From: Cytophagales bacterium
GTDB lineage: Bacteria > Bacteroidota > Bacteroidia > Cytophagales > Bernardetiaceae
Direction of reading: 5' to 3'
NCBI GenBank assembly: GCA_013299045.1
Contig: JAAFJX010000005.1
Location: forward strand, 62,001 to 126,000
DNA: 64,000 nt
Below the pieces are notes generated by a model. The model was not told the origin of the DNA. It did no database searches and worked only from the letters and a program-made list of their open reading frames with translations. The position numbers were made by a program, and so were the translations under genes. Shown one piece after another: positions 1 through 64,000 of this stretch; the stretch's first letter is position 1; each line of letters opens with the position of its first letter.

Positions 1-61
1 CCACCCAAAGCATTTCTTGGCTAAGATTGTCCGCAATAGATTGGCTAAAAGGCTGCTGCAT
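1..61 (-). CDS. N-terminal fragment of an unknown protein, cut by the window edge
   Basis: An open frame on the minus strand begins with ATG at 61 and runs off the left edge without a stop. It reads MQQPFSQSIADNLSQEMLWV, a plausible cytosolic N-terminus with no signal peptide. Only about 20 residues are visible, so neither function nor coding status can be established. It could be a chance open frame. It would be transcribed in the same direction as the secreted protein at 109-888, about 47 bp downstream of that gene's stop. Confidence 0.35.
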   Translation of the reverse strand, partial: MQQPFSQSIADNLSQEMLWV

Positions 62-108
62 ATTCAAAGACCCTTTTCGTTGAAGTATCAACAGAAAAAG
101 ATTGGCGT

Positions 109-888
109 TTATTTTTTGAAAAATTTTTCTTTTTGGCCAGCAAACTCAAGTGTATAAACGCCCATGGGGAGGTCTGAACAATCAACAGAAAGTGCATCGC
201 CTTCCTTCAAAACTTTGTTGGCGGTATCTAAAATTTTGAATTTTACTTTCTGGGAAAAAGTTATTTTGGCAGTTACGCGTTGTGGGTAAAAGGTAATATT
301 GTCGGTTTGAGAGGTGAAAGCACCCTCACCAGACAAAATCGTTTTACCGCCTGTTTCAATGTACTTAACACGATATTTATTAACGCCTGTTTTGTGGCTT
401 ACTTTTACGGAATAACTTTGGCTACCGCCCACACCTCGGCAAGACACTCCCTGCTCATCAGCCCACGCATTGCCCTTAAAGACCTGCACAATGTATTGCC
501 CGAAGCGTTTTTCGCCTTTTGCCACCCAAGTAATGTTATCAGCCGCCACATTCACACTGACGAAGGAAAAGCTCTCTTGGCTTTTAATAATTTGAGGATT
601 GATAACTTTGGCGACACAGTTAGCCCCGTACGTAATTTTAACGGTTACTTGCTCGTTGGCTTTAACGGTGGTTTTAAGGTCAATTTCAAAAGCCAATGCC
701 TTAGAGAACTGCACTTTTTTCCCATTTACTTCAATGCTTGTGATGCAGTTTTCTTTAAGCCCAGCGCCACTGCATTGCACAAACAGATTGGACGAGCCAC
801 TGTAAACACCAGTTAAAACAATGTCGGCAGCCTTGACCCAAAGGGCAGCCAAGCAAAAAATGAACATCAAAAGGATTCGCTTTGTCAT
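109..888 (-). CDS. Secreted protein with a probable type IX secretion C-terminal domain
   Basis: The product has 259 residues. A longer frame extends upstream to 957, but the ATG at 888 gives a clean signal peptide (MTKRILLMFIFCLAALWVKA, cleavage near residue 20), so this start is preferred. The body is beta-rich and I do not recognise its family. The last 60 or so residues resemble a type A sorting domain of the type IX secretion system: a degenerate YP-x-x-V start (FYPQRV), an alternating beta pattern, then SDLPMGVYTLEF and a basic end (KEKFFKK). This suggests export across the outer membrane and links the gene to PorV at 2831-4054. The sorting-domain call is an inference from pattern, since the usual YPNP is changed. 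Confidence 0.6.
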   Translation of the reverse strand: MTKRILLMFIFCLAALWVKAADIVLTGVYSGSSNLFVQCSGAGLKENCITSIEVNGKKVQFSKALAFEIDLKTTVKANEQVTVKITYGANCVAKVINPQIIKSQESFSFVSVNVAADNITWVAKGEKRFGQYIVQVFKGNAWADEQGVSCRGVGGSQSYSVKVSHKTGVNKYRVKYIETGGKTILSGEGAFTSQTDNITFYPQRVTAKITFSQKVKFKILDTANKVLKEGDALSVDCSDLPMGVYTLEFAGQKEKFFKK

Positions 889-1094
889 GGGTTTTGTTGT
901 TTTGGACGGATAGAGTTGGTAATCGTAATTTGCGTGTCCACAAAAGTAAAAAAACAATACAAAAAAATGCAGTAAAACTCAAAAAATTAAATAATATGTT
1001 TTGAAATCAATGCAGCCAAGAAATGGTATAGGCTGTTTTGATGCAATAACTTCCAATCTGTTGTGCTGAGGTATTGTTTTACTTCAAAAATGCT

Positions 1095-1102
1095 TATCTT
1101 TG
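1095..1102 (+). promoter_or_regulatory. Probable promoter -7 element of the atpI-like/atpB unit
   Basis: TATCTTTG matches the Bacteroidota -7 consensus TAnnTTTG. An ATTG lies 18 bp upstream as a weak -33 element. The first start codon is about 40 bp downstream. Confidence 0.5.
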
Positions 1103-1142
1103 CATCTAAATTATTGTATAGAAAATTTCAAAAAATGAAATA

Positions 1143-1523
1143 ATGCTCAATTTTAGCATAAGAATTACGGTACTCTCCGCAGTGATGGCGGCGCTATTGT
1201 ATGCCCTTTGGTGGCTAAATCCAAGTTATTTGCACGTTCACGCCTTCTACATTCAACTCACGGCCTTTTTGCTTACTCTGCTTACGTTTTGGCTGACTAT
1301 GAAGACGCTGAACACCGAGCAGTTTTCTAATGGAGTGATGGGCGGCATGAGCATACGCCTCTTTACAGCTTTGGGGGGCATAATGGCTTACTTGTACTTT
1401 GTAAACCATGAGCCTATTCTTTTTGCCTTAACAGCCTTTGGAATTTATTTTTCCTACTTATGTTTTGAAATTGTGTCTTTACTGGCTATCTTGCGGCGCA
1501 ATTCATCAAACACAGGCCAATAG
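1143..1523 (+). CDS. Small four-helix membrane protein upstream of atpB, AtpI-like
   Basis: A 126-residue protein with four predicted membrane helices (about residues 7-25, 33-53, 67-87 and 92-116) and little else. It ends 2 bp before the atpB start, so the two are almost certainly cotranscribed. In many bacteria a short hydrophobic protein (AtpI, ATP synthase protein I) occupies this place at the head of the F0 genes and helps assemble or supply Mg2+ to the rotor ring. The assignment rests on position, size and topology rather than a diagnostic motif. Confidence 0.6.
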   Translation: MLNFSIRITVLSAVMAALLYALWWLNPSYLHVHAFYIQLTAFLLTLLTFWLTMKTLNTEQFSNGVMGGMSIRLFTALGGIMAYLYFVNHEPILFALTAFGIYFSYLCFEIVSLLAILRRNSSNTGQ

Positions 1524-1525
1524 CC

Positions 1526-2602
1526 ATGTTTTTACGTTCAATACCAATGATTAAAGCGCTGTTAATGACGGTGTTGCTGTTTGTGGGGACACTCACGGCA
1601 CAAGCTAGCGATGCTGGCGAAAGCGACCAAACCTTTGATGTGTCTAGTACCATCATGCACCACGTTCTGGACGCACACGAGTGGCATATCATCACCACTA
1701 CCAACGATGACGGCTCAGAACATCATGTTTCTATCCCTCTACCCATCATATTGTGGACAGATAATGGATTGGCGCTGTTCTCATCTTCTGCTTTTCACAC
1801 CCCCAATCACGTGGCTGAAGTAAATGGAAATTATTTCAAGATTGAGCACGAGCATATATACTATGCAGATGCTAGCGGTGCTGTGCGTGTAGATGCTGAA
1901 GGTAAAAATTTAGGCCCCCTCGATTTTTCTATTACCAAAAACGTCGCTTCTTTGATGCTTGCTGCCATTATCTTGCTGTTATTGTTCACTTCGGCTGCTA
2001 GTGCCTACAAAAAGCAAGACAATACTGCACCCAAAGGTATGCAAAACGTTATGGAGGCCCTGGTGGTTTACATTAAGGACGAAGTGGCGCGCCCAATTTT
2101 AGGCGAACACAAATACAAAACCTATTTGCCTTATATCCTGACCGTCTTCTTCTTTATTTGGATAAACAATTTGCTCGGATTAATTCCTACTGGCGCAAAT
2201 GCTTCTGGTAACATTGCTTTCACGCTCACTTTGGCTGTTTTCACGATGCTGATAACAAACTTTTCGGGCAATAGGCATTATTGGGGACATATTTTTGCCA
2301 TGCCAGGTGTACCGCTTTGGTTGCTTCCTATCGTTACTCTAGTAGAGATTATTGGCATTCTTACCAAGCCTTTTGCCCTAATGATTCGTTTATTTGCCAA
2401 CATTACAGCTGGCCACACCATCATTTTGAGCTTGGTGTGTCTGATATTCTTGTTCAAGCAATGGTTGATTGGTGTACCAGTAACCTTGTTTTTGATTCCG
2501 ATGACCTTCCTTGAGCTTTTTGTGGCAGCTTTGCAGGCTTATGTTTTTACGTTACTCTCAACACTCTTTATTTCACAAGCCGTAGCTGAAGACCACCACT
2601 AG
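1526..2602 (+). CDS. atpB: F0F1 ATP synthase subunit a
   Basis: Subunit a forms the proton half-channels of the membrane F0 sector. At 358 residues it has the N-terminal extension usual in Bacteroidota: a signal-like segment (residues 8-28), a His-rich extracytoplasmic stretch around residues 45-75, then the conserved membrane domain from about residue 130. The essential channel arginine is in FALMIRLFANITAGH, and the C-terminal helix pair is intact. ATG at 1526 overlaps nothing and sits 2 bp after the previous stop; an in-frame ATG at 1547 is equally plausible. A terminator follows at 2631-2665 and no atpE/F/H/A/G gene is present, which is unusual. Confidence 0.95.
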   Translation: MFLRSIPMIKALLMTVLLFVGTLTAQASDAGESDQTFDVSSTIMHHVLDAHEWHIITTTNDDGSEHHVSIPLPIILWTDNGLALFSSSAFHTPNHVAEVNGNYFKIEHEHIYYADASGAVRVDAEGKNLGPLDFSITKNVASLMLAAIILLLLFTSAASAYKKQDNTAPKGMQNVMEALVVYIKDEVARPILGEHKYKTYLPYILTVFFFIWINNLLGLIPTGANASGNIAFTLTLAVFTMLITNFSGNRHYWGHIFAMPGVPLWLLPIVTLVEIIGILTKPFALMIRLFANITAGHTIILSLVCLIFLFKQWLIGVPVTLFLIPMTFLELFVAALQAYVFTLLSTLFISQAVAEDHH

Positions 2603-2630
2603 GCTTGGAGCTATTAATAGACAAACAAGT

Positions 2631-2665
2631 AACCCTGATGCTTTTTAATGTTTCAGGGTTTTTGT
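2631..2665 (+). terminator. Rho-independent terminator after atpB
   Basis: An 8-bp perfect stem (AACCCTGA / TCAGGGTT) with a 14-nt loop is followed by a T-rich run. It lies 28 bp after the atpB stop and closes the unit. Confidence 0.8.
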
Positions 2666-2830
2666 TTTGTGGACGGCAATAAAAGTGCTTTCAGGCCTAG
2701 TTATGGTACTTTGTTAGGTTTTAGTATAAAAAATTGGCTATTTTTTTGCATTAACGCATTTTATAAATTATTTGCCGTTTTATCCTCAATATATAACATG
2801 ATGTTACACCCCACGCCCCTATTCGTCCAC

Positions 2831-4054
2831 ATGAGAAAAAACTCTACTCGTCTATTGCTTTTTAGTATCCTTAGCTTTCTTTTACTTAACTTTTTCAGCC
2901 CTAAGGCCTTTGCGCAGCAGCTTAATTTAGGCATCAGCCGCAAAGCCATAACAACAGCAGTGCCCTATCTGCTTGTAGTGCCCGACTCGCGTTCTGCTGG
3001 TATGGGCGATGCGGGCGTTGCCATTTCGCCAGATGCCAACTGTACTTTTTTTAATCCGTCCAAATTAGCTTTCATTAAACCTAAACTGGGTCTATCCATA
3101 ACTTATGTGCCTTGGCTAGGTAACTTAGGCGCTGGTATGGGCATGACGAGCCTCAGCAGCTATTATCGCTTGAACAAGCGTCAAAGTTTGGGCTTAGCCA
3201 TGCGGTATTTTGACCAAGGTTCGGTGGACTTTGTTGATAAAGGTGGAGTTTATCTGGGTACAGCTCGGCCAAGGGAGTTCAATTTTGACGGCACTTTTGC
3301 CATGCAGCTTTCGCCCAATTTTAGCATAGCTGGCTCAGGACGCTTTATTTACTCTGACCTTTCTGCTGACTTTGGTGGAACAGACCCAGCAAACATAAAA
3401 CCAGGCGCGGCTGCATCGGTGGATTTGTCCGCATATTATTCCGAACAAACCCAAATGGGCGCTAAGACTGGGCGCATCTCTTTTGGTGGAAATATCTCAA
3501 ACATAGGGACAAAAATGGTGTATGGCGACCCCACCGAGCCAGATTTTTTGCCCACAAACCTACGCCTAGGCGCTGCCTATACCCATGATTTGGACGCAAC
3601 CAATTCTGTAACTTTCGCTTTAGATATCAACAAACTTCTTGTGCCCACTCCCGACCCCGCAGATACCACGAACAGCTGGAAGCAGCAGGGAATTTTTACA
3701 AGCCTATTTTCTTCTTTTGCTGATGCACAGGGCGGTGCGCGTGAAGAATTTAACGAAATCAATTATTGTTTTGGCTTAGAATATTGGTACAATAACCTGT
3801 TTGCTTTGCGTGCGGGCTATTTTTATGAGCACCCTACCAAAGGCAATCGCAATTTTATTACTTTGGGCGCGGGTTTACGCTACCAACAACTCAATGTAGA
3901 TTTTTCTTACTTGCTTGCAACAGGCAGCACAGGCACCAATCCATTGGCAAACACATTACGATTTACCTTAATGTTTAATTTTGATAGCGGGAGGCCACGC
4001 CAAGACCATTCTGAAGAATCAGAAGAAGACAACAACTCTCTACGGTTTAAGTAG
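2831..4054 (+). CDS. porV: Type IX secretion system outer-membrane protein PorV (LptO)
   Basis: A 407-residue FadL-like outer-membrane beta-barrel. In the type IX system PorV binds cargo C-terminal domains as they leave the SprA translocon and passes them to the PorU sortase. The ATG at 2831 is chosen because it starts a good signal peptide (MRKNSTRLLLFSILSF through AFAQ); the frame is open further upstream. The typical opening after cleavage is present: AVPYLLVVPDSRSAGMGDAGVAISPDANCTFFNPSKLAF. The barrel then alternates to the end, with an acidic tail (EESEEDN). Length fits the family. Unlike the common porU-porV arrangement, no porU is adjacent. Confidence 0.92.
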   Translation: MRKNSTRLLLFSILSFLLLNFFSPKAFAQQLNLGISRKAITTAVPYLLVVPDSRSAGMGDAGVAISPDANCTFFNPSKLAFIKPKLGLSITYVPWLGNLGAGMGMTSLSSYYRLNKRQSLGLAMRYFDQGSVDFVDKGGVYLGTARPREFNFDGTFAMQLSPNFSIAGSGRFIYSDLSADFGGTDPANIKPGAAASVDLSAYYSEQTQMGAKTGRISFGGNISNIGTKMVYGDPTEPDFLPTNLRLGAAYTHDLDATNSVTFALDINKLLVPTPDPADTTNSWKQQGIFTSLFSSFADAQGGAREEFNEINYCFGLEYWYNNLFALRAGYFYEHPTKGNRNFITLGAGLRYQQLNVDFSYLLATGSTGTNPLANTLRFTLMFNFDSGRPRQDHSEESEEDNNSLRFK

Positions 4055-4120
4055 CACTGGTAAATTTGAAGGAAAAGGGAACAGAGTCTTTTGGAAATTT
4101 ATCTTTTTTATTAAAAAAAA

Positions 4121-4151
4121 TTTGCACTTAAAAAAAATAACCTTACCTTTG
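4121..4151 (+). promoter_or_regulatory. Promoter of the tRNA-Gly/Leu/Gly array
   Basis: TTTG at 4121 and TACCTTTG at 4144-4151 are separated by exactly 19 bp, a textbook Bacteroidota promoter. The first tRNA starts 44 bp downstream. Confidence 0.8.
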
Positions 4152-4194
4152 CAGCCGTAATAACAACAAGTGTTATTGTAAATAGTACAAATAT

Positions 4195-4267
4195 GCGGGA
4201 ATAGCTCAGTTGGTAGAGCGCAACCTTGCCAAGGTTGAGGTCGCGGGTTCGAGTCTCGTTTCCCGCT
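4195..4267 (+). tRNA. tRNA-Gly(GCC), first copy
   Basis: A 73-nt cloverleaf with perfect acceptor pairing (GCGGGAA/TTCCCGC), anticodon loop TTGCCAA with anticodon GCC and a standard T arm (GGTTCGAGTC). No encoded CCA. It is identical to the copy at 4436-4508. Confidence 0.97.
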
Positions 4268-4332
4268 CTTGTTGATACGAAGCAAGAGCTTTTGTAGCAT
4301 ACATTGACCAAAAGTGGTGAGTGGAAGTCATT

Positions 4333-4417
4333 GCCCAGGTGGTGGAATTGGTAGACACGCAGGACTTAAAATCCTGTGGCTGAATAAGCCGTACGGGTTC
4401 GATTCCCGTCCTAGGCA
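4333..4417 (+). tRNA. tRNA-Leu(TAA)
   Basis: An 85-nt class II tRNA with a long variable arm. The anticodon stem CAGGA/TCCTG encloses CTTAAAA, giving anticodon TAA. The acceptor stem GCCCAGG/CCTAGGC has one C-A mismatch at the fourth pair, which is unusual. The discriminator A is followed by CCT, so CCA is not fully encoded. Confidence 0.95.
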
Positions 4418-4435
4418 CCTGAAAATAGTTTGATT

Positions 4436-4508
4436 GCGGGAATAGCTCAGTTGGTAGAGCGCAACCTTGCCAAGGTTGAGGTCGCGGGTTCGAGTCTCGT
4501 TTCCCGCT
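4436..4508 (+). tRNA. tRNA-Gly(GCC), second copy
   Basis: Identical over all 73 nt to the first copy at 4195-4267. The flanks differ, so the duplication is limited to the tRNA and one or two bases. It ends the array and is followed by a terminator. Confidence 0.97.
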
Positions 4509-4513
4509 CTTTT

Positions 4514-4540
4514 AAAAAAGGGCTTTTTGCCCTTTTTTTT
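4514..4540 (+). terminator. Terminator of the tRNA array
   Basis: A perfect stem AAAAGGGC/GCCCTTTT with a short T loop followed by a long T run, directly after the second tRNA-Gly. Confidence 0.85.
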
Positions 4541-4622
4541 ATCATTTGTTTTTCCAATCTAGAACCGCGCCCGATTACTGGATTGTATCGTACAAGCGAC
4601 CTTAAAACCTTATATTTTACAG

Positions 4623-5261
4623 ATGTTCTACTCCAGAGTTATTCTTCTTACAGTTTTCTTTTTTGGGTTTGGTGCTTGCCTCAATGCCTCTCAAAACCTC
4701 ATGGCACAGGCTGCTTCAAAAGACCTCAAGCGCTTAGTAAGCTACATGGAAGGCCGCTTCAATAATGGGACACAAGCCAAAAAAGATACAAATTATTTTG
4801 ATATTACGCTGAATATGAAGCGCATATGGACAAAACGTAAGGGCGAGCATTGGCTTTATGTAGAGCAAGCCGTTACAGCAGCCATAGAGCGCCCCTATCG
4901 TCAGCGTGTTTATAAAGTTTATGAAAAAGATGGCGAATTTGTCAGTGAAGTTTACACTTTTGAGAACCCAATGCGCTTTGCAGGCGCACATAAAAAAGCT
5001 AAGCCACTCAGTGAATTAACACCAGACTCACTAGAGCTAAGAGATGGCTGCGAGGTACGACTCAAAAAAGAGGGTAAGGGTTTTAAAGGCAGCACAGGCA
5101 GGCAGACGTGTGCTTCCGAAAGAAGCGGTGCTAAGTATGCTACTGCTGAAGTTACTGTCCAGAAAAAATTATTAGTGAGCTGGGATAGAGGCTTTGATGA
5201 TAAGGGGGACCAAGTTTGGGGGGCTACAGAGGGTGGTTATTATTTTGTAAAACAAAAATAG
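4623..5261 (+). CDS. CpcT/CpeT-family protein, exported
   Basis: A 212-residue protein with an N-terminal signal sequence (to about residue 30, possibly a lipobox at GAC). The rest resembles the CpcT/CpeT chromophore lyase family: a LVSYMEGRFNN start, a central R-Q-R-V-Y block, a short Cys pair region (RDGCEV ... RQTCASE) and the closing W-G-A-T-E-G-G-Y-Y-F motif. In cyanobacteria these enzymes attach bilins to phycobiliproteins, but homologues with no phycobilisome role occur in Bacteroidota and their ligand is unknown. The signal sequence places this one outside the cytoplasm. The family call is good; the substrate is not known. Confidence 0.75.
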   Translation: MFYSRVILLTVFFFGFGACLNASQNLMAQAASKDLKRLVSYMEGRFNNGTQAKKDTNYFDITLNMKRIWTKRKGEHWLYVEQAVTAAIERPYRQRVYKVYEKDGEFVSEVYTFENPMRFAGAHKKAKPLSELTPDSLELRDGCEVRLKKEGKGFKGSTGRQTCASERSGAKYATAEVTVQKKLLVSWDRGFDDKGDQVWGATEGGYYFVKQK

Positions 5262-5332
5262 AACGTTTTTCTGTTTTCAGAATAATTATTGCCTACATTT
5301 GAACGTGCATATCTTACCTCAAAGCAAGCAGC

Positions 5333-6184
5333 ATGAGTACATCTCCAAAAGGCATTCTCATTCCTATAGGTGGTAGCGAAGACCGCAACAGCGAAGCTAT
5401 GCGCAAAGCTCGCGTTTATAGGTTGGATTTTTACAAGCAAGGCGTTTTAGCCAATATCCTAAAAATATCGGGGCTTTCTAAACCCAGCATCGAGATTATT
5501 CCTACGGCTTCTAGTGTACCACGTGAAGTAGGGCAAGACTACACCGCCGCTTTTGCCTCTTTGGGTCATAAAGTGGGCGTATTGAACATCAAAGACAAGG
5601 AAGATTGCCTCAAAACGACCTATCTCAAGCGTATCCGCGAAGCCGATATACTTATGTTTTCAGGCGGGGACCAATCCAAGATAACGGCGGCTTTCCTTGA
5701 AACAGAAATGTTGGATATCATCAGAAGCCGCTATCAACAAGAAGAAAACTTTATTGTGGCAGGTACAAGTGCGGGGGCTATGGCCATGTCTGAAGTCATG
5801 ATTCAAGGCGGTAACAGCAGTTTTGGTTTGCTCAAAAATCATATCCCCATAGGAGAAGGACTTTCTTTGAGTCCGCGTCTCGTCATTGATTCTCATTTTG
5901 TGCGTCGTGGTCGTTATAGTCGTTTGCTTCAAGCCTTGGCGCACAGTCCGCATAAAATTGGTGTGGGCTTGAGCGAAGACACGGGAGTTTGCATAAGGGA
6001 GGGCAAATACTTTGAAGTAGTTGGTTCAGAGCACGTTACCATTATGCAAATTAAGGGCGCTATCACCCTCAATAATTTTGCGCATCTTGAAGAAGATGAA
6101 CCTATAGCCATAGGCCCCGTGGAGATGCTTTCCCTAACTCGCGGTATGCGCTTTGATTTCCAAAAAGGAGCTTTAATGCTCTAG
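5333..6184 (+). CDS. cphB: Cyanophycinase, serine peptidase family S51
   Basis: A 283-residue cytosolic enzyme that cuts cyanophycin (multi-L-arginyl-poly-L-aspartate) into beta-Asp-Arg dipeptides. Family hallmarks are the N-terminal G-I-L-I-P-I-G-G, the ADILMFSGGDQ strand, the nucleophile elbow GTSAGA (Ser near residue 147) and DSHFVRRGRYSRLL downstream. Length fits the bacterial enzyme. TACATTTG at 5294-5301 is a possible -7 element. It is convergent with the beta-helix lipoprotein, 1 bp between stops. No cyanophycin synthetase (cphA) is in the window, so whether it acts on an internal store or on external polymer is open. Confidence 0.9.
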   Translation: MSTSPKGILIPIGGSEDRNSEAMRKARVYRLDFYKQGVLANILKISGLSKPSIEIIPTASSVPREVGQDYTAAFASLGHKVGVLNIKDKEDCLKTTYLKRIREADILMFSGGDQSKITAAFLETEMLDIIRSRYQQEENFIVAGTSAGAMAMSEVMIQGGNSSFGLLKNHIPIGEGLSLSPRLVIDSHFVRRGRYSRLLQALAHSPHKIGVGLSEDTGVCIREGKYFEVVGSEHVTIMQIKGAITLNNFAHLEEDEPIAIGPVEMLSLTRGMRFDFQKGALML

Positions 6185-6185
6185 G

Positions 6186-7580
6186 TCAGCGTTTTTTGCG
6201 CTCATAAGCACCAATATCAGGCTTTGCGTCGCGCAGTTGCCCCGTCAAATCATCTTTGATAAAAGGTAGCGGCATGGCAGCATCTATCAAAACACTCAGG
6301 GAGTCTGGTTGTAGTAGGCGGTTAGCCGTATTGACAAATTTAAGGTCCTTGTTTATGATATTGCCGCCTGTATCCAAAGCTGTTTGAAAGGTTCTGATGT
6401 AGTTATTCTTAATAAGTGCCTCAAATGGCAAAGAGGCATCTGGCTGAATAAACAACTCGTTCCCACCTTGACTAACGCCTGTGATGACGTTGTTCAGAAG
6501 TTCTATGCGCAAGGCGTTTTTATTCTCTTCATCCAGAGCCGCTAACATCACAACAGCGGGTTTTTCAAAGAAAAATGAGCCGTAATTCGCGAAAGTATTA
6601 TTGTAAAATTTGTAATTGCCGCCCGCTGCACAAATGATAGAATGCTCCAAGCAATTATAAAACTCTGAATTAATTATCACTAAATCAGCATCAAAAGCAG
6701 TTAAGCCTATCGTAGAAACATTGCGGATTTGGCATTTGTCTAAGACAAGGTCTTGCTCGCTGTTAGCATCATTAATACCGATATAAATGCCGCTCTCGGA
6801 GTTTTTAATAATAGTGGACTCTAGTCGTGAGCCTTGGCTTCTTGAACCAAAAATAAGGCCTACCCATTGTCCTGGTGCTTCTGCATAAGCATCTTCGGTG
6901 CGTGTCCCCGTCATCAGAATAGGTTTTTCGGGTGTGCCTAAGGCTTTGAGCTGCCCACCAACAAGAAGGCGAGCCTTTGCATCAAAAAGTAAGGTTACAC
7001 CTGCCTCTATGGTCAGGGTGCAGCCTTCGGGTACCAGTACGTCTCCTTTGATGCGATAGGGCTTGGCCCCGCTAAAAACGGTATTGCAGGGGAGCTCTAT
7101 GTTTTCTAGTACGGATACATCTTGCGCCCAAGCGGAAAGCACTACGGTATTGCGCTCGCTTTCTTGGTTAATGTCAATATAATCAAGTAGTTGCTGTGGG
7201 TTATCACTGCCATTCTTTGGTGCTTTTAGGCTCACTTGAATCAATAGACTGTCTTTGCCGAGCAGCCTTATATTTTTGAGGCTATTGGTTTTGTAGCCGT
7301 TAATGACCAAAGAATAAGGTGAATTGCTGTTTCGGAGTTGTATGGAACGTAACATAACAGCGGTATTGCCGGTATTGCGCACCCGCACGTTCCGCGTAAA
7401 ACTAGGCCACTCGGACACCAGCGTATCAAAAAATACACTATCTGATGATACTTCTAAGCGTCTATCTGCACCGAGTTGCTCATCGAGCGGCTTGCATTGA
7501 CTCAGCAACAGAGCCATAAAACACAAAACCACACTTAGAGCAAGTAACTGGAAGGAAATAGATTGCGTTAGCTTAGACAT
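6186..7580 (-). CDS. Lipoprotein with right-handed parallel beta-helix
   Basis: A 464-residue protein with a type II signal peptide (lipobox LSQC, Cys near residue 28). Residues 40-160 form a beta-sandwich-like region containing NTGNTAVMLRSIQL. From about residue 170 the sequence changes to short repeated strands (LDKCQIRNVSTIGLTAF, VIINSEFYNCLEHSI, YKFYNNTFANYG) characteristic of right-handed beta-helix proteins. It ends with PDIGAYE, a motif common at the end of such proteins. It is probably anchored on the cell surface; a carbohydrate ligand or lyase activity is possible but no catalytic site is evident. It lies 12 bp after rlmB on the same strand and is likely cotranscribed. Confidence 0.75.
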   Translation of the reverse strand: MSKLTQSISFQLLALSVVLCFMALLLSQCKPLDEQLGADRRLEVSSDSVFFDTLVSEWPSFTRNVRVRNTGNTAVMLRSIQLRNSNSPYSLVINGYKTNSLKNIRLLGKDSLLIQVSLKAPKNGSDNPQQLLDYIDINQESERNTVVLSAWAQDVSVLENIELPCNTVFSGAKPYRIKGDVLVPEGCTLTIEAGVTLLFDAKARLLVGGQLKALGTPEKPILMTGTRTEDAYAEAPGQWVGLIFGSRSQGSRLESTIIKNSESGIYIGINDANSEQDLVLDKCQIRNVSTIGLTAFDADLVIINSEFYNCLEHSIICAAGGNYKFYNNTFANYGSFFFEKPAVVMLAALDEENKNALRIELLNNVITGVSQGGNELFIQPDASLPFEALIKNNYIRTFQTALDTGGNIINKDLKFVNTANRLLQPDSLSVLIDAAMPLPFIKDDLTGQLRDAKPDIGAYERKKR

Positions 7581-7592
7581 AAAGAACGAAAT

Positions 7593-8336
7593 TTATAGGC
7601 TATTTCTACGTCTTACTATCTCATAAAGCGCTATACCACAGGCTACAGAAGCATTCAAAGACGCAATTTGTCCATACATAGGTATCTTGATGCTGGTATC
7701 CGCCATGCGCAGCACGTCGTCAGAGATGCCATCTTCCTCCGACCCAATGACTAGCACAATTGGCTCGTCAGAAAAATCGCCTTCATGGAGTTGCAAGGAG
7801 CTGTGGTCTGAACAAGCCACAATACGCAAACCAGCACTTTTCAACTTGCGCAGCATAGCCGCTAAGTTGGTTGTTTTACACACGGGTAGGTGATGAAGCG
7901 CGCCTGCTGAGGTCTTGACAGCATCGCTCCCAATCTGGGCGCTTCCTTTGGTAGGAACCAGAATGGCATCTGCACCCGCACACTCGGCAGAGCGCACCAT
8001 AGCCCCAAAATTACGCACGTCGGTAATGCGGTCTAGTGCCAAAATAAATGGGATTCTACCACTTACAAAGGCATTGTCTATGACATCTTCAATATCAGCG
8101 AACTGAACAGGCGAAAGATAAGCCACTACGCCTTGGTGATTTTTGCGTGTGATGCGGTCTAGCTTTTCTGAAGGTACATAGGTAAGAGTCAGAGAATTTT
8201 CACGGATAAGTTTAATAAGAGGCTTATAGCTCGTATCGCCTTCGGCCAAACGACTCATCAACACCTTATCTATGGTTTTTCCTGCCAAAATGGCCTCAGA
8301 AATGGGGTGTACGCCGAAAATATAGTCTTCTTTCAA
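7593..8336 (-). CDS. rlmB: 23S rRNA (guanosine-2'-O-)-methyltransferase, SpoU/TrmH family
   Basis: A 247-residue enzyme methylating the 2'-OH of a conserved guanosine in the 23S rRNA peptidyl-transferase region (G2251 in E. coli). An N-terminal substrate-binding domain starts FGVHPISEAI. The SPOUT catalytic domain has the three family motifs: DRITDVRNFGAMVRSAECAGADA, the VIGSEEDGIS knot loop, and IPMYGQIASLNASVACGIALYE. The start at 8336 is the only suitable ATG. Related SpoU members methylate other positions, so the exact nucleotide is inferred. Confidence 0.92.
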   Translation of the reverse strand: MKEDYIFGVHPISEAILAGKTIDKVLMSRLAEGDTSYKPLIKLIRENSLTLTYVPSEKLDRITRKNHQGVVAYLSPVQFADIEDVIDNAFVSGRIPFILALDRITDVRNFGAMVRSAECAGADAILVPTKGSAQIGSDAVKTSAGALHHLPVCKTTNLAAMLRKLKSAGLRIVACSDHSSLQLHEGDFSDEPIVLVIGSEEDGISDDVLRMADTSIKIPMYGQIASLNASVACGIALYEIVRRRNSL

Positions 8337-8391
8337 AGCAAATGGAGTAAGGAGGTCTGTCTAGAATAGACGGCTCAGGCCGCTCAAAGAG

Positions 8392-8399
8392 CAAAGGTA
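8392..8399 (-). promoter_or_regulatory. Probable -7 element for rlmB
   Basis: TACCTTTG on the minus strand 56 bp before the rlmB start. The -33 element is weak (GTTG at 17 bp). Confidence 0.5.
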
Positions 8400-8927
8400 G
8401 CTCTTTTTGTGCGTTACAACACACATTAGGCTTAAAAAATCTTGGGCAGCCTTCCCTGTTCTAACCCTCTTGTACTTGCAAAAACGCATCTAAAGCGCTA
8501 TTTCTCTCTAAAAACACGTTTTTAAAATCAAGAGTTGTTTTCTTTTTTGGTCTAGTCGTCTTGAGACATAAAGTAGCATTGCTTTCAAAAAAATAAAAAA
8601 AAAATGGCTCTGGCGCGTAATTTGTCATAGTAGAAATGAGACGTTTGCTCTAACAACCTTCTTGCGAGAGCATTTTGTATCAAAACTATGATAGATAAAC
8701 CTATAAGTTTAAAAAAACGTACAGATTTTCAATAAATCATAGGTTTGATTGAGCTAACAAAGCAAGCGGTCTAATCTATACAAAAGCGTCAAAACAAGAT
8801 CATCCGTTTTGAATAGCCCTTGTAGGTAAAATGCCTCACACAAACGATTAAACGTTGTATGAAAGATTAATTGCTGCTGAAAAGCGCCTAAACGAACCCA
8901 TTTAGTACTTAGCAATCCTAAATTTTT
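8400..8927. other. AT-rich spacer without a recognisable gene
   Basis: No open frame with coding character is seen. It holds an 8-bp inverted repeat (AAACCTAT near 8697, ATAGGTTT near 8744) with a loop of about 30-40 nt, and several A and T runs. The 5' region of the cytochrome gene must lie here, but no convincing -33/-7 pair was found. Confidence 0.5.
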
Positions 8928-9773
8928 ATGAAAGCTATCCGCTTACTGCTATTCTGCTGCTGTATGTATGTTTTAGAGGCTTGTCATTCACATATCCGCA
9001 AAGACGATGTGTTGCATAAGAACTCTGAGTCAACTCCTGGGCAAGTAAGCCTAAGTTTTGTGCTAACAGAGCTAAAAGAGCAAAATAAGCTGCCTACCCT
9101 GCAAAGGCTCACACTTCCTAAAGACCCGCTTTATGGTAAAAGCAAAGTATTTGAGGGCTTCTATCTCAAAGACTTTTTAGACTCCCTCGTCAATTATAAA
9201 ATCTTTGTGCCTAACCAGACCCAAGTCATTTTTATCTGCACTGATGGCTATACTTCTAGCATTGGTCTTGCTGAAATTTTAGCAAAAAATCCTTTTGTGG
9301 CTGTCCATGACCGCAGCAGCCCAGATGGTGGCGACTGGGAGAAAGTCCGTGAACAAACCGGCAAACTGATATCGCCTAAGCCCTTTTACATGGTTTGGAC
9401 TCAGCCCGATGCTCAAAATGTACGCGAGTATCCATGGCCATATAACCTCATGACTATAGAGATTGTTCCTAATCAACTTGCCTATGGCGCATCTTACCCC
9501 AAAAATTCCAAAACCTATGGTGAAGGTTTTTTCTTATTCAAGAATAACTGTATGTCTTGTCATTCTGTTAAAAATGTAGGCGGCAACATAGGCCCAGACC
9601 TCAGTGCACCAAACAACATATTGAGCCGTTGGGAGCGAAAAGAACTCATAAATTTTATCAAAGACCCTACAAAACTGCGTCCAAATACTAAAATGCCTGC
9701 CTCACGTTATCTCAATGATGCAGACCTTGATAAAATCATAGACTATTTGGACTACATGGGAAAAAAAGAGTAA
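8928..9773 (+). CDS. Exported protein with a sulfite-oxidase-like domain and C-terminal cytochrome c
   Basis: A 281-residue protein with an N-terminal lipoprotein-like signal (lipobox LEAC, Cys near residue 19). Residues 60-190 resemble the oxidoreductase molybdopterin-binding fold (VIFICTDGYTSSIGLAEIL, YPWPYNLMTIEIV) but without an obvious cofactor cysteine. The last 90 residues are a single-haem cytochrome c domain: haem motif CMSCH near residue 206, axial Met in NTKMPASRY, ending DLDKIIDYLDYMG. It probably passes electrons in the periplasm or at the outer membrane. The middle-domain call is by resemblance; the cytochrome call is firm. Confidence 0.8.
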   Translation: MKAIRLLLFCCCMYVLEACHSHIRKDDVLHKNSESTPGQVSLSFVLTELKEQNKLPTLQRLTLPKDPLYGKSKVFEGFYLKDFLDSLVNYKIFVPNQTQVIFICTDGYTSSIGLAEILAKNPFVAVHDRSSPDGGDWEKVREQTGKLISPKPFYMVWTQPDAQNVREYPWPYNLMTIEIVPNQLAYGASYPKNSKTYGEGFFLFKNNCMSCHSVKNVGGNIGPDLSAPNNILSRWERKELINFIKDPTKLRPNTKMPASRYLNDADLDKIIDYLDYMGKKE

Positions 9774-9833
9774 CTTTGGCTCTCTTTTTACAAAAAAAAT
9801 GCCTTTGGTGTGCCAACAATCAATCGCTTTGTT

Positions 9834-10613
9834 ATGACTTCAGCAGCCATAAAAGTTACTTTTCTGGGAACAGGCACTTCGCAGGGAGTTCCTGTTATTG
9901 GCTGCCAATGTGAGGTTTGTGCTTCGGCAGACCCCCGCGACAACCGTACACGCAGCGCCCTGCTCGTAGAAAGCCAGCAAGCTCATTTCGTGATAGATAC
10001 AGGGCCTGATTTTCGTTTTCAAATGCTAAGAGAGAAGGTTTCTAGGCTAGATGCGGTTCTCTTTACGCACGAACACAAAGACCATACGGCCGGCCTAGAC
10101 GACGTGCGCTCGTTCAACTTTTTGCAAAAAAAAGATATGCCCATTTATGGTAGAAAGCACGTTCTAGAGCAGATAAAGCGTGAGTTTGCTTATATATTTG
10201 CCGAGCACAAATACCCTGGCATTCCGTCTGTAGAAACTCATATTGTTGATAATAAAATATTTTTCATCAACGGCTTGCCCATTACTCCCGTCGAGGTGCT
10301 ACATTACAAATTGCCTATTTTTGGCTACCGGGTGGGCAATTTTGCCTACATCACTGATGCCAAAAGCATTAGCGAAGCCGAAAAAGAAAAACTAAAAGGG
10401 CTTGATGTGTTGGTGTTGAACGCCTTACAACATACCGAGCATCTGGCGCACCTTACCCTAAGCGAAGCCGTTGCTCTAGCCCAAGAACTGAACCCTAGAA
10501 TGTGCTACCTGACCCATTTGAGCCATAAAATGGGAACGCACCAGAATACTGCCGCTGGCCTTCCGCCAAACGTACAGATTGCTTACGATGGCCTCAAACT
10601 GGAGGTATTCTAA
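9834..10613 (+). CDS. MBL-fold metallo-hydrolase, PhnP-like
   Basis: A 259-residue metallo-beta-lactamase-fold protein. The ATG at 9834 is preferred to a GTG at 9810 because the conserved fold starts directly after it (VTFLGTGTSQGVPVIGC). Metal ligands are visible in THEHKDHTAGLDD (HxHxDH), in a later Asp (ITDAKS) and in THLSHKMGTH. An early Cys pair (CQCEVC) fits the structural zinc site of PhnP-type cyclic phosphodiesterases. The substrate is probably a cyclic phosphate or related ester. No phosphonate genes are nearby, so the role is uncertain. Confidence 0.82.
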   Translation: MTSAAIKVTFLGTGTSQGVPVIGCQCEVCASADPRDNRTRSALLVESQQAHFVIDTGPDFRFQMLREKVSRLDAVLFTHEHKDHTAGLDDVRSFNFLQKKDMPIYGRKHVLEQIKREFAYIFAEHKYPGIPSVETHIVDNKIFFINGLPITPVEVLHYKLPIFGYRVGNFAYITDAKSISEAEKEKLKGLDVLVLNALQHTEHLAHLTLSEAVALAQELNPRMCYLTHLSHKMGTHQNTAAGLPPNVQIAYDGLKLEVF

Positions 10614-10670
10614 AAAATATGATGTAGCTTTGTGGCTCTATTCTAGCCCAAAAGCCGATTCCAGACCATT

Positions 10671-12269
10671 ATGGCCGACCTCAACAGTCCATTTGAAGAA
10701 ACAGACAACTCCCAAAAACTTGATGCCAAAAGCGCCCGTCAATCCTATATCTTAAAACTCGCGCTCTTTGCCACAGGTCTTGCTGGTATTGTGGCAGAGT
10801 ATATTCTTTCTACTTTGGCCACTTACTTCCTCGGCGATTCTGTTTTCCAATGGACTATGGTGCTTTCTTTAATGCTCTTCGCTATGGGCTTGGGTAGCCG
10901 TATCAGCAAACATATAGACGACCACCTTCTTGAAAAATTTATAATTTCTGAGTTCGTTTTGTCAATTTTAAGCGCTTTTAGTGCTTCGCTAACCTACATA
11001 GGCGCTGCTCATACGGACTACCTATTTCTCTTGATTTACAGCATGAGTATAGGTATAGGTTTGCTTATTGGTATGGAAATTCCCCTCGTCATGCGCATCA
11101 ATAATTCCTATGAAGCGCTCAAAGTTAATATTTCCAGCGTCATGGAAAAAGACTATTATGGCAGCTTGATTGGTGGATTATTTTTTGCATTTGTGGGTGT
11201 ACCCTATTTGGGTTTAACGTACACACCTTTTGTGCTTGGTATTGTCAATTTTGCTGTGGCTGCGGTGCTGCTGTATCAACTGCGCGAACTGATAGACAAA
11301 ACATGGCTGAACAAAATGGTTGTGTTTTGTATATTAGTGGCATCTATTTTATTTTTAGGACTTTATACTGCCAAAGACATCATTCTTTATGGCGAACAAA
11401 AACGTTATACAGATAAAGTCATTTTTGAAAAGCTAACTCGCTATCAACAAATTGTCATTACAGAATGGAAAGATAAACATTGGCTTTATCTGAACAACCA
11501 TCAGCAGCTCAGCACCGTTGATGAGTGGCTCTACCATGAACCGCTTGTACACCCTGTTATGAATCTGACCAAGACTCCACATCATGTACTCGTTTTGGGT
11601 GGTGGAGATGGCTGCGCTGTTCGTGAAGTACTTAAATATGAGAACGTTCGGCTCATAACCTTGGTGGACTTAGACCCCGATATGACCAAGCTAGGTTTGG
11701 AGCACCCCGTATTGAGAGAAGCGAACCAAGACGCACTCCATGACCCCAAAGTAAAAATAATCAACCAAGATGCTTACAGCTATTTAGCCAAAACATTAGA
11801 TTATTTTGATGTCATGATAATTGACTTCCCTGACCCTCAAAACGCTGATTTGAGCCGTTTGTATTCCTTAGAATTTTTCAAGCTCTGCCAAAAACAACTT
11901 CGTCCGGAGGGGGTGCTCATAACACAGTCGGGGAGTCCTTATTATGCGCCTGATGCTTTCAAGTGCATACAGCGCACACTCAACGCGGCAGGTTTCAGCA
12001 CGCTCCCCCTACACAACCAAGTTCTAACTATGGGAGAATGGGGCTGGGTTATTGGTAGTAAGTATATTCCTCAAGCGCAACTCAAGCCAATACTTCAAAG
12101 AATGGAGTTCAAAAATGTTCAAACACGCTGGCTCAATAACGAGTCCATGCAGTTGATAACCTCTTTTGGTAAAGACCTAGCCCCGCGCCAAGATAGTGTA
12201 GAAATCAATACCATACACAATCCTGTTTTGCATACCTACTACAACAAGGGCAACTGGGCACTCTGGTAG
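10671..12269 (+). CDS. Membrane-bound spermidine-synthase-like protein
   Basis: A 532-residue two-part protein. Residues 25-240 hold about seven membrane helices starting LALFATGLAGIVAEYILSTL. Residues 255-490 are a spermidine-synthase/aminopropyltransferase fold: VLVLGGGDGCAVREVL binds the decarboxylated SAM or similar nucleotide, LVDLDPDMTKLG follows, then DVMIIDFPDPQNADLSRLYS at the active site. The conserved Asp before the gate is in DFPDP. Such fusions are common in bacteria but their reaction has mostly not been shown, so polyamine transfer is plausible rather than established. It sits 57 bp after the MBL gene and ends at a strong terminator. Confidence 0.85.
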   Translation: MADLNSPFEETDNSQKLDAKSARQSYILKLALFATGLAGIVAEYILSTLATYFLGDSVFQWTMVLSLMLFAMGLGSRISKHIDDHLLEKFIISEFVLSILSAFSASLTYIGAAHTDYLFLLIYSMSIGIGLLIGMEIPLVMRINNSYEALKVNISSVMEKDYYGSLIGGLFFAFVGVPYLGLTYTPFVLGIVNFAVAAVLLYQLRELIDKTWLNKMVVFCILVASILFLGLYTAKDIILYGEQKRYTDKVIFEKLTRYQQIVITEWKDKHWLYLNNHQQLSTVDEWLYHEPLVHPVMNLTKTPHHVLVLGGGDGCAVREVLKYENVRLITLVDLDPDMTKLGLEHPVLREANQDALHDPKVKIINQDAYSYLAKTLDYFDVMIIDFPDPQNADLSRLYSLEFFKLCQKQLRPEGVLITQSGSPYYAPDAFKCIQRTLNAAGFSTLPLHNQVLTMGEWGWVIGSKYIPQAQLKPILQRMEFKNVQTRWLNNESMQLITSFGKDLAPRQDSVEINTIHNPVLHTYYNKGNWALW

Positions 12270-12298
12270 GCCATAATTTTACTAGATGAGTGCCATAA

Positions 12299-12334
12299 AA
12301 AAAGAAACCGTACAAGATTGTGCGGTTTCTTTAG
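12299..12334 (+). terminator. Terminator after the spermidine-synthase-like gene
   Basis: A stem AAAGAAACCG/CGGTTTCTTT, extended by an inner ACA/TGT pairing, with T-rich flanks. It could also serve the opposite-strand lipoprotein gene. Confidence 0.8.
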
Positions 12335-12407
12335 ATATATTGGCTTTGTACTTTTTTAAAATGGTTGGGCAACCAGGGCACAAAACATTGTCTTAATTCG
12401 CTTCGAA

Positions 12408-12617
12408 TTAGTTGCCAGAAGAAGTAGCAGCAGACTCAGCAGCAGAACCAGCAGTAGAGTCTGCAGAAGTAGCAGATTCAACAGCAGACTCAACAGCAGA
12501 CTCAGCTGTATCAACAGCAGAATCAGTAGCAGAATCAACAGCTTCGCCAGTTTTGCCACCGCAAGACGCGAATACGAACATACCAGCAACGAGAGCAAGA
12601 GCAAATACTTTTTTCAT
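12408..12617 (-). CDS. Small low-complexity lipoprotein
   Basis: A 69-residue protein. The ATG at 12617 starts MKKVFALALVAGMFVFASC, a strong lipoprotein signal with lipobox FASC. The mature part, about 50 residues, is made almost only of Ala, Ser, Asp, Glu, Thr and Val in a loose repeated pattern (VDSATDSAVDTAESAVES). It is likely an acidic, disordered or helical surface tether. The DNA is a matching low-complexity tract (GCAGA/TCAACA repeats), so unrelated frames are open across it. A perfect promoter lies 67 bp upstream. No function is known. Confidence 0.75.
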   Translation of the reverse strand: MKKVFALALVAGMFVFASCGGKTGEAVDSATDSAVDTAESAVESAVESATSADSTAGSAAESAATSSGN

Positions 12618-12683
12618 TGGATTTTGAATGTTTAAAATGATATGATTCAATTTTCAAAAGGGGAGTTGGTCGTTAAACCGTTG

Positions 12684-12714
12684 CAAAGGTAAGGCTAAAA
12701 AAATCATCTCCAAA
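12684..12714 (-). promoter_or_regulatory. Promoter of the small lipoprotein
   Basis: On the minus strand TTTG is followed after exactly 19 bp by TACCTTTG (at 12691-12684), matching the Bacteroidota consensus. The remaining 200 bp up to the tRNA is AT-rich with no visible gene. Confidence 0.78.
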
Positions 12715-12923
12715 ATTTTTAGCACTTTTTTATTTAATTTTCATTAACAAATTTATTGTGCTTTAATTTAAAATTCTTTGTTTTATTCAAAAAAAACAAT
12801 CCTAAAAGCACTCTAGTAACTTTTTGTATTAAAAAAATACCAAAACCTATTTTTTAATATTTATTAAATGATTTGTTAATGAAAAATCAATTTGCAGATT
12901 CAATCAACGTAAATTTCAAAAAA

Positions 12924-12998
12924 TGGGTTGTATTGGATTCGAACCAACGACCCCCACCCTGTCAAGGTGGTGCTCTAAACCAGCTGAGCTAACAACCC
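12924..12998 (-). tRNA. tRNA-Val(GAC)
   Basis: A 75-nt cloverleaf: acceptor GGGTTGT/ACAACCC, anticodon stem CCACC/GGTGG around TTGACAG giving anticodon GAC, T arm GTTGGTTCGAATCCAAT, discriminator A. CCA is not encoded. Confidence 0.96.
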
Positions 12999-13016
12999 TT
13001 TTTTCAGATTTGCGGC

Positions 13017-13048
13017 GCAAAGTTAAATGCTTTTTATAAAAACACAAA
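13017..13048 (-). promoter_or_regulatory. Promoter of tRNA-Val
   Basis: TTTG-N19-TAACTTTG on the minus strand, with the -7 element at 13025-13018, 20 bp before the tRNA. Confidence 0.75.
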
Positions 13049-13286
13049 CTTTTTATCCCATTTTAGATAATGCTGCACCGCATTCTATGTACACTTCGGT
13101 TTCAAACAATAAAGAATAGAATAAGTTAGGGCTATGGTTAAATATTAAAACGCTTTAAATCAATATATTAGGCAATATATATCTCTTTTTCTAAAAGGTT
13201 TTAATATTTTAGGCCACAAAACCTTAGCGAATACTAATTTTTTAAATAATTTTGCCATTAGTTTTAATCCGCCAAAAGCAACGTTT

Positions 13287-13934
13287 ATGAAACAGATTTT
13301 CCAACAAATTATATGCTCTTGCGCTTTATGGCTGCTTTGGGGCTGGCAGGCGCAGGCAGTTCTGGCGCAGGGCGAAGAAAAAGCCAAAGAAATGCACCCA
13401 AACGGTGTTGTAAAAGCCGAAGGACGTAAAGTAGATGGCAAAAAGCAAGGCTACTGGTTTTACTATTACCCAAGCGCCAAAGTAATGGCTTTTGAAAAGT
13501 ACAAAGACGATATTCTGGACGGTGTGGCTAAGTATTATGACCAGAACGGTATTCTTGAACGCCGCGAAATTTGGGCAAATGGCGCTAAGCAAGACTCTGC
13601 CTACACTTACTATCCAGACGGCAGCATGAAAAAACTAGGAATTTATAAAAATGACCTTTACGAAGGTCTCTGGTTACACTATTTTGCAGACGGAAAACTT
13701 CAACAAAAGGCTTACTACCGCGGCGGCCAGTTAGATGGCACTTTTGAAGTCAATAATCCTGACGGTACGTCTCTCCAAAAAGGCGCTTACAAAAATGGTA
13801 AAGAGGACGGCTACTGGTATTTTTATAACGAAAAAGGTGCTTTATTAAATGAAGGTGCTTTTGTTGAAGGCAAAAAAACCGGGGACTGGTTCAAGTACTC
13901 CAAAAGTGGTAAAAAGAAAAAAATGAAAGTGTAA
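13287..13934 (+). CDS. Exported MORN/YwqK-like repeat protein
   Basis: A 215-residue protein with a signal peptide (to about residue 28, ending VLAQG). The mature part is a run of 20-25-residue repeats of the form NG..K.EG.y.dG...G.W..Y...G, for example KLGIYKNDLYEGLWLHYFADG and KNGKEDGYWYFYNEKG. This is the pattern of MORN repeats and of proteins annotated as YwqK-family antitoxins, but no toxin partner is near and a true antitoxin role is unlikely. The C-terminus is strongly basic (KSGKKKKMKV). It is 26 bp before pyrB and may share its transcript. TAATTTTG at 13247-13254 is a possible -7 element. Confidence 0.78.
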   Translation: MKQIFQQIICSCALWLLWGWQAQAVLAQGEEKAKEMHPNGVVKAEGRKVDGKKQGYWFYYYPSAKVMAFEKYKDDILDGVAKYYDQNGILERREIWANGAKQDSAYTYYPDGSMKKLGIYKNDLYEGLWLHYFADGKLQQKAYYRGGQLDGTFEVNNPDGTSLQKGAYKNGKEDGYWYFYNEKGALLNEGAFVEGKKTGDWFKYSKSGKKKKMKV

Positions 13935-13960
13935 GTTCTCTCACGAAAAGCATCAAACTT

Positions 13961-14905
13961 ATGTCTGCGCTCAGTACCAAGCATCTTTTGGGCATCAAAG
14001 ACCTACAAAAAGAAGATATTTTGCGGATTTTTGAAACCGCTGAAGAATTTAAGGGAGTTCTGAACAGGCCCATCAAAAAAGTGCCATCTCTGCGCGATAT
14101 AACTGTTGCTAATCTATTTTTTGAAAATTCTACCCGTACTCGCCTCTCTTTTGAGTTGGCCGCCAAGCGCCTTTCGGCAGATGTTGTCAGTTTTTCTGCT
14201 GCCACTAGCTCCGTCAAGAAGGGTGAAACTTTACTGGATACTGCCAAGAATATTTTGGCAATGAAAGTAGATATGATAGTCATGCGGCATTCCAGCCCTG
14301 GAGCGCCGCACTATCTCGCGCAGCGCGTACCCTGCGTGGTTGTGAATGCGGGCGATGGCACACACGAGCATCCTACGCAAGCCTTACTTGATGCTTACTC
14401 TATGCGCGAACGACTTGGAAAAGAACTCTACGGCGTTCGTGTGGCTATCATTGGCGATATCTGGCACTCAAGAGTGGCGCTTTCCAATATCTTTGCGCTC
14501 AAAAAATTAGGTGCAGAGGTGATGGTATGCGGCCCACCTACCCTTATCCCCCCCTACATCGCCTCACTAGGCGTTTTGGTAGAATATCAACTCAAAAAAG
14601 CTTTGGCTTGGTGCGATGTGGCCAATGTCTTGCGAATACAACTAGAGCGCCAAGACTCCTCTGTTCAAGACATACCTTCTCTTCGCGAGTATGCGCTGCA
14701 TTACGGCATCAATAAAGCCATGCTAGATGCTCTAGCCAAGCCTATTGTACTCATGCACCCTGGCCCTATCAACAGAGGTGTAGAATTGAGTTCAGATGCT
14801 GCCGATAGTGAACACTCTATTATACTAGACCAAGTAGAAAACGGCGTTGCCATCCGCATGGCAGTCCTTTATCTTCTGGCCACAGAGCTGAATTTACACA
14901 ACTAG
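13961..14905 (+). CDS. pyrB: Aspartate carbamoyltransferase, catalytic subunit
   Basis: A 314-residue enzyme that joins carbamoyl phosphate and L-aspartate in the committed step of pyrimidine synthesis. Carbamoyl-phosphate site FFENSTRTRLSFE near residue 55, the SSVKKGETLLDT loop, HPTQALLDAYS near residue 136, GDIWHSRVALSN and the closing MHPGPINRGVE are all present. Size fits the stand-alone catalytic chain. No pyrI, pyrC or pyrR lies next to it, and no attenuator was seen. Confidence 0.96.
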   Translation: MSALSTKHLLGIKDLQKEDILRIFETAEEFKGVLNRPIKKVPSLRDITVANLFFENSTRTRLSFELAAKRLSADVVSFSAATSSVKKGETLLDTAKNILAMKVDMIVMRHSSPGAPHYLAQRVPCVVVNAGDGTHEHPTQALLDAYSMRERLGKELYGVRVAIIGDIWHSRVALSNIFALKKLGAEVMVCGPPTLIPPYIASLGVLVEYQLKKALAWCDVANVLRIQLERQDSSVQDIPSLREYALHYGINKAMLDALAKPIVLMHPGPINRGVELSSDAADSEHSIILDQVENGVAIRMAVLYLLATELNLHN

Positions 14906-14979
14906 CCCTCTCTTCAAAAGGTTTTATAAGATATTTCCAATAAATGTCTTCTTATGACCTGCCTGTTTTAGAAACACCC

Positions 14980-15097
14980 TCACTTGATTTTGCCAGTTAT
15001 CTGACAAAGTGGGTTAAAAACTAAGATGTTTTGAAGATGAAGTTCTTGTTTAATTTTCTGACAACAAGCACTCTAGATGTATTTTAAGGGAAGACTA
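14980..15097 (+). repeat. Copy A of the TAGTCKTCCC repeat: probable insertion-sequence right end
   Basis: Read on the minus strand from 15097 it begins TAGTCTTCCCTTAAAATACA and continues through a GTCAGAAAATTAAAC block at 15048-15062. It aligns over about 118 bp with 45153-45272. On the plus strand it includes a short frame, ATG at 14944 to TAA at 15024, ending DFASYLTKWVKN; the other copy has the same end broken by stops. This looks like the last codons of a lost transposase followed by its terminal inverted repeat. That is an inference from two copies. Confidence 0.6.
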
Positions 15098-15119
15098 TTA
15101 GGTATTGTCTTCGGACAAG

Positions 15120-15157
15120 AAAAAGAGGCTAAAATCTTACGACTAGCCTCTTTTTTT
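15120..15157 (-). terminator. Terminator of the tuf operon
   Basis: A perfect stem AAAAGAGGCTA/TAGCCTCTTTT with a 12-nt loop, 30 bp after the tuf stop. Poly-T on both sides makes it bidirectional. Confidence 0.85.
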
Positions 15158-15186
15158 TATTTAGGTGGGACTAGGCCCTGTTGAAA

Positions 15187-16374
15187 TTACTCAACAATTT
15201 CAGTAACCTGACCAGCGCCTACTGTACGACCGCCTTCGCGAATCGCAAAACGCAAGCCCTTGTCCATAGCGATTGGCTTCTGGAGGTGTACCTCAATAGA
15301 GATATTATCGCCAGGCATAACCATTTCTACGTTTTCAGGAAGTTGTACTGCACCAGTTACGTCTGTTGTACGGAAGTAGAACTGCGGCGTATAGCCTTTG
15401 AAGAATGGAGTGTGGCGACCACCTTCTTCTTTCTTCAAAACGTAAACTTCGCACTTAAACTTCACGTGAGTTTTGATAGTACCCGGCTTAGCAATAACCA
15501 TACCGCGACGGATAGCTTCTTTTTCAATACCACGGAGGAGAAGACCAACGTTGTCGCCAGCTTCACCGCTATCCAACAATTTACGGAACATTTCCACACC
15601 TGTTACAGTTGATTTGAGAGGCGCTTCGCCTAAGCCCAAAATTTCAACTGCTTCGCCAACGTTTACAATACCGCGCTCAATACGACCAGTAGCAACCGTA
15701 CCACGGCCAGTGATAGAGAACACGTCTTCAACAGGCATCAAGAAAGGCTTATCAGTAATACGTTCCGGAATTGGAATGAAACTATCTACTTCAGACATCA
15801 ACGTTTCAATAGTAGAAACCCAGCTAGGCTCGCCGTTCAACCCGCCAAGAGCTGAACCACGAACGACAGGGATAGCGTCGCCATCAAAGCCATAGAAGCT
15901 CAAGAGCTCGCGAATCTCCATTTCAACGAGGTCGAGGAGCTCAGTATCGTCCACCATATCCACTTTGTTCATAAACACAACAATAGCAGGAACGCCTACT
16001 TGGCGTGCCAACAGAATGTGCTCACGAGTTTGTGGCATAGGGCCGTCTGTAGCAGCCACAACAAGGATAGCGCCGTCCATTTGGGCAGCACCAGTAACCA
16101 TGTTTTTTACATAGTCAGCGTGGCCAGGGCAATCAACGTGTGCGTAGTGGCGGTTTACTGTTTCATATTCAACGTGAGCCGTATTGATAGTAATACCTCT
16201 TTCTTTTTCTTCAGGGGCGTTATCAATAGAGTCAAAGCTACGCAATTGCGCAAGCCCTTTGTTGGCCAATACAGTTGTGATGGCAGCGGTCAATGTAGTT
16301 TTGCCGTGGTCAACGTGACCAATAGTGCCAATGTTTACGTGGGGCTTATTCTTAACGAATTTCTCCTTTGCCAT
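15187..16374 (-). CDS. tuf: Translation elongation factor Tu
   Basis: A 395-residue GTPase that delivers aminoacyl-tRNA to the ribosome. G1 [14 protein letters not shown], the switch [16 protein letters not shown]3 [13 protein letters not shown]4 NKVDMVDD and G5 SAL are all intact; domains 2 and 3 follow to a normal C-terminus (QVTEIVE). It is the last gene of a tRNA-Tyr, tRNA-Gly, tRNA-Thr, tuf unit. The terminator directly after it separates it from any secE/nusG genes, which are not in the window. Confidence 0.99.
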
Positions 16375-16481
16375 TTCTTTAGCAAAAATTAATGGTTAGA
16401 AAACTTTTTCAGAGAAAACCCTTGTAGCAAGGCCACAAAGGCTAGATTTTACGGAACCATAACTGCACAAAAAGGTATTAG

Positions 16482-16553
16482 AGCCAACGATGGGGATTGA
16501 ACCCACGACCTCTTCCTTACCAAGGAAGCACTCTACCACTGAGCTACGTCGGC
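16482..16553 (-). tRNA. tRNA-Thr(GGT)
   Basis: A 72-nt cloverleaf: acceptor GCCGACG/CGTTGGC, anticodon stem CTTCC/GGAAG around TTGGTAA giving anticodon GGT. It is the last tRNA before tuf, about 107 bp upstream of the start codon. Confidence 0.96.
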
Positions 16554-16637
16554 TAGCAACGAGGTGATTGGCTTTTAAGCCTTTTCTGCCGCGGTATATC
16601 TCTTTTTGATTCATAAACGGAAAGAACGCTCAATCTG

Positions 16638-16710
16638 AGCGGGAGACGAGGCTCGAACCCGCGACCTACAGCTTGGAAGGCTGTCGCTCTACCAACTGAG
16701 CTACTCCCGC
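16638..16710 (-). tRNA. tRNA-Gly(TCC)
   Basis: A 73-nt cloverleaf: acceptor GCGGGAG/CTCCCGC, loop CTTCCAA giving anticodon TCC. Its body is close to the GCC isoacceptors at 4195 and 4436. Confidence 0.97.
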
Positions 16711-16791
16711 ATAACAATAACAACAAACGGACTTGTCGTTACAATAATAACTGAAACAACTGATTCGTACTCATTCAGTTTTAATAAAACT

Positions 16792-16877
16792 TGGTGGGGG
16801 AAGCAGGATTCGAACCTACGAAGACATAAGTCAAAGGATTTACAGTCCTTCCCAGTTGGCCGCTTTGGTATTCCCCC
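16792..16877 (-). tRNA. tRNA-Tyr(GTA)
   Basis: A class II tRNA with long variable arm. Anticodon stem GGA/TCC encloses CTGTAAA, giving GTA; acceptor GGGGGAA/TTCCCCC, discriminator A. Unlike the other tRNAs here it has an encoded CCA (16792-16794). Confidence 0.95.
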
Positions 16878-16903
16878 TTATTACTACTTATTTATTTGAC
16901 GGT

Positions 16904-16935
16904 GCAAAGGTACGCTTGTTTTTTTAAATTCCAAT
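16904..16935 (-). promoter_or_regulatory. Promoter of the tRNA-Tyr/Gly/Thr-tuf operon
   Basis: ATTG-N19-TACCTTTG on the minus strand, with the -7 element at 16912-16905, about 28 bp before tRNA-Tyr. Confidence 0.72.
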
Positions 16936-17045
16936 ATCTTTTTGAAATGTTTTTTATATTTTTTCCAAATCGGATTGAAAATGCCCTAAGACTCGCCTGA
17001 CTACCGCTGCCTCAAACCCATCAAATTGTATCAATAATTAAAAAC

Positions 17046-17078
17046 AAAAGCCCCCATAAAATATTTATAAGGGCTTTA
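17046..17078 (-). terminator. Terminator after the 72-residue gene
   Basis: A stem AAAAGCCC/GGGCTTTA with an inner ATAAA/TTTAT pairing, 48 bp after the stop of the gene at 17126. Confidence 0.65.
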
Positions 17079-17125
17079 CTAGTAGTAGATTGTGATGCTG
17101 GCGAGTAAAAAAAGCGCTCGTACTC

Positions 17126-17344
17126 TTACTTTCGTCGTTTGTCAATAATTCTTTTCATGTTTGCTGTTATTGAAGCAGCCAAGTTACTGCGTTCATGGGC
17201 ACTGAGGCTGGCCAGCACTTGGCAGTAATGTGCATCGCTCATGTGCAAATACGCTTTGATGAAGGCTTCTAAGTCCTCCTGCTTGCTGAATTTGGATTGC
17301 TTAACCATTTTCTTATTCTGACTAAGGAAGATAAATTTGTCCAT
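17126..17344 (-). CDS. Small protein of unknown function
   Basis: A 72-residue, soluble, probably helical protein with a basic end (NMKRIIDKRRK). An ATG at 17308 would give a shorter version starting MVKQSKFSKQ, and the conserved-looking part (EDLEAFIKAYLHMSDAHYCQVLASLSAHERSNLAASI) begins after it. I do not recognise a family. The gene stands alone between the tRNA-Tyr promoter and the unknown gene at 17485 and has its own terminator. Confidence 0.55.
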   Translation of the reverse strand: MDKFIFLSQNKKMVKQSKFSKQEDLEAFIKAYLHMSDAHYCQVLASLSAHERSNLAASITANMKRIIDKRRK

Positions 17345-17484
17345 TTCTAGTAAAACATCGTGTCATAAACAATTCCAAAAACTAGATTGCCTTATTTTTG
17401 TTTAAGAAAAATTAAACAAAATAATTTTATTTTCTGCAAGAGGACAGAATTTAACTGATGCACAAAAAATAGACGTAACGGCTG

Positions 17485-18534
17485 TCATAAAAGTGGCTTA
17501 ATCATGCGTTCAAAGCGGTTTTGCACAAAATTAGACTCGGTGGCTTCGGAAAACTCTTGAACGATGCGCTGCATTTCTGCTTGCCCAATATGCTTGGTAG
17601 TATAGCTTTCGTGAATGAAATTAAGATAAGAGACTGTGCTGTAAATGGCTTTATGGAAGGCCTGAAAGTCCACATCTGCATTGATAAAGGTTCGTACATC
17701 TTGGTAGTTGGCCTTCAAGCGCATTCTGTAGAGGAAATCATAGAGTGTAGTCAGTCCTACTTTTTCGGCCACAACAGCCCACTGCTCTGGCCCGAACTTC
17801 TTGCGAATATCTCCATCTTTTGTTTTCAATGCAGTTTGTCCGCGAGATTGGCGTTCTTTTTTTACAAATTCAGAACTTTCGTCGCGTGTACTTTTCAGCA
17901 ACATAGCAATTTGGGCAGCGCAGTCGGCAGGAGTTTGAACAAGCTCTGCCGCACTTTTTTTATAATTTTCTATATAGTTGGCAATGCCATAAAATTTGTA
18001 GTTCCCCTTTTCGCCATCTGCATAATAGGATACACCAGCAGGGTAGCAGTCGTTTGTAATGTGCGAAGCAAATTGTTTGATAAGTGCCTCGTGGGTTCTA
18101 CACACAATGCCCTTGGCCGTATAAGCTGCAAACATAGCCAAATAAGCGCTGTAATAGGCTTGTGCAAAAGCCCAATGCAAGGCCAGGCGCATATAGTTAG
18201 AGTGCTGCTCGTGCTGCTGCGTATTAAAGAGCAATAAATATTCAGTATTCCAAGCATTCATTAAAAGCTGTTCTACACGTTGTATAGGCGCATTGGCGTT
18301 GCGTTGCAGTTTATTCTTAAAATAGTGGAGCTTGTTCAGGTTATAACGGTCTGCATCTAGCTCAATATGCTGGGCAATGACTTGAAAATGACGAAAAAGA
18401 ACTTCTGACGGAATAGCCTTTTCTTCCTTAGAAAGGAGCTTTCTTTTTTGTTTGGATTCCAAAAGGTCAAAGTTGTCCTCTGCCAAATGAAAAATAGATT
18501 TAAGCGCCTCGGTCTGTTCGTTTTTTTGCTTCAT
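17485..18534 (-). CDS. Protein of unknown function, largely alpha-helical
   Basis: A 349-residue soluble protein, rich in helix-forming residues, with no signal peptide or membrane segment. No family is recognised. The stretch LALHWAFAQAYYSAYLAMFAAYTAKGI (residues 125-150) resembles the core helix of HEPN-type or nucleotidyltransferase-substrate-binding domains, but the defining R-x4-6-H is not clear. A charged, repeat-free linker (DESSEFVKKERQSRGQTALKTKDGDIRKKFG) near residue 225 splits it in two. It is flanked by tRNA genes on both sides and by two other unusual genes, so transfer into a tRNA-rich region is possible but not shown. Confidence 0.65.
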   Translation of the reverse strand: MKQKNEQTEALKSIFHLAEDNFDLLESKQKRKLLSKEEKAIPSEVLFRHFQVIAQHIELDADRYNLNKLHYFKNKLQRNANAPIQRVEQLLMNAWNTEYLLLFNTQQHEQHSNYMRLALHWAFAQAYYSAYLAMFAAYTAKGIVCRTHEALIKQFASHITNDCYPAGVSYYADGEKGNYKFYGIANYIENYKKSAAELVQTPADCAAQIAMLLKSTRDESSEFVKKERQSRGQTALKTKDGDIRKKFGPEQWAVVAEKVGLTTLYDFLYRMRLKANYQDVRTFINADVDFQAFHKAIYSTVSYLNFIHESYTTKHIGQAEMQRIVQEFSEATESNFVQNRFERMIKPLL

Positions 18535-18724
18535 GTTCAGATATTTTTTTTTTATTGGTTAAAACTCCAACATCAGTCAAAGATAGGGATTTTAAAACAC
18601 AAAAGCAAATTTCTAAGCCAAAAACCAATACATAATGGAAACAAAAATATTGGTTATTTACAGCAGAATAAGGTAGAAAATCAAGGCTAACCTACGTTCT
18701 TTGGCAGCATGGGGCCTGCCAATA

Positions 18725-18756
18725 AAAAAAGCCTCTCAGAAACTGAAAGGCTTTAT
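18725..18756 (-). terminator. Terminator of tRNA-Asp
   Basis: AAAAGCC/GGCTTTA stem with inner TCAG/CTGA pairing and a 3-nt loop, 10 bp beyond the tRNA 3' end. Confidence 0.8.
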
Positions 18757-18764
18757 TAGTCTTG

Positions 18765-18838
18765 CGGAATGGACGGGACTCGAACCCGCGACCCCCTGCG
18801 TGACAGGCAGGTATTCTAACCGACTGAACTACCACTCC
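18765..18838 (-). tRNA. tRNA-Asp(GTC)
   Basis: A 74-nt cloverleaf: acceptor GGAGTGG/CCATTCC, with one G-T pair, anticodon stem CCTGC/GCAGG around CTGTCAC giving GTC, discriminator G. No encoded CCA. Confidence 0.97.
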
Positions 18839-18904
18839 TGTGCATTAAGCAGCAAATAAGGTGTTGCGTGTGTGAAAAGATGTCGATTACCCTTATTTGA
18901 TGCT

Positions 18905-18937
18905 GCAAAGGTAGGAGGTCGTTTAATAACTACCAAA
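18905..18937 (-). promoter_or_regulatory. Promoter of tRNA-Asp
   Basis: TTTG-N20-TACCTTTG on the minus strand, with the -7 element at 18913-18906. The rest of the spacer to 19140 is AT-rich without a visible gene. Confidence 0.78.
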
Positions 18938-19144
18938 TTTTTTAGCATATTTTTTTAACAAATTTTAGTAAAAAATAGGTAAAATCCTTAAAATCAAATT
19001 AAAAAGACGCGATATTGATATCGAATAACTAAATGTTTGCAGCTAAAGCATAAAAAAGCTCAGCAGTATCCAAATGCTTTTAGTCTGAAGCTGGATAAGA
19101 TTTTGTTTTTAATGAGTTTGTTGAAAAAATGAGTATTTCTTAAC

Positions 19145-19152
19145 TAATTTTG
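19145..19152 (+). promoter_or_regulatory. Probable -7 element for the PD-(D/E)XK membrane protein
   Basis: TAATTTTG fits TAnnTTTG; a GTTG lies 21 bp upstream. Transcription would start about 19159, very close to the proposed TTG start codon at 19175, so the leader is very short. Confidence 0.5.
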
Positions 19153-19174
19153 CACCTCACCAATGATATTCTGA

Positions 19175-20041
19175 TTGAAAGCCCCAAACCCTCATATTCT
19201 TGCTCTGGACAAACACGTTCAAGAAGCCATTAAGCTCAAGCTCATTCGTATTGAAAATGAAGAGGATAGAATTTACGTTGTCTATAAACATAACAACGTC
19301 CGTTTGCGCCTTACAGACGAAGAGAAAGTGCGTGTTTGGGCTTATATGCGCCTTACGGTTGAGCTGGGCTATCCCTTTGCGCAAATTAGGATTGAACACA
19401 AGATAAAAGTGGGAAGCGGCTATAAACGCGCCGACATTTTAGTTACGGATAGCCAAAATAGGCCTTTGATTGTGCTGGAGTGCAAACGGCCACAGAGCGA
19501 CAGCCTCAAAATGGAAGAGGCTTACAAGCAACTTAAATCGTATGCAGACTTAGAACGTGCGCCTTATCTCTGGCTTTCTAATTATACCAACAACACACAC
19601 CAAGAACTGATTTATCATGGCAAATACACACGCCATAAAGACCTTTTTGCCTTGCCACCCTTTGCTTATGCGTCGCGTCAAAAGTTTCAGCTTTGGGTAA
19701 TTGTCGGAGTGTTCTATGGTCTTTTTCGTAAGTTAAGCAGTTTTAGTCTTGATTGGAAATTATTGCGAAACCTACTTTTGGCTGTTTTATTGGGCGGCCT
19801 ATTTCTGGTCTTTTGCCAAACTGATTTTGACTGGGCTGAGTGGTCGCAAGTGTTTGTACAGGCTGCATGGGGCTTGGGTGGGTTTGTTTGGCTAGGCACC
19901 ATGATTTTTGTGCTATATAAAATAACAAAAAAAAAGAGCCTAACCAAACCCAAAAGAAAACCACAACGCAAAGCACGTATGGATAAAGCAAGAGCAGTTG
20001 CGCGGCGTACTCGCGCCAAAACGACCAGAAAGGCTAAATAG
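19175..20041 (+). CDS. PD-(D/E)XK nuclease-like domain fused to membrane helices and a basic tail
   Basis: A 288-residue protein. Residues 30-150 match the N-terminal domain of type I restriction subunit R (HSDR_N): a helix with R-Q-less LTDEEKVRVWAYMRLTVELGYP, then GYKRADILV and LIVLECKRP, which supply the Asp and the E-x-K of the PD-(D/E)XK site. There is no helicase. Instead two membrane segments follow (about 188-210 and 222-248), then a Lys/Arg-rich tail of some 35 residues. The start is TTG, because no ATG exists in frame before the conserved part; a three-codon ATG frame (19163-19174) abuts it. The stop TAG is the first three bases of repeat copy B. Membrane-bound nuclease or nucleic-acid binding is inferred. 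Confidence 0.75.
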   Translation: MKAPNPHILALDKHVQEAIKLKLIRIENEEDRIYVVYKHNNVRLRLTDEEKVRVWAYMRLTVELGYPFAQIRIEHKIKVGSGYKRADILVTDSQNRPLIVLECKRPQSDSLKMEEAYKQLKSYADLERAPYLWLSNYTNNTHQELIYHGKYTRHKDLFALPPFAYASRQKFQLWVIVGVFYGLFRKLSSFSLDWKLLRNLLLAVLLGGLFLVFCQTDFDWAEWSQVFVQAAWGLGGFVWLGTMIFVLYKITKKKSLTKPKRKPQRKARMDKARAVARRTRAKTTRKAK

Positions 20042-20120
20042 TCGTCCCTTAAAATATACCTAAGGCGTTTGTTTCCAGTGAATTAAACAAAAACCTTAGA
20101 TATATTTTAAGGAAAGACTA
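20039..20120. repeat. Copy B of the TAGTCKTCCC repeat: 82-bp palindrome
   Basis: Two inverted arms of about 36 bp, left TAGTCGTCCCTTAAAATA..., right ending ...TATTTTAAGGAAAGACTA, around a CCAGTGAATT centre. The left 50 bp is a copy of the family shared with 15048-15097 and 45153-45202. As RNA it would fold into one long hairpin and could act as a terminator for the gene whose stop codon it contains. The rest of the spacer to 20360 has no visible gene. Confidence 0.72.
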
Positions 20121-20436
20121 AGTATAAAAAGAAAACAAAAAAAAGCCCACCAAGACAACCTCTATCTCTTGAAATTATTATCCTAAATTTTGATGCGGAA
20201 AACCTGACTTCAATACAAGGGTCTTTCTTGCAGTCCGCCGCTAATAAAAGTAGCAACGTTAATGGCATTAAATATTTGATTGTATGGGATTAAAGAATGA
20301 AATCAAATAACTTATGCTCGCAAAGGTAAAATAAAATAAAGGTTGCCTCAAAATATCAAAAAAACATCTATCTTTGTAACCACTTATAGCCAGTCAGAAC
20401 GCACCTTGGGCATTCCTGAGACTCTACACCCATGCT

Positions 20437-20859
20437 ATGACATACCCAGCCACGATAGACCATCTTTTGCGCAAACATAAGCTCCGCCGAACGAGCTTCC
20501 GCAGCGATATTCTTCAAATGTTCCTCAAAACGCCTAGTGCCATAGCGCATCAGGATATAGAAAAACTATTAGGGCTTGACTTTGACAGAGTTACCTTATA
20601 TAGAACCTTAAAATCCTTTGAAGAAGTAGGACTCATTCATCGTATTGTGGACGAGAGCGCCAGCATAAAATATGCGCTATGCCAGAATACCTGCACCGAC
20701 CACCAACACCAAGACGACCACTTGCATTTTAACTGCGAACGCTGCCAAAGCACATTTTGCTTGCATAGCTTCAAGTTACCACCTATTAGCCTCCCTGAAG
20801 GTTTTAGAGTACAAGAACTGAGGCTTTCTGCCAAAGGTATTTGTGATAAATGCCAATAG
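20437..20859 (+). CDS. Fur-family transcriptional regulator
   Basis: A 140-residue Fur/Zur/PerR-type metalloregulator. The N-terminal winged helix contains LRRTSFRSDILQMFL and the recognition region FDRVTLYRTLKSFEEVGLIHRI. The C-terminal dimerisation domain has a His-rich metal site (HQHQDDHLHFNC) and two CxxC pairs (CERC near residue 108, CDKC at the end) for structural zinc. The metal sensed cannot be told; the sequence is short of the usual PerR markers. A possible -7 element TATCTTTG lies at 20369-20376. It has no metal-transport neighbour, so its targets are elsewhere. Confidence 0.88.
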   Translation: MTYPATIDHLLRKHKLRRTSFRSDILQMFLKTPSAIAHQDIEKLLGLDFDRVTLYRTLKSFEEVGLIHRIVDESASIKYALCQNTCTDHQHQDDHLHFNCERCQSTFCLHSFKLPPISLPEGFRVQELRLSAKGICDKCQ

Positions 20860-21028
20860 TATCTATTTTTTGAAAAAAAAGATTATTTTTGCAACCAAGC
20901 ATACTTGGTGTTTATCATTATGCAGAAAAACAACGTTTGGGTGATTTAAGAGCTTTTGTGCTGCCCTAGTTTTTTTTCATAAAATAAAAATCAAAGTCTC
21001 ATTTACCATTCTTACCCACCCATAAACT

Positions 21029-24000
21029 ATGCTTTTAAACCATTGCACATCTATTTTGTTGTTGTTAAAACGCATTGGCCTTGCTATTTTAACTGTTTTG
21101 GTTAGTTATGCTCTTGTTTATGCCCAAGAAACGTCCAAGCTATTTGTCAAGGAAGAAAACTTTGTAGCCGATGCACAAACTCTTATGGCACGAGCACGTA
21201 CACCACTTTCAACGTCGGTTTCGGCAGAGTTTTCGGGTGTTCTGAGCAGCCTAAGTGCGGAACAAAAAAGCACTTTTTATAAAACCAGTAAGCTCATGTA
21301 CGAAAAGGGCTATCGTGCTGCTCCACAATTTGAGGACTTTTTTGGCGCAGTTATTTTGGGCTACAAAAAAGGAGTTGTTCGCGACAATGACCTCACCGAT
21401 TTGCTGAATGTGAGCCTCAGTGCCGTGCAAAGTAGCTCACCAGCCGTCAATACACCCTTTTTTAACTCTGTCCGCACTTATGCCGAAGACCGCGCCATTT
21501 ATCGCTTCAAAGAAGTAAACTCACTCTACGTCAAGCAGGGGCGTGTGTCCTTTAAATACAAAGCACCTTCAAAAGTAGAACCTGTGGACGAGGGCGATTT
21601 TGAGGCTATAGAAAGCACCACCCCGCCCGACACCGTCGTAACAGAAATTGGAAAAGATATACCTACCGACGATGCAGACGCGGGCTATGAAGGCTGGGGC
21701 GACGAGGCCGCCGAAACAAGCGACTCTAGTGAACCTAGCAAAGACCCTTGGGCTACCGAAGGTGATTGGGGAGACCCCGATGAAAGCGCTAGCAGCGACG
21801 ACTGGGGCACAGACGGCGGCTCTATGGTAGAAGAGCCTGTTATTACAAAAAAGACTGTAACAGAAAAGTACCCCAACTCTATCCGAAAAAATCTGTCATC
21901 TTATAGCGAAGAAGCCGAAGACACTCTCCGTACCGAAGGGCCTTACATAGCCTTAGAGGGCGTTACGCTTGAAATGCGCAGCCAAAATGATTCCCTCCCG
22001 GTGGAAATTAAAAACACGAATGGTAACGTCATTTATGCAGGTGGGCAAGGTGGTATGTTTTCGGGTAAAGGCGGTACTTTTGACTGGTCTTCGGTGGGCA
22101 TTCCCGCTGGCAAGGCTTATGCAGAACTTGATAAGTTCAATTTCAAAATCAGTAAGCCTCAGTTTAAGGCCAAGAACGTCAAAATGATTTATCCAGACAA
22201 GCTGGATTCTGCTGTCAATGGCGAATTGGAATACGCCAGCGTCAAGCTCTCTAAGCGCGCCGAACGTTTCTTGCCCTCCTTTAAATCCTATAGAGCAGAC
22301 CTCAGAGTTAAAGATTTTGCCAAAGACCTCACTTTTACGGGTGGCTTTTCTATGAGAGGCGCAAGAGTTTCTAATGAATCTTTCTCTACAGGCTTCTCTA
22401 CCATCACCGTTAAACTTGGCGACTCCGTGCGTATGCGCCTGCGCTCAAAAAAGCAATTTGAGTTTAGAGAAAAAGAAATCCGCAACCCCTTTGCCGAGGT
22501 GGTCATTTACATGAACAATATGCAAGACTCTATGGTGCATAGGGGCATGATTATACGCATGAGTACAGACAGTCTCAAGCTCACAGCTCGCAAATCGGAC
22601 GACCTCAAGCAAAGTACTTTCTTAGACACCTACCACAAAATAGAAATAGATGCAGACTTCTTAAAGTTCAGCCCCAAAGACGACACCCTCGCCATTAGCG
22701 TTATGAGAGGCCGAAATGCCGTTCCCGCCTTTATTGAGTCCTACAACTATTTTGACCAATCTCGTTTGGCGCGTTTGCAAGGTATTTACAAATTCAATCC
22801 ATTGTTGTCGGCAGTGGGCTACCACCGTATGCTTGAAAAACCATCAGTGGAGTTTGCAAGCCGAGATTTGGCCACTAATTTCAAGCTAGACCCCAACACG
22901 GTGCGAACTTCCATGTGGGGGCTACATGAGCGCGGCTACGTTACTTATGAACCTGAATTTGACTGGGTACGCATACAGCGCAAGGGCTTACTTTATACAC
23001 GCGCCAACAACCGCACCAGTGATTATGACCGCATCAGGATTGTATCCCAGGCTGCTTCCTTGAATAATATGGGCATGAACTTCAAAAAAGGCGATATGGT
23101 AGTGCGTGGCGTAGTGGCCATGCGTTTGAGCCAAACCCCGCTGCTTACTATTTCGGCCACACCCAGCGACAGCATTGTGATTATCAAAAAAGGCTTGGAT
23201 ATGGAGTTCAAAGGAAAAATGGACGGCAAAATATTTGACTTTCATTGCCAAAAAGAACCTTTTAAGTTTCATTACGACTCTTTCAAAGTAGAAATGAAGA
23301 TGGTGGACTCCATGCAGATGTACGTCATGGATACCATCAAAGACAAACGCACAGGCGAAATCAAAAATATTTTCCGAAAGGTGGACTCCACGGGCAAACC
23401 TATGATGGTGGACAACACCTTCCGTAACTTTTCGGCGGTTTATTACTTGAACCACCCCAAAAATAAATCTGGCACATCTACCCGCCGCGAAGTAGAGAAC
23501 TATCCTATTTTGGCGGCTTCGGAGGGTGGTTTGGTTACTTTTGAGAAGAAAAGTATCTTAGATGGGGCTTATAGCGAGCAAGTAAAGTTTGAAATGGACG
23601 CTTTCACGCTGGACAAAATGGATAGGCGAAACCCCAGCGAGTTGTACTTTGGAGGAACATTCAAAACAAGCGGGATAATGCCTGATTTTGAGGAAAAGAT
23701 ACATTTTAACGAAAAAGACCGTTCCTTGGGCTTTACACACGCCATTCCGGACTCCGGGTACTCGCTTTATGAAGGCAAGGGCAAGCTGATGAGCGCCAAC
23801 GTAACAGTGGACGCGAAAGGCATTCGTGCTATTCCGAAAGACCCCAAAAATGCAGCTGGAATGGTCAAAAATCCCGCTACCATCAAGTATCTGGCCGCCG
23901 ATGTTCAGTCTGATGACTTTGTGTTCTATCCGGATAGTGTGAAGGCCAACGGCAAAGAAGCACGCGATAAAAACTCTACCTTCACGAAGGCTACTATCCG

Positions 24001-26095
24001 AAACGATACCATTGCGAACGGTGTGCGTTATCCAGGTACTGAAATGCAAGACTATGAGCTAAACTGGGACGTAAAAAAGAATGACATGATGTTTACCACC
24101 AAGTCCACATCATTTGATATGTTCACCAACCTCAAAAACAAAAATCTGCATGATTCTACAAAGTTTAGAGGAACACTTGGCCTTACTCCAGATGGTTTGC
24201 GTGGCAATGGCCGTTTTGAAACCGAGGACGCGGTTATGAACTCTGAAACCTTCAATTTCCGTGAAGAGAAGTTTAATGCCAATCATGCTAATATCAAAGT
24301 GAAATCCGATAACAAAAATATTGATGCTGTTACGGCTCGCGATGTAAAAATTAACTATGACATGAACGGCAAGGTAGCAGAAATGGAATCAGAAGTATCA
24401 GGCAAAAAAGCCTTTGAGTTTCCTTATGCCAAATACGAAACTTCATTGGCCAAAGGCACATGGCTCATAGACAAAGACATTCTGGAGTTTAAAGTAGATG
24501 AGAGCCAAACAAGTGCATTCCAGGGTTTCTCTAGTACGGACAGCACCAACGGTGTATCTTTTGCGGCTACTTATGGTAAATACAACATCAAAGAGAATCT
24601 TCTTAACATAGGTGGTGTGCCTTATATCTGGTCAGTGGATTCCAAAATTATTCCTGACAAGGGCGAGGTTACTATCCGTAAAGATGGTGCTATGGATATG
24701 CTGCGCAACGCGGAATTGGACGTAAACGGCACAACGGCTTATTACCACCTCAAGCAAGGAACTATCATGGTGCATTCCAAAATATTCTTTAGTGGAGAGG
24801 CTATTTATGAGTATGACAATGGTACAGCCAAAAAAGAAGCGCTGAAGTTTGATAACTTTGAAAACGCACTCGTAAAACTTGATTCCCTGCCCGATGATAT
24901 TAAAAACGGCCCGCTCGTCAATGCCATTGCCAATAAGCCTGGCACGTTCTCAACCGTAGAAATTCCGGAAAGCAAAGGCTTTTTGGTGTCCGAAGGTCGT
25001 CAATTCCGCGGACAGGCTACTATGTTTGCTTGGAAGCCACAGTTGCAGTTCAAAGGCGAGTTCAGGCTTTCATTGGACGGCCCCGACGCACCATGGTTGC
25101 CGCTTGTGGGTTCAGGCGAAATCAATGTAGGTGGCGGTAAAGTCAATGGTGCAGAACTCGTTGTGGGGCTTTATCTAGACAAAGACAATCGTGAGTTTTA
25201 TGCACCACTCATTGAAAAAATACGGAACAAAACTGATTTTCAGATATTCGAGGGTGCTGGTAACTTGGAAACCGACGGCGTGGCTCGGAAGAACATCATC
25301 ATGCCTAAGGAGAAAAAAGCAGGTACCCAATACAACGGCAACCGCTTTGAATATTCCAAAGAAACAGGCGTGATTGACTATGAAGGAAAATTCAAACTCC
25401 TAGACCCCGTAGAGCGCTTTAACGTCCTTGCATCGGGCTTAGGCTCTGGCCGTATCAAAGAAAACAAATACACCATCAACACCATGCTAGCCATAGGCAC
25501 GGAGGGAGAAGGCGAGGTATTCCGCTATTGGGGCAAGCAGATTGAAGACTTCATGCTTGAAAACCGCAAAGAGTATGAAAGAACTGTTAAAAATAACATT
25601 TCTACGCACTACAAAATAGGTGAATTTTTGGACAAAAAAGACGTGGACAACTTCAAGCGCCGCTTTGACCCAGGCCGTCATTCTTTTTCGGACTACTTCG
25701 GCGACCGCAAGCTCGTTTTCTCGGACGTAACCATGAACTGGTCGCCAGAGCGCAAGGCGTTTTATAGCGTGGGAGACCTTGGCTTGGCCAATATCCTCAA
25801 AACAGACGTTGATGCCAAGGTAACGGGTATGATTGAAATTCCAATGGAGGATAACAACAAAACCATGTATGTCTACTTGGAGTTTAATGAAAACCGTTGG
25901 CTCTATTTGGAATACAATAACCGCGATACCAAATTGCTTTGCTCGGACGAGGAGTTTATGAAAAAATTAGAAGAAAACAAATCAAAGGACAAGTACAAGG
26001 CAGCAACTCCTGAAGAAGTACAAGCTTTTAAGGACGCATTCAAGGCGCAGTACAAAAAAACTTCCACGCCGCTCATTCCGTTGGGTTTAGATTAG
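21029..26095 (+). CDS. Giant exported beta-rich protein of unknown function
   Basis: A 1688-residue protein, the largest in the window, with an N-terminal signal or anchor (to about residue 35, ending YAQE). Residues 190-285 are a disordered acidic linker rich in Asp, Glu, Ser and Trp with repeated DxWG units. From 300 to the end the sequence is a long series of short amphipathic strands typical of repeated jelly-roll or beta-sandwich folds (for example ARDVKINYDMNGKVAEMES). No catalytic motif, repeat family or sorting domain is recognised. The strand pattern is reminiscent of periplasmic bridge proteins such as LptD-N or AsmA, but this is only a hypothesis. It is monocistronic, ending at a strong terminator. 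Confidence 0.75.
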   Translation: MLLNHCTSILLLLKRIGLAILTVLVSYALVYAQETSKLFVKEENFVADAQTLMARARTPLSTSVSAEFSGVLSSLSAEQKSTFYKTSKLMYEKGYRAAPQFEDFFGAVILGYKKGVVRDNDLTDLLNVSLSAVQSSSPAVNTPFFNSVRTYAEDRAIYRFKEVNSLYVKQGRVSFKYKAPSKVEPVDEGDFEAIESTTPPDTVVTEIGKDIPTDDADAGYEGWGDEAAETSDSSEPSKDPWATEGDWGDPDESASSDDWGTDGGSMVEEPVITKKTVTEKYPNSIRKNLSSYSEEAEDTLRTEGPYIALEGVTLEMRSQNDSLPVEIKNTNGNVIYAGGQGGMFSGKGGTFDWSSVGIPAGKAYAELDKFNFKISKPQFKAKNVKMIYPDKLDSAVNGELEYASVKLSKRAERFLPSFKSYRADLRVKDFAKDLTFTGGFSMRGARVSNESFSTGFSTITVKLGDSVRMRLRSKKQFEFREKEIRNPFAEVVIYMNNMQDSMVHRGMIIRMSTDSLKLTARKSDDLKQSTFLDTYHKIEIDADFLKFSPKDDTLAISVMRGRNAVPAFIESYNYFDQSRLARLQGIYKFNPLLSAVGYHRMLEKPSVEFASRDLATNFKLDPNTVRTSMWGLHERGYVTYEPEFDWVRIQRKGLLYTRANNRTSDYDRIRIVSQAASLNNMGMNFKKGDMVVRGVVAMRLSQTPLLTISATPSDSIVIIKKGLDMEFKGKMDGKIFDFHCQKEPFKFHYDSFKVEMKMVDSMQMYVMDTIKDKRTGEIKNIFRKVDSTGKPMMVDNTFRNFSAVYYLNHPKNKSGTSTRREVENYPILAASEGGLVTFEKKSILDGAYSEQVKFEMDAFTLDKMDRRNPSELYFGGTFKTSGIMPDFEEKIHFNEKDRSLGFTHAIPDSGYSLYEGKGKLMSANVTVDAKGIRAIPKDPKNAAGMVKNPATIKYLAADVQSDDFVFYPDSVKANGKEARDKNSTFTKATIRNDTIANGVRYPGTEMQDYELNWDVKKNDMMFTTKSTSFDMFTNLKNKNLHDSTKFRGTLGLTPDGLRGNGRFETEDAVMNSETFNFREEKFNANHANIKVKSDNKNIDAVTARDVKINYDMNGKVAEMESEVSGKKAFEFPYAKYETSLAKGTWLIDKDILEFKVDESQTSAFQGFSSTDSTNGVSFAATYGKYNIKENLLNIGGVPYIWSVDSKIIPDKGEVTIRKDGAMDMLRNAELDVNGTTAYYHLKQGTIMVHSKIFFSGEAIYEYDNGTAKKEALKFDNFENALVKLDSLPDDIKNGPLVNAIANKPGTFSTVEIPESKGFLVSEGRQFRGQATMFAWKPQLQFKGEFRLSLDGPDAPWLPLVGSGEINVGGGKVNGAELVVGLYLDKDNREFYAPLIEKIRNKTDFQIFEGAGNLETDGVARKNIIMPKEKKAGTQYNGNRFEYSKETGVIDYEGKFKLLDPVERFNVLASGLGSGRIKENKYTINTMLAIGTEGEGEVFRYWGKQIEDFMLENRKEYERTVKNNISTHYKIGEFLDKKDVDNFKRRFDPGRHSFSDYFGDRKLVFSDVTMNWSPERKAFYSVGDLGLANILKTDVDAKVTGMIEIPMEDNNKTMYVYLEFNENRWLYLEYNNRDTKLLCSDEEFMKKLEENKSKDKYKAATPEEVQAFKDAFKAQYKKTSTPLIPLGLD

Positions 26096-26108
26096 TTTGG
26101 TGAGTTCT

Positions 26109-26149
26109 AAAAAAGGCCGTTCTTGATAACATTGGGCGGCCTTTTTTTT
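26109..26149 (+). terminator. Terminator after the giant exported protein gene
   Basis: Stem AAAAAAGGCCG/CGGCCTTTTTT with a 17-nt loop and a long T run, 14 bp after the stop. Confidence 0.85.
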
Positions 26150-26238
26150 GTTTTTCAAATGCAAGAAATATTTTTGAAAACCGCTAAAAAGCTATCCATT
26201 TAGCCATTATAAAACTCAAAGGGTAATATTTAAAGAGT

Positions 26239-28074
26239 ATGACGACTACATCGCCCGCTGCTGACTGGCAGGAGCTGCTCAAAGAGAAAGTGCGAAACCT
26301 GCCCGAACTGCCCGGCATTTACAAGCACAAGAACAAAGAAAATAACATTATTTACGTTGGAAAGGCCAAAAATTTGCGAAAAAGAGTAGCCAGCTATTTT
26401 GCCAAGCGCCACGAAGACCCCAAAACACGACAATTGGTTAAGGAAATCCGCGACTTTGATTTTCTGGTCGTCAATACAGAAATTGATGCCTTGCTGTTGG
26501 AGAACAATCTCATCAAACAGCATCAGCCTCATTATAACATTCTTTTGAAAGATGGCAAAATGTACCCTTACATTTGCATTACCAAAGAGCCTTTTCCGCG
26601 TGTGTTTTCTACCCGCGAAACCCGAAGCAAAGCTGCTGACTATTACGGGCCTTATACCAATGGACGTATGCAATATGCGCTATTGGAACTCATACAAAAG
26701 CACTTTCAGGTACGCTCTTGCGTCTTTGCGCTTACGCCTAAGAACGTGCAAATGAAGCGCTACAAACTTTGCTTGGAGTATCACATCAAAAACTGCAAAG
26801 GGCCTTGTGAAGGTTTGCAAACACACGAAGACTATATGCTTGATATAGAACAGATAAGGCATATCTTGAAGGGTAAACTAACCCTTGCCAAGCAATACTT
26901 CAAAGAAAAAATGCAGCAAGCCGCCGAAGTTCTGGCCTTTGAAAAAGCCCAGGGCTTTAAGCGCCGTCTAGAAGCGCTCAACGACTACCAGGCCAAGTCT
27001 TTGGTTACGAATGCCACTATCAGCGACTTGGAAGTTTATTGCATTGAAACGATAGACGACACGACCTACCTCAACTATTTGCGTATAGAAGATGGCTGCA
27101 TCATTCAAGCTCAGAACGAGGCTTTTAAGAAAAAAATAGAACAAGATAATGCCGAAATTTTACCACAAATCATTTTTGAATACCGAAACCGCTTCAACTC
27201 AGAGGCCAAGCGTATTATCACGAACGTAGAACTAGATTTCAAACTGCAAGGTATAGAAATTTCTACCCCCAAAATTGGCGATTTGCGTGGCCTTTTGGAA
27301 CTCTCTATTAAGAATTTAGACTACTTCAGGCGCGAAGAGCAGCGGCGAAAAAGCGAGCAGAAAGGCGAAAAACAAAGTGCCCAAAACAAGGTATTGGAAA
27401 GCCTACAAAAAGAACTACAACTATCCGAATTGCCCACGCACATTGAGTGTTTTGATAATTCTAATTTACAGGGCACCAATGCAGTAGCTGCTATGGTCTG
27501 CTTCAAGAATGGCTTACCCAGTAAAAAAGATTACCGAAGATTCAACATCAAAACCGTGGAGGGGATAGATGATTTTGCTTCTATGTACGAGATTGTGAGC
27601 CGCCGCTACAAACGCCTACACGACGAAGGTGCAGAGTTGCCAAAACTCATCATCATTGATGGCGGAAAGGGGCAGTTATCGGCTGCCGTCGATGCCCTCA
27701 AAGATGCGGGTGTTTATGGAAAAGTACCTATTGTCAGCATTGCAAAGCGCTTGGAAGAGATTTATTACCCCGATGATACGCTGCCGCTGGCTATAGCCAA
27801 AAAATCAGCGGCCTTGTTATTTATTCAACGTATTCGGGACGAAACACACCGTTTTGCCATTACTTTTCACCGCGAAAAACGCAGCAAAAATTCTTTTTCC
27901 TCTATCCTTGAGGATATTCCTGGCTTGGGCAAGCAGAGCCGCGACAAACTAATGGCAGAGTACAAAAGCATCAAAAAAATGAAGAACGCACCCGAAGCCG
28001 ATTTGCACGCGCTAATAGGCAAACAGCGCACAGAAGCACTTTTGTTGGCTTTAAAAAGTGAGTTGGACGGATAG
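26239..28074 (+). CDS. uvrC: Excinuclease ABC subunit C
   Basis: A 611-residue nuclease making both incisions in nucleotide excision repair, recruited by UvrB. GIY-YIG domain at residues 18-95 (LPGIYKHKNKENNIIYVGKAKNLRKRV), Cys-rich region around 175-190 (KLCLEYHIKNCKGPC), UVR motif around 205-240, RNase H-like nuclease with HIECFDNSNLQGTNAVAAMV and LIIIDGGKGQLSAA, and helix-hairpin-helix at 555-605 (IPGLGKQSRDKL). Length and order are complete. It is convergent with the response regulator gene; a hairpin lies between them. Confidence 0.97.
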   Translation: MTTTSPAADWQELLKEKVRNLPELPGIYKHKNKENNIIYVGKAKNLRKRVASYFAKRHEDPKTRQLVKEIRDFDFLVVNTEIDALLLENNLIKQHQPHYNILLKDGKMYPYICITKEPFPRVFSTRETRSKAADYYGPYTNGRMQYALLELIQKHFQVRSCVFALTPKNVQMKRYKLCLEYHIKNCKGPCEGLQTHEDYMLDIEQIRHILKGKLTLAKQYFKEKMQQAAEVLAFEKAQGFKRRLEALNDYQAKSLVTNATISDLEVYCIETIDDTTYLNYLRIEDGCIIQAQNEAFKKKIEQDNAEILPQIIFEYRNRFNSEAKRIITNVELDFKLQGIEISTPKIGDLRGLLELSIKNLDYFRREEQRRKSEQKGEKQSAQNKVLESLQKELQLSELPTHIECFDNSNLQGTNAVAAMVCFKNGLPSKKDYRRFNIKTVEGIDDFASMYEIVSRRYKRLHDEGAELPKLIIIDGGKGQLSAAVDALKDAGVYGKVPIVSIAKRLEEIYYPDDTLPLAIAKKSAALLFIQRIRDETHRFAITFHREKRSKNSFSSILEDIPGLGKQSRDKLMAEYKSIKKMKNAPEADLHALIGKQRTEALLLALKSELDG

Positions 28075-28103
28075 TGGTCAGACTATTATTGGCCTGATTG
28101 ATT

Positions 28104-28152
28104 ATGAAAAAGATGCTGAGTGATTAAAACCAAACAAACAGCACCTTTTTCA
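28104..28152. terminator. Possible bidirectional terminator between uvrC and the regulator gene
   Basis: AAAAAG-ATGCTG pairs with CAGCAC-CTTTTT across a 25-nt loop with mismatches. It lies between convergent stops. Confidence 0.45.
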
Positions 28153-28171
28153 TCTCCTGACAGGAGTATTT

Positions 28172-29338
28172 TTAGGCGTATTTCAAAACGTCTTGCTCGG
28201 TAATATCGTTGCCCGACATAATGACAAGGCGCTCCATAACGTTGCGGAGTTCACGTATGTTGCCTGTCCAGTTCCTGGCTTGTAAGGCCCTGATAGCCCC
28301 AGAGGTGCATTGCTTTCGGGGTTGGCCATATTCTTTGGCCACCTCAGCAAGGAAGTGGTCTGCAAGGAGAGGAATATCATCAAGGCGTTCGTTGAGGGCT
28401 GGCACGTGTATCAAGAAAACGCTCAGTCGATGATAAAGGTCTTCCCGAAAGCGACCTTGTTTTATCTCCTCGCGCAAGTCTTTGTTTGTGGCAGCCACAA
28501 TACGTACATTCACTTTAAGTTCCTTTTCACCACCTACGCGAGTGATTTTATTTTCTTGGAGTGCACGCAACACCTTGGCCTGTGCCGAAAGGCTCATATC
28601 ACCAATTTCGTCGAGAAAAAGTGTGCCACCGTCTGCCTGCTCAAACTTACCGATGCGCTGCTTGACTGCTGAAGTAAACGAGCCTTTTTCGTGGCCAAAC
28701 AACTCACTTTCTATGAGTTCTGAAGGAATAGCAGCACAGTTTACCTCTACAAGTGCACCCGCGGAACGATTGCTTTTAGCGTGTATCCATTTCGCTACCA
28801 GCTCTTTACCTGAACCATTAGAACCCGTAACGAGTACACGTGCTTCTGTGGGGGCTACTTTCTCTATGGCATCTTTAATCCGCTGTATGGCTTCAGAGTT
28901 GCCAATCATTTCAATATTTTTAGCGATCTTCTTTTTCAGTACCTTGTTATCCGCTACCAAAGAAGATTTTTCCATTGCATTGCGTATAGTAAGGAGAAGA
29001 CGGTTTAAATCTGGTGGTTTTTCAATAAAATCAAAGGCCCCTTTTTTGGTGGCTTCAACGGCTGTTTCTATGTTGCCATGCGCCGAAATCATAATAAACT
29101 GAGCCTCTTTGCCTAAATCCATAGCCTTCTCAAGTACTTCAAGTCCGTCCATTTTAGGCATTTTGATGTCGCAGAGGACTACATCATAATCATTTTGCGC
29201 AAACATATCCAAGCCTTCAACGCCATCTTTGGCTTCATCTATTTTGTACTTTTCATACTCAAGAATATCCTTTAGGGCATTTCTGATGAATTTCTCGTCA
29301 TCAATGATTAGTATTTTTTTATTTGCTTTACCGGTCAT
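28172..29338 (-). CDS. NtrC-type response regulator without a DNA-binding domain
   Basis: A 388-residue two-domain regulator. Receiver, residues 8-122: acidic pair (IIDDE), phospho-acceptor Asp in VLCDIKMPKMDG, then ISA and EKP switch residues, all intact. AAA+ sigma-54 interaction domain, residues 143-370: Walker A TGSNGSGKE, the sigma-54 contact loop GSFTSA in place of GAFTGA, Walker B GGTLFLDEIGDM, arginine finger region REDLYHRLSVF. The protein stops at NDITEQDVLKYA, before the Fis-type helix-turn-helix normally found there. It may act without site-specific DNA binding. The sensor kinase is not adjacent. Confidence 0.92.
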   Translation of the reverse strand: MTGKANKKILIIDDEKFIRNALKDILEYEKYKIDEAKDGVEGLDMFAQNDYDVVLCDIKMPKMDGLEVLEKAMDLGKEAQFIMISAHGNIETAVEATKKGAFDFIEKPPDLNRLLLTIRNAMEKSSLVADNKVLKKKIAKNIEMIGNSEAIQRIKDAIEKVAPTEARVLVTGSNGSGKELVAKWIHAKSNRSAGALVEVNCAAIPSELIESELFGHEKGSFTSAVKQRIGKFEQADGGTLFLDEIGDMSLSAQAKVLRALQENKITRVGGEKELKVNVRIVAATNKDLREEIKQGRFREDLYHRLSVFLIHVPALNERLDDIPLLADHFLAEVAKEYGQPRKQCTSGAIRALQARNWTGNIRELRNVMERLVIMSGNDITEQDVLKYA

Positions 29339-29689
29339 TGTGGCAGTTCTCTTTGTAGTATTAATGAATAGAGATTTGTAAAAGTCTGTTTTTTTTTTCT
29401 ATGTTCCAAATTTTAAGAAAAAAAATAGCGTTTTATTCAATAAAAAGCCATTTTGTAACACCTAGCCCATGTTGCAGCTACAAAAGAGCAGAGTATTGTC
29501 TTCTAGGATAGAATACAACAGGCATTTTAGTAGGTGTGGCCTAGTTTTTTAGTTCGGCGCAGAATAATATTTTATGCCAATGCAGATATGTTTTTTTTTG
29601 TCGTATGGCTGAACATGACCAAGCAGGCTACAATAAAACATGAAGTCCTAGTTTGTATTTTTGGGGCGCTGAAGTGTACAGAACCATAT
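29339..29689. other. AT-rich spacer between two minus-strand genes
   Basis: No gene is seen. The regulator's promoter should lie here but no consensus pair is convincing. A plus-strand frame of 83 codons at 29534 overlaps the 3' end of the next gene and has no coding character. Confidence 0.4.
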
Positions 29690-30424
29690 TTATTTTGCAC
29701 TTGCGGTACTGTTACTTTTACTGGCCTGCGCTCGGAGGAAATCAAGCTTTATACTCTCCAACTTCTGTTTCTTGAGTGCGCGTAGTTTTTTGTCATGCTC
29801 TTCTATCCAGCGTGCCTCACTGAAACCACCCTGCGGATATTTTTGGTTGTAGCTCATGTAGGTTTCACTGAACTCCTTAAAGGCTTCGGTATAATATTCT
29901 TCTATGATAAAGAAATTTTCAAACGGGTTTTCCTTCAGTTCTTCCATTTCGAGTGGTTCTGATAACATCACTTCTTCAAGCTCTGCTATGAAAGACCTGA
30001 CGGCAGGGCGACGCAGTATTTCTGTAAAATCCTCTTTAGGCGTTTGCGTATCTGTTTTAATTGGGTTGCTTTTTTGCTCTACTTTGAGCCTTCCCCAAAG
30101 TGTTTGCATAATTAACTTTGTTCTGACGCGCAGTTCAGGAGTCAGTTTGCTCCATGGCATACCGTTGTAGCGTGCCCATGCTATGGAATCGTGTGGGTTC
30201 TTTTTCAAATAAGCCCAAATTTGTGGCTTTTGATTGGGGTCTTCCACCCAAACAAACTCCTCGTCGTTTTCCAACTGTTTTTTTGCATCAGTTGCGTTCT
30301 GTTGGGCTGTGGTCGTTGTGTTCTGCATTTTTGTTTGTTGTGCACAAACCACAAAAACTGACAATAATTGAATGATTAGACCCAACTGAAATATTCTGAT
30401 ACACTTTGGGAACAGGCGTTCCAT
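29690..30424 (-). CDS. Secreted protein of unknown function
   Basis: A 244-residue protein with an N-terminal signal peptide (to about residue 28, ending VVCAQQ). A polar Gln/Thr-rich linker (residues 30-50) leads to a charged helical domain with WAYLKKNPHDSIAWARYNGMPWSKL near residue 65 and many Glu and Lys. Helices continue to an Ala/Ser-rich end. No family is recognised. It stands alone, and its role is unknown. Confidence 0.6.
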   Translation of the reverse strand: MERLFPKCIRIFQLGLIIQLLSVFVVCAQQTKMQNTTTTAQQNATDAKKQLENDEEFVWVEDPNQKPQIWAYLKKNPHDSIAWARYNGMPWSKLTPELRVRTKLIMQTLWGRLKVEQKSNPIKTDTQTPKEDFTEILRRPAVRSFIAELEEVMLSEPLEMEELKENPFENFFIIEEYYTEAFKEFSETYMSYNQKYPQGGFSEARWIEEHDKKLRALKKQKLESIKLDFLRAQASKSNSTASAK

Positions 30425-30565
30425 ATTTTTTGTTTTTAGGTAATAGTTTTTATGCAGATTTTCTTACTCACTGCTAGTGCAAAGGTTTAGTTACAAAAAA
30501 CATTCCGTTCATAGATTTTTGGTTCAAACGTTCATTTTTTTTTATTTTTTAACACTTTGCTAGTC

Positions 30566-31759
30566 TTACTTTAACATTTTTACAAGGTTATTAATCATAA
30601 ATCCTACGGCAAAAACAATCATAGCACCACCAAAAACGGCATACATTGTGCCTAAACCACCAAACTCACTAATAGGCTGGGAGATAATAGGCGAAGCGAA
30701 CTGCCCAATAAAAATAGCAGCGCTTACACCGCCCATAATGCGTCCGCGCAATTGTACGGGCGCTACGGACATCAGCCAAAGATTAGTGTTCGGCATGGTT
30801 AGGCCAGTCCCTAAACCCGCCACTATCGCACCAGCCACTATCATTAAGTAAGTATCGGCCACGCTGATGATAGACATACCTGAAGCCATAGCCAAGAATA
30901 TGATACCATAAATGCTCTCGTAGTCCATTACTTTTTTGAGTCTATTGTGGTTAAAAGAGGCTACAGCACCCGCCAAATTGGCAACAGCAATAACGATTCC
31001 GCTCTCCAAATTGTTGTTTACTACCCCTAACTCCTTGAGCCAGAACGGAAGCTGGGAGGGAATCATATAGAAAGTGGCCATAACCAAAAAAGCCAAAAAA
31101 TAGATAAACCAAACCGTTTGCTTAGGATAGGTTACGTCTTCTGCTGGGTCTTCGCCACCCACCACTGGGGTTGCTACACGTGTACGGTCTGGCTCATAGA
31201 GTGCAAAATAAGCCACTGGTGCTAGGGCTATAGAGGTTAGATAAAGTGCGAAAGGGTAGCGCCAGCTATAATCAGCCAGATAACCACCAAGAAGGACAAA
31301 AAATACACCGCCAGCCGCAATAAAACCACCTTGAAAACCCACAAACTTAGCGCGTTCTTCACCCGCCAAATAGTCTCCTAGTAGGGTAGATGTGGTGGTC
31401 ATGATAGCACCTACACTCAAGCCCAAAAATGCACGACCTATTAGAATACTATAGACATCATCTAAAAAAAGACCAGTAGAACCCGATAAACCATAAAATA
31501 TAAGGCCGCATATCATCATCATTTTTCGTCCCAGTTTGTCTATAACAAAACCTGCAATAGGGGCTGTAAAGGCAATAAAAAAGCCAGGTATGGTCAGAAT
31601 GAGCTTAGAAAGAAAGACAATATCAGGCACTTGGCTAAACTGCTTGCTAATTTGCGGTAGAGCGGGGGCAATGGTAGCGCCTGCCATAACGGTCATGGAA
31701 CTAGCAACAAGCAGCGTAACTTTTATCCAATTTTTACGAAAATTACTAATTGTAGTCAT
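30566..31759 (-). CDS. Major facilitator superfamily transporter
   Basis: A 397-residue inner-membrane protein with about 12 helices and a central cytosolic loop near residues 195-210. The MFS motif between helices 2 and 3 is seen as GFVIDKLGRKMMMICG, and motif C-like GGxxxxLLGG in helix 5 (GGVFFVLLGGYLADYSWR). This pattern fits proton-driven drug/metabolite exporters of the DHA1 group. Substrate cannot be inferred; no regulator or partner gene is adjacent. TAGTTTTG at 31859-31852 (minus strand) is a possible -7 element. The gap beyond it to 32053 has no gene. Confidence 0.85.
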   Translation of the reverse strand: MTTISNFRKNWIKVTLLVASSMTVMAGATIAPALPQISKQFSQVPDIVFLSKLILTIPGFFIAFTAPIAGFVIDKLGRKMMMICGLIFYGLSGSTGLFLDDVYSILIGRAFLGLSVGAIMTTTSTLLGDYLAGEERAKFVGFQGGFIAAGGVFFVLLGGYLADYSWRYPFALYLTSIALAPVAYFALYEPDRTRVATPVVGGEDPAEDVTYPKQTVWFIYFLAFLVMATFYMIPSQLPFWLKELGVVNNNLESGIVIAVANLAGAVASFNHNRLKKVMDYESIYGIIFLAMASGMSIISVADTYLMIVAGAIVAGLGTGLTMPNTNLWLMSVAPVQLRGRIMGGVSAAIFIGQFASPIISQPISEFGGLGTMYAVFGGAMIVFAVGFMINNLVKMLK

Positions 31760-32053
31760 TATTTATTACCTCAAGGTTGTGTACATAAGCCACTAAGTTC
31801 ATGTTTTGAATACTGCTTGGGTCTTTCAAGCAAAGTTGATTTTCTAGGACGCAAAACTAGTAAATTTTTATTAAAATGTTACATCGTATTTTGCCTAAAA
31901 AATTGCTGTTTTTGCAAAACATACATGGTGTTTTATCAGCAAAGTCCGCTATAAATAAATAGCCTTGCAAAATAGAAACCAAATATTTTTGAAAAAAGAT
32001 TTTGTTTCTATTTAACAAAAAAAAAGAAATCATTTATTTATTTCATTATCAAA

Positions 32054-33166
32054 CTATTGAGCTGATAGATTTTCAGCCTGGCTCAGTTCAAATATTTCTG
32101 CCCAATCTATCAAACAAACAGACCTGAGTAGTTCTGTTATTCGCTTAGGGTTCGCATCAGTAATAAAGACCTGTGTAAAAGTATCATCAGAAAGCAGAGA
32201 AAGTAATTTGGCCGTTCTAATGCTGTCTAATTTATCAAAAATATCGTCCAGAAGAAGAAGAGGTGTAACCTTTAAATGCTTCTGTAGTAGTTTGAACTGA
32301 GCCAGCTTGAGCGCAATGATATAAGACTTTTGCTGCCCCTGGGAGCCAAATTTTTTGATGGAATGTCCACCAATCTCAAATTTAAAATCGTCTTTATGAA
32401 CACCAAAGTCCGTCCTTTTCAAAAAAATATCTTGCTGTAAATGAGCACGATAGCGCTGTTCAAAGTCTGTATTCAGAGCCTCTGACTGATAGGTAAGCGT
32501 TGTCTGTTCGCGCTCTTCGGTCAAAAAAGCATAGTTTTCGGCAAAAACTTTGCTGATTTCTTGGCAAAAATCGCGGCGCATTTTGGCTATCTGGCGAGCC
32601 AGCGGCAGCATTTGGGCATCATAAGTATCCAGCAGCGCCCAGTCTATTTGTGCCGCCTCATTGGCCTGCTTGAGGTGAGCATTGCGGCTTTTGAGCAAAT
32701 TGCTGTAAGTATATAAGTACCCCAGAAAAGTGGCATTCATCTGAGCAAGCGTAAAATCAAAAAATTTTCGCCTATAGTCGCTGCCTTCACGGATAAGGTC
32801 AGTGTCATCAGGGCAAATAAGCACCAACGGAAAAAGGCCAAAATGTTCGCTTAGGCGCGTATATTCATACTGGTTACACTTCAACACTTTGGATTTGCCC
32901 TGTTGCAAAGCACAGATTATCTCAAAAATTTCCTCTTGCTTTCGTACACTGGCCTTGAGGCTAAAAAACTGCTCGCCATGTTGTATATTTTGTGTGTCTA
33001 GGCTATTAAAGGCACTTTTGCCGATACAGCAATAATGAATAGCATCTAGCAAATTGGTTTTTCCGACACCATTCATACCCACCAGACAGTTAATGCGCTT
33101 ACTAAAATGCAGTTCCTGCTGTTGATGATTTTTGAAATGGCGCAAAACAAGGCTTTCTAAGTACAT
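32054..33166 (-). CDS. recF: DNA replication and repair protein RecF
   Basis: A 370-residue SMC-like ATPase that loads RecA at gaps with RecO and RecR. The ATG at 33166 is chosen because the conserved start MYLESLVLRHFKNHQQQELHF follows directly; the frame is open 46 codons further up, but that part has no family similarity. Walker A GMNGVGKTNLLDAI at residue 30, signature FGSQGQQKSYIIALKLAQF near residue 285, and Walker B LLLLDDIFDKLD near 316 are present. It is not next to dnaA or dnaN. Confidence 0.95.
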   Translation of the reverse strand: MYLESLVLRHFKNHQQQELHFSKRINCLVGMNGVGKTNLLDAIHYCCIGKSAFNSLDTQNIQHGEQFFSLKASVRKQEEIFEIICALQQGKSKVLKCNQYEYTRLSEHFGLFPLVLICPDDTDLIREGSDYRRKFFDFTLAQMNATFLGYLYTYSNLLKSRNAHLKQANEAAQIDWALLDTYDAQMLPLARQIAKMRRDFCQEISKVFAENYAFLTEEREQTTLTYQSEALNTDFEQRYRAHLQQDIFLKRTDFGVHKDDFKFEIGGHSIKKFGSQGQQKSYIIALKLAQFKLLQKHLKVTPLLLLDDIFDKLDSIRTAKLLSLLSDDTFTQVFITDANPKRITELLRSVCLIDWAEIFELSQAENLSAQ

Positions 33167-33355
33167 AAGCGCAAATATCTTAAAAAAGGGCAACATGACC
33201 AAATTTTTTGTTCTGATGCGAAACGCAGGTGATACTGAAGGCGTGCTCGCCATAAAAAAATTAGCACTTCCTTTGGGATAAAATCTTTTTTTGTTTTCTT
33301 GCATAACATTTATCTGTTTATCAGGCTATTTAACTGCCTAAAATTCCATTCCACC

Positions 33356-34261
33356 ATGAAAATAATATCCTTTTTGATTCTATGCGTACTGGCCTCGAGT
33401 TGGTGTGCTTATGCCCAAACAGCCGAAAGCGCTGCCAATTCATTCTCTAGCGACCGCGCTGGAGCTTCCGAATCTCCTTTTGTTACACCAAGACGCACCC
33501 TGCAACTTGAATGGGGCTTCAGCCAAGAGCGGCAAGCGGTACGAGATTATCAGTTTATGTATGCGAGCACCCATGCCACTACATACAGTGCGCTACTGCT
33601 ACGCTATGCGATACATGAGCGCGTAGAAATACGCCTAAGCAGCGATTTGGGTAATCGTGAAACTACAACTCTCCCTGGTTTCTGCGGCTCAGAGCAACCC
33701 ACACCAGAAAAGATACCGACGGGTTTTTGGCCTCTACGGCTCGGTTTGAAGGCAAACATCAGCAAGAATGTAGGTGCTCGGCCAGCACTTGCCTTGCTCT
33801 CGGAACTCAGTTTGCCGCAAATAGCCTCTGAAAAGCACCAAACAACTACACGCATCATAACGAACAGACTTGCAGGACAAAATGAGTTGAACAAGCATTT
33901 TCATCTTTTTTATAATCTTGGTGCCACATTTTTATGTGGAAGCAGAAACGATATGGGTCTTTTTTATAGTCTAGGTTTGCGTTATACTCCTTTTAAGCCT
34001 ATCTCTGTTTTTGCAGAAACCTATACAAACGATGATTTATTGCAATTCGCTGAAGTTGGCGGCTTCTCCAGTCCAATGTTCTGGAATATAGGTTTGACGC
34101 TCAGACCGTTCAACTATCTGCAAATAGATGCCTCTTATGGTGGCGATTACAAAAAGCCTAAACCTTACAACTATGATGGGTCAGAGCAGCCTTTTTTGTC
34201 AGGCCAGTTTAGTTTTGGGGTGGCCTATCGTTTTTTTGCAAAGCAAGAGCGGCGTATCTAG
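33356..34261 (+). CDS. Outer-membrane transporter-like protein
   Basis: A 301-residue protein. The ATG at 33356 starts a signal peptide (MKIISFLILCVLASSWCAYAQ); the upstream extension is rejected. The mature part opens DRAGASESPFVTPRRTLQLEWGFS and continues as alternating strands to a terminal aromatic (RFFAKQERRI), matching the outer-membrane family formerly called MetA-pathway of phenol degradation. These are probably beta-barrels; function is usually unknown. It is divergent from recF and ends at a very strong terminator. Confidence 0.7.
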   Translation: MKIISFLILCVLASSWCAYAQTAESAANSFSSDRAGASESPFVTPRRTLQLEWGFSQERQAVRDYQFMYASTHATTYSALLLRYAIHERVEIRLSSDLGNRETTTLPGFCGSEQPTPEKIPTGFWPLRLGLKANISKNVGARPALALLSELSLPQIASEKHQTTTRIITNRLAGQNELNKHFHLFYNLGATFLCGSRNDMGLFYSLGLRYTPFKPISVFAETYTNDDLLQFAEVGGFSSPMFWNIGLTLRPFNYLQIDASYGGDYKKPKPYNYDGSEQPFLSGQFSFGVAYRFFAKQERRI

Positions 34262-34277
34262 GTCAATCTGGTTGTTT

Positions 34278-34322
34278 ACCGTCCAAAAAATCTTGTTATT
34301 TTTTGGACGGTTTCTTTTTTTT
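34278..34322 (+). terminator. Strong terminator before the tail-tube gene
   Basis: A 14-bp perfect stem (ACCGTCCAAAAAAT/ATTTTTTGGACGGT) with a 6-nt loop and a T run. It isolates the tail-tube gene from upstream transcription. Confidence 0.9.
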
Positions 34323-34374
34323 ACCTAAAATTCGGAATCTTATTGCGCATAACTACCAACCATGTATTTCTACC

Positions 34375-35082
34375 ATGCCTACCCCCTCTAGCAAGCGTAA
34401 AAAAGTTCAGGCTGCTTCCGCCAAAAATACACCCAAGAAGACAGCCACGCCTAGCGCCAAGCCAAAAACTACAGGAGGAACAGCTAAATCCTCAACAGCA
34501 GCCAGTAAGCCAGCGCCGCCCGCACCCAAAGCAAACAACACAACGAATGCACCCAGCAAAACAACTAAAAAAAGTGCTGCTACAAAAAATACAGGTGTTT
34601 ATTACCCGCCTGTTGGTTTTTGTTTTATTGTTACGATAGGCAAAGCAGGCGAACTACCCCGCATAGACAATCAGTTCAAAGAGGTTACTGGCCTTAGCCT
34701 GGAGCTTGAAACCGAAGACGTGGAAGAGGGCGGCGAAAACCGATTTGTACATAAACTACCTAAGCGTGTCAAAAACCAAGAGATTGTATTAAAGCGCGGC
34801 CTTGTAACCTCTGGTTCTGCTCTAACTGACTGGTGCAAAGAAGTTTTAGAACAGCAAAAATACAAAATGGGCGATATTTCGCTGGACCTCGTAGGTGTGA
34901 AAGATGCCGGAAAAGAGGAATATGAGAGCCTTATGCGCTGGTCGGTTGTAGGGGCTATGCCCGTCAAGTGGGAGATTTCTGATTTCAATTCTACCGAAAA
35001 CGAGATTGTTATAGAAAGTATTACTTTTTCCTACCAGTATTATACCACCGGCAAAACGACTGATAAGATTATAAAGAGTTAG
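34375..35082 (+). CDS. Contractile injection system tail-tube protein (gp19-like) with long N-terminal extension
   Basis: A 235-residue protein. The ATG at 34375 is the first that starts a soluble sequence; 24 upstream codons look non-coding. Residues 1-75 are a disordered Lys/Ala/Pro/Thr/Ser-rich extension. Residues 76-235 are the T4 gp19 tail-tube fold as used in extracellular contractile injection systems: YYPPVGFCFIVTIG, FKEVTGLSLELETEDVEEGGENRF, LPKRVKNQEIVLKRGLV, MPVKWEISDFNSTENEIVIESI. Such proteins stack as hexamers to form the inner tube. No sheath, baseplate or ATPase gene is adjacent; the nearest related gene is the gp25 homologue at 50404. The extension is unusual for a tube protein. 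Confidence 0.85.
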   Translation: MPTPSSKRKKVQAASAKNTPKKTATPSAKPKTTGGTAKSSTAASKPAPPAPKANNTTNAPSKTTKKSAATKNTGVYYPPVGFCFIVTIGKAGELPRIDNQFKEVTGLSLELETEDVEEGGENRFVHKLPKRVKNQEIVLKRGLVTSGSALTDWCKEVLEQQKYKMGDISLDLVGVKDAGKEEYESLMRWSVVGAMPVKWEISDFNSTENEIVIESITFSYQYYTTGKTTDKIIKS

Positions 35083-35298
35083 AAACAAGCATAAGAAGGA
35101 CAAACTTGCTTTTAATCATCTTGTTCGCAAAAACAATTGCTTCTGTTTTATACCCTAAATCTTCTTTTTGTTTAAAATATTTATTTTTTTATCAAACAAA
35201 ATTGAATATAAATTTGCTAAATAAAAAAACACTTAGCATTATTGCGGCAAGTGCTTTCAACTATAATCTGTTATTAACCCTAAAAAACATTTAATTCT

Positions 35299-35715
35299 AT
35301 GGGATTTCTGAAAGATTTTCGCGATTTTGCAGTCAAGGGAAATGTGATGGACCTCGCCGTGGGTGTCATCATTGGCGGCGCATTTGGTAAAATTGTGTCG
35401 TCTTTGGTGAACGACATTTTCATGCCTGTCATTGGGCTTATTACTGGCAAAGGCTTCAAGGACATGAAGCTGGTCTTGAAAGATGCTGTGATGGCAGCAG
35501 ACGGAAAAGAAGAAGTTGCAGCTGTAACGATGAACTATGGTACGTTTATTCAGAATACGATTGATTTTGTTATCATCGCATTCGTGATTTTCATGATGGT
35601 ACGTATGATTAGCTCGCTCAAGAAGCAAGAGGCTGCTGCACCACCACCGCCACCAGGCCCAACAAAAGAAGAAGTACTCCTGACCGAAATACGCGACTTG
35701 CTCAAAAATCGCTAG
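35299..35715 (+). CDS. mscL: Large-conductance mechanosensitive channel
   Basis: A 138-residue inner-membrane protein forming a pentameric pore that opens under membrane tension and releases solutes in osmotic downshock. The start [33 protein letters not shown] is nearly the family consensus, with TM1 at about 16-40 and TM2 at about 80-105. A Pro-rich linker ([14 protein letters not shown]) precedes the C-terminal bundle helix. Confidence 0.97.
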
Positions 35716-35740
35716 GTCGGTCGAATTAATAACCTCAAGT

Positions 35741-35780
35741 CAAAGGCTGCCCCTTTAGTGGGGTGGCCTTTGCTTTTTTA
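35741..35780 (+). terminator. Terminator after mscL
   Basis: Stem CAAAGGC-GCCCC/GGGGTGGCCTTTG, largely paired, with a 6-nt loop and T run, 26 bp after the stop. Confidence 0.82.
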
Positions 35781-35933
35781 CCGAGTGCACGCATAACTTT
35801 ATCTCCTAAAAAGCGGCATTAGTCCAAAATATTGAATATTAAGTTCTTCATTATAAGCTGCTTTTGTTTTATATAACTTTTATGGCATTTTTTTTGATTT
35901 TTAAGGCCAATTATAACAACAAGTATCAGCCAA

Positions 35934-37358
35934 ATGCAACAATTTAACAGACGCAAATTTTTTATCGGAAAAGCTATTTTAGGCGTACTTACTGCTTTTT
36001 TTATAGGTTATTCGGCTTTATCCGTCCTTGCTCAAAGCACAATAAGTTTTGATAGGCAAGCAGAAAGTTTGTTTTGGCAAATAAGAAACGCAAAAAAAAT
36101 AGACCCCGCCACACGCCAGATTATCATCAATAAAATAGCCTTTTACGAAAAGAAAATGGCCGAAGAGGCAGTGCCGAGCGGCTTGCGCTTGCCACTTTCT
36201 TTGGTGCATTATGCTTCTAAGCCGCATGAAATCAATCTGATAAAAAATTACAAACCCATTGCCTATCTTCCCAATGTGGACTTGCTCTATGCGCTTATTT
36301 TGGAATACCACAAACGCTGCCAAGAGGAGCAAAAAAAAGACATACCACAATTTCATCGCATTCCCACTCCAGAGGTAGTTATGGCTATTCTTTGTCGTGA
36401 GAGCTATTTTTGTGCGGGTGTGGTTGGTGACGGAGGCCAGTCTATTGGTATGTGTCAGCTTTATTTTCCAACGGCCAAATACTTGTTACAAACGCCTAAA
36501 TACAAAGACGTTTTTAGCCAAACAATTTATCTTTACAAAGATTCCAAAGCCCAACTGCGGCATGGCATTATAGGTTACACACAAGCAGAGTTGATTCGTA
36601 ATACAGTAGCCTTTGTGTATGACTTTTTGCGTTATGGGCATGATTTTAAGGCCGATAAAGCATTTACTGCCATCAGGCGCTACCAAGGAGGAGCGGGTAA
36701 ATATGCCCATTCAGTTATTCGCAACATGACCAAATACAGACTTTTTATAAGCCAAGCGCTTAAAACAGAACTTTCTTATGAAGACTGGCTACACAACCAG
36801 CGGCATCTCTATTTTTGTAGCCCCCGCACCCAGGAAGATTTTGACGTTAAAGAACCAGACTTAAACACAATTTTTCGTGCCGCTTCGCAATCTGCCGCTG
36901 CCGAAACGCTCCATTCTCAAAACAGCAACGATGGCAATTTGCTCATAACGGACGGTGAGTCGCTCACGAACTTTCAAAAATCTAGCTTTGAAAATATTGC
37001 TTTTGACTACACAGGTTTTCATTTCTATCTTCATAAGTCCCCTAATAGGTCTTTGTATGCTTATTTTCAGGAAAATCTTTATGCGGCGGTCTGCTACCAC
37101 AACAGCTATGCAAAACCCTCAGAGGCCATTACACTTTACTTTACAGAGCGCCAAGACGGTGTTCCGAAAGAAGTGCCAATTACTTCGCAAGCGCAGCTAA
37201 ACGAAAAATTAAATGCCCAGCAAGTGGTTAGCACGAATGCAAGAGCGTATCAAAAAATCTATATCAACCCTGAGCTGGGTGTTTATCTTAAAAAAGATGA
37301 GGATTTTGATTATCAGATTTATACAGAAAAAATTATCAAGAGCGGTAAACATCGCTGA
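35934..37358 (+). CDS. Exported lytic transglycosylase-like protein
   Basis: A 474-residue protein with a signal anchor near residues 12-34. Around residues 143-175 lies a goose-lysozyme/SLT-like core: AILCRESYFCAGVVGDGGQSIGMCQLYFPTA, with the likely catalytic Glu in CRES and the G-x-x-Q-x-x-G-x-x-Q substrate loop. Peptidoglycan cleavage is the expected reaction. The first part (residues 35-130) is charged and helical. The C-terminal 200 residues are unlike known binding modules, with a Tyr-rich strand region (FDYTGFHFYLHKSPNRSLYAYFQE). Confidence 0.72.
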   Translation: MQQFNRRKFFIGKAILGVLTAFFIGYSALSVLAQSTISFDRQAESLFWQIRNAKKIDPATRQIIINKIAFYEKKMAEEAVPSGLRLPLSLVHYASKPHEINLIKNYKPIAYLPNVDLLYALILEYHKRCQEEQKKDIPQFHRIPTPEVVMAILCRESYFCAGVVGDGGQSIGMCQLYFPTAKYLLQTPKYKDVFSQTIYLYKDSKAQLRHGIIGYTQAELIRNTVAFVYDFLRYGHDFKADKAFTAIRRYQGGAGKYAHSVIRNMTKYRLFISQALKTELSYEDWLHNQRHLYFCSPRTQEDFDVKEPDLNTIFRAASQSAAAETLHSQNSNDGNLLITDGESLTNFQKSSFENIAFDYTGFHFYLHKSPNRSLYAYFQENLYAAVCYHNSYAKPSEAITLYFTERQDGVPKEVPITSQAQLNEKLNAQQVVSTNARAYQKIYINPELGVYLKKDEDFDYQIYTEKIIKSGKHR

Positions 37359-37575
37359 AAACGATTTCTCTTTATCAAAAGGCTTACAATCTGTTTAGAA
37401 AAGTGTGGCTTTCTGCTTGGACAATTCGCGTAAAAATGTTTTTTTTGCCAATTAAATTCCTTAAAATTGATTTTGGCAACTTTATTGTTTAATATTGAAC
37501 AACTATATTTGATGAAAGAGTAAAAACTCCTTCAAAAACCGAAAAAACAGCTTGTCGAACCCTTTGCTACATAGA

Positions 37576-40197
37576 ATGATTCGCTTCACAGCAACCCTTT
37601 TAGGCCATACAGCCCTTGTTTTGTGTGCATTTATGATGTATGCAGGCCATGGTGCGGTTTATGCCAAAGATGGAAAGCAAATTGTTTTGACGGACGAAAC
37701 GCCGCAGTACCTTATGGGTAAGTATTTGAGTATTTATGAAGATGCAAGCCACGCCAAAACAATTTATGAGGTTATAGCCAAAGACTTTAGCAAAAAGTTC
37801 AAGCAATCTAATCAAGAAAACCCCAATTTTGGTTTTTCTGAGTCGGCGTATTGGTTGCGCTTTCAGGTTAAAAACGAAACGACTGTACAAGATAATTTTA
37901 TGCTGGAAATTAATTTTCCAATGTTGGACAGCGTGGAGTTCTACTACAAAGAAAATAACCGCTGGATGGTTAAATCAGGCGGGGACAAATACCTTTTCAG
38001 CGGTCGTGAGTTCCGAAATAGGCATTTGCTTTTTAATTTAAAAGTTCCGCCATGGGAGTCGCGTGTGTTTTATATGCGCGTAGTTAGCACAAATAGCCAA
38101 ATGCAGATGCCAATGACGCTTTGGCAACCAGCAGCTTTTGAAGAACATAACCACCAATCGCAGTTTATATTTGGTATCATTTATGGAATTATCTTTCTTA
38201 TAATTCTTAGCGATGCTTTTCTCTTTTTTAGCTCATGGAACAGGAGTTATCTTTACTACGTCTTGGCTATGCTATTTTCTTTGCTGCTCATTGCTGCACT
38301 GAACGGCCATGCCTATGAGTATTTGTGGCGCGACCAGATTTGGGTGCAGAATAACATCTTCCCGATACTCCTTGCAGCACTCGGTTTTTGGTTGTCTTTA
38401 TTTTGTAGGCATTTCTTAGACACCAAGTTACTGTTTCCTCAGGCACACAAAATTCTATTCTGGGCAGCCATTTTGCAAGCTATTGTAGGAATTGTCAGTT
38501 GTCTTCTGCCCTATCAATATGCCTTCTATTGCGTTACTGTCCCCTCGGCGGTTATGGCCATCATGCTCATAGTAACTGGCATCATGGGTGTAGCTGCTGG
38601 TAATGTGGCTGCAAGGTATTTTTTGGTGGCTTTTTTGGTCTATGGCTTAGGTTATTTGATTAACATTTTCAAGTCGGTCGGTGCTGTCCAAATCTCTTTC
38701 TGGACGGAATATAGCGCACAGTTTGGTGCTGCCACTCAGGTAGTTATATTGTCTTTTGCTCTAGGCATAAGGCTCAAAGAACTGCGCCGCGAGAAAGCCG
38801 AAGCACAACAAGAGGCATTCAAAGCACAGCAAGAACTGACCGAACAACTTGAAAACAAAGTTGCAGAGCGCACTATTGAAATAGAACAAAAAGCCAAAGA
38901 GCTTGAAAAATCCTATAAAAGCGTAGAAATTTTAAGCTCTATTGGTCAGGATATTACCTCTACACTTAATGTAGAAGATATTTTTAAAATCCTATACAAA
39001 CACGTACACGAACTCATGGATGCTTCTTTTTTTGGCATAGACGTACACCTGCCAGAACAGAACATGGTAGAGTATCGCTATAACATTGAGCGAGACGTGC
39101 GCCTGCCCATAGAGCGCGTGAGTATGGAAAATCCTAATAATTTTTCGGTTTGGTGTATAAAAAACAAAGAGAACATACTTATAAATGACATCACAATTGA
39201 GTATCAGCGCTACATACAAAAATATGAAGTTATTTCAGGCGAAAGTTCTTACTCTGCCATATTTGTACCGCTTATATTTGGTGGGCATGTCCTTGGAGTG
39301 GTAACTGCACAAAGCTTTGAAAAAAATGCTTATACCGCACAACACCTTGAAATCATGGAAACGCTTGCCTCTTTTACCTCTATCGCTCTCGCCAATGCGC
39401 AGAGTTACGAAGAAGTAAGCACGGTCAATACAAACTTAATGCACAGTATCAAATATGCACAGCGCATACAAGAAGCCATTTTTTCTGATGCTAAACTGGT
39501 TGTTCAGAGTTTTCGTGAAGCCTTCATTCTGTATAAGCCACGTGATATTGTCAGCGGCGACTTTTATTGGTATGGCGAAGTCAATGGTTCTAAAGTGATT
39601 GCGGCCGTAGATTGTACCGGACACGGCGTGCCTGGGGCATTTATGACCATGATGGGCAATGACTTACTCAATCAGATTGTCATTGAGAACGACATCGTTG
39701 ACCCTAGCCTCATTCTCAAAAAATTAGATGAAAAAGTCCGTTCCACCCTGCATACTGGCGAATATGAGAACAATAACCGTAATGACGGCATGGACGTTTC
39801 ACTATGTGTCATTCATGCGGCCAGCAAAGAATTGCATTTTGCAGGTGCAAAGTCCCCGCTTTATTACATTCCTCATGGTACCAATGATGTAATCGTTCAC
39901 AAGGGCAGCAAGTTTCCTGTTGGCGGGTCTCATTTTAGAGAAGAAAAGAACTATCCAACAACAGTTATACGTTACGCCGATAACGATATTTTTTATATCT
40001 TTACGGACGGCTACCAAGACCAATTCGGCGGCCCCAATAACTTTAAATACACAGGTAAGCGCGTTCGTGCGCTCTTGCAACGCATTCATTATTTGCCTAT
40101 GGAGCGCCAGAACGAAATTGTTGAGCAAGAGCATATGGCCTGGCGCGACAAATACAAACAAACTGATGATGTCTTGTTTGTTGGCATTCGGCTCTGA
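37576..40197 (+). CDS. 7TM-DISM, GAF and SpoIIE-type phosphatase signalling protein
   Basis: An 873-residue membrane receptor. The ATG at 37576 starts a signal peptide (MIRFTATLLGHTALV); a TTG eight codons earlier is less likely. Residues 45-180 are an extracellular 7TMR-DISMED2-type domain (FGFSESAYWLRFQVKNET, WESRVFYMRV). Residues 195-400 hold seven membrane helices, followed by a coiled coil (405-460), a GAF domain (465-610) and a PP2C/SpoIIE phosphatase (640-873). Metal-binding acids are seen in VDCTGHGVPGAF, NDGMDVS, FTDGYQDQ and QTDDVLFVG. It probably dephosphorylates an anti-sigma antagonist or STAS partner on sensing a ligand. Confidence 0.9.
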   Translation: MIRFTATLLGHTALVLCAFMMYAGHGAVYAKDGKQIVLTDETPQYLMGKYLSIYEDASHAKTIYEVIAKDFSKKFKQSNQENPNFGFSESAYWLRFQVKNETTVQDNFMLEINFPMLDSVEFYYKENNRWMVKSGGDKYLFSGREFRNRHLLFNLKVPPWESRVFYMRVVSTNSQMQMPMTLWQPAAFEEHNHQSQFIFGIIYGIIFLIILSDAFLFFSSWNRSYLYYVLAMLFSLLLIAALNGHAYEYLWRDQIWVQNNIFPILLAALGFWLSLFCRHFLDTKLLFPQAHKILFWAAILQAIVGIVSCLLPYQYAFYCVTVPSAVMAIMLIVTGIMGVAAGNVAARYFLVAFLVYGLGYLINIFKSVGAVQISFWTEYSAQFGAATQVVILSFALGIRLKELRREKAEAQQEAFKAQQELTEQLENKVAERTIEIEQKAKELEKSYKSVEILSSIGQDITSTLNVEDIFKILYKHVHELMDASFFGIDVHLPEQNMVEYRYNIERDVRLPIERVSMENPNNFSVWCIKNKENILINDITIEYQRYIQKYEVISGESSYSAIFVPLIFGGHVLGVVTAQSFEKNAYTAQHLEIMETLASFTSIALANAQSYEEVSTVNTNLMHSIKYAQRIQEAIFSDAKLVVQSFREAFILYKPRDIVSGDFYWYGEVNGSKVIAAVDCTGHGVPGAFMTMMGNDLLNQIVIENDIVDPSLILKKLDEKVRSTLHTGEYENNNRNDGMDVSLCVIHAASKELHFAGAKSPLYYIPHGTNDVIVHKGSKFPVGGSHFREEKNYPTTVIRYADNDIFYIFTDGYQDQFGGPNNFKYTGKRVRALLQRIHYLPMERQNEIVEQEHMAWRDKYKQTDDVLFVGIRL

Positions 40198-40279
40198 GTG
40201 CAGTCTCGCACTGAAATTTTGTAATAAAGATAGTAGTCTTTTTGCCAAGTAATTTTGTATCGCAGAGAAAGTGTAAAGT

Positions 40280-40732
40280 ATGTCTGAAAGAGTGTTTCAT
40301 GCAACTATAAGCTATTTGAAAATAATTGCCTGTTTGGGTGCAGGAATGTGTTTTGTGCTGATGTTTTTTATCAGTTTTGACCCTTGGAATGGCCTGGACG
40401 CTATGATTTGGAAAGATTTATACGGCACAACAACGCTACCAGATATAGCAAGACCTGCCTTCAATCTTATTTTTTTAATGTTTACATGGCTCAGTGTTTT
40501 AACTATGATACTACTCTTTTTAGTAACAAAGTATGCCCTTGCAAAAAAAGAAAAATGGGCATACGGAGCAGTTATTCTGATTGGTGTATTTTGGCCGTTG
40601 GGAGCTACCATGATAACGCTTTATACAGCCGCATGGAGTTATTTTATTTCAGTTGCTGCTATGACTGCTTTGTTCTTACCGCCAGTAATTTTGTTGTATC
40701 CTTTTTTTTCAATAAAATCCAAAAGCCCTTAA
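40280..40732 (+). CDS. Small four-helix membrane protein of unknown function
   Basis: A 150-residue hydrophobic protein with four predicted membrane helices (about 10-30, 55-78, 90-112 and 120-142). No family is recognised. A possible -7 element (TAATTTTG) is at 40250-40257. Its TAA stop lies within a CCCTTAAAATACAT block that is copy F of the dispersed repeat family. Confidence 0.6.
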   Translation: MSERVFHATISYLKIIACLGAGMCFVLMFFISFDPWNGLDAMIWKDLYGTTTLPDIARPAFNLIFLMFTWLSVLTMILLFLVTKYALAKKEKWAYGAVILIGVFWPLGATMITLYTAAWSYFISVAAMTALFLPPVILLYPFFSIKSKSP

Positions 40733-40755
40733 AATACATTTAAAGTATTGTTATT
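40725..40755 (+). repeat. Copy F of the repeat family, short and diverged
   Basis: CCCTTAAAATACATTTAAAG and the following TATTGTTATT match the first 30 bases or so of copies A-C. It lacks the outer TAGTC and the inner AATTAAAC block. It supplies the stop codon of the small membrane protein. Confidence 0.45.
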
Positions 40756-40838
40756 TCTTATGGGACTACTGCGTAAATACCTGTTTAAGAGGCATTTTAC
40801 TTTGGCCAATAGCTTAAAAATAACCCAAAGAGCAATTA

Positions 40839-41603
40839 TCAAATGCGCTTTTTGCCATTGGGATTAAAGTTCTTCTTTTTATGGCGCGGTGGCAAAGGGC
40901 CGTTATAGGGTTGCTGAAAGCCCCCTTTTTTGTGATTGCTGCGCTGGCGTAGTTGTTGCTGATTTTTACGCTGACTTGCCTGCAACTGCTCACTATTTTG
41001 CGCTGCCTGCCCCAAAGTACTGAACATATTATACTGCTTGACGGTTTCCATGTCAATTTGAATTGTGCCATTAGACATTTCCAAAATATGCTCAATAATG
41101 GTTTCATCATCTACGCCATCCCTGCTCCATGAGGCATAATATGTTTTCATCAAACGCCCTATGTAGGAAACTATGCTAAGCTGCTCCATGCGGTCGGTTT
41201 GTTCACAGGCGTGTTCTATCAGAATGTCTAAATTACGACCATAGTGGCGAAATTTGAGTTGCTTTTTGGTAGGGTCAAGGCGCTGGGGCTTGCGCTCTTC
41301 CATACGCACCTCTTGCACTTCGTAGGGGCAATCTACATCTAGTTGCATATTGGTAAGAGCGTAAAGGTGGTCCCAAAGGCGTTGGTTATTCTCCGCTGTA
41401 TCCTTTATGGTCGGTATCAGCATCTTGATAAGGCCAATAATGCTATGTGCAGCTTGAGTTCGTTTATGATGGTCTTCTATGGTAAGTATATGTTTGGCCA
41501 TCTTCTGCATAATGCGCCCGTATTCTTTGAGAAGGACACTCTCACGTTCTGTATTGTATTCAAAAGGCAAAGGCAGCGTAACCTCTTTGTTTCTTTTCAT
41601 CAT
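40839..41603 (-). CDS. DUF4290 family protein
   Basis: A 254-residue soluble protein. The first 190 residues match a Bacteroidota-specific conserved family: LPLPFEYNTERESVLLKEYGRIMQKM, then ADxxHR-like helices, W-D-H-L-Y-A-L-T and HYGRNLDILIEHA. The last 50 residues are a basic, Gln- and Gly-rich tail (QRKNQQQLRQRSNHKKGGF ... RHKKKNFNPNGKKRI) that could bind nucleic acid. Function is unknown. The two Met codons at the start make the true start uncertain by one residue. Confidence 0.75.
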   Translation of the reverse strand: MMKRNKEVTLPLPFEYNTERESVLLKEYGRIMQKMAKHILTIEDHHKRTQAAHSIIGLIKMLIPTIKDTAENNQRLWDHLYALTNMQLDVDCPYEVQEVRMEERKPQRLDPTKKQLKFRHYGRNLDILIEHACEQTDRMEQLSIVSYIGRLMKTYYASWSRDGVDDETIIEHILEMSNGTIQIDMETVKQYNMFSTLGQAAQNSEQLQASQRKNQQQLRQRSNHKKGGFQQPYNGPLPPRHKKKNFNPNGKKRI

Positions 41604-41904
41604 AAAAACCGCAAATCAATAAGATTGTATATCTATAAGGTGTTCCAAAACGTTCTAAAAGGCTGTTTTTGTAAGGGAAGCCCTAAAACTAAACTTCCAG
41701 CATCTGAACTTCTATCAACTCTCCTCTGGCACTTTTCTTACGGGCTGTAATCATTCTGCTAAACAAGAAGTGCGCTATGGCGCTAGAATGAACTGTTTGT
41801 AAGAGCTACAACAACAAATTGTCAGCACGCACAAGCCCGAATCGTTCCTTAATGCCACAAATGAAAACATATTTTTTAAGAAAAACAAGCTATCAAGATA
41901 ATTT
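41604..41904. other. Spacer without a recognisable gene
   Basis: The first half of a 588-bp gap. AT-rich, with no frame of coding character and no clear promoter for the DUF4290 gene. Confidence 0.4.
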
Positions 41905-42127
41905 GCATCAAAAAAGATGCCTTTTATTGTCAGTAGCCTTTACTGACAGAATACCTAACTCATTTATTATCAGAAAAATAAATAAAGTATTGATAACTCT
42001 TAGAGCCGGACTATTCCAGAAAGTGAACTGACCAAGCCTTACGAGGTTTGTCCATTATAGTTCTGACACAAAATGCTTTTTGTAAGGAGTCTTTTGCTTA
42101 TCAGAAACAAGTACAAAAACCTTGTAC
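41905..42127 (+). other. Cluster of four small hairpins upstream of the TPR-CHAT gene
   Basis: Perfect stems occur at 41905-41920 (GCATC/GATGC), 41928-41948 (TGTCAGTA/TACTGACA, 5-nt loop), about 42068-42083 (ACAAAA/TTTTGT) and 42111-42127 (GTACAA/TTGTAC, followed by a short T run). They could form a structured leader or a small RNA for the downstream gene. No known riboswitch is recognised. Confidence 0.4.
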
Positions 42128-42191
42128 GATTTTTGTGCTTGATATGTAATAAGTACACTAAAAAAATACCAAACTCAAAATAACTACTGCT

Positions 42192-45104
42192 ATGAGAATT
42201 ATTTGTATTCTTTTGATTATTGGGTATTTAGGTGGTAATATAGCCCATGCCCAAACTTGGCAAACTCTAGATAGCTTAGGCCAAATCCTAACCAAGCAAC
42301 AGAAATTTAAAGTGGCCGACTCTGTTTTACAGTTAGCTCTCAATCAAGTAGAAGCCTTGCATGGTAAAGACACAAGCTATGCGAAGGTAGCATTTAACTT
42401 AGGTCTAGTGGCTTATTATTCAGGAACTTACAGCAGGTCAGAGGCGCTTTGGCAAGAAACCAAACAAATTAGAGAAACTTATCTTGGCAAAAAACACCTA
42501 CTTTATGCGAGTTCGTGCAATAGCTTGGCAATTCTGCACCGCGACCAGGGGCTTTATGATAAGGCCGAGCCGCTTTATTTGGAAGCTAAAAATATACGCA
42601 GTGAGGCTCTGGGGCAAAAACACCCCGACTACGCGACCTCCTGCAATAATTTAGCTATTCTATATCGCGCGCAGGGGCTTTACAATAAGGCCGAACCGCT
42701 TTACAAAGAAGCTAAGAATATACGCGGCGAGGTATTGGGAAAAAAGCACCCCGACTACGCGACCTCTTGCAATAATTTAGCAATTTTGCATCATGCACAG
42801 GGCTTTTATGACAAGGCGGAACCACTTTATTTGGAAGCAAAAAGTTTGCGTGAGGAAGCCTTGGGTAAAAAGCATCCTGATTATGCCAATTCTTGTAACA
42901 ATTTAGCAAATTTATACCTCAGTCAAGGGCTTTACACGAAAGCGGAACCGCTTTATTGGGAAGCAAAGAATATTCAACAAGAAGTATTGGGCAAAGGCCA
43001 CCCCGACTACACACACGCTTGTAATAATTTAGCCATTTTGTACGCCTACCAAGGCATTTATGACAAGGCTGAGGCGCTTTACTTAGAAGCCAAGAATATC
43101 AGGGAGGAGGCTTTTGGCAAAAGACATCAAAATTATGCAAGCTCCTGTAATAATTTGGCGAGTTTATACAAAAAACAAGGTCTTTATATTAAGGCAGAAG
43201 CTTTTTATAAAGAAGCACAAAAAGTATGGGAGCAGGGCACTCTAGGCAAAAAGCACCCAGAGTATGCAAGTCTATGCAATAATTTAGCGAATCTTTACAA
43301 AGAGCAGGGCTTTTATGACAAAGCAGAGCCACTTTACATAGAGGGCAAGAGCATCAGAGAAGAAACCTTGGGCAAAGGCCACCCCGAATACGCCTTCTCG
43401 TGCCATAATTTGGCAAGTTCTTACCATTATCAAGGGGCCTATGACAAAGCACAGTCTCTTTATCTAGAAGCAGCTCAGAACAAATACGCTCAAATAAAAG
43501 ATTTATTCCCGCTTTTTTCGGAACAAGAAAAACAGGTCTATTGGCAGTCTGTTAGTCATTTTTTTAGTAGCATAGCAGACCTCGCCCAAGTGTATGTAGC
43601 CGAAAAACCCACTATCATGGCAGACCTCTACAACCAGAGCCTCTTTACGAAAGGGATTATTTTTTCTTCTACTCAAAAAATGAAAAGTGCCATTCTGGAC
43701 AGCCAAGATACCGTTCTGATTAATCAATACAACAACTGGAAAAAACAACGCGAAACTTATACCAAGCTCAGCCAACTATCGCCAGAAGAACAAAAAAAGC
43801 AGAATCTAGACCTCCAAAGCATGAAAACACAAATGAATGATTTGGAAAAGAGCTTATCTAAAAAATCAGCGTTATTTGGCCAGAATGTGCAAACCAAAAT
43901 ATACAGGTGGCAAGAAGTTAAGAATAAATTGCTTAAAAATGAGGTGGCTATTGAAATCATAAAAGCGGATTCAGCCTACATTGCTCTTTTTCTGACCACC
44001 CAAACAGAAAACCATCCTGCTTTCTTTGTCTTTTCTAATGTCAATGAGCTAGAAGGTCAATTTTTAAAGTACTACAAAAATTGCATTGAGTTCAAAATTA
44101 ACGACACGGTTTCTTATGATGTCTTTTGGAAACCAATAGCTGATAAGTTATTGGTTTTAAACCCCAAAGGCTTCAAAAAAATCTATTTTTCGCCAGACGG
44201 GGTCTTTCATCAACTTAGCCTGAACACACTAAAAAATTCTAAAACGAAGGAATTTGTTTTAGAAGAAGCTAATATCCAGCTCATTAGTAGCAGTCGGGAT
44301 TTGATTGAACTGAACAAAAGAAACAAAGATTTGACAGGAAGCTATCAAAGTTATCAGGCTTACTTACTTGGCTATCCTATATATGGAGCAGAGAATGGCA
44401 ATCCTATCCAACAAAACCGCGACCGTGCTGCAGGCTTTTCTAGTGTGCAATCTGCCGTAGGAGTGGCTGGTTCAGTATCAATTTTACCTGGCACGCGGAA
44501 AGAAGTAGAAGAAATTTTTGCGCTTTTCAACAAAAGAAAGCTCAAGGTAAACCTACTTTTGGCCGAAAACGCCACCGAAGAGGCCGTTAAAAACCTCAAA
44601 AGCCCCACCATTTTGCACGTGGCTACGCATGGTTTCTTTATCCCCGAAATCAAGGAGGCGGAAGTCAATGATATACAAAGCGCCATGAACAGAAACCTCT
44701 TGAAAAATCCTTTTATGCGCTCTGGTTTGCTGCTGGCGGGCTGTCAAAAACCCAACCCGGACAAAGAAGATGGCATTTTGACAGCTGAAGAAGTCATGAA
44801 TTTGACGCTTGACAATACAGAACTCGTAGTGATGTCTGCTTGCGAAACAGGCCTAGGGGATATACAAGCGGGCGAGGGCGTTTTTGGCCTCCAACGCGCC
44901 TTTCAGCAAGCGGGCGCAAAGTCCGTGCTGATGAGCCTCTGGAAAGTGGACGACGATGCGACGCAAACGCTAATGACAGAATTTTACACCGCCCTCTTGA
45001 AAGGCCAAAGCAAGCGCGAAGCCTTTAAAACCGCCCAGATGAACCTCAAAAAGCGCTTTCCAGAGCCTTATTATTGGGGCGCTTTCGTGATGGTGGGTGA
45101 ATAG
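42192..45104 (+). CDS. Exported TPR-CHAT caspase-like protein
   Basis: A 970-residue protein with a signal peptide (to about residue 21, ending AHAQ). Residues 60-430 are about nine kinesin-light-chain-type tetratricopeptide repeats of 42 residues (YDKAEPLYLEAKNIREEALGKKHPDYATSCNNLAILY). A helical linker follows (430-690). The C-terminal CHAT domain, a caspase-family peptidase, has the catalytic His in HVATHGFF (near residue 815) and Cys in SACETGLGDIQAGEGVFGL (near 880), then SLWKVDDDAT. Both catalytic residues are present, so it may be active. The signal peptide suggests action outside the cytoplasm. No partner gene is adjacent. Confidence 0.9.
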   Translation: MRIICILLIIGYLGGNIAHAQTWQTLDSLGQILTKQQKFKVADSVLQLALNQVEALHGKDTSYAKVAFNLGLVAYYSGTYSRSEALWQETKQIRETYLGKKHLLYASSCNSLAILHRDQGLYDKAEPLYLEAKNIRSEALGQKHPDYATSCNNLAILYRAQGLYNKAEPLYKEAKNIRGEVLGKKHPDYATSCNNLAILHHAQGFYDKAEPLYLEAKSLREEALGKKHPDYANSCNNLANLYLSQGLYTKAEPLYWEAKNIQQEVLGKGHPDYTHACNNLAILYAYQGIYDKAEALYLEAKNIREEAFGKRHQNYASSCNNLASLYKKQGLYIKAEAFYKEAQKVWEQGTLGKKHPEYASLCNNLANLYKEQGFYDKAEPLYIEGKSIREETLGKGHPEYAFSCHNLASSYHYQGAYDKAQSLYLEAAQNKYAQIKDLFPLFSEQEKQVYWQSVSHFFSSIADLAQVYVAEKPTIMADLYNQSLFTKGIIFSSTQKMKSAILDSQDTVLINQYNNWKKQRETYTKLSQLSPEEQKKQNLDLQSMKTQMNDLEKSLSKKSALFGQNVQTKIYRWQEVKNKLLKNEVAIEIIKADSAYIALFLTTQTENHPAFFVFSNVNELEGQFLKYYKNCIEFKINDTVSYDVFWKPIADKLLVLNPKGFKKIYFSPDGVFHQLSLNTLKNSKTKEFVLEEANIQLISSSRDLIELNKRNKDLTGSYQSYQAYLLGYPIYGAENGNPIQQNRDRAAGFSSVQSAVGVAGSVSILPGTRKEVEEIFALFNKRKLKVNLLLAENATEEAVKNLKSPTILHVATHGFFIPEIKEAEVNDIQSAMNRNLLKNPFMRSGLLLAGCQKPNPDKEDGILTAEEVMNLTLDNTELVVMSACETGLGDIQAGEGVFGLQRAFQQAGAKSVLMSLWKVDDDATQTLMTEFYTALLKGQSKREAFKTAQMNLKKRFPEPYYWGAFVMVGE
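42480..43480 (+). repeat. In-gene 126-bp tandem repeats encoding TPRs
   Basis: Eight to nine units of about 126 bp, each coding a 42-residue TPR. Adjacent units share near-identical stretches such as TGCAATAATTTAGC, so expansion by recombination is likely. Confidence 0.7.
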
Positions 45105-45152
45105 ATTTTGCGAAAGCGGTGTTTATTATTTGGCCGCCCTTTAAAATCTATC

Positions 45153-45474
45153 TAGCCTTCCTCTAAAAAATATCTAAAGTATTTATTGTCAGAAAATTAA
45201 ACAGGCATTTCATCTTTAAAATTTCCTAGTTTTTAGCCTATCTTGTCATATAACTGGCAAAACCTCAAGGGCTTTTTGCGGCCTGCCATGCCTTGCATCA
45301 GACAAAAGCGAATGGCGCAAAGGTCAGAGGGTGATATTTTCTGTGCTACTATGCTTTTTAAGAGAGTGAATTAGAGAAAAGCCACCCAAAATCATGAGGA
45401 TATTCCTAAAGCAGACAGAACATATCAATCAATTGATGTACTTGTTCTTATGCAAACTTTTTAAGGGACGACCA
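45153..45474 (-). mobile_element. Copy C/E: 322-bp decayed element with inverted repeat ends
   Basis: The left end at 45153 reads TAGCCTTCCTCTAAAAAATA and the right end, read on the minus strand from 45474, reads TGGTCGTCCCTTAAAAAG. The left 120 bp aligns with copy A, including GTCAGAAAATTAAAC and the ATAACTGGCAAAA block. The minus-strand frame equivalent to DFASYLTKWVKN is here interrupted by stops. A further partial left end (GCCCTTTAAAATCTATCTAG) lies at 45136-45155. This looks like an insertion sequence with its coding region lost. No target duplication was identified. Confidence 0.6.
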
Positions 45475-45528
45475 TTGGGTCATACGCAACTTAGCCAATA
45501 AAAATCAAAAACATTTCGCAAAACGCCT

Positions 45529-46467
45529 TCAGACTGTCTCTGTTAATAACCGAATCCTGTAACGGGCTTTCTGCCAGCGTACTATCAGTTGCCAAAGACA
45601 CACAGGAATAAAAAAAGGAACACAAAGCCCCATTAAAAACAAAGACATGGGCAAGGAATTGCTGACTGTTTCGCGTGGGTCTGGCCAAAACACCGAATAT
45701 TTATAAACCACTGCAAAAGCCATGAGCACACTCGTAAAAAGCATTTCAGGAAGCAGCAAGTACCAAATATCGGCATGGTGAAACAGAAAACAAAGCCTGG
45801 CTGGTGCAAAAAATATCTGTAAAAAGAACAGTTGTCGTCCTACTAAACTTGTTATCTGGCTTCTCTCAAATCGTTTCTGAAAGACCCAGTAATCTTCTTG
45901 ATAATTGTAGTGCTTGCCCAAAAACACAGTTAGAATAACCAAACCAACAAACAAACTGGCTTCAAAATGCAGAGTAAGGAGCATCAAGATATAAACCAAG
46001 ACCAATTCTGGCCAAAAACGCCTAATACCCACCCAAGCTTCAAAGTTGAGCCTGAGCCACCAATTTGCTCCCCTTTTTTGCTTTTTTTGAGGAAATTGAA
46101 ACGCGCTGAAGCTGGGAATAAGAGGTAAGATTGCCGTCAAAACTGTTATGCCCAAGGCCACCGGATACGCGCCGATAAAGAGCATAAAGGCCAAAATAGG
46201 CAGATTAAGGCACGCATACTCCAGCACAAGCGCCAAACGGAAATTTGGCAACAATACCTGTAAAAATGCTAAGTCCTGACGCTGCCAATGCCATAGTGCG
46301 GGCAAACAGCCTATTGCTAGCCCAGCCAAAGGTTGTCCACGCAAAAAGGCTGCTGCTTGAAACAACAACGCCCCGCCAAAAAAAAGCCATATCATGCACC
46401 GCAAAATGCCCAAGTCTGCTACCAAACGACCTAGTTGCAAACAGCGTAATTTTAGAAAGAACAGCAT
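45529..46467 (-). CDS. Membrane protein of unknown function
   Basis: A 312-residue very hydrophobic protein with about seven to eight membrane segments and a basic, Lys/Arg-rich loop near residue 125 (FPQKKQKRGANWW). No family motif is recognised; it resembles ABC-2-type permease-like membrane proteins in overall style only. No ATPase gene is adjacent. The start at 46467 is uncertain because several hydrophobic starts are possible. Confidence 0.6.
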   Translation of the reverse strand: MLFFLKLRCLQLGRLVADLGILRCMIWLFFGGALLFQAAAFLRGQPLAGLAIGCLPALWHWQRQDLAFLQVLLPNFRLALVLEYACLNLPILAFMLFIGAYPVALGITVLTAILPLIPSFSAFQFPQKKQKRGANWWLRLNFEAWVGIRRFWPELVLVYILMLLTLHFEASLFVGLVILTVFLGKHYNYQEDYWVFQKRFERSQITSLVGRQLFFLQIFFAPARLCFLFHHADIWYLLLPEMLFTSVLMAFAVVYKYSVFWPDPRETVSNSLPMSLFLMGLCVPFFIPVCLWQLIVRWQKARYRIRLLTETV

Positions 46468-46610
46468 AAAAAACTACGTGAAAATGCCTAAAACCAGTCT
46501 CAAGAAACAAAACAGCCCAAAACTAAAGTTTTGAGCTGAGTCAATTTACAGGATTTTGGACTTTGTTTTCACATTATCCTCACCTTCAAACACACATAAA
46601 CACTAAGACC

Positions 46611-48398
46611 TTAAAAACAGTACGCATTAGCTGCAATCACTTGCTTGGCTACTGCCCTGCGCAAATCCTTGGTATTGAGGGCGCTGTATTTTGTAAAGCG
46701 CTTCAAGCCCAAGAGCATGATTTGTAGCTCATCGCCTTTTGCGAAGGCGCATATTGCCTCTCTGCCCTGTATATTGGCCAAATTAAGCGCCTGACGAACG
46801 TAAAGTTGCGTCATTTGAATTTGACCCTGCACCGCAGAAACTCCGTGCAAAGATATAAGTTTTTCGGTTCGCAAACAAGCAGACTCACAAACATAACATT
46901 CAATAATAAGGTCTGCTAAGGCCATGAGTAGCTCTTGTTCGTTCTCAAATGCCATACCAAGAGTTTGTACGGACTTGCCAGCAATCATCAAAACAGCCTT
47001 TTTGAGATTTCTTATAAGTATTTTTTCTTCGGCCAAAGGCAGAGAAAGGTCGGGCTGGTTTAGGTCAGGAATGCCTAATAGCTCCTTACCTACGGCCATT
47101 GCAGGCCCCATGAGGTCAAGTTCGCCTTTCATAGCACGCTTAACGAGCATACCCACCAGAAGCATACGGTTGATTTCGTTTGTCCCCTCATATATACGCG
47201 AAATACGTGCATCACGGTAGGCGCGCTCCATGGGGGCATCGGCCGAAAAACCCATACCGCCATAAATTTGAACGCCCTCATCTACCACAAAATCAAGAAC
47301 TTCTGAGCTATGAACTTTAGTAATAGCACACTCTACGGCAAACTGTTCGGCGCTTTTTAGCTTGGCTTGGCTCTCGTCCATGCCATCTGCTACAAGTGTT
47401 TGCGTAAGGAGGTCTATGCTATGGCCTGCTCTATAACAAGCTGATTCCGAAACATATATTTTGGCGGCCATATCCGCAATCTTTTGCTGTATGGCAGGAA
47501 AATTGGCTATTTTCTGGCCAAATTGCTTGCGTTCATTGGCATACTGAACGGCCTGTGTTGCTGTTCCTCTAGCCCCGCCCAAAGCGGCTATGGCTAACTT
47601 AATACGGCCAATATTCAAAATATTAACGGCTATTTTAAAGCCATTACCGCGCTCAGACAGCATATTTTCTACTGGCACTGGGCAATCTGTAAAAAAAACT
47701 TGCCGTGTAGAAGAGCCTTTTATGCCCATTTTATGCTCCTCTTCGTTCATCGCAATACCGCTATAACTGCGCTCAACAATGAAAGCCGTTAAGTTTTTGT
47801 CGTTTTCAATGCGCGCAAAAACAATAAGAAGCTGCGCAAAACCAGCATTTGAAATCCACATTTTTTGGCCAGTTAGCAAATAATGTTTGCCATCAGCGCT
47901 CAAAACAGCTTTTGTTTTGCCTGAATTGGCATCAGAGCCAGCATCAGGTTCGGTAAGGCAATAACAAGCTTTCCATTCGCCAGTGGCTAGTTTGGGCACA
48001 TATCTACGCTTTTGTTCGGCGTTGCCGTAGTAGAGAATTGGCAAAGTGCCAATGCCTGTATGCGCCCCATAAGCTGTTGCAAATGAGCCAGTAGCACCAA
48101 GCGAATCAGCGATAAGCATAGAACAGTTAAAGCTCAAACCCATGCCGCCGTAGTCTGCGGGTACGGACACACCCAGAAAGCCCATATCGCCCGCTTTACT
48201 CAAAACACTGTTCATTAAACCTTCTTCTAGTTGGTCTATACGGTCGCGGATGGGGTCTATTTCTTTGGCAACAAAGTCCTTGCAGGCTTGTCGCATCATT
48301 TGCTCTTCTTCGCCGAATTCTTCGGGTATAAATACGTCTGCTGGTGTACTTTCATTGACCAAAAAAGCGCCGCCTTTAAGATTAGAATCCTTGCTCAT
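46611..48398 (-). CDS. Acyl-CoA dehydrogenase
   Basis: A 595-residue FAD enzyme that introduces the trans-2 double bond in fatty acyl-CoA beta-oxidation. The ATG at 48398 is preferred, as the 19 upstream codons are His-rich and non-conserved. Signature CYCLTEPDAGSDANSGKTKA near residue 155, MWISNAGFA, ERKQFGQKIANFPAIQ, and the second signature QIYGGMGFSADAPMERAYRDARISRIYEGTNEINR with the expected catalytic Glu (YEGTNE) are present. It has a C-terminal extension of about 180 residues as in very-long-chain enzymes. TACATTTG with GTTG 20 bp upstream at 48481-48512 is a good promoter. Confidence 0.93.
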   Translation of the reverse strand: MSKDSNLKGGAFLVNESTPADVFIPEEFGEEEQMMRQACKDFVAKEIDPIRDRIDQLEEGLMNSVLSKAGDMGFLGVSVPADYGGMGLSFNCSMLIADSLGATGSFATAYGAHTGIGTLPILYYGNAEQKRRYVPKLATGEWKACYCLTEPDAGSDANSGKTKAVLSADGKHYLLTGQKMWISNAGFAQLLIVFARIENDKNLTAFIVERSYSGIAMNEEEHKMGIKGSSTRQVFFTDCPVPVENMLSERGNGFKIAVNILNIGRIKLAIAALGGARGTATQAVQYANERKQFGQKIANFPAIQQKIADMAAKIYVSESACYRAGHSIDLLTQTLVADGMDESQAKLKSAEQFAVECAITKVHSSEVLDFVVDEGVQIYGGMGFSADAPMERAYRDARISRIYEGTNEINRMLLVGMLVKRAMKGELDLMGPAMAVGKELLGIPDLNQPDLSLPLAEEKILIRNLKKAVLMIAGKSVQTLGMAFENEQELLMALADLIIECYVCESACLRTEKLISLHGVSAVQGQIQMTQLYVRQALNLANIQGREAICAFAKGDELQIMLLGLKRFTKYSALNTKDLRRAVAKQVIAANAYCF

Positions 48399-48480
48399 AT
48401 CGTAAGAATAGATGTTATGATGATGAACTTGTCGGTCATTTGCTAAATTAGGCAACAGGATACCGAAGTTCCTCTACGCA

Positions 48481-48512
48481 CAAATGTATGCAATAGCCTT
48501 TAAATTTTCAAC
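48481..48512 (-). promoter_or_regulatory. Promoter of the acyl-CoA dehydrogenase gene
   Basis: GTTG-N20-TACATTTG on the minus strand, -7 element at 48488-48481. The rest of the spacer to 48755 shows no gene. Confidence 0.6.
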
Positions 48513-48759
48513 ACTTTTAGCAAATTCTCTACTGCTTTTTTTTGAAAGTGGGCTAGCCTCTCTCTAACAATAAAAAAAGTGCAATTCAAACTTTACATCG
48601 CATTAAATATCTAATAATCAATGAATTTAAATATTCTGGTTCATGGTTTTTTCAATCATTGCGGACTTACCTGACTAACTGAAATTCGGAAACTTCCAAT
48701 TAGAACCAGCTTTATTTTCAAATAAAAAATTTAGTAGCGCTTCGGTGGCACTTTGCCAT

Positions 48760-48767
48760 TATATTTG
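48760..48767 (+). promoter_or_regulatory. Probable -7 element for nrdB
   Basis: TATATTTG fits TAnnTTTG, 120 bp before the start. No clear -33 element. Confidence 0.45.
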
Positions 48768-48886
48768 CAAGAGAAAATTATAAGGCTCCAAATCTAATGC
48801 CTTTTTCTTTCATTTTACTGACCGAAAACAGCTCATGGAGCTTCTAATCATAGATTCTTAAAACGTCTTTATCTTACAAAAATCGT

Positions 48887-49888
48887 ATGACTACAACCAA
48901 CGGAAAAGCACATTTGGCCGAAGAGCCATTGCTCAAAGAAAATAAAAACCGTTTTGTGCTTTATCCCATCAAGCATGATGACATTTTTCAAATGTATAAA
49001 AAAGCGGAAGCTAGTTTTTGGACTGCCGAAGAGATAGACCTTTCGCAAGACCTCCGAGACTGGGAGAACCTGACCTCAGATGAAAAGCATTTTATCACGC
49101 ACGTCTTGGCCTTTTTTGCAGCTAGCGATGGCATCGTGAACGAAAATTTGGCTATTAACTTTCTAAACGAAGTGCAGATACCAGAGGCCAAGTGTTTTTA
49201 TGGGTTTCAAATAATGATGGAGAATATTCATTCCGAAACTTACTCCTTGCTCATAGACACTTACATCAAAGACCCTTTTGAAAAGGAAAAGATGTTCAAC
49301 GCCATTGAGCACGTGCCATGCGTCAAGAAAAAAGCCGAATGGGCACTGCGCTGGATACAAAGTGAAAGTTTTGCAGAACGCCTCATCGCATTTGCTGCCA
49401 TAGAGGGCATTTTCTTTTCGGGTAGTTTCTGTTCTATATTTTGGCTCAAAAAGCGCGGCCTCATGCCAGGTTTGAGTTTTTCTAATGAGCTAATTTCAAG
49501 AGATGAAGGTTTGCACTGCGACTTTGCCTGCTTGCTTTATACGCGCTATTTGCAAAACAAACTTCCTAAAGAAAAAGTTTTGGCTATCATTACTGATGCT
49601 GTTCAGATTGAGCAAGAATTTATTTGCGACTCTCTGCCAGTAGCTTTGATAGGCATGAACGCGCAACTAATGAGCCAATACATTGAATTTGTGGCGGATA
49701 GACTACTCGTAGAACTGGGCTTAGAAAAAGTTTATCATGCAGCAAATCCTTTCCCTTTTATGGAAATGATTTCTTTGCAAGGTAAAACCAACTTTTTTGA
49801 AAAGCGCGTGTCGGAATACCAAAAGGCGGGAGTTATGAATACGCAGAACAAAGAAAAACCTCGCTTTACGCTTGAAGAGGACTTTTAG
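48887..49888 (+). CDS. nrdB: Ribonucleoside-diphosphate reductase, class Ia small subunit
   Basis: A 333-residue ferritin-fold protein that houses the di-iron centre and tyrosyl radical for ribonucleotide reduction. Iron ligands are in [10 protein letters not shown] (Glu), [12 protein letters not shown] (Glu and His), AIEGIFFSG (Glu) and [10 protein letters not shown] (Glu, His). The radical Tyr is kept (SETY). The C-terminus FTLEEDF is the tail that docks on the large subunit. No nrdA lies beside it, unlike the common nrdA-nrdB pair. It ends at a strong terminator. Confidence 0.95.
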
Positions 49889-49916
49889 TATGTAGGAATT
49901 TAACCCTCCAGGCGCT

Positions 49917-49962
49917 AAAAAGACCTTACGAAGTTGCTAAAAACTTTGTGAGGTCTTTTTTC
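49917..49962 (+). terminator. Terminator after nrdB
   Basis: A long stem AAAAAGACCT...AAGTT/AACTT...AGGTCTTTTT with two small mismatches and a T run. Confidence 0.87.
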
Positions 49963-50350
49963 ATGCAAAAATAGGCAGTAGAAAGCGCTCAAAACACTCA
50001 TCATTCAATGTTTGTTTTCTTAGACTAATTGTATGGTCGTGTTACCAAAGCATTGAAATAATTACGACTAGCTAATCACTATCTTTTTGCACAAAAGAGT
50101 GATTCTTGACTATTGATTGGTCAAAAGCGCGCAAAAGACGGTTTAAAATGCAAAAACATTAATCTTTGACGAATCTTGAGTCTAAGTTTCGTATGTGCAT
50201 GGCTTCGTGCAATTCTAAAATCATAGAGCAATAAAAAATTAAGTGTACTTGTTAGGCAATGTTTCCTTAAAAAAACTAACTTTGGACTCCTTTCTAAACG
50301 ACTTAACAGAAAGAGTATAAAAGAGAGTTTCCTTTTTTTAACAAATAAAA
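49963..50350. other. AT-rich spacer before the gp25-like gene
   Basis: No gene is seen. TAACTTTG at 50277-50284 is a possible -7 element, giving a leader of about 115 nt for the gp25-like gene. Confidence 0.4.
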
Positions 50351-50359
50351 GAGCAGCGG

Positions 50360-50367
50360 TAATTTTG
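50360..50367 (+). promoter_or_regulatory. Possible -7 element for the gp25-like gene
   Basis: TAATTTTG, 36 bp before the start codon; -33 element unclear. Confidence 0.4.
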
Positions 50368-50403
50368 CACTGAATTGATTCATCTAAAGATTGAAAAAAA
50401 GAT

Positions 50404-50814
50404 ATGGAAAAGGCTTTTTTAGGGCGTGGCTGGAAGTTTCCGCCTACTTTTGACAAACAAACGGGTGATATTAAAATGGCTGAGGAAGAAGACGACATCC
50501 GCGAAAGCCTACGTATTCTACTCGGTACGAGGCGCGGAGAGCGCGTTATGCAGCCTGAGTATGGTTGCGACCTACACCAGCTCGTTTTTGAGGATTTGGA
50601 TAGCACGGCCATTAGCCACCTAAAAAGCGTCATTACCAAAGCCATTTTGTTCTTTGAGCCACGTATCGTCCTCGAAGAGATTGAAATTCGGTTTGATAGT
50701 CAAGATATTGGCTTGTTGCACATTATTCTGCATTATACGGTGAGCCTCACCAATACACGTACCAATATGGTTTATCCTTTCTACTTGCTGGAAGGCACTG
50801 ACATTGTGGATTAA
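50404..50814 (+). CDS. GPW/gp25-family baseplate protein of a contractile injection system
   Basis: A 136-residue soluble protein. It opens FLGRGWKFPPTF, followed by EEDDIRESLRILLGTRRGERVMQPEYGCDLHQLVFE, the defining core of the T4 gp25/phage W lysozyme-like family. In phages and injection systems gp25 joins the baseplate wedge to the sheath start. The DIRESLRILLGTRRGERVM block, with its Arg cluster, is the most conserved part. It stands alone between nrdB and rfbC, about 15 kb from the tail-tube gene at 34375, with no phage genes around. Confidence 0.88.
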   Translation: MEKAFLGRGWKFPPTFDKQTGDIKMAEEEDDIRESLRILLGTRRGERVMQPEYGCDLHQLVFEDLDSTAISHLKSVITKAILFFEPRIVLEEIEIRFDSQDIGLLHIILHYTVSLTNTRTNMVYPFYLLEGTDIVD

Positions 50815-50887
50815 AAATAAATAAAGCGTTTTACTTAAAACACAAACCAAGGTAGCCCTTTGTGGCATCGTTCATTTATCAAACAGC

Positions 50888-51433
50888 ATGAAATTTACTC
50901 AAGCCCCTTTAGCAGGTTTATGGATTATAGACCCGCAAATTTTACAAGACCATCGTGGGTATTTTTACGAGAGCTTTAGCTTGCGCAAATTAAAAAATGC
51001 AACGGGCGTTGAACCTGTTTTTGTGCAGGACAACCAATCTCGTTCCTATCATGGTGTCATGCGGGGCTTGCATTTTCAGCGCGGAGAACACGCACAAGCC
51101 AAATTGGTCAGGGTTATTAGTGGGGTGGTGCAGGACGTGGTGGTGGACATAAGGCCAGAATCGCCAACATTCGGTAAATCGTTCAGCATTGTTCTTTCGG
51201 ACGAAAATAAGCTACAGCTATATGTACCGCGTGGTTTTGCGCATGGATTCTTAGTTTTGAGCGAAATAGCAGAGTTTTTTTATAAATGCGACAATTTTTA
51301 TGCGCCTACGCACGAGTCAGGCTTGTTTTTTGATGACCCCAAATGTGAAATCAACTGGATGCTCAATAGGCGAGATATGATTATCTCAGATAAAGATTTA
51401 CATTTGAGGCATTTGGCCGACTTAGAACTCTAA
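50888..51433 (+). CDS. rfbC: dTDP-4-dehydrorhamnose 3,5-epimerase
   Basis: A 181-residue cupin-fold enzyme in dTDP-L-rhamnose synthesis for surface polysaccharide. The catalytic His is in GVMRGLHFQRG, with NQSRSYHGV before it and the active-site Tyr in EFFYKCDNFYAP. Pattern YVPRGFAHGFLVLS is also present. No rfbA, rfbB or rfbD is adjacent. It is 73 bp downstream of the gp25-like gene. Confidence 0.93.
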   Translation: MKFTQAPLAGLWIIDPQILQDHRGYFYESFSLRKLKNATGVEPVFVQDNQSRSYHGVMRGLHFQRGEHAQAKLVRVISGVVQDVVVDIRPESPTFGKSFSIVLSDENKLQLYVPRGFAHGFLVLSEIAEFFYKCDNFYAPTHESGLFFDDPKCEINWMLNRRDMIISDKDLHLRHLADLEL

Positions 51434-51499
51434 AAATACAATACTATCCTGAATACACCAGTACAATTCTGTTTGTTACCCTAACGCTGTGATGGCCTT

Positions 51500-51910
51500 A
51501 TGCAAGTGCTTAAAAATGATTACAATATAACTTTTCAGAGCGAAAGAGGAATTCTTTTGGTGCGCATTGTGGGCTTTCTTACTGCTGCCAAATACCAAGC
51601 CTGCTGGACAAACGTGCTGACGCAACTAGAGCAAAAGCCTATTTATAAAATGCTGATAGATATGAGTGAAAGCCAGGTTATATCGTCTGAGAACCAACAA
51701 TGGCTACAAGCACATTATTTCCCGCGTCTGCTAAAATTGCCTTATTTTAACCAATTCCGAGTAGCGAGGGTAGTGGCTAAGGGTATTTTTGGGCAAGTCT
51801 CTTTGGCAAATATTGAAAGGCTCTGGGATAATAATCCACTAAATACTGATAACAAAGCAGCTGATTTTGAAAACGTTGAAGCCGCAGAGGTTTGGCTACT
51901 AGGCCAATAA
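51500..51910 (+). CDS. STAS/SpoIIAA-like protein
   Basis: A 136-residue soluble protein. The pattern VRIVGFLTAAKYQACWTNVLTQLEQKPIYKMLIDMSESQVIS, with strand-helix-strand and a final helix, resembles the SpoIIAA-like/STAS fold. Such small proteins bind nucleotides or take part in anti-sigma partner switching. The phosphorylatable Ser of classic anti-anti-sigma factors cannot be identified. A link with the SpoIIE-type phosphatase at 37576 is conceivable only by theme. Confidence 0.5.
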   Translation: MQVLKNDYNITFQSERGILLVRIVGFLTAAKYQACWTNVLTQLEQKPIYKMLIDMSESQVISSENQQWLQAHYFPRLLKLPYFNQFRVARVVAKGIFGQVSLANIERLWDNNPLNTDNKAADFENVEAAEVWLLGQ

Positions 51911-51944
51911 TTTTATCAATAAAAAAAACCTAAAAGTTTGAGTT

Positions 51945-52556
51945 ATGAAAATTATAGGCATAGGTCGCAATTATGTAGCGCATATAGCAGAACTTAAAAA
52001 CGAGAAACCTGATGCGCCAGTGGTGTTTTTTAAACCAGATACAGCACTGCTGCGCCAAAATGCGCCTTTTTATTATCCTGATTATTCGAAGGATATTCAC
52101 TACGAATGCGAGTTGGTACTGCGAATTGGGCGCGAAGGCAAGCACATTAAACCTGAGTTTGCGTTTAAATACTGCCAAGAAATTGGGCTGGGCATTGATT
52201 TTACTGCACGCGACTTGCAGGAAAAAGCCAAAGAAAAACGCTTGCCTTGGGCTATTTCTAAGGGTTTTGATGGCTCTGCTCCTATTTCGGCTTTTGTTCC
52301 TCTCGGCAACTATCCAGACCCACGCAACATTGGTTTTCATTTGCTCGTGAATGGCCACAAGAAACAAGAGGGCAATACGTTGCAAATGATTTGGTCTTTT
52401 GAGGAAGTGATTAGCTATGTCTCTACTTTTTTTACACTCAAAGTAGGCGATTTGATTTTCACAGGTACGCCAGCGGGTGTAGGGCCTGTGCAAATTGGCG
52501 ACCGTCTGCAAGGTTTTATTGAGAACAAAGCATTCCTTGACTTTGAGGTAAAGTAG
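51945..52556 (+). CDS. Fumarylacetoacetate hydrolase family protein
   Basis: A 203-residue FAH-fold enzyme, the size of acylpyruvase/YcgM-type members that hydrolyse acylpyruvates or decarboxylate oxaloacetate. Metal ligands are in HYECELVLRIG (E-x-E) and GLGIDFTARDLQ (Asp); GIGRNYVAHIAEL at the start and FTGTPAGVGPVQIGD near the end are family motifs. It ends 1 bp before the next ATG, so the two genes are cotranscribed. Confidence 0.88.
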   Translation: MKIIGIGRNYVAHIAELKNEKPDAPVVFFKPDTALLRQNAPFYYPDYSKDIHYECELVLRIGREGKHIKPEFAFKYCQEIGLGIDFTARDLQEKAKEKRLPWAISKGFDGSAPISAFVPLGNYPDPRNIGFHLLVNGHKKQEGNTLQMIWSFEEVISYVSTFFTLKVGDLIFTGTPAGVGPVQIGDRLQGFIENKAFLDFEVK

Positions 52557-52557
52557 T

Positions 52558-53169
52558 ATGAGCGTATTCTTTTTCTCAATATTTTTTGCGGTAGGCCTCA
52601 GCACTGCGTGTATGGCGCAATTTATTCCTTTTGATGAACGCCATGCAGAACTTGGGTTAGAGAATACCATACTGGTTTCAGATTCCACCTTGAGGCAAGA
52701 ATACAAGCTCAGTACCTCAATCTATTTGAATGAGTATTGGAGTGTTTACTACTCCTTTGGTATGTCGAACAACTTCGCCAACAAACGCAGTTACTCGGTT
52801 ACAACAGGCTCTGCTGCAGCTTTTTTGTTGCTTAGAGAAGTAAACAGAAATGGTACTGCCTCCCAAGATTCGCAGGATTTTTGGGTCTGGGTGGGCATCT
52901 TGGCCTGTATCATTCCCGAGGGCATAGAGTTTCATGCCAGTTTGGGCAGGCGTACTTCTCTAACACCTTTTTTAAGCCCTCTGAGTACTTACTATGCCTC
53001 ACACGATGACGAGCGCTTGCGCTTGGGTGGAAACATCGGTTTGAGGCTAAATTTTTATCCAAGACAGGACTTACCACTTTGTTTTTCGCCAATGGGCGGT
53101 ATGCGCTTTGAATATGGCGGACTTCGCCATGAGCTTTTTGGTGGTTTTAAAATAGGAGTGGTTTTTTGA
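52558..53169 (+). CDS. Secreted, probably outer-membrane, protein of unknown function
   Basis: A 203-residue protein with a signal peptide (to about residue 19, ending CMAQ). The remainder has alternating strands with terminal aromatics and ends GFKIGVVF, as expected of a small outer-membrane barrel. No family is recognised. The start follows the FAH stop by 1 bp, suggesting translational coupling, but no functional link is evident. Confidence 0.55.
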   Translation: MSVFFFSIFFAVGLSTACMAQFIPFDERHAELGLENTILVSDSTLRQEYKLSTSIYLNEYWSVYYSFGMSNNFANKRSYSVTTGSAAAFLLLREVNRNGTASQDSQDFWVWVGILACIIPEGIEFHASLGRRTSLTPFLSPLSTYYASHDDERLRLGGNIGLRLNFYPRQDLPLCFSPMGGMRFEYGGLRHELFGGFKIGVVF

Positions 53170-53178
53170 AATGCACAC

Positions 53179-53219
53179 AAAAAAAAGAGGCTATCGTTTC
53201 AAGACAACCTCTTTTTTTA
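53179..53219. terminator. Bidirectional terminator between convergent genes
   Basis: Stem AAAAAAGAGG/CCTCTTTTTT with a 17-nt loop and poly-T on both strands, between stops at 53169 and 53237. Confidence 0.85.
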
Positions 53220-53236
53220 CTCAATTTAAGCCAAAT

Positions 53237-54529
53237 TTAGTCCGCTTTGTAGCACCAGAAGTTCAACATGAGCTTCTGCAAATGGCCACCCGCCTTCGCA
53301 ATAGATGGGCTAGGTTTGGTTTCATCATACTCCTCAGTGTGGATATAGATATACTCACGCGAGTCATCTTCGAAAGGCTCTCCTGTATCAACAGGAATCA
53401 AATTGAAGCGGCCATCTTCCTGCTGGTCGCGGAAAGAAATCATCAACTGCTTCTTTGTAACGGTGTCGTAAGCAATGAAAGGAACATCAACATAGTCTCT
53501 GTATTTGTAGTCATTGGCTGGTACACCTGGGCCTTTTTTACCTACAGTAAAGCGGTGTGCTTTCTGCTTCACGTCTGGGCCAAAGAGAACAACAATGTTT
53601 TTCTGTACAGCCGGGTCTGGCACGTTTACAAGACCACCAGCGCGGTTAAAGCCAGTAACACGCACAAAGCCCAAGAAGAGTTCACCACCGTAGCGGATTT
53701 CTGTAGAGTCGTTGGATACCTTGTTAAAGAACAGAGCCAATTCAGGATAGTACTCAAACTCTACATTGGTGGTTACTTCTATAGTAGTGCCGTAGCCAGT
53801 ACCAGCAGCGTTCGTAGCATAAGCCGTTACGTAGTAAAGTGTACCGCCTTTGAGGCCAGTAACCTCCTTGTTAAAAGTAGCGCCAGAAGTGCCAGGACCC
53901 AAAGAAATTTTAGTATCAGCAATAGTAGGGCGTTTGCTAGTCATTGAGTACACAAAACCGTGGTCAGTAATATCCACACCGCCAGTAATTTTGCCATTTG
54001 CCTTAAAAGCAGTTACCATAATTTCTTCTTTGGCAGGCGCAATCATTTGAACAGACGGAGGCGTAGAAGCTGAAGGCTTCTGTGTGCGGAACTTGACGCT
54101 AGTAGGGCTGTAGAACGTTGTTTTGGCGTTCTTGATGTACAATCTTACTGAGTAGTCAGTATCTGGCTCAAGCGATTTTGCCTTAGTTACATACTCGCCT
54201 TTAGCAATAGGCTTGCTAGACTTGACGGTCATTCCAGTTTCAACGGTAGGGTCGGCAGTGCCTTTAGCATAAACGTGGCCATATTCAACGGCTGTAAAAC
54301 CAGTAGGTAAGTTTACAATATTTGCTGTAAATGTGGCAGCGTCTGTTGTAACATCCGAAACAACATCTGTTTTGATAACGAAAGTAGCATTCTTGGCTGC
54401 TTCGGTTCCATCAATAGCCACATCTACTTTGGGAGTAGTGTTGCCGCTCTCTTCGCCGCCGCAAGAGGCCAAAAAGCCTACCGAAAGCATCAGAAAGAGA
54501 TAACTTAATAATTGAAATTGCTTTTTCAT
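53237..54529 (-). CDS. Lipoprotein with fibronectin type III-like repeats
   Basis: A 430-residue protein with a lipoprotein signal (lipobox LASC near residue 22). Two or three beta-sandwich segments resemble Fn3 domains: TDAATFTANIVNLPTGFTAVEYGHVYAKG and VTAFKANGKITGGVDITDHGFVYSM, each with the L-x-P-x-T-x-Y-x-V-R-x-Y pattern (LEPDTDYSVRLYIKNA; LKGGTLYYVTAYATNAAG). The C-terminal 150 residues are unassigned. It is likely a surface-anchored adhesin or scaffold. A consensus promoter is at 54645-54675. Confidence 0.78.
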   Translation of the reverse strand: MKKQFQLLSYLFLMLSVGFLASCGGEESGNTTPKVDVAIDGTEAAKNATFVIKTDVVSDVTTDAATFTANIVNLPTGFTAVEYGHVYAKGTADPTVETGMTVKSSKPIAKGEYVTKAKSLEPDTDYSVRLYIKNAKTTFYSPTSVKFRTQKPSASTPPSVQMIAPAKEEIMVTAFKANGKITGGVDITDHGFVYSMTSKRPTIADTKISLGPGTSGATFNKEVTGLKGGTLYYVTAYATNAAGTGYGTTIEVTTNVEFEYYPELALFFNKVSNDSTEIRYGGELFLGFVRVTGFNRAGGLVNVPDPAVQKNIVVLFGPDVKQKAHRFTVGKKGPGVPANDYKYRDYVDVPFIAYDTVTKKQLMISFRDQQEDGRFNLIPVDTGEPFEDDSREYIYIHTEEYDETKPSPSIAKAGGHLQKLMLNFWCYKAD

Positions 54530-54644
54530 ACAATCAAGGTCAGAAATTTAGATAATAAGAAAGTTAGTAGTTTAGTAACAAATAATTACTCATGCAGGAT
54601 TGCCTTTGGTGCTTCATGCACCGACACTCACAGAGTTCATAAGA

Positions 54645-54675
54645 CAAAATTAGTGAGTAGAATTTCTTATCCAAA
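54645..54675 (-). promoter_or_regulatory. Promoter of the Fn3-like lipoprotein
   Basis: TTTG-N19-TAATTTTG on the minus strand, -7 element at 54652-54645, about 115 bp before the start codon. Confidence 0.75.
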
Positions 54676-54774
54676 TTTTTTCTTAAAAAAACTTAAAAAA
54701 GTCAAATTTTGCGTTCCTTTGTACTCATTTAGTCGTTCCTGAAGTCTATTCTTAGCGTGTTATTTGCATTTTCC

Positions 54775-54806
54775 ATTGCAGATATCAAATTTAGGCAGTA
54801 ACTTTG
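54775..54806 (+). promoter_or_regulatory. Promoter of folK
   Basis: ATTG-N20-TAACTTTG, -7 element at 54799-54806, 50 bp before the start codon. Confidence 0.65.
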
Positions 54807-54855
54807 CTAAAGTTAAGAGTATTGGGCGCTTGGCTTTTATACACCACCTTTTTAG

Positions 54856-55398
54856 ATGCAATCTCAATCAGACAACTCAGAAGTTTTTATAGGACTAGGT
54901 AGTAATTTGGGCAATCGCGCTGTTTATTTAGCAGCCGCCATTGAGCAGTTGGTAAGTGCTGGTTTGGTGCTTCTTAAAGCTTCTGCCGTATATGAAACCG
55001 CTCCGTGGGGTATGAGCCAACAGCCCAATTATTTGAATATGGTTATACAAGTTCAGGCTGCCAGTTCTGCACAAGATTTATTAAGGCTTACACAACAGAT
55101 TGAAAGTGCAATGGGGCGCATTAGGCATGAAAAATGGGCTGCCCGTATCATAGATATTGATTTATTGTATTTTGGGCGGTATCAATCCAAAACAGTAGGG
55201 CTTGTGCTTCCGCACCCTGCGCTGCACGAAAGACGCTTTGTTTTAGTGCCCCTTAACGATATTGCGCCTGATTTTATACACCCATTTTTGCAAAGTACGC
55301 AGGCGGCTCTTCTCAAAGACTGCTCTGATGTTCTTCCTGTTTGGCGTGTGGCCAATAGTATTCAAGAGTTGCTTGAAACCTCAAAGTGTGTGGTTTGA
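54856..55398 (+). CDS. folK: 2-amino-4-hydroxy-6-hydroxymethyldihydropteridine pyrophosphokinase
   Basis: A 180-residue enzyme of folate synthesis that transfers pyrophosphate from ATP to the hydroxymethyl pterin. Family pattern is complete: VFIGLGSNLGNRAVYL, ETAPWGMSQQPNYLNMVIQV, then RIIDIDLLYFG with the metal-binding Asp pair, and LPHPALHERRFVLVPLNDIAPDFIHP. Its last 18 bp overlap the convergent pseudo-receiver gene. Confidence 0.95.
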   Translation: MQSQSDNSEVFIGLGSNLGNRAVYLAAAIEQLVSAGLVLLKASAVYETAPWGMSQQPNYLNMVIQVQAASSAQDLLRLTQQIESAMGRIRHEKWAARIIDIDLLYFGRYQSKTVGLVLPHPALHERRFVLVPLNDIAPDFIHPFLQSTQAALLKDCSDVLPVWRVANSIQELLETSKCVV

Positions 55399-55725
55399 GT
55401 TGCTGAGCCTATTTAACCAATACTCTATATCTTCAGAGCGAATCATTTTGCCGCAAGAAGGTTCTTGGCTAGGGTCAGTCGTTTCGTTATGGATAAAAAA
55501 AATGGGAATATGAGCCGTTTTTTTACGTTTTTTGATAGCGCTTGCGGTTTCTAATGCGTGCTTGGGTTTGTGGTCATAATTCATAAAAATAGCGTCTGGC
55601 ATCAGTTCCAAAACTGCCTTGTAGGCTCTGCCACCCTCTGTGTTTTCTTCTCCCACCAGGTTGTTTTCAGTAAAAAGTCGCTTAAAAACGGTGCTTTCCG
55701 AAAAATCTACAATAAACAATTTCAT
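55381..55725 (-). CDS. Receiver-like protein with altered phosphorylation site
   Basis: A 114-residue protein. The ATG at 55725 starts the fold directly (MKLFIVDFSESTVFKRLF); the upstream frame overlaps the acyltransferase gene and is rejected. The order of strands and helices matches a CheY-like receiver, but the acidic pair is reduced to one Asp (IVDF), the phospho-acceptor position is Asn (DAIFMNYDHKP), and the switch Thr/Ser position is His (IPIFFIHNE). It is therefore probably a phosphorylation-independent receiver. It follows the acyltransferase gene after 13 bp, likely in one operon. Confidence 0.65.
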   Translation of the reverse strand: MKLFIVDFSESTVFKRLFTENNLVGEENTEGGRAYKAVLELMPDAIFMNYDHKPKHALETASAIKKRKKTAHIPIFFIHNETTDPSQEPSCGKMIRSEDIEYWLNRLSNSNHTL

Positions 55726-55738
55726 AACCACCAACCAA

Positions 55739-56278
55739 CTAAGCGTACAAACTAGGGTATTTGGGTGTAATGCCATCATAAAATGTCTTAATGCGTTGCA
55801 TATCAGCATCTAAGTTTCCGCTTGGCCAAATGATAGGCCCTACACCCGCCTTTTTTTTTGCATAGTCCAGGTAGCCCAAGGCAATAGGTACGCCAGCCTG
55901 CACAGCCACTTGATAAAAACCACTCTTCCATTTTTCTACTTTTGCCCGTGTGCCTTCGGGCGGAATCAACATCACCAATTCGGAGTCTTTTTCAAGCAAA
56001 TCTACCATGTATTGCACTAAATTATTGTTTTTGCTTCTATCCACGGCTATGCCTCCCGTACCCCGCATAATGATACCGAGCGGGAATCTAAACAGTTGTT
56101 TCTTAGCCAAAAAACGAACTTTGGTTCTTAAAAGATAAAAGGCCGCCATACAAATTGGATAATCGTAATTAGAGGTATGCGGCGCGGCTATCATCACACA
56201 ACGCTTAACTTCTGGCGGCAAACCGTTTTCTACACTCCAGCCAATTAGCCAATAATAACAAGATGATAACAATCGCAT
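55739..56278 (-). CDS. 1-acyl-glycerol-3-phosphate acyltransferase-like protein
   Basis: A 179-residue PlsC-type acyltransferase. Motif I HTSNYD (H-x4-D), motif II RGTGGIAVDRS and motif III PPEGTRAK are present. It lacks the long C-terminal part of some PlsC proteins and belongs with the short bacterial forms. The ATG at 56278 is chosen over a GTG at 56377 because a -7 element (TAACTTTG, 56351-56344) lies between, leaving the upstream extension outside the transcript. Phospholipid acylation is expected. Confidence 0.82.
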   Translation of the reverse strand: MRLLSSCYYWLIGWSVENGLPPEVKRCVMIAAPHTSNYDYPICMAAFYLLRTKVRFLAKKQLFRFPLGIIMRGTGGIAVDRSKNNNLVQYMVDLLEKDSELVMLIPPEGTRAKVEKWKSGFYQVAVQAGVPIALGYLDYAKKKAGVGPIIWPSGNLDADMQRIKTFYDGITPKYPSLYA

Positions 56279-56343
56279 AAATTTAGGATAGCTTGGGAGT
56301 TGGGAATCAGTATTTTCCCAAAACGCTTTTTGTCTTCTTGCCC

Positions 56344-56351
56344 CAAAGTTA
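56344..56351 (-). promoter_or_regulatory. -7 element that decides the acyltransferase start
   Basis: TAACTTTG with CTTG 17 bp upstream, on the minus strand. It lies inside the longer possible reading frame and supports the ATG at 56278. Confidence 0.5.
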
Positions 56352-56408
56352 GAGAAAATATGGGTACTCAAGCACACAAAGCTGCAAAAAATAATTTTTA
56401 TAAAAAAA

Positions 56409-56785
56409 CGAAAGCGGGCTTATAAGCCGAATTCTGTATCTGCTTGCGCAAACTCTTATCATTTATCTGGGATTTGGCTCACGCCAAACCTCTAGCAACC
56501 TACCCACCAACCTTGGGCGAGTAACCCTCAAACGTTGGCCTATTTGGTTTTGCAGCCCCTAAGGTTTACCTCTATTGGTGGTTGCCCACCAAAGTAGTGC
56601 GCTCTTACCGCACTTTTTCACCCTTACCGTGCTCTTCAGCTTTTGGCGGTAGTTTTCTGTGGCACTTTCTCTAATGCTCTGGCTTAAAGACAAGCCAAAA
56701 CACCGCTTCTCGTTAAGAAGTAGGGTACTCTGTGCTGTTCGGACTTTCCTCTGCCTGTGGCAGCGATAAGACCACCCGCTTTCGG
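56409..56785 (-). ncRNA. rnpB: RNase P RNA, bacterial class A
   Basis: The catalytic RNA that trims tRNA 5' ends. On the minus strand P1 is formed by CCGAAAGCGGG at the 5' end and CCCGCTTTCG at the 3' end. The conserved core GAGGAAAGTCCG (rc near 56737-56750) and the closing ACAGAATTCGGCTTATAAG fit the universal rnpB consensus. The 3' end runs into a T tract. TATCTTTG at 56796-56789 gives a promoter with start about 4-8 bp downstream. Total length is about 377 nt, usual for class A. Confidence 0.95.
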
Positions 56786-56823
56786 CTACAAAGATAACTA
56801 AAAATGAATCAAAAACAGATAAA

Positions 56824-56841
56824 TAGTCGTCCCTTAAAAAG
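56824..56841 (+). repeat. Copy D of the repeat family (end only)
   Basis: TAGTCGTCCCTTAAAAAG is identical in 17 of 18 positions to the right end at 45474-45457. Sequence after it differs. The spacer to 57064 has a 54-codon plus-strand frame (56857-57021) without recognisable similarity, which is probably chance. Confidence 0.55.
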
Positions 56842-57064
56842 CACTTCTATTCTAAGATGCAAGTTATTATTTTAGGATTGCGCGGTATCATGAATGGTGC
56901 GCTTACCATACGCTTATTACTATTATTACCCACAATACGTTTACTAGTATCATGGACGCATTTGAAGGCGATGTCCTTTGGTATATACTTTGCAAATAGC
57001 TACCTGAGCTTCAAAAAATAATTTGGGCAGACTACTCAAAAAATCTAAGCCTGATTGTCGTCTC

Positions 57065-58231
57065 TCACAGCCCCATTCTCCGCATGAGCGGAATGGCAAT
57101 ATAGTCTGAAATAAAGCGAAAAAGCCGCCAAATAAGCCGACGACGCAACGGCAAATGCGCGTTGTAAACCATGTTGTATTCCATAACTGGCTCTGCGCCT
57201 CGCAAGCGCTTGTAGCGTGCAGCACCCGAACTTCGGTTCAAGATAAGCCCTTGTTTTTCAGACTCTTCAGTAATCTTTAAGGTCAGTAGTCTATACAAAC
57301 CCGTTTCTAAAGGCAAATCTAAATCATAACCAGCAAAGGGAGTTGTCATTACGCCCTCACGACTGTAATAGCCCACCACAGCGTCCGTTCGCCCATTTTC
57401 TTGCCTATTTCTCAAAACATGATAGGTCAGAAAGCCCGATTCCAGTGTGTGGTAGAAATAAGCTAAGCTCAAATCTGGATTAAAAGGTGAATATTTTTTG
57501 ATATAAAGCTGGCTATATAAGGCCAAAATCCGTTCAGATTCCTCTCTATTCGGCTTTTCGCTGAGTGCTTCCCATTCATAATGCGGCTGGCGCTGCCAGA
57601 GCTTGATGTCTTTTTTGTAATTGCTGTTACGTCTAAAATTCCACGATTTTGGGTCAGTAATGTAAACTTGTCTACTCATAACAGGCTTAAAACCTGTTTT
57701 TTGTAAGGTGTCAAACACCGATTTATTGAGCTGTGTGTTTACAGACCTAAAAACCAGCGTTCGGTCGGGGAAAGTTTGAAGCAGAAAGTGCTTGATGGCT
57801 TCTAACTCAGCGACGCTAAGCGAAGGATATAAGTTTGTGGAAACGAGCCAGTTATTGACGTACAACACCTGCTCAAATTGACACCACTGCCCTAGCGCAC
57901 CCAAAGCATTGAAAATGGGTATAGCCAAGCGCTTGAGCCATTTTTTATCGGGCATTTCTACGTCTAGCTCAATTTTAGCATAATGCACATAGTGCGCCAT
58001 GGGCGAGCAAACGTAGCTGTTGTTGTGCTGCCTGTTTTCATTGCCAAGAACCAAAGGCAATAGGAAGTCGTTGATTCGGAGCAGTCTGACCTCTGCTCTT
58101 ACGTTGCGAATGAGTTGCTCGGACTGCCCTTCCAAAAAAGGTAAAATATACAAAAGTGCTGCCCTGTTGGGTGTTTCGCCCGTTTTCAGGAGAGTGGTGA
58201 GTTCGGTAGCAGGCAGCAAAGCAATCTTCAT
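57065..58231 (-). CDS. GNAT-like acyltransferase family protein of unknown substrate
   Basis: A 388-residue soluble protein. The ATG at 58231 lies 2 bp after the ABC-F stop, so the longer frame reaching 58261 is rejected. The C-terminal half has the shape of the double-GNAT fold of peptidoglycan-bridge or BioF2-like acetyltransferases (FYHTLESGFLTYHVLRNRQENGRTDAVVGYYSREG, LYRLLTLKITEESEKQGLILNRSSGAARYKRLRGAE). The N-terminal half is similar in style. No acyl-CoA loop can be pinned down with certainty. Cotranscription with the ABC-F gene is likely. Confidence 0.55.
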   Translation of the reverse strand: MKIALLPATELTTLLKTGETPNRAALLYILPFLEGQSEQLIRNVRAEVRLLRINDFLLPLVLGNENRQHNNSYVCSPMAHYVHYAKIELDVEMPDKKWLKRLAIPIFNALGALGQWCQFEQVLYVNNWLVSTNLYPSLSVAELEAIKHFLLQTFPDRTLVFRSVNTQLNKSVFDTLQKTGFKPVMSRQVYITDPKSWNFRRNSNYKKDIKLWQRQPHYEWEALSEKPNREESERILALYSQLYIKKYSPFNPDLSLAYFYHTLESGFLTYHVLRNRQENGRTDAVVGYYSREGVMTTPFAGYDLDLPLETGLYRLLTLKITEESEKQGLILNRSSGAARYKRLRGAEPVMEYNMVYNAHLPLRRRLIWRLFRFISDYIAIPLMRRMGL

Positions 58232-58233
58232 CT

Positions 58234-60126
58234 TTATAAATAGTCGCTGAGTTCTAACCACCGCATACTTTTTTCGTCAATTTCTGCGGCCAAACGCTCT
58301 ATTTCTTCCGAAAGTTCTTTGATTTTTGAGTAATCCGAACTTTGTTGGCCGAGTTGCGCCTCCAGTTGCCCTTTTTTAGCTTCTAGCTGAGGCAGGAGTT
58401 TGTCCAGCATTTCGTATTCTTGTTGCTCTTTAAAGGAGAGTTTTACTTTGGTTCGCTCTCCGTTACTTTTGGGCATGGTGGTGCTTTTCTGCTGAGCTTC
58501 CGCTAATTTTTGGGCAGCATTTTGGGCGGCTTCTTGCTGCTTTTTCTCTTGTAAATAGTCCTTATAATCTGAATAGTTGCCCGGAAAATCTTTGACCTTA
58601 CCCTCGCCCTCGAACACAAAAAGGTGGTCTGTGAGCTTGTCCATGAAATAGCGGTCGTGCGACACCACCAATAAGCAGCCTCCAAAACTAAGCAGATATT
58701 CTTCTAACACGTTCAGCGTAACGATGTCTAAATCGTTGGTAGGTTCGTCCAGAATCAGAAAATTAGGGTTCAGCATCAAGAGCTTGAGCAGTTGTAAGCG
58801 GCGCTTTTCGCCTCCAGAGAGCTTCTGAACGTCGTCGTACTGCTTGGCGGGCGGAAACAAGAAAAGCGTAAGTAGCTGAGAGGCGGTAATAATGCTGCCA
58901 TTTTCGGTTTTAATAACCTCGGCCACGTCCTTAACGACATCAATTACCTTTTTTGCCCCCTCAAAATTGTCGTGCTCTTGGGTATAATAGCCAAAAATGG
59001 TGTTCTCGCCTTTGTCAATCACGCCGCTGTCGGGGCGCATGAGGCCAGTCAAGATGCGGAGCAGGGTCGTTTTACCCACACCATTTTTGCCCACAATGCC
59101 AATGCGCTCGCCTCGCCTGAAAATGTATGTAAAATGGTCTAACAGCTTTTTTTCGCCAAAACTCTTAGAAATATTGGCCAGTTCTAATATTTTTTTGCCT
59201 TGCCGCGAAGTTTGCAAATTAATTTGCAAGGCTGGGCCTCCTGCCTTTACAGAAGCCTTTTCTTTGATGCCCTCAAAGGCTTCTACGCGATAGCGCGCCT
59301 TAGTGCCTCGTGCTTTGGGCTGGCGGCGTATCCAGTCTAACTCCTTGCGCATAAGGTTTTGCGCTTTTTCGGTTTCGGTTTCTAGTTGCTGACGGCGCAG
59401 TATTTTTTGCTCAAGAAAATAATCATATTTACCATTGTAGCGGAAGAGCTTGCCTTCGTCTAGCTCCAGAATTTGGTTGGTTACCTTATCCAAAAAGTAG
59501 CGGTCGTGCGTAATGAGAAGAACAGTCAGCGTGGACGTAGAGAGATAATCTTCTAGCCACTCTATCACATCAAGGTCAAGGTGGTTGGTGGGTTCGTCCA
59601 GAATCAGTACGTCTGGTTTGGCGAGCAGGGCGCGGGCCAGAGCAATACGCTTGCGCTGACCTCCCGAGAGTGTGTAGGTGCGTAGCGTAAGGTCGTGTAT
59701 GCCTAGTTTGCCGAGCATTTCCTTGACTTCGGCCTCAAAGTTCCACGCTTGGTGCTTTTCCATAGCCTCAAGAGCTGCTTGTAGCTCGCTGTGTGAGGCA
59801 CTGGCTTGTTCGGTGAGGCTCTGGTAGCGTTTAACGGCCATCACGAGTGGGCTAGGGTCGTTAAAAATACTATCCAGGACAGTTTCGTGGTGTTCAAAAG
59901 TGGGTTGTTGTTCCAAGTACACCACTTTTGTTCCTTTACGAACACTAACGCTGCCAGTGTCGGGCTGCACTAGGCCTGCAAGTATTTTCAAAAAAGTAGA
60001 TTTGCCAGCGCCATTAATGCCTACAAGCCCTACTTTTTCGCCTTGGCTCACCCCAAATGAAATGTTTTGGAACAGCCATTTTTCAGAAAATGCCTTAGAA
60101 ATAAATTCTGCCGAAAGTAAGTTCAT
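58234..60126 (-). CDS. ABC-F family ATPase, Uup-like
   Basis: A 630-residue soluble tandem ABC protein that binds ribosomes or processes nucleic-acid structures. First ABC: Walker A GINGAGKST, signature LSGGQRKR, Walker B VLILDEPTNHLD. Second ABC: GKNGVGKTT, LSGGEKRRL, FLILDEPTNDLD. The inter-domain linker (residues 230-300) is charged; a C-terminal coiled coil (540-630, EEIERLAAEIDEKS) is typical of Uup. Both ATP sites look active. TATCTTTG at 60208-60201 is a probable -7 element. Confidence 0.95.
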   Translation of the reverse strand: MNLLSAEFISKAFSEKWLFQNISFGVSQGEKVGLVGINGAGKSTFLKILAGLVQPDTGSVSVRKGTKVVYLEQQPTFEHHETVLDSIFNDPSPLVMAVKRYQSLTEQASASHSELQAALEAMEKHQAWNFEAEVKEMLGKLGIHDLTLRTYTLSGGQRKRIALARALLAKPDVLILDEPTNHLDLDVIEWLEDYLSTSTLTVLLITHDRYFLDKVTNQILELDEGKLFRYNGKYDYFLEQKILRRQQLETETEKAQNLMRKELDWIRRQPKARGTKARYRVEAFEGIKEKASVKAGGPALQINLQTSRQGKKILELANISKSFGEKKLLDHFTYIFRRGERIGIVGKNGVGKTTLLRILTGLMRPDSGVIDKGENTIFGYYTQEHDNFEGAKKVIDVVKDVAEVIKTENGSIITASQLLTLFLFPPAKQYDDVQKLSGGEKRRLQLLKLLMLNPNFLILDEPTNDLDIVTLNVLEEYLLSFGGCLLVVSHDRYFMDKLTDHLFVFEGEGKVKDFPGNYSDYKDYLQEKKQQEAAQNAAQKLAEAQQKSTTMPKSNGERTKVKLSFKEQQEYEMLDKLLPQLEAKKGQLEAQLGQQSSDYSKIKELSEEIERLAAEIDEKSMRWLELSDYL

Positions 60127-60200
60127 TGCTCAGCGCCTATGCGTTAAAATTCATGCTCAAAGAAAATAGAGCACAAATTTACACTTTTTTTTGGGTGCTA

Positions 60201-60208
60201 CAAAGATA
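60201..60208 (-). promoter_or_regulatory. Probable -7 element of the ABC-F operon
   Basis: TATCTTTG on the minus strand, about 75 bp before the start. A TTTT lies 17 bp upstream as a weak -33. The remaining spacer to 60322 is unremarkable. Confidence 0.5.
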
Positions 60209-60322
60209 CCACGTCTAACGGCTCTAAAACTATGATGTTTACCAACAAGAAACACGTTAAAATCCAATCTTTAGCGATAGAAAACCTGTTGGGCTGCTGT
60301 CTTTGCTGAAAATCCCCCATGT

Positions 60323-61024
60323 TTATAACATTTTGATACTGCTCATGCCGCCATCTGCGCGTATGATTTGCCCGCTTATCCAGGACGCATCGCTTGAGAG
60401 CAAAAAGTTGGCCAAAGCAGCTAGTTCTTCTGCACTCCCCACGCGCCCCAGTGGGTGTCTTTTGGCAGAGGCTTCGCGCTTTTCAGGCGTAGAAAGCAAA
60501 TTATTGGCCAGAGGTGTGTCGGTGAGCGAAGGCGCAATCGCATTCACGCGGACATTCATCGTAGCCCATTCCGCAGCTAAAGACCTACAAAGTCCTTCTA
60601 CGCCTCCTTTTGCTGCTGCAATAGAAGCGTGGGCATTCATACCCATAGAAACAGCTATTGTGCTGAAAAGCACCACCGAAGCACCTCCTTTGTTTTGAGC
60701 GCCTTTCAAATGCTTGTGTGCGGCTTGTAAGCTACGTACTGCACCTATGACGTTGAGCTGGTAGTCCTTCAAAAAATCATCAGCACTGAGCCTAATAAAT
60801 GGCTTCAGGGTAATACTGCCCGGACAGTAAACTACTCCGTTTAGTTCATTGGGCAAAAACTCCGAACTGGGAATGTCTGTTGTAGCGTCCCAGCTCAAGT
60901 GGCCAGCAGTAGGCAGAAGAGGCGTGCGGCGGCAGGCCGTAAACACCTGATGTCCGTTGTCCAAAAGCAGTTGATGCAAAGCAGAGCCAACACCTGAAGT
61001 TGCGCCAATAATCCATATATTCAT
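60323..61024 (-). CDS. Short-chain dehydrogenase/reductase with changed catalytic Tyr
   Basis: A 233-residue Rossmann-fold protein. The NAD(P)-binding motif is IIGATSGVGSAL, and the Ser (VLFSTIAV) and Lys (AAAKGG) of the active site are present. The catalytic Tyr of the usual Y-x3-K is Ile (HASIAAAKGG). The C-terminus ends WISGQIIRADGGMSSI, typical of the FabG-like group. It may be inactive or use another mechanism. Confidence 0.85.
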   Translation of the reverse strand: MNIWIIGATSGVGSALHQLLLDNGHQVFTACRRTPLLPTAGHLSWDATTDIPSSEFLPNELNGVVYCPGSITLKPFIRLSADDFLKDYQLNVIGAVRSLQAAHKHLKGAQNKGGASVVLFSTIAVSMGMNAHASIAAAKGGVEGLCRSLAAEWATMNVRVNAIAPSLTDTPLANNLLSTPEKREASAKRHPLGRVGSAEELAALANFLLSSDASWISGQIIRADGGMSSIKML

Positions 61025-61239
61025 AAACTAATCATTTTAAAAAGAAGAAAGCCCGTATTATTTTTTAAAACCAATTAGTCTGCATTAGGTTTTCTAAGAA
61101 ATAAAAAAAAACAAAAAAGCTTGATAAACTTGTGGCTCTATCCAAAAAATGCTTTAATTGCAAGCCTAATAAGTAAAAAATTTAGCGCACTTTCTAAGGA
61201 TAACTTTTGCGTTAAAAATATCTGTTTTTCTTGAAGGAA

Positions 61240-63087
61240 ATGAACCAGTTTGTCAATTTTTTAGTCAAAAAAATAGTTCTAGCAATCGTCATTGGCGTTT
61301 TTTGGCCAACTCTGCCGCTTTATGGACAAACGTCAGATACGGTCAAGACGCAGCTACAGCGCTATTTGGACGAAGCCAAAAAGAAAAAAGAAGACGAACT
61401 TAAACGACAACAAGCCCTTGATGCCAAAAGGAAAGAACAACTAACCTCCAAAGACCAAAAAATAGAACAGCTTAGCCAAGAGTTGCTCAAAAAGAAAACA
61501 GATACTGTAGTGGTTACTGTGCAGTTGCCTGCTCCTGAGCCTAACGTAGAGATAATGCTCCCAGACCGTGAAAAAGGCTTTATTGATACGCTTGCTTACG
61601 TCAAACGTCTAATGGTTAGTAAAACTATTGCTTCGGGTGGCAGCAAAGGCAGCAGCGAAACCTACTGGACGCGCATGAAAGAGGTTAAGTTGGACGGTAC
61701 ACACAGACGACGCTATCAACGCAGTAGCGATAAAATAGTTTTTGGCTGGCATCCTTACTGGATGGGTGAGGCTTACAAAAGTTATAATTTTTCTTTGCTC
61801 TCAATCGTTTCGTATTTTTCTTATGAACTAAACGCCCGAACAGGAGATTATAACACGGTACACCAGTGGGCTACCACTTCTTTGATTGACTCGGCCAAAA
61901 AATACAACACCAAAGTTTTGCTGAGTGTAACCAATTTTGGGGCGGTTAATAATGCCACTTTTCTGGGCAATATGGAAGCTCAAGCCACTTGCATTCGCAG
62001 GCTCAAAGACCTGTTGCGTTTGCGTGGTGGCGACGGCGTAGATATTGACTTTGAGGTGATTCCAAAGGCATACAGAAAACAGTTCAATAATTTTGTTGTA
62101 GATTTGGCCACTAGCCTCAAGCGAGAGAACCCACGCTATTTGGTATCTCTCTGTATGCCAGCCGTAGACTTGGATAGCATCTATGACGTACAACAATTGC
62201 TGCCACACGTGAATCACTTTGTCATTATGGGCTACGAATTTTATGGTGCAAATAGCCGTGAAGCTGGCCCCATTGCGCCCGTTGCGAGCGGTGGCTATTG
62301 GTGGAAGTATAACTTGGAACTTTCTGTAAAGGACTATACCACAGCGGGCATTCCTCCCAACAAAATTATTATGGGCCTACCCTACTACGGTGTGGAGTGG
62401 CAAACTTATGATTTGAAAGTGCCTTCGGCTACCCGAAAGTTTATAAAATATTTGACCTACAGCCAAATACAAAAAGAGCATGGGCCTATCTTTTGCTGCG
62501 AAGACGAAGTTAGTATGAGCCGTTATTTTCTCTATCGTATAGGGAATGACTACCGCCAAATCTGGTTTGAGGACTCCACCTCCCTGTCCAAAAAGTACGA
62601 TTGGGTTCTTTCAAAAAAACTCGGTGGGGTAGGTATCTGGGCGCTTGGCTATGATAACGGCTACAATGACCTCTGGCACTTGCTGGCTGCTAAATTTACT
62701 TCGCAAGAAGCTGCCACAAGCTCAAAAGTCAGCCAGCGGGGCTTCTTAATGCGCTCGCCTAGCTCTTTCTTGGCCATCTTTCGTAACCCTAAGGCTTTTT
62801 TGAAGCGCCCTGCCAGTTTAGTTACGATTATAGGCACTCTGCTTGGTTTAAAACTGATGGCTATTGTGGTACTTATTCGCTTTGGCTGTCGTATGAAGCA
62901 AAACTTAACTATGGGCTTGCGGGCGGGTATTTTTGCTATGGCGGCTACGCTTGTGGCCTTCATCATGTTCTCTCGGAACTGGATAGACGTGCGTATGCTT
63001 ATCATGTTTTTTGTAGGGGTGGTTGTGGCAGGCATTGCGTTCTACATCTTTGCGCTAACCCGCCTCACCGAAAGAGAAATGCCTTGA
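61240..63087 (+). CDS. Membrane-anchored glycoside hydrolase family 18 protein
   Basis: A 615-residue protein. The ATG at 61240 (preceded by AAGGA) is chosen over a TTG at 61231. An N-terminal membrane segment (residues 10-30) leads to a coiled coil rich in Lys/Glu (40-95, DEAKKKKEDELKRQQALDAKRKEQ). Residues 165-490 are a GH18 TIM barrel, with VFGWHPYWM, the catalytic DGVDIDFE (DxxDxDxE) near residue 270, MGYEFYGANSREAGPIAPV and GLPYYGVEW. Two to three helices close the C-terminus (525-612). Chitin or peptidoglycan-like polymer hydrolysis at the membrane surface is expected. Confidence 0.88.
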   Translation: MNQFVNFLVKKIVLAIVIGVFWPTLPLYGQTSDTVKTQLQRYLDEAKKKKEDELKRQQALDAKRKEQLTSKDQKIEQLSQELLKKKTDTVVVTVQLPAPEPNVEIMLPDREKGFIDTLAYVKRLMVSKTIASGGSKGSSETYWTRMKEVKLDGTHRRRYQRSSDKIVFGWHPYWMGEAYKSYNFSLLSIVSYFSYELNARTGDYNTVHQWATTSLIDSAKKYNTKVLLSVTNFGAVNNATFLGNMEAQATCIRRLKDLLRLRGGDGVDIDFEVIPKAYRKQFNNFVVDLATSLKRENPRYLVSLCMPAVDLDSIYDVQQLLPHVNHFVIMGYEFYGANSREAGPIAPVASGGYWWKYNLELSVKDYTTAGIPPNKIIMGLPYYGVEWQTYDLKVPSATRKFIKYLTYSQIQKEHGPIFCCEDEVSMSRYFLYRIGNDYRQIWFEDSTSLSKKYDWVLSKKLGGVGIWALGYDNGYNDLWHLLAAKFTSQEAATSSKVSQRGFLMRSPSSFLAIFRNPKAFLKRPASLVTIIGTLLGLKLMAIVVLIRFGCRMKQNLTMGLRAGIFAMAATLVAFIMFSRNWIDVRMLIMFFVGVVVAGIAFYIFALTRLTEREMP

Positions 63088-63119
63088 TTTTTAGTCAGTC
63101 ATTATGTTATTTTCAAAAA

Positions 63120-64000
63120 ATGTTTTGTCTGTTCTTTGACAAATATTTTTGGTGCTTGGTGCTGCTTGCTTGCACACAGGCTGTATTTGGGCAAGTTTCA
63201 TCATTTACCATAGAGTTTAAGAACGCGGATAATCAAAAAATTGAGCTCCTGAGCCGTCATACAGACAGCATTTCGGCGTTGTTTTTTATAGACAAATTTT
63301 TGCAAAAAAATCTACTCAACAAAGGCTTTTTGGCTGCCAAGATTTTAACGAAAGATTACGACGCACCAAGTAAAAGATACAAGGTTACTTACCACCCTGG
63401 CAGGCAATACAAATGGCTGAGGCTTGGAAGTGGTAATTTGCCACAAACCCTCTTGGCAAAAAGCCGCATCAACTTGCTCAATTACAGCGGAGCGCTCTTA
63501 AAGTGGCAGGAGTATGAGCATTTGTGCGAGCGTGTTTTGGCGGTATGCCAGAATAACGGTTTACCATTTGCTTCTATTCGTTTGGATTCCATAAAAGTCG
63601 ATTCGAGCCATGTATCGGCGGTTTTGAACTTTCAAAAAGGAGATTTTATTTGTTTTGATAGTCTCACAAACAGCGAGAAGTTACCCATCAATTCTGTTTT
63701 CTTGGCGCGCTATCTGCGAATGCGCAAAGAACAGGCTTATCATGAAAGCGCCCTCCGCAAAAGCCATTTATTGCTTCGTAATCTGCCATTTCTGGAGGTG
63801 CTAAAGCCTGCCGAAGTCATCTTTAAGGATAACAAAGCCTATCCTATCCTTTATGCCAGAACCCGAAAGGCCAGCGAAATAGACGGCACATTGGGTTTTA
63901 TGCCCAACGAAGCACAATCTGGCCGCATTTTGCTTACGGGGCAGGTGCGCCTGAATCTGCAAAACATCTTGAATACAGGCAAAAGCATACAGGTTTTTTG
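63120..64000 (+). CDS. Outer-membrane assembly-like (TamA/BamA-type) protein, cut by the window edge
   Basis: The frame is open from ATG at 63120 to the right edge, 293 codons without a stop. It starts with a signal peptide (CLVLLACTQAVFGQVSS). The pattern of about 70-80-residue blocks resembles POTRA domains: LLNKGFLAAKILTKDYDAPSKRYKVTYHPGRQYKW and CQNNGLPFASIRLDSIKVDSSHVSAVLNFQKGDF. The next part (KSHLLLRNLPFLEVLKPAEVIF) fits the last POTRA before a barrel. The barrel itself would lie beyond the window. The call is by resemblance. Confidence 0.65.
   Translation, partial: MFCLFFDKYFWCLVLLACTQAVFGQVSSFTIEFKNADNQKIELLSRHTDSISALFFIDKFLQKNLLNKGFLAAKILTKDYDAPSKRYKVTYHPGRQYKWLRLGSGNLPQTLLAKSRINLLNYSGALLKWQEYEHLCERVLAVCQNNGLPFASIRLDSIKVDSSHVSAVLNFQKGDFICFDSLTNSEKLPINSVFLARYLRMRKEQAYHESALRKSHLLLRNLPFLEVLKPAEVIFKDNKAYPILYARTRKASEIDGTLGFMPNEAQSGRILLTGQVRLNLQNILNTGKSIQVF

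What the first reader, a model, noticed from the sequence alone, without database searches (positions are those of the whole stretch)
34375..35082. Orphan injection-system tail-tube protein with a long basic low-complexity extension
The C-terminal 160 residues are a clear gp19-type tube protein of the extracellular contractile injection type, but no sheath, baseplate, spike or ATPase gene is beside it, and a strong terminator isolates it. The 75-residue Lys/Ala/Pro/Thr-rich N-terminus is not part of the usual tube fold and would face the lumen or the outside of a stacked tube. Known scattered layouts, as in thylakoid-anchored systems of cyanobacteria, suggest a dispersed system here.
Basis: partly seen in the sequence, partly recalled or inferred. 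Interest (0 to 1): 0.75.

Follow-up and report, generated by a model that had tools for sequence, protein, structure and literature searches.

The report
Scattered injection-machine gene with charged tail
This gene encodes the starter ring of a phage-tail-like injection machine whose nearly full parts list is present in this bacterium but broken up over about fourteen places in the genome instead of one cluster, and the protein has gained a conserved, purely positive, floppy tail.

Summary
Window 34375-35082 is an intact single-copy gene: a gp19/CIS tube domain (Pfam E 8.5e-33) behind a 72-residue K/A/T/P/S-rich leader with 16 basic and no acidic residues. It is not the main tube protein. Structure hits, NCBIfam and a tree (100/100 split) make it the Alg5/Cis5-type tube initiator.

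The dispersed-system guess is right. The same 4.06-Mb genome has one sheath, main tube, cap adaptor, cap, plug, Alg7, spike, gp25, Alg11, Alg12, tape measure, AAA+ ATPase, fibre-like protein and GH18. These lie singly at about 13-14 places on 8 contigs; only cap adaptor-sheath-tube stay together. There is no second, compact cluster. No PAAR protein was found; three eCIS_core (cargo-type) proteins were. A congener is also scattered, with strong amino-acid conservation, and keeps the same acid-free tail. A genome of another family is scattered too, without the tail; a same-family, other-genus relative keeps a mostly compact cluster.

The cyanobacterial precedent is wrong (Anabaena's cluster is compact). 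Cardinium, with 16 genes in five regions, is the real one.

What the tail does is unproven. I favour electrostatic packing of, or cargo docking in, the acidic tube base.

The parts
34375..35082 (+). Alg5/Cis5-type tube initiator (inner tube adaptor), 235 aa, the only copy in the genome
   Evidence: PF06841 E 8.5e-33; best PDB chains 7aeb_Y and 7b5h_AM; CIS5_fam E 6e-20 against CIS1_fam E 1e-3; tree split from main tubes 100/100; only two gp19 genes in the genome
34375..34590 (+). N-terminal 72-residue low-complexity tail, +16, no D/E (K15 T14 A14 P10 S9 in the first 75 residues)
   Evidence: conserved in length and charge in congener L058 (77 aa before YYPP, 15 K/R, 0 D/E, 44% identity over the tail)
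34591..35079 (+). gp19-fold core
   Evidence: 68% identity to the congener core
34278..34322 (+). Intrinsic terminator of the upstream gene (14-bp stem plus T run), separating the tube-initiator gene from it
   Evidence: -18.6 kcal/mol, z -5.2
50404..50814 (+). gp25/TssE-type baseplate wedge (Alg9-type sheath initiator), 136 aa, alone between nrdB-like and rfbC-like genes
   Evidence: PF04965 E 1e-24; 53-58% identity to gp25 inside compact CIS clusters of G080 and G103
61240..63087 (+). GH18-family protein homologous to the gene heading the CIS cluster in G080 and G103
   Evidence: 51% identity over 448 aa to the G080 cluster gene; Pfam GH18 on that homologue
1..61 (-). 5' end of the CIS AAA+ ATPase gene (rest lies left of the window, C39:60715-62061)
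   Evidence: 42% identity over 440 aa to the G103 cluster ATPase, E 2.7e-102; L109:4715-6091

Best explanation
The gene makes the tube-initiator ring (Alg5/Cis5 type) of an AlgoCIS/tCIS-like contractile injection system, complete apart from a PAAR tip, whose operon has been broken up into about 14 loci, nearly all single-gene, while all structural genes stay under purifying selection. Shown: identity of the domain, single copy, presence and positions of the other parts, scatter in two species of the genus, conservation. Inferred from solved relatives: six copies form a ring between the main tube and Alg7/spike and start tube polymerisation. Inferred, least certain: each ring carries six flexible tails, about +16 each, placed at the base of the tube. 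In solved relatives the lumen wall is acidic. I favour a lumen-side electrostatic role, packing the basal lumen and/or docking cargo; six tails would fill roughly 5-6 nm of a 3.6-nm lumen at full packing. The parts must be co-ordinated by separate promoters; no shared regulator site was found. The confidence given is for the identity and the dispersed, functional system; for the lumen-side role of the tail alone it is about 0.4.
For: Domain identity. Whole-genome inventory, one copy each: sheath and tube C9, gp25 C39, cap C47, spike C47, Alg11 C70, Alg12 C36, ATPase C39, Alg7 C36, tape measure C59, plug C42, fibre C53, GH18 C39; plug confirmed against AlgoCIS Alg6; spike and Alg11 closest to AlgoCIS, 9rce and tCIS chains. 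Congener G119/L058 also scattered. Synonymous sites saturated (pS 0.72-0.85) with aa identity from 51% (tape measure) to 97% (tube). Tail length and charge conserved, zero acidic residues in both species. Cargo-type eCIS_core proteins present. Split CIS genes known to be expressed in Cardinium. Lumen negative in AlgoCIS and tCIS.
Against: No PAAR tip protein found by tblastn. No expression or particle data. The tail is absent from the scattered system of G081 and from most relatives, so it is neither required for a CIS nor tied to the scatter. No shared upstream motif exceeded shuffled controls.
Confidence: 0.85

Rival explanations
1. The tail points outward, into the gap between the hub/tube and the baseplate wedges or first sheath ring, and acts as an electrostatic staple that steadies the baseplate, as extra domains of other tube initiators do.
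For: In AlgoCIS the LysM extension of the second tube initiator Alg7 reaches out to the wedges (PMC8894135). In phage Mu the extra domain of the tube initiator helps join hub and wedge (PMC11915804). Several other Cytophagales carry long extensions at the C-terminus of Alg5 instead.
Against: The known outward parts are folded domains or helices at the C-terminus; this tail is N-terminal, low-complexity and without acidic residues.
Confidence: 0.35
2. The scattered genes are decaying relics of a lost system.
For: Broken operon; no PAAR gene found.
Against: The genes are full open frames; aa identity to the congener is 97% (tube) and 90% (sheath) with synonymous sites saturated. The set is complete apart from PAAR, and the same scattered set persists in a second species with mostly other neighbours.
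Confidence: 0.04
3. The scatter is an artefact of assembly or binning.
For: The genome is a 79-contig draft.
Against: Completeness 99.8%, contamination 0.01%. Genes lie inside contigs of 73-256 kb among ordinary chromosomal genes; three lie fully in this one contiguous window plus the ATPase at its edge. G119, an independent assembly, and G081 are also scattered.
Confidence: 0.02
4. The basic tail is a cargo-leader mimic or nucleic-acid-binding tail rather than a structural feature, for example helping the ATPase feed cargo into the nascent tube.
For: PVC cargo leaders are 50-70-residue disordered N-termini (PMC11495950), about the size of this tail; eCIS_core proteins here also begin with K/A/S-rich stretches.
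Against: Resemblance of composition only; the leaders of the cargo candidates here contain acidic residues. Pull-down data are lacking.
Confidence: 0.2

Closest known systems
AlgoCIS of Algoriphagus machipongonensis (Alg5 tube initiator; PDB 7aeb/7aef)
   Same: Best sequence match for the core; the genome also holds homologues of the plug Alg6, Alg7, spike Alg8, gp25, Alg11, ATPase and cap
   Different: AlgoCIS is described as a gene cluster and its Alg5 has no such tail (the match begins at chain residue 3); here the genes are at about 14 places and the initiator has a 72-aa basic tail
Thylakoid-anchored CIS of Anabaena (All3323 = Cis5; PDB 7b5h)
   Same: Second-best match for the core; similar part set
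   Different: Compact cluster all3313-all3327, so it is not a scattered precedent; thylakoid anchoring cannot apply to a Cytophagales bacterium
Cardinium hertigii AFP-like system / T6SSiv of Amoebophilaceae
   Same: Same order; CIS genes split over several genome regions (16 genes in five regions, PMC3486910); expressed (PMC8831229)
   Different: Here nearly every gene stands alone (about 14 loci); Amoebophilaceae are obligate intracellular with genomes near 1 Mb, this is a 4-Mb genome
Solved CIS of PDB 9r9h/9rce (publication not found in the held library)
   Same: Closest sheath (E 1e-168) and a close spike and Alg11
   Different: Organism and gene layout not determined here; its Alg5-type chain (9rce_I, 158 residues) has no long tail

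Membership tests
CIS tube initiator (Alg5/Cis5/Afp5 family) | gp19-type tube fold closer to Alg5/Cis5 than to Alg1 | tested here: met
   7aeb_Y 5e-34 and 7b5h_AM 7e-28 against Alg1-type 7adz 1e-8; CIS5_fam 6e-20, below that model's strict 260-bit cut-off, against CIS1_fam 1e-3; tree split 100/100
CIS tube initiator (Alg5/Cis5/Afp5 family) | Lies next to the main tube gene in the cluster | tested here: not met
   Main tube is on contig C9, this gene on C39. Position is usual, not defining; scattered relatives also break it
CIS tube initiator (Alg5/Cis5/Afp5 family) | Ring between tube and Alg7/spike in the particle | not testable with these tools
   Needs particle structure; AlphaFold2 model failed
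eCIS / AlgoCIS-like contractile injection system | Core parts present: sheath, tube, tube initiators, spike, gp25, baseplate J and wedge proteins, AAA+ ATPase, tape measure, cap | tested here: met
eCIS / AlgoCIS-like contractile injection system | PAAR-type spike tip | tested here: inconclusive
   Not found by tblastn with the G103 PAAR protein; a divergent one is not excluded
eCIS / AlgoCIS-like contractile injection system | Core genes in close proximity, as eCIS surveys require (at least ten core genes in one putative operon, PMC8213781) | tested here: not met
   About 14 loci on 8 contigs; a detection criterion of surveys rather than a property of the machine
eCIS / AlgoCIS-like contractile injection system | Released extracellularly rather than membrane-anchored | not testable with these tools
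   Mode of action (eCIS, T6SSiv-like or cytoplasmic) cannot be read from these data
Prophage or phage tail | Phage replication, head or packaging genes nearby; relatives in viral contigs | tested here: not met
   Neighbours are housekeeping genes; no relative among IMG/VR contigs

The most novel reading that the evidence does not exclude
A Cytophagales lineage maintains a working contractile injection machine with almost no gene cluster: some 15 parts of one giant complex are made from about 14 independent transcription units, in both species of the genus examined, and the tube initiator has evolved an acid-free charged tail that plugs or loads the acidic tube base, a part not seen in solved systems.
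Probability: 0.4. Interest if true: 0.75.

Novelty: new variant of a known kind. Interest (0 to 1): 0.6.

Why it matters
At least one published eCIS survey requires at least ten core genes in one putative operon (PMC8213781), so such a filter would miss this system. Counts of which bacteria carry contractile injection systems may therefore be too low. It also bears on whether operons are needed for building large machines: two species of this genus, and one genome of another family, appear to keep a nearly full part set without one. The tail gives a concrete, testable addition to the tube-initiator ring at a site where cargo and plug meet.

Tried and rejected
Main tube protein: rejected. Prophage remnant: no phage genes nearby and no viral relatives. 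Second compact cluster elsewhere: only one sheath, one spike, one gp25 and two gp19 genes found. Translation from the upstream TTG at 34303: it lies inside the terminator, so not favoured. Shared upstream motif for the scattered genes: word counts did not clearly exceed shuffles; a promoter-like WWWTTGC box is in 7 of 12 CIS upstream regions against 20 of 98 background, but this was chosen after looking and is weaker in G119 (3 of 9). PF13946 was queried by mistake as the eCIS cargo family; PF13699 is the right one. Order-wide survey scored only two places per genome, so it gives pairwise distances only: 40 genomes within 50 kb, 5 far apart on one contig, 15 on different contigs, some of these from fragmented assemblies (a few Alg11 rows were labelled 'spike' in that script, which does not affect the distances).

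Full report
What is there. The ORF at 34375-35082 (+) encodes 235 residues. Residues 82-223 match Pfam PF06841 at E 8.5e-33. Ahead of the domain lies a low-complexity stretch of K, T, A, P and S with 16 basic and no acidic residues. The upstream gene ends in a strong intrinsic terminator (-18.6 kcal/mol, z -5.2) about 50 bp before the ATG.

Which tube-type protein. Against solved structures the best hits are 7aeb_Y (5e-34) and 7b5h_AM, All3323 (7e-28); the corresponding main-tube chains of those two particles score 1e-8 and 2e-6. NCBIfam gives CIS5_fam (inner tube adaptor) 6e-20 and CIS1_fam 1e-3, both below those models' strict cut-offs. In a tree of 35 relatives, main tubes and Alg5-type proteins separate with 100/100 support and this gene falls with the Alg5 type. 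AlgoCIS work names Alg5/Alg7 the tube initiator that joins the tube to the spike (PMC8894135).

The rest of the machine. The window lies in a 4.06-Mb genome, 79 contigs, 99.8% complete. Searches found one sheath next to one main tube on C9, preceded by a 365-aa homologue of the protein that precedes the sheath in relatives, probably the cap adaptor (25% identity; no PDB match, so this name rests on position and similarity only). Others stand alone: gp25 at C39:112 kb, which is window 50404; Pvc16_N cap at C47:25 kb; spike at C47:76 kb; Alg11 C70, Alg12 C36, ATPase C39:61 kb, Alg7 C36:75 kb, tape measure C59; fibre-like C53 and plug C42. The plug is weak by tblastn (E 1e-4) but matches AlgoCIS Alg6 at 4e-6 over its full 55 residues. 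A GH18 gene like the one heading the cluster in two relatives is at window 61240. Each was found once, so this is the only set. A PAAR protein was not found. Three eCIS_core proteins, the usual cargo mark, are on C42, C53 and C50.

Layout in relatives. In G103 and G091 the genes form one cluster. In G080 (same family, other genus) cap through Alg11 and fibre are together while Alg12, tape measure and ATPase are on other contigs. The congener G119, whose tube-initiator locus is L058, a MAG named Cytophagales bacterium PH2015_06S_41_96, is scattered: sheath and tube C31, spike and Alg5 on C35 24 kb apart, gp25 C11, ATPase C10, GH18 C36, fibre C29, tape measure C47. Most neighbours differ from the window's genome; the tape measure keeps a menA-like neighbour (by eye) in both. 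G081, of another family, is scattered too and also keeps a cap-adaptor-like gene, sheath and tube together. A survey of 311 genomes of the order, limited to two scored places each, found 40 with the two pieces within 50 kb and 20 apart, some because of fragmented assemblies. Published precedent in the order: Cardinium has 16 AFP-like genes in five regions (PMC3486910). The Anabaena system is one cluster (PMC8894136).

Is it alive? Between the two congeners synonymous sites are saturated (pS 0.72-0.85) while amino-acid identity is 97% for the tube, 90% sheath, 83% gp25, about 78% for Alg7, spike, ATPase and GH18, and 51-61% for the rest. That is purifying selection on the whole set. The Alg5 core is 68% identical and the tail 44%, yet the tail keeps its length (75 and 77 residues before YYPP) and its 15-16 basic, zero acidic residues. 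This suggests selection on charge and flexibility rather than sequence; with two species it is suggestive only.

How it may work. From solved relatives, six copies form a ring that starts the tube. The lumen wall is acidic in AlgoCIS and the Anabaena system. Six tails of +16 would hold about +96 at one level; at full packing they fill 5-6 nm of a 3.6-nm lumen. Other Cytophagales carry low-complexity extensions on the C-terminus of the same protein, from Lys/Pro/Glu-rich (G088, 272 residues) to Ala/Asp-rich (G047), and G103 has a 16-residue N-terminal version with three lysines. Extending this ring has thus happened more than once, but with differing charge.

Co-ordination. No shared upstream word beat shuffles. 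A promoter-like WWWTTGC box is commoner upstream of CIS genes than of others here (7/12 against 20/98), but it was picked after inspection and may be the ordinary promoter.

Verdict. Real, conserved, and correctly guessed to be part of a dispersed system; role refined to tube initiator; tail real but of unknown function. New variant of a known kind.

Noticed in passing
window 61240-63087; L045:7894-9783; L049:2648-4423: A GH18-family protein heads the CIS cluster in two relatives and its homologue is kept, scattered, in this genome, its congener and G081: a possible unrecognised CIS accessory (wall or glycan enzyme).
   Followed up: partly
L025:2043-3368 (G088), L026:541-1329, L027:2078-2869, L023:760-1407: Alg5-type tube initiators in other Cytophagales families carry C-terminal low-complexity extensions of 30-272 residues (one with repeated KKPEEKKPDPKKPDVV units), differing in charge.
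   Followed up: partly
G081 (L093, L097 and hits): A genome of another Cytophagales family has a fully scattered CIS with the same surviving triad cap adaptor-sheath-tube, but no tail on the initiator.
   Followed up: partly
L111 (C42), L112 (C53), L113 (C50): Three eCIS_core-domain proteins with K/A/S-rich N-terminal stretches, candidate cargo; one lies 13.5 kb from the plug gene.
   Followed up: partly
window 42192-45104; L004:3750-9969; L011:15952-18987; L055:6-641: Several large TPR-CHAT-like proteins (by eye) are scattered through the same genome, some near CIS genes (after the main tube gene on C9 and upstream of Alg7).
   Followed up: no
L011:3373-3819: An IS-type transposase fragment (by eye) about 1.5 kb from the lone cap gene; insertion elements might have helped scatter the operon.
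   Followed up: no
C39 60-124 kb (window 1-63087): Four CIS loci (ATPase, Alg5, gp25, GH18) fall within about 63 kb of one contig, not in ancestral order: possibly a loosened remnant of a once closer cluster. Not tested against contig lengths.
   Followed up: no
window 34340-34347 and other CIS upstream regions: A WWWTTGC box about 30-60 bp before many scattered CIS genes, 7/12 against 20/98 background, post hoc.
   Followed up: partly
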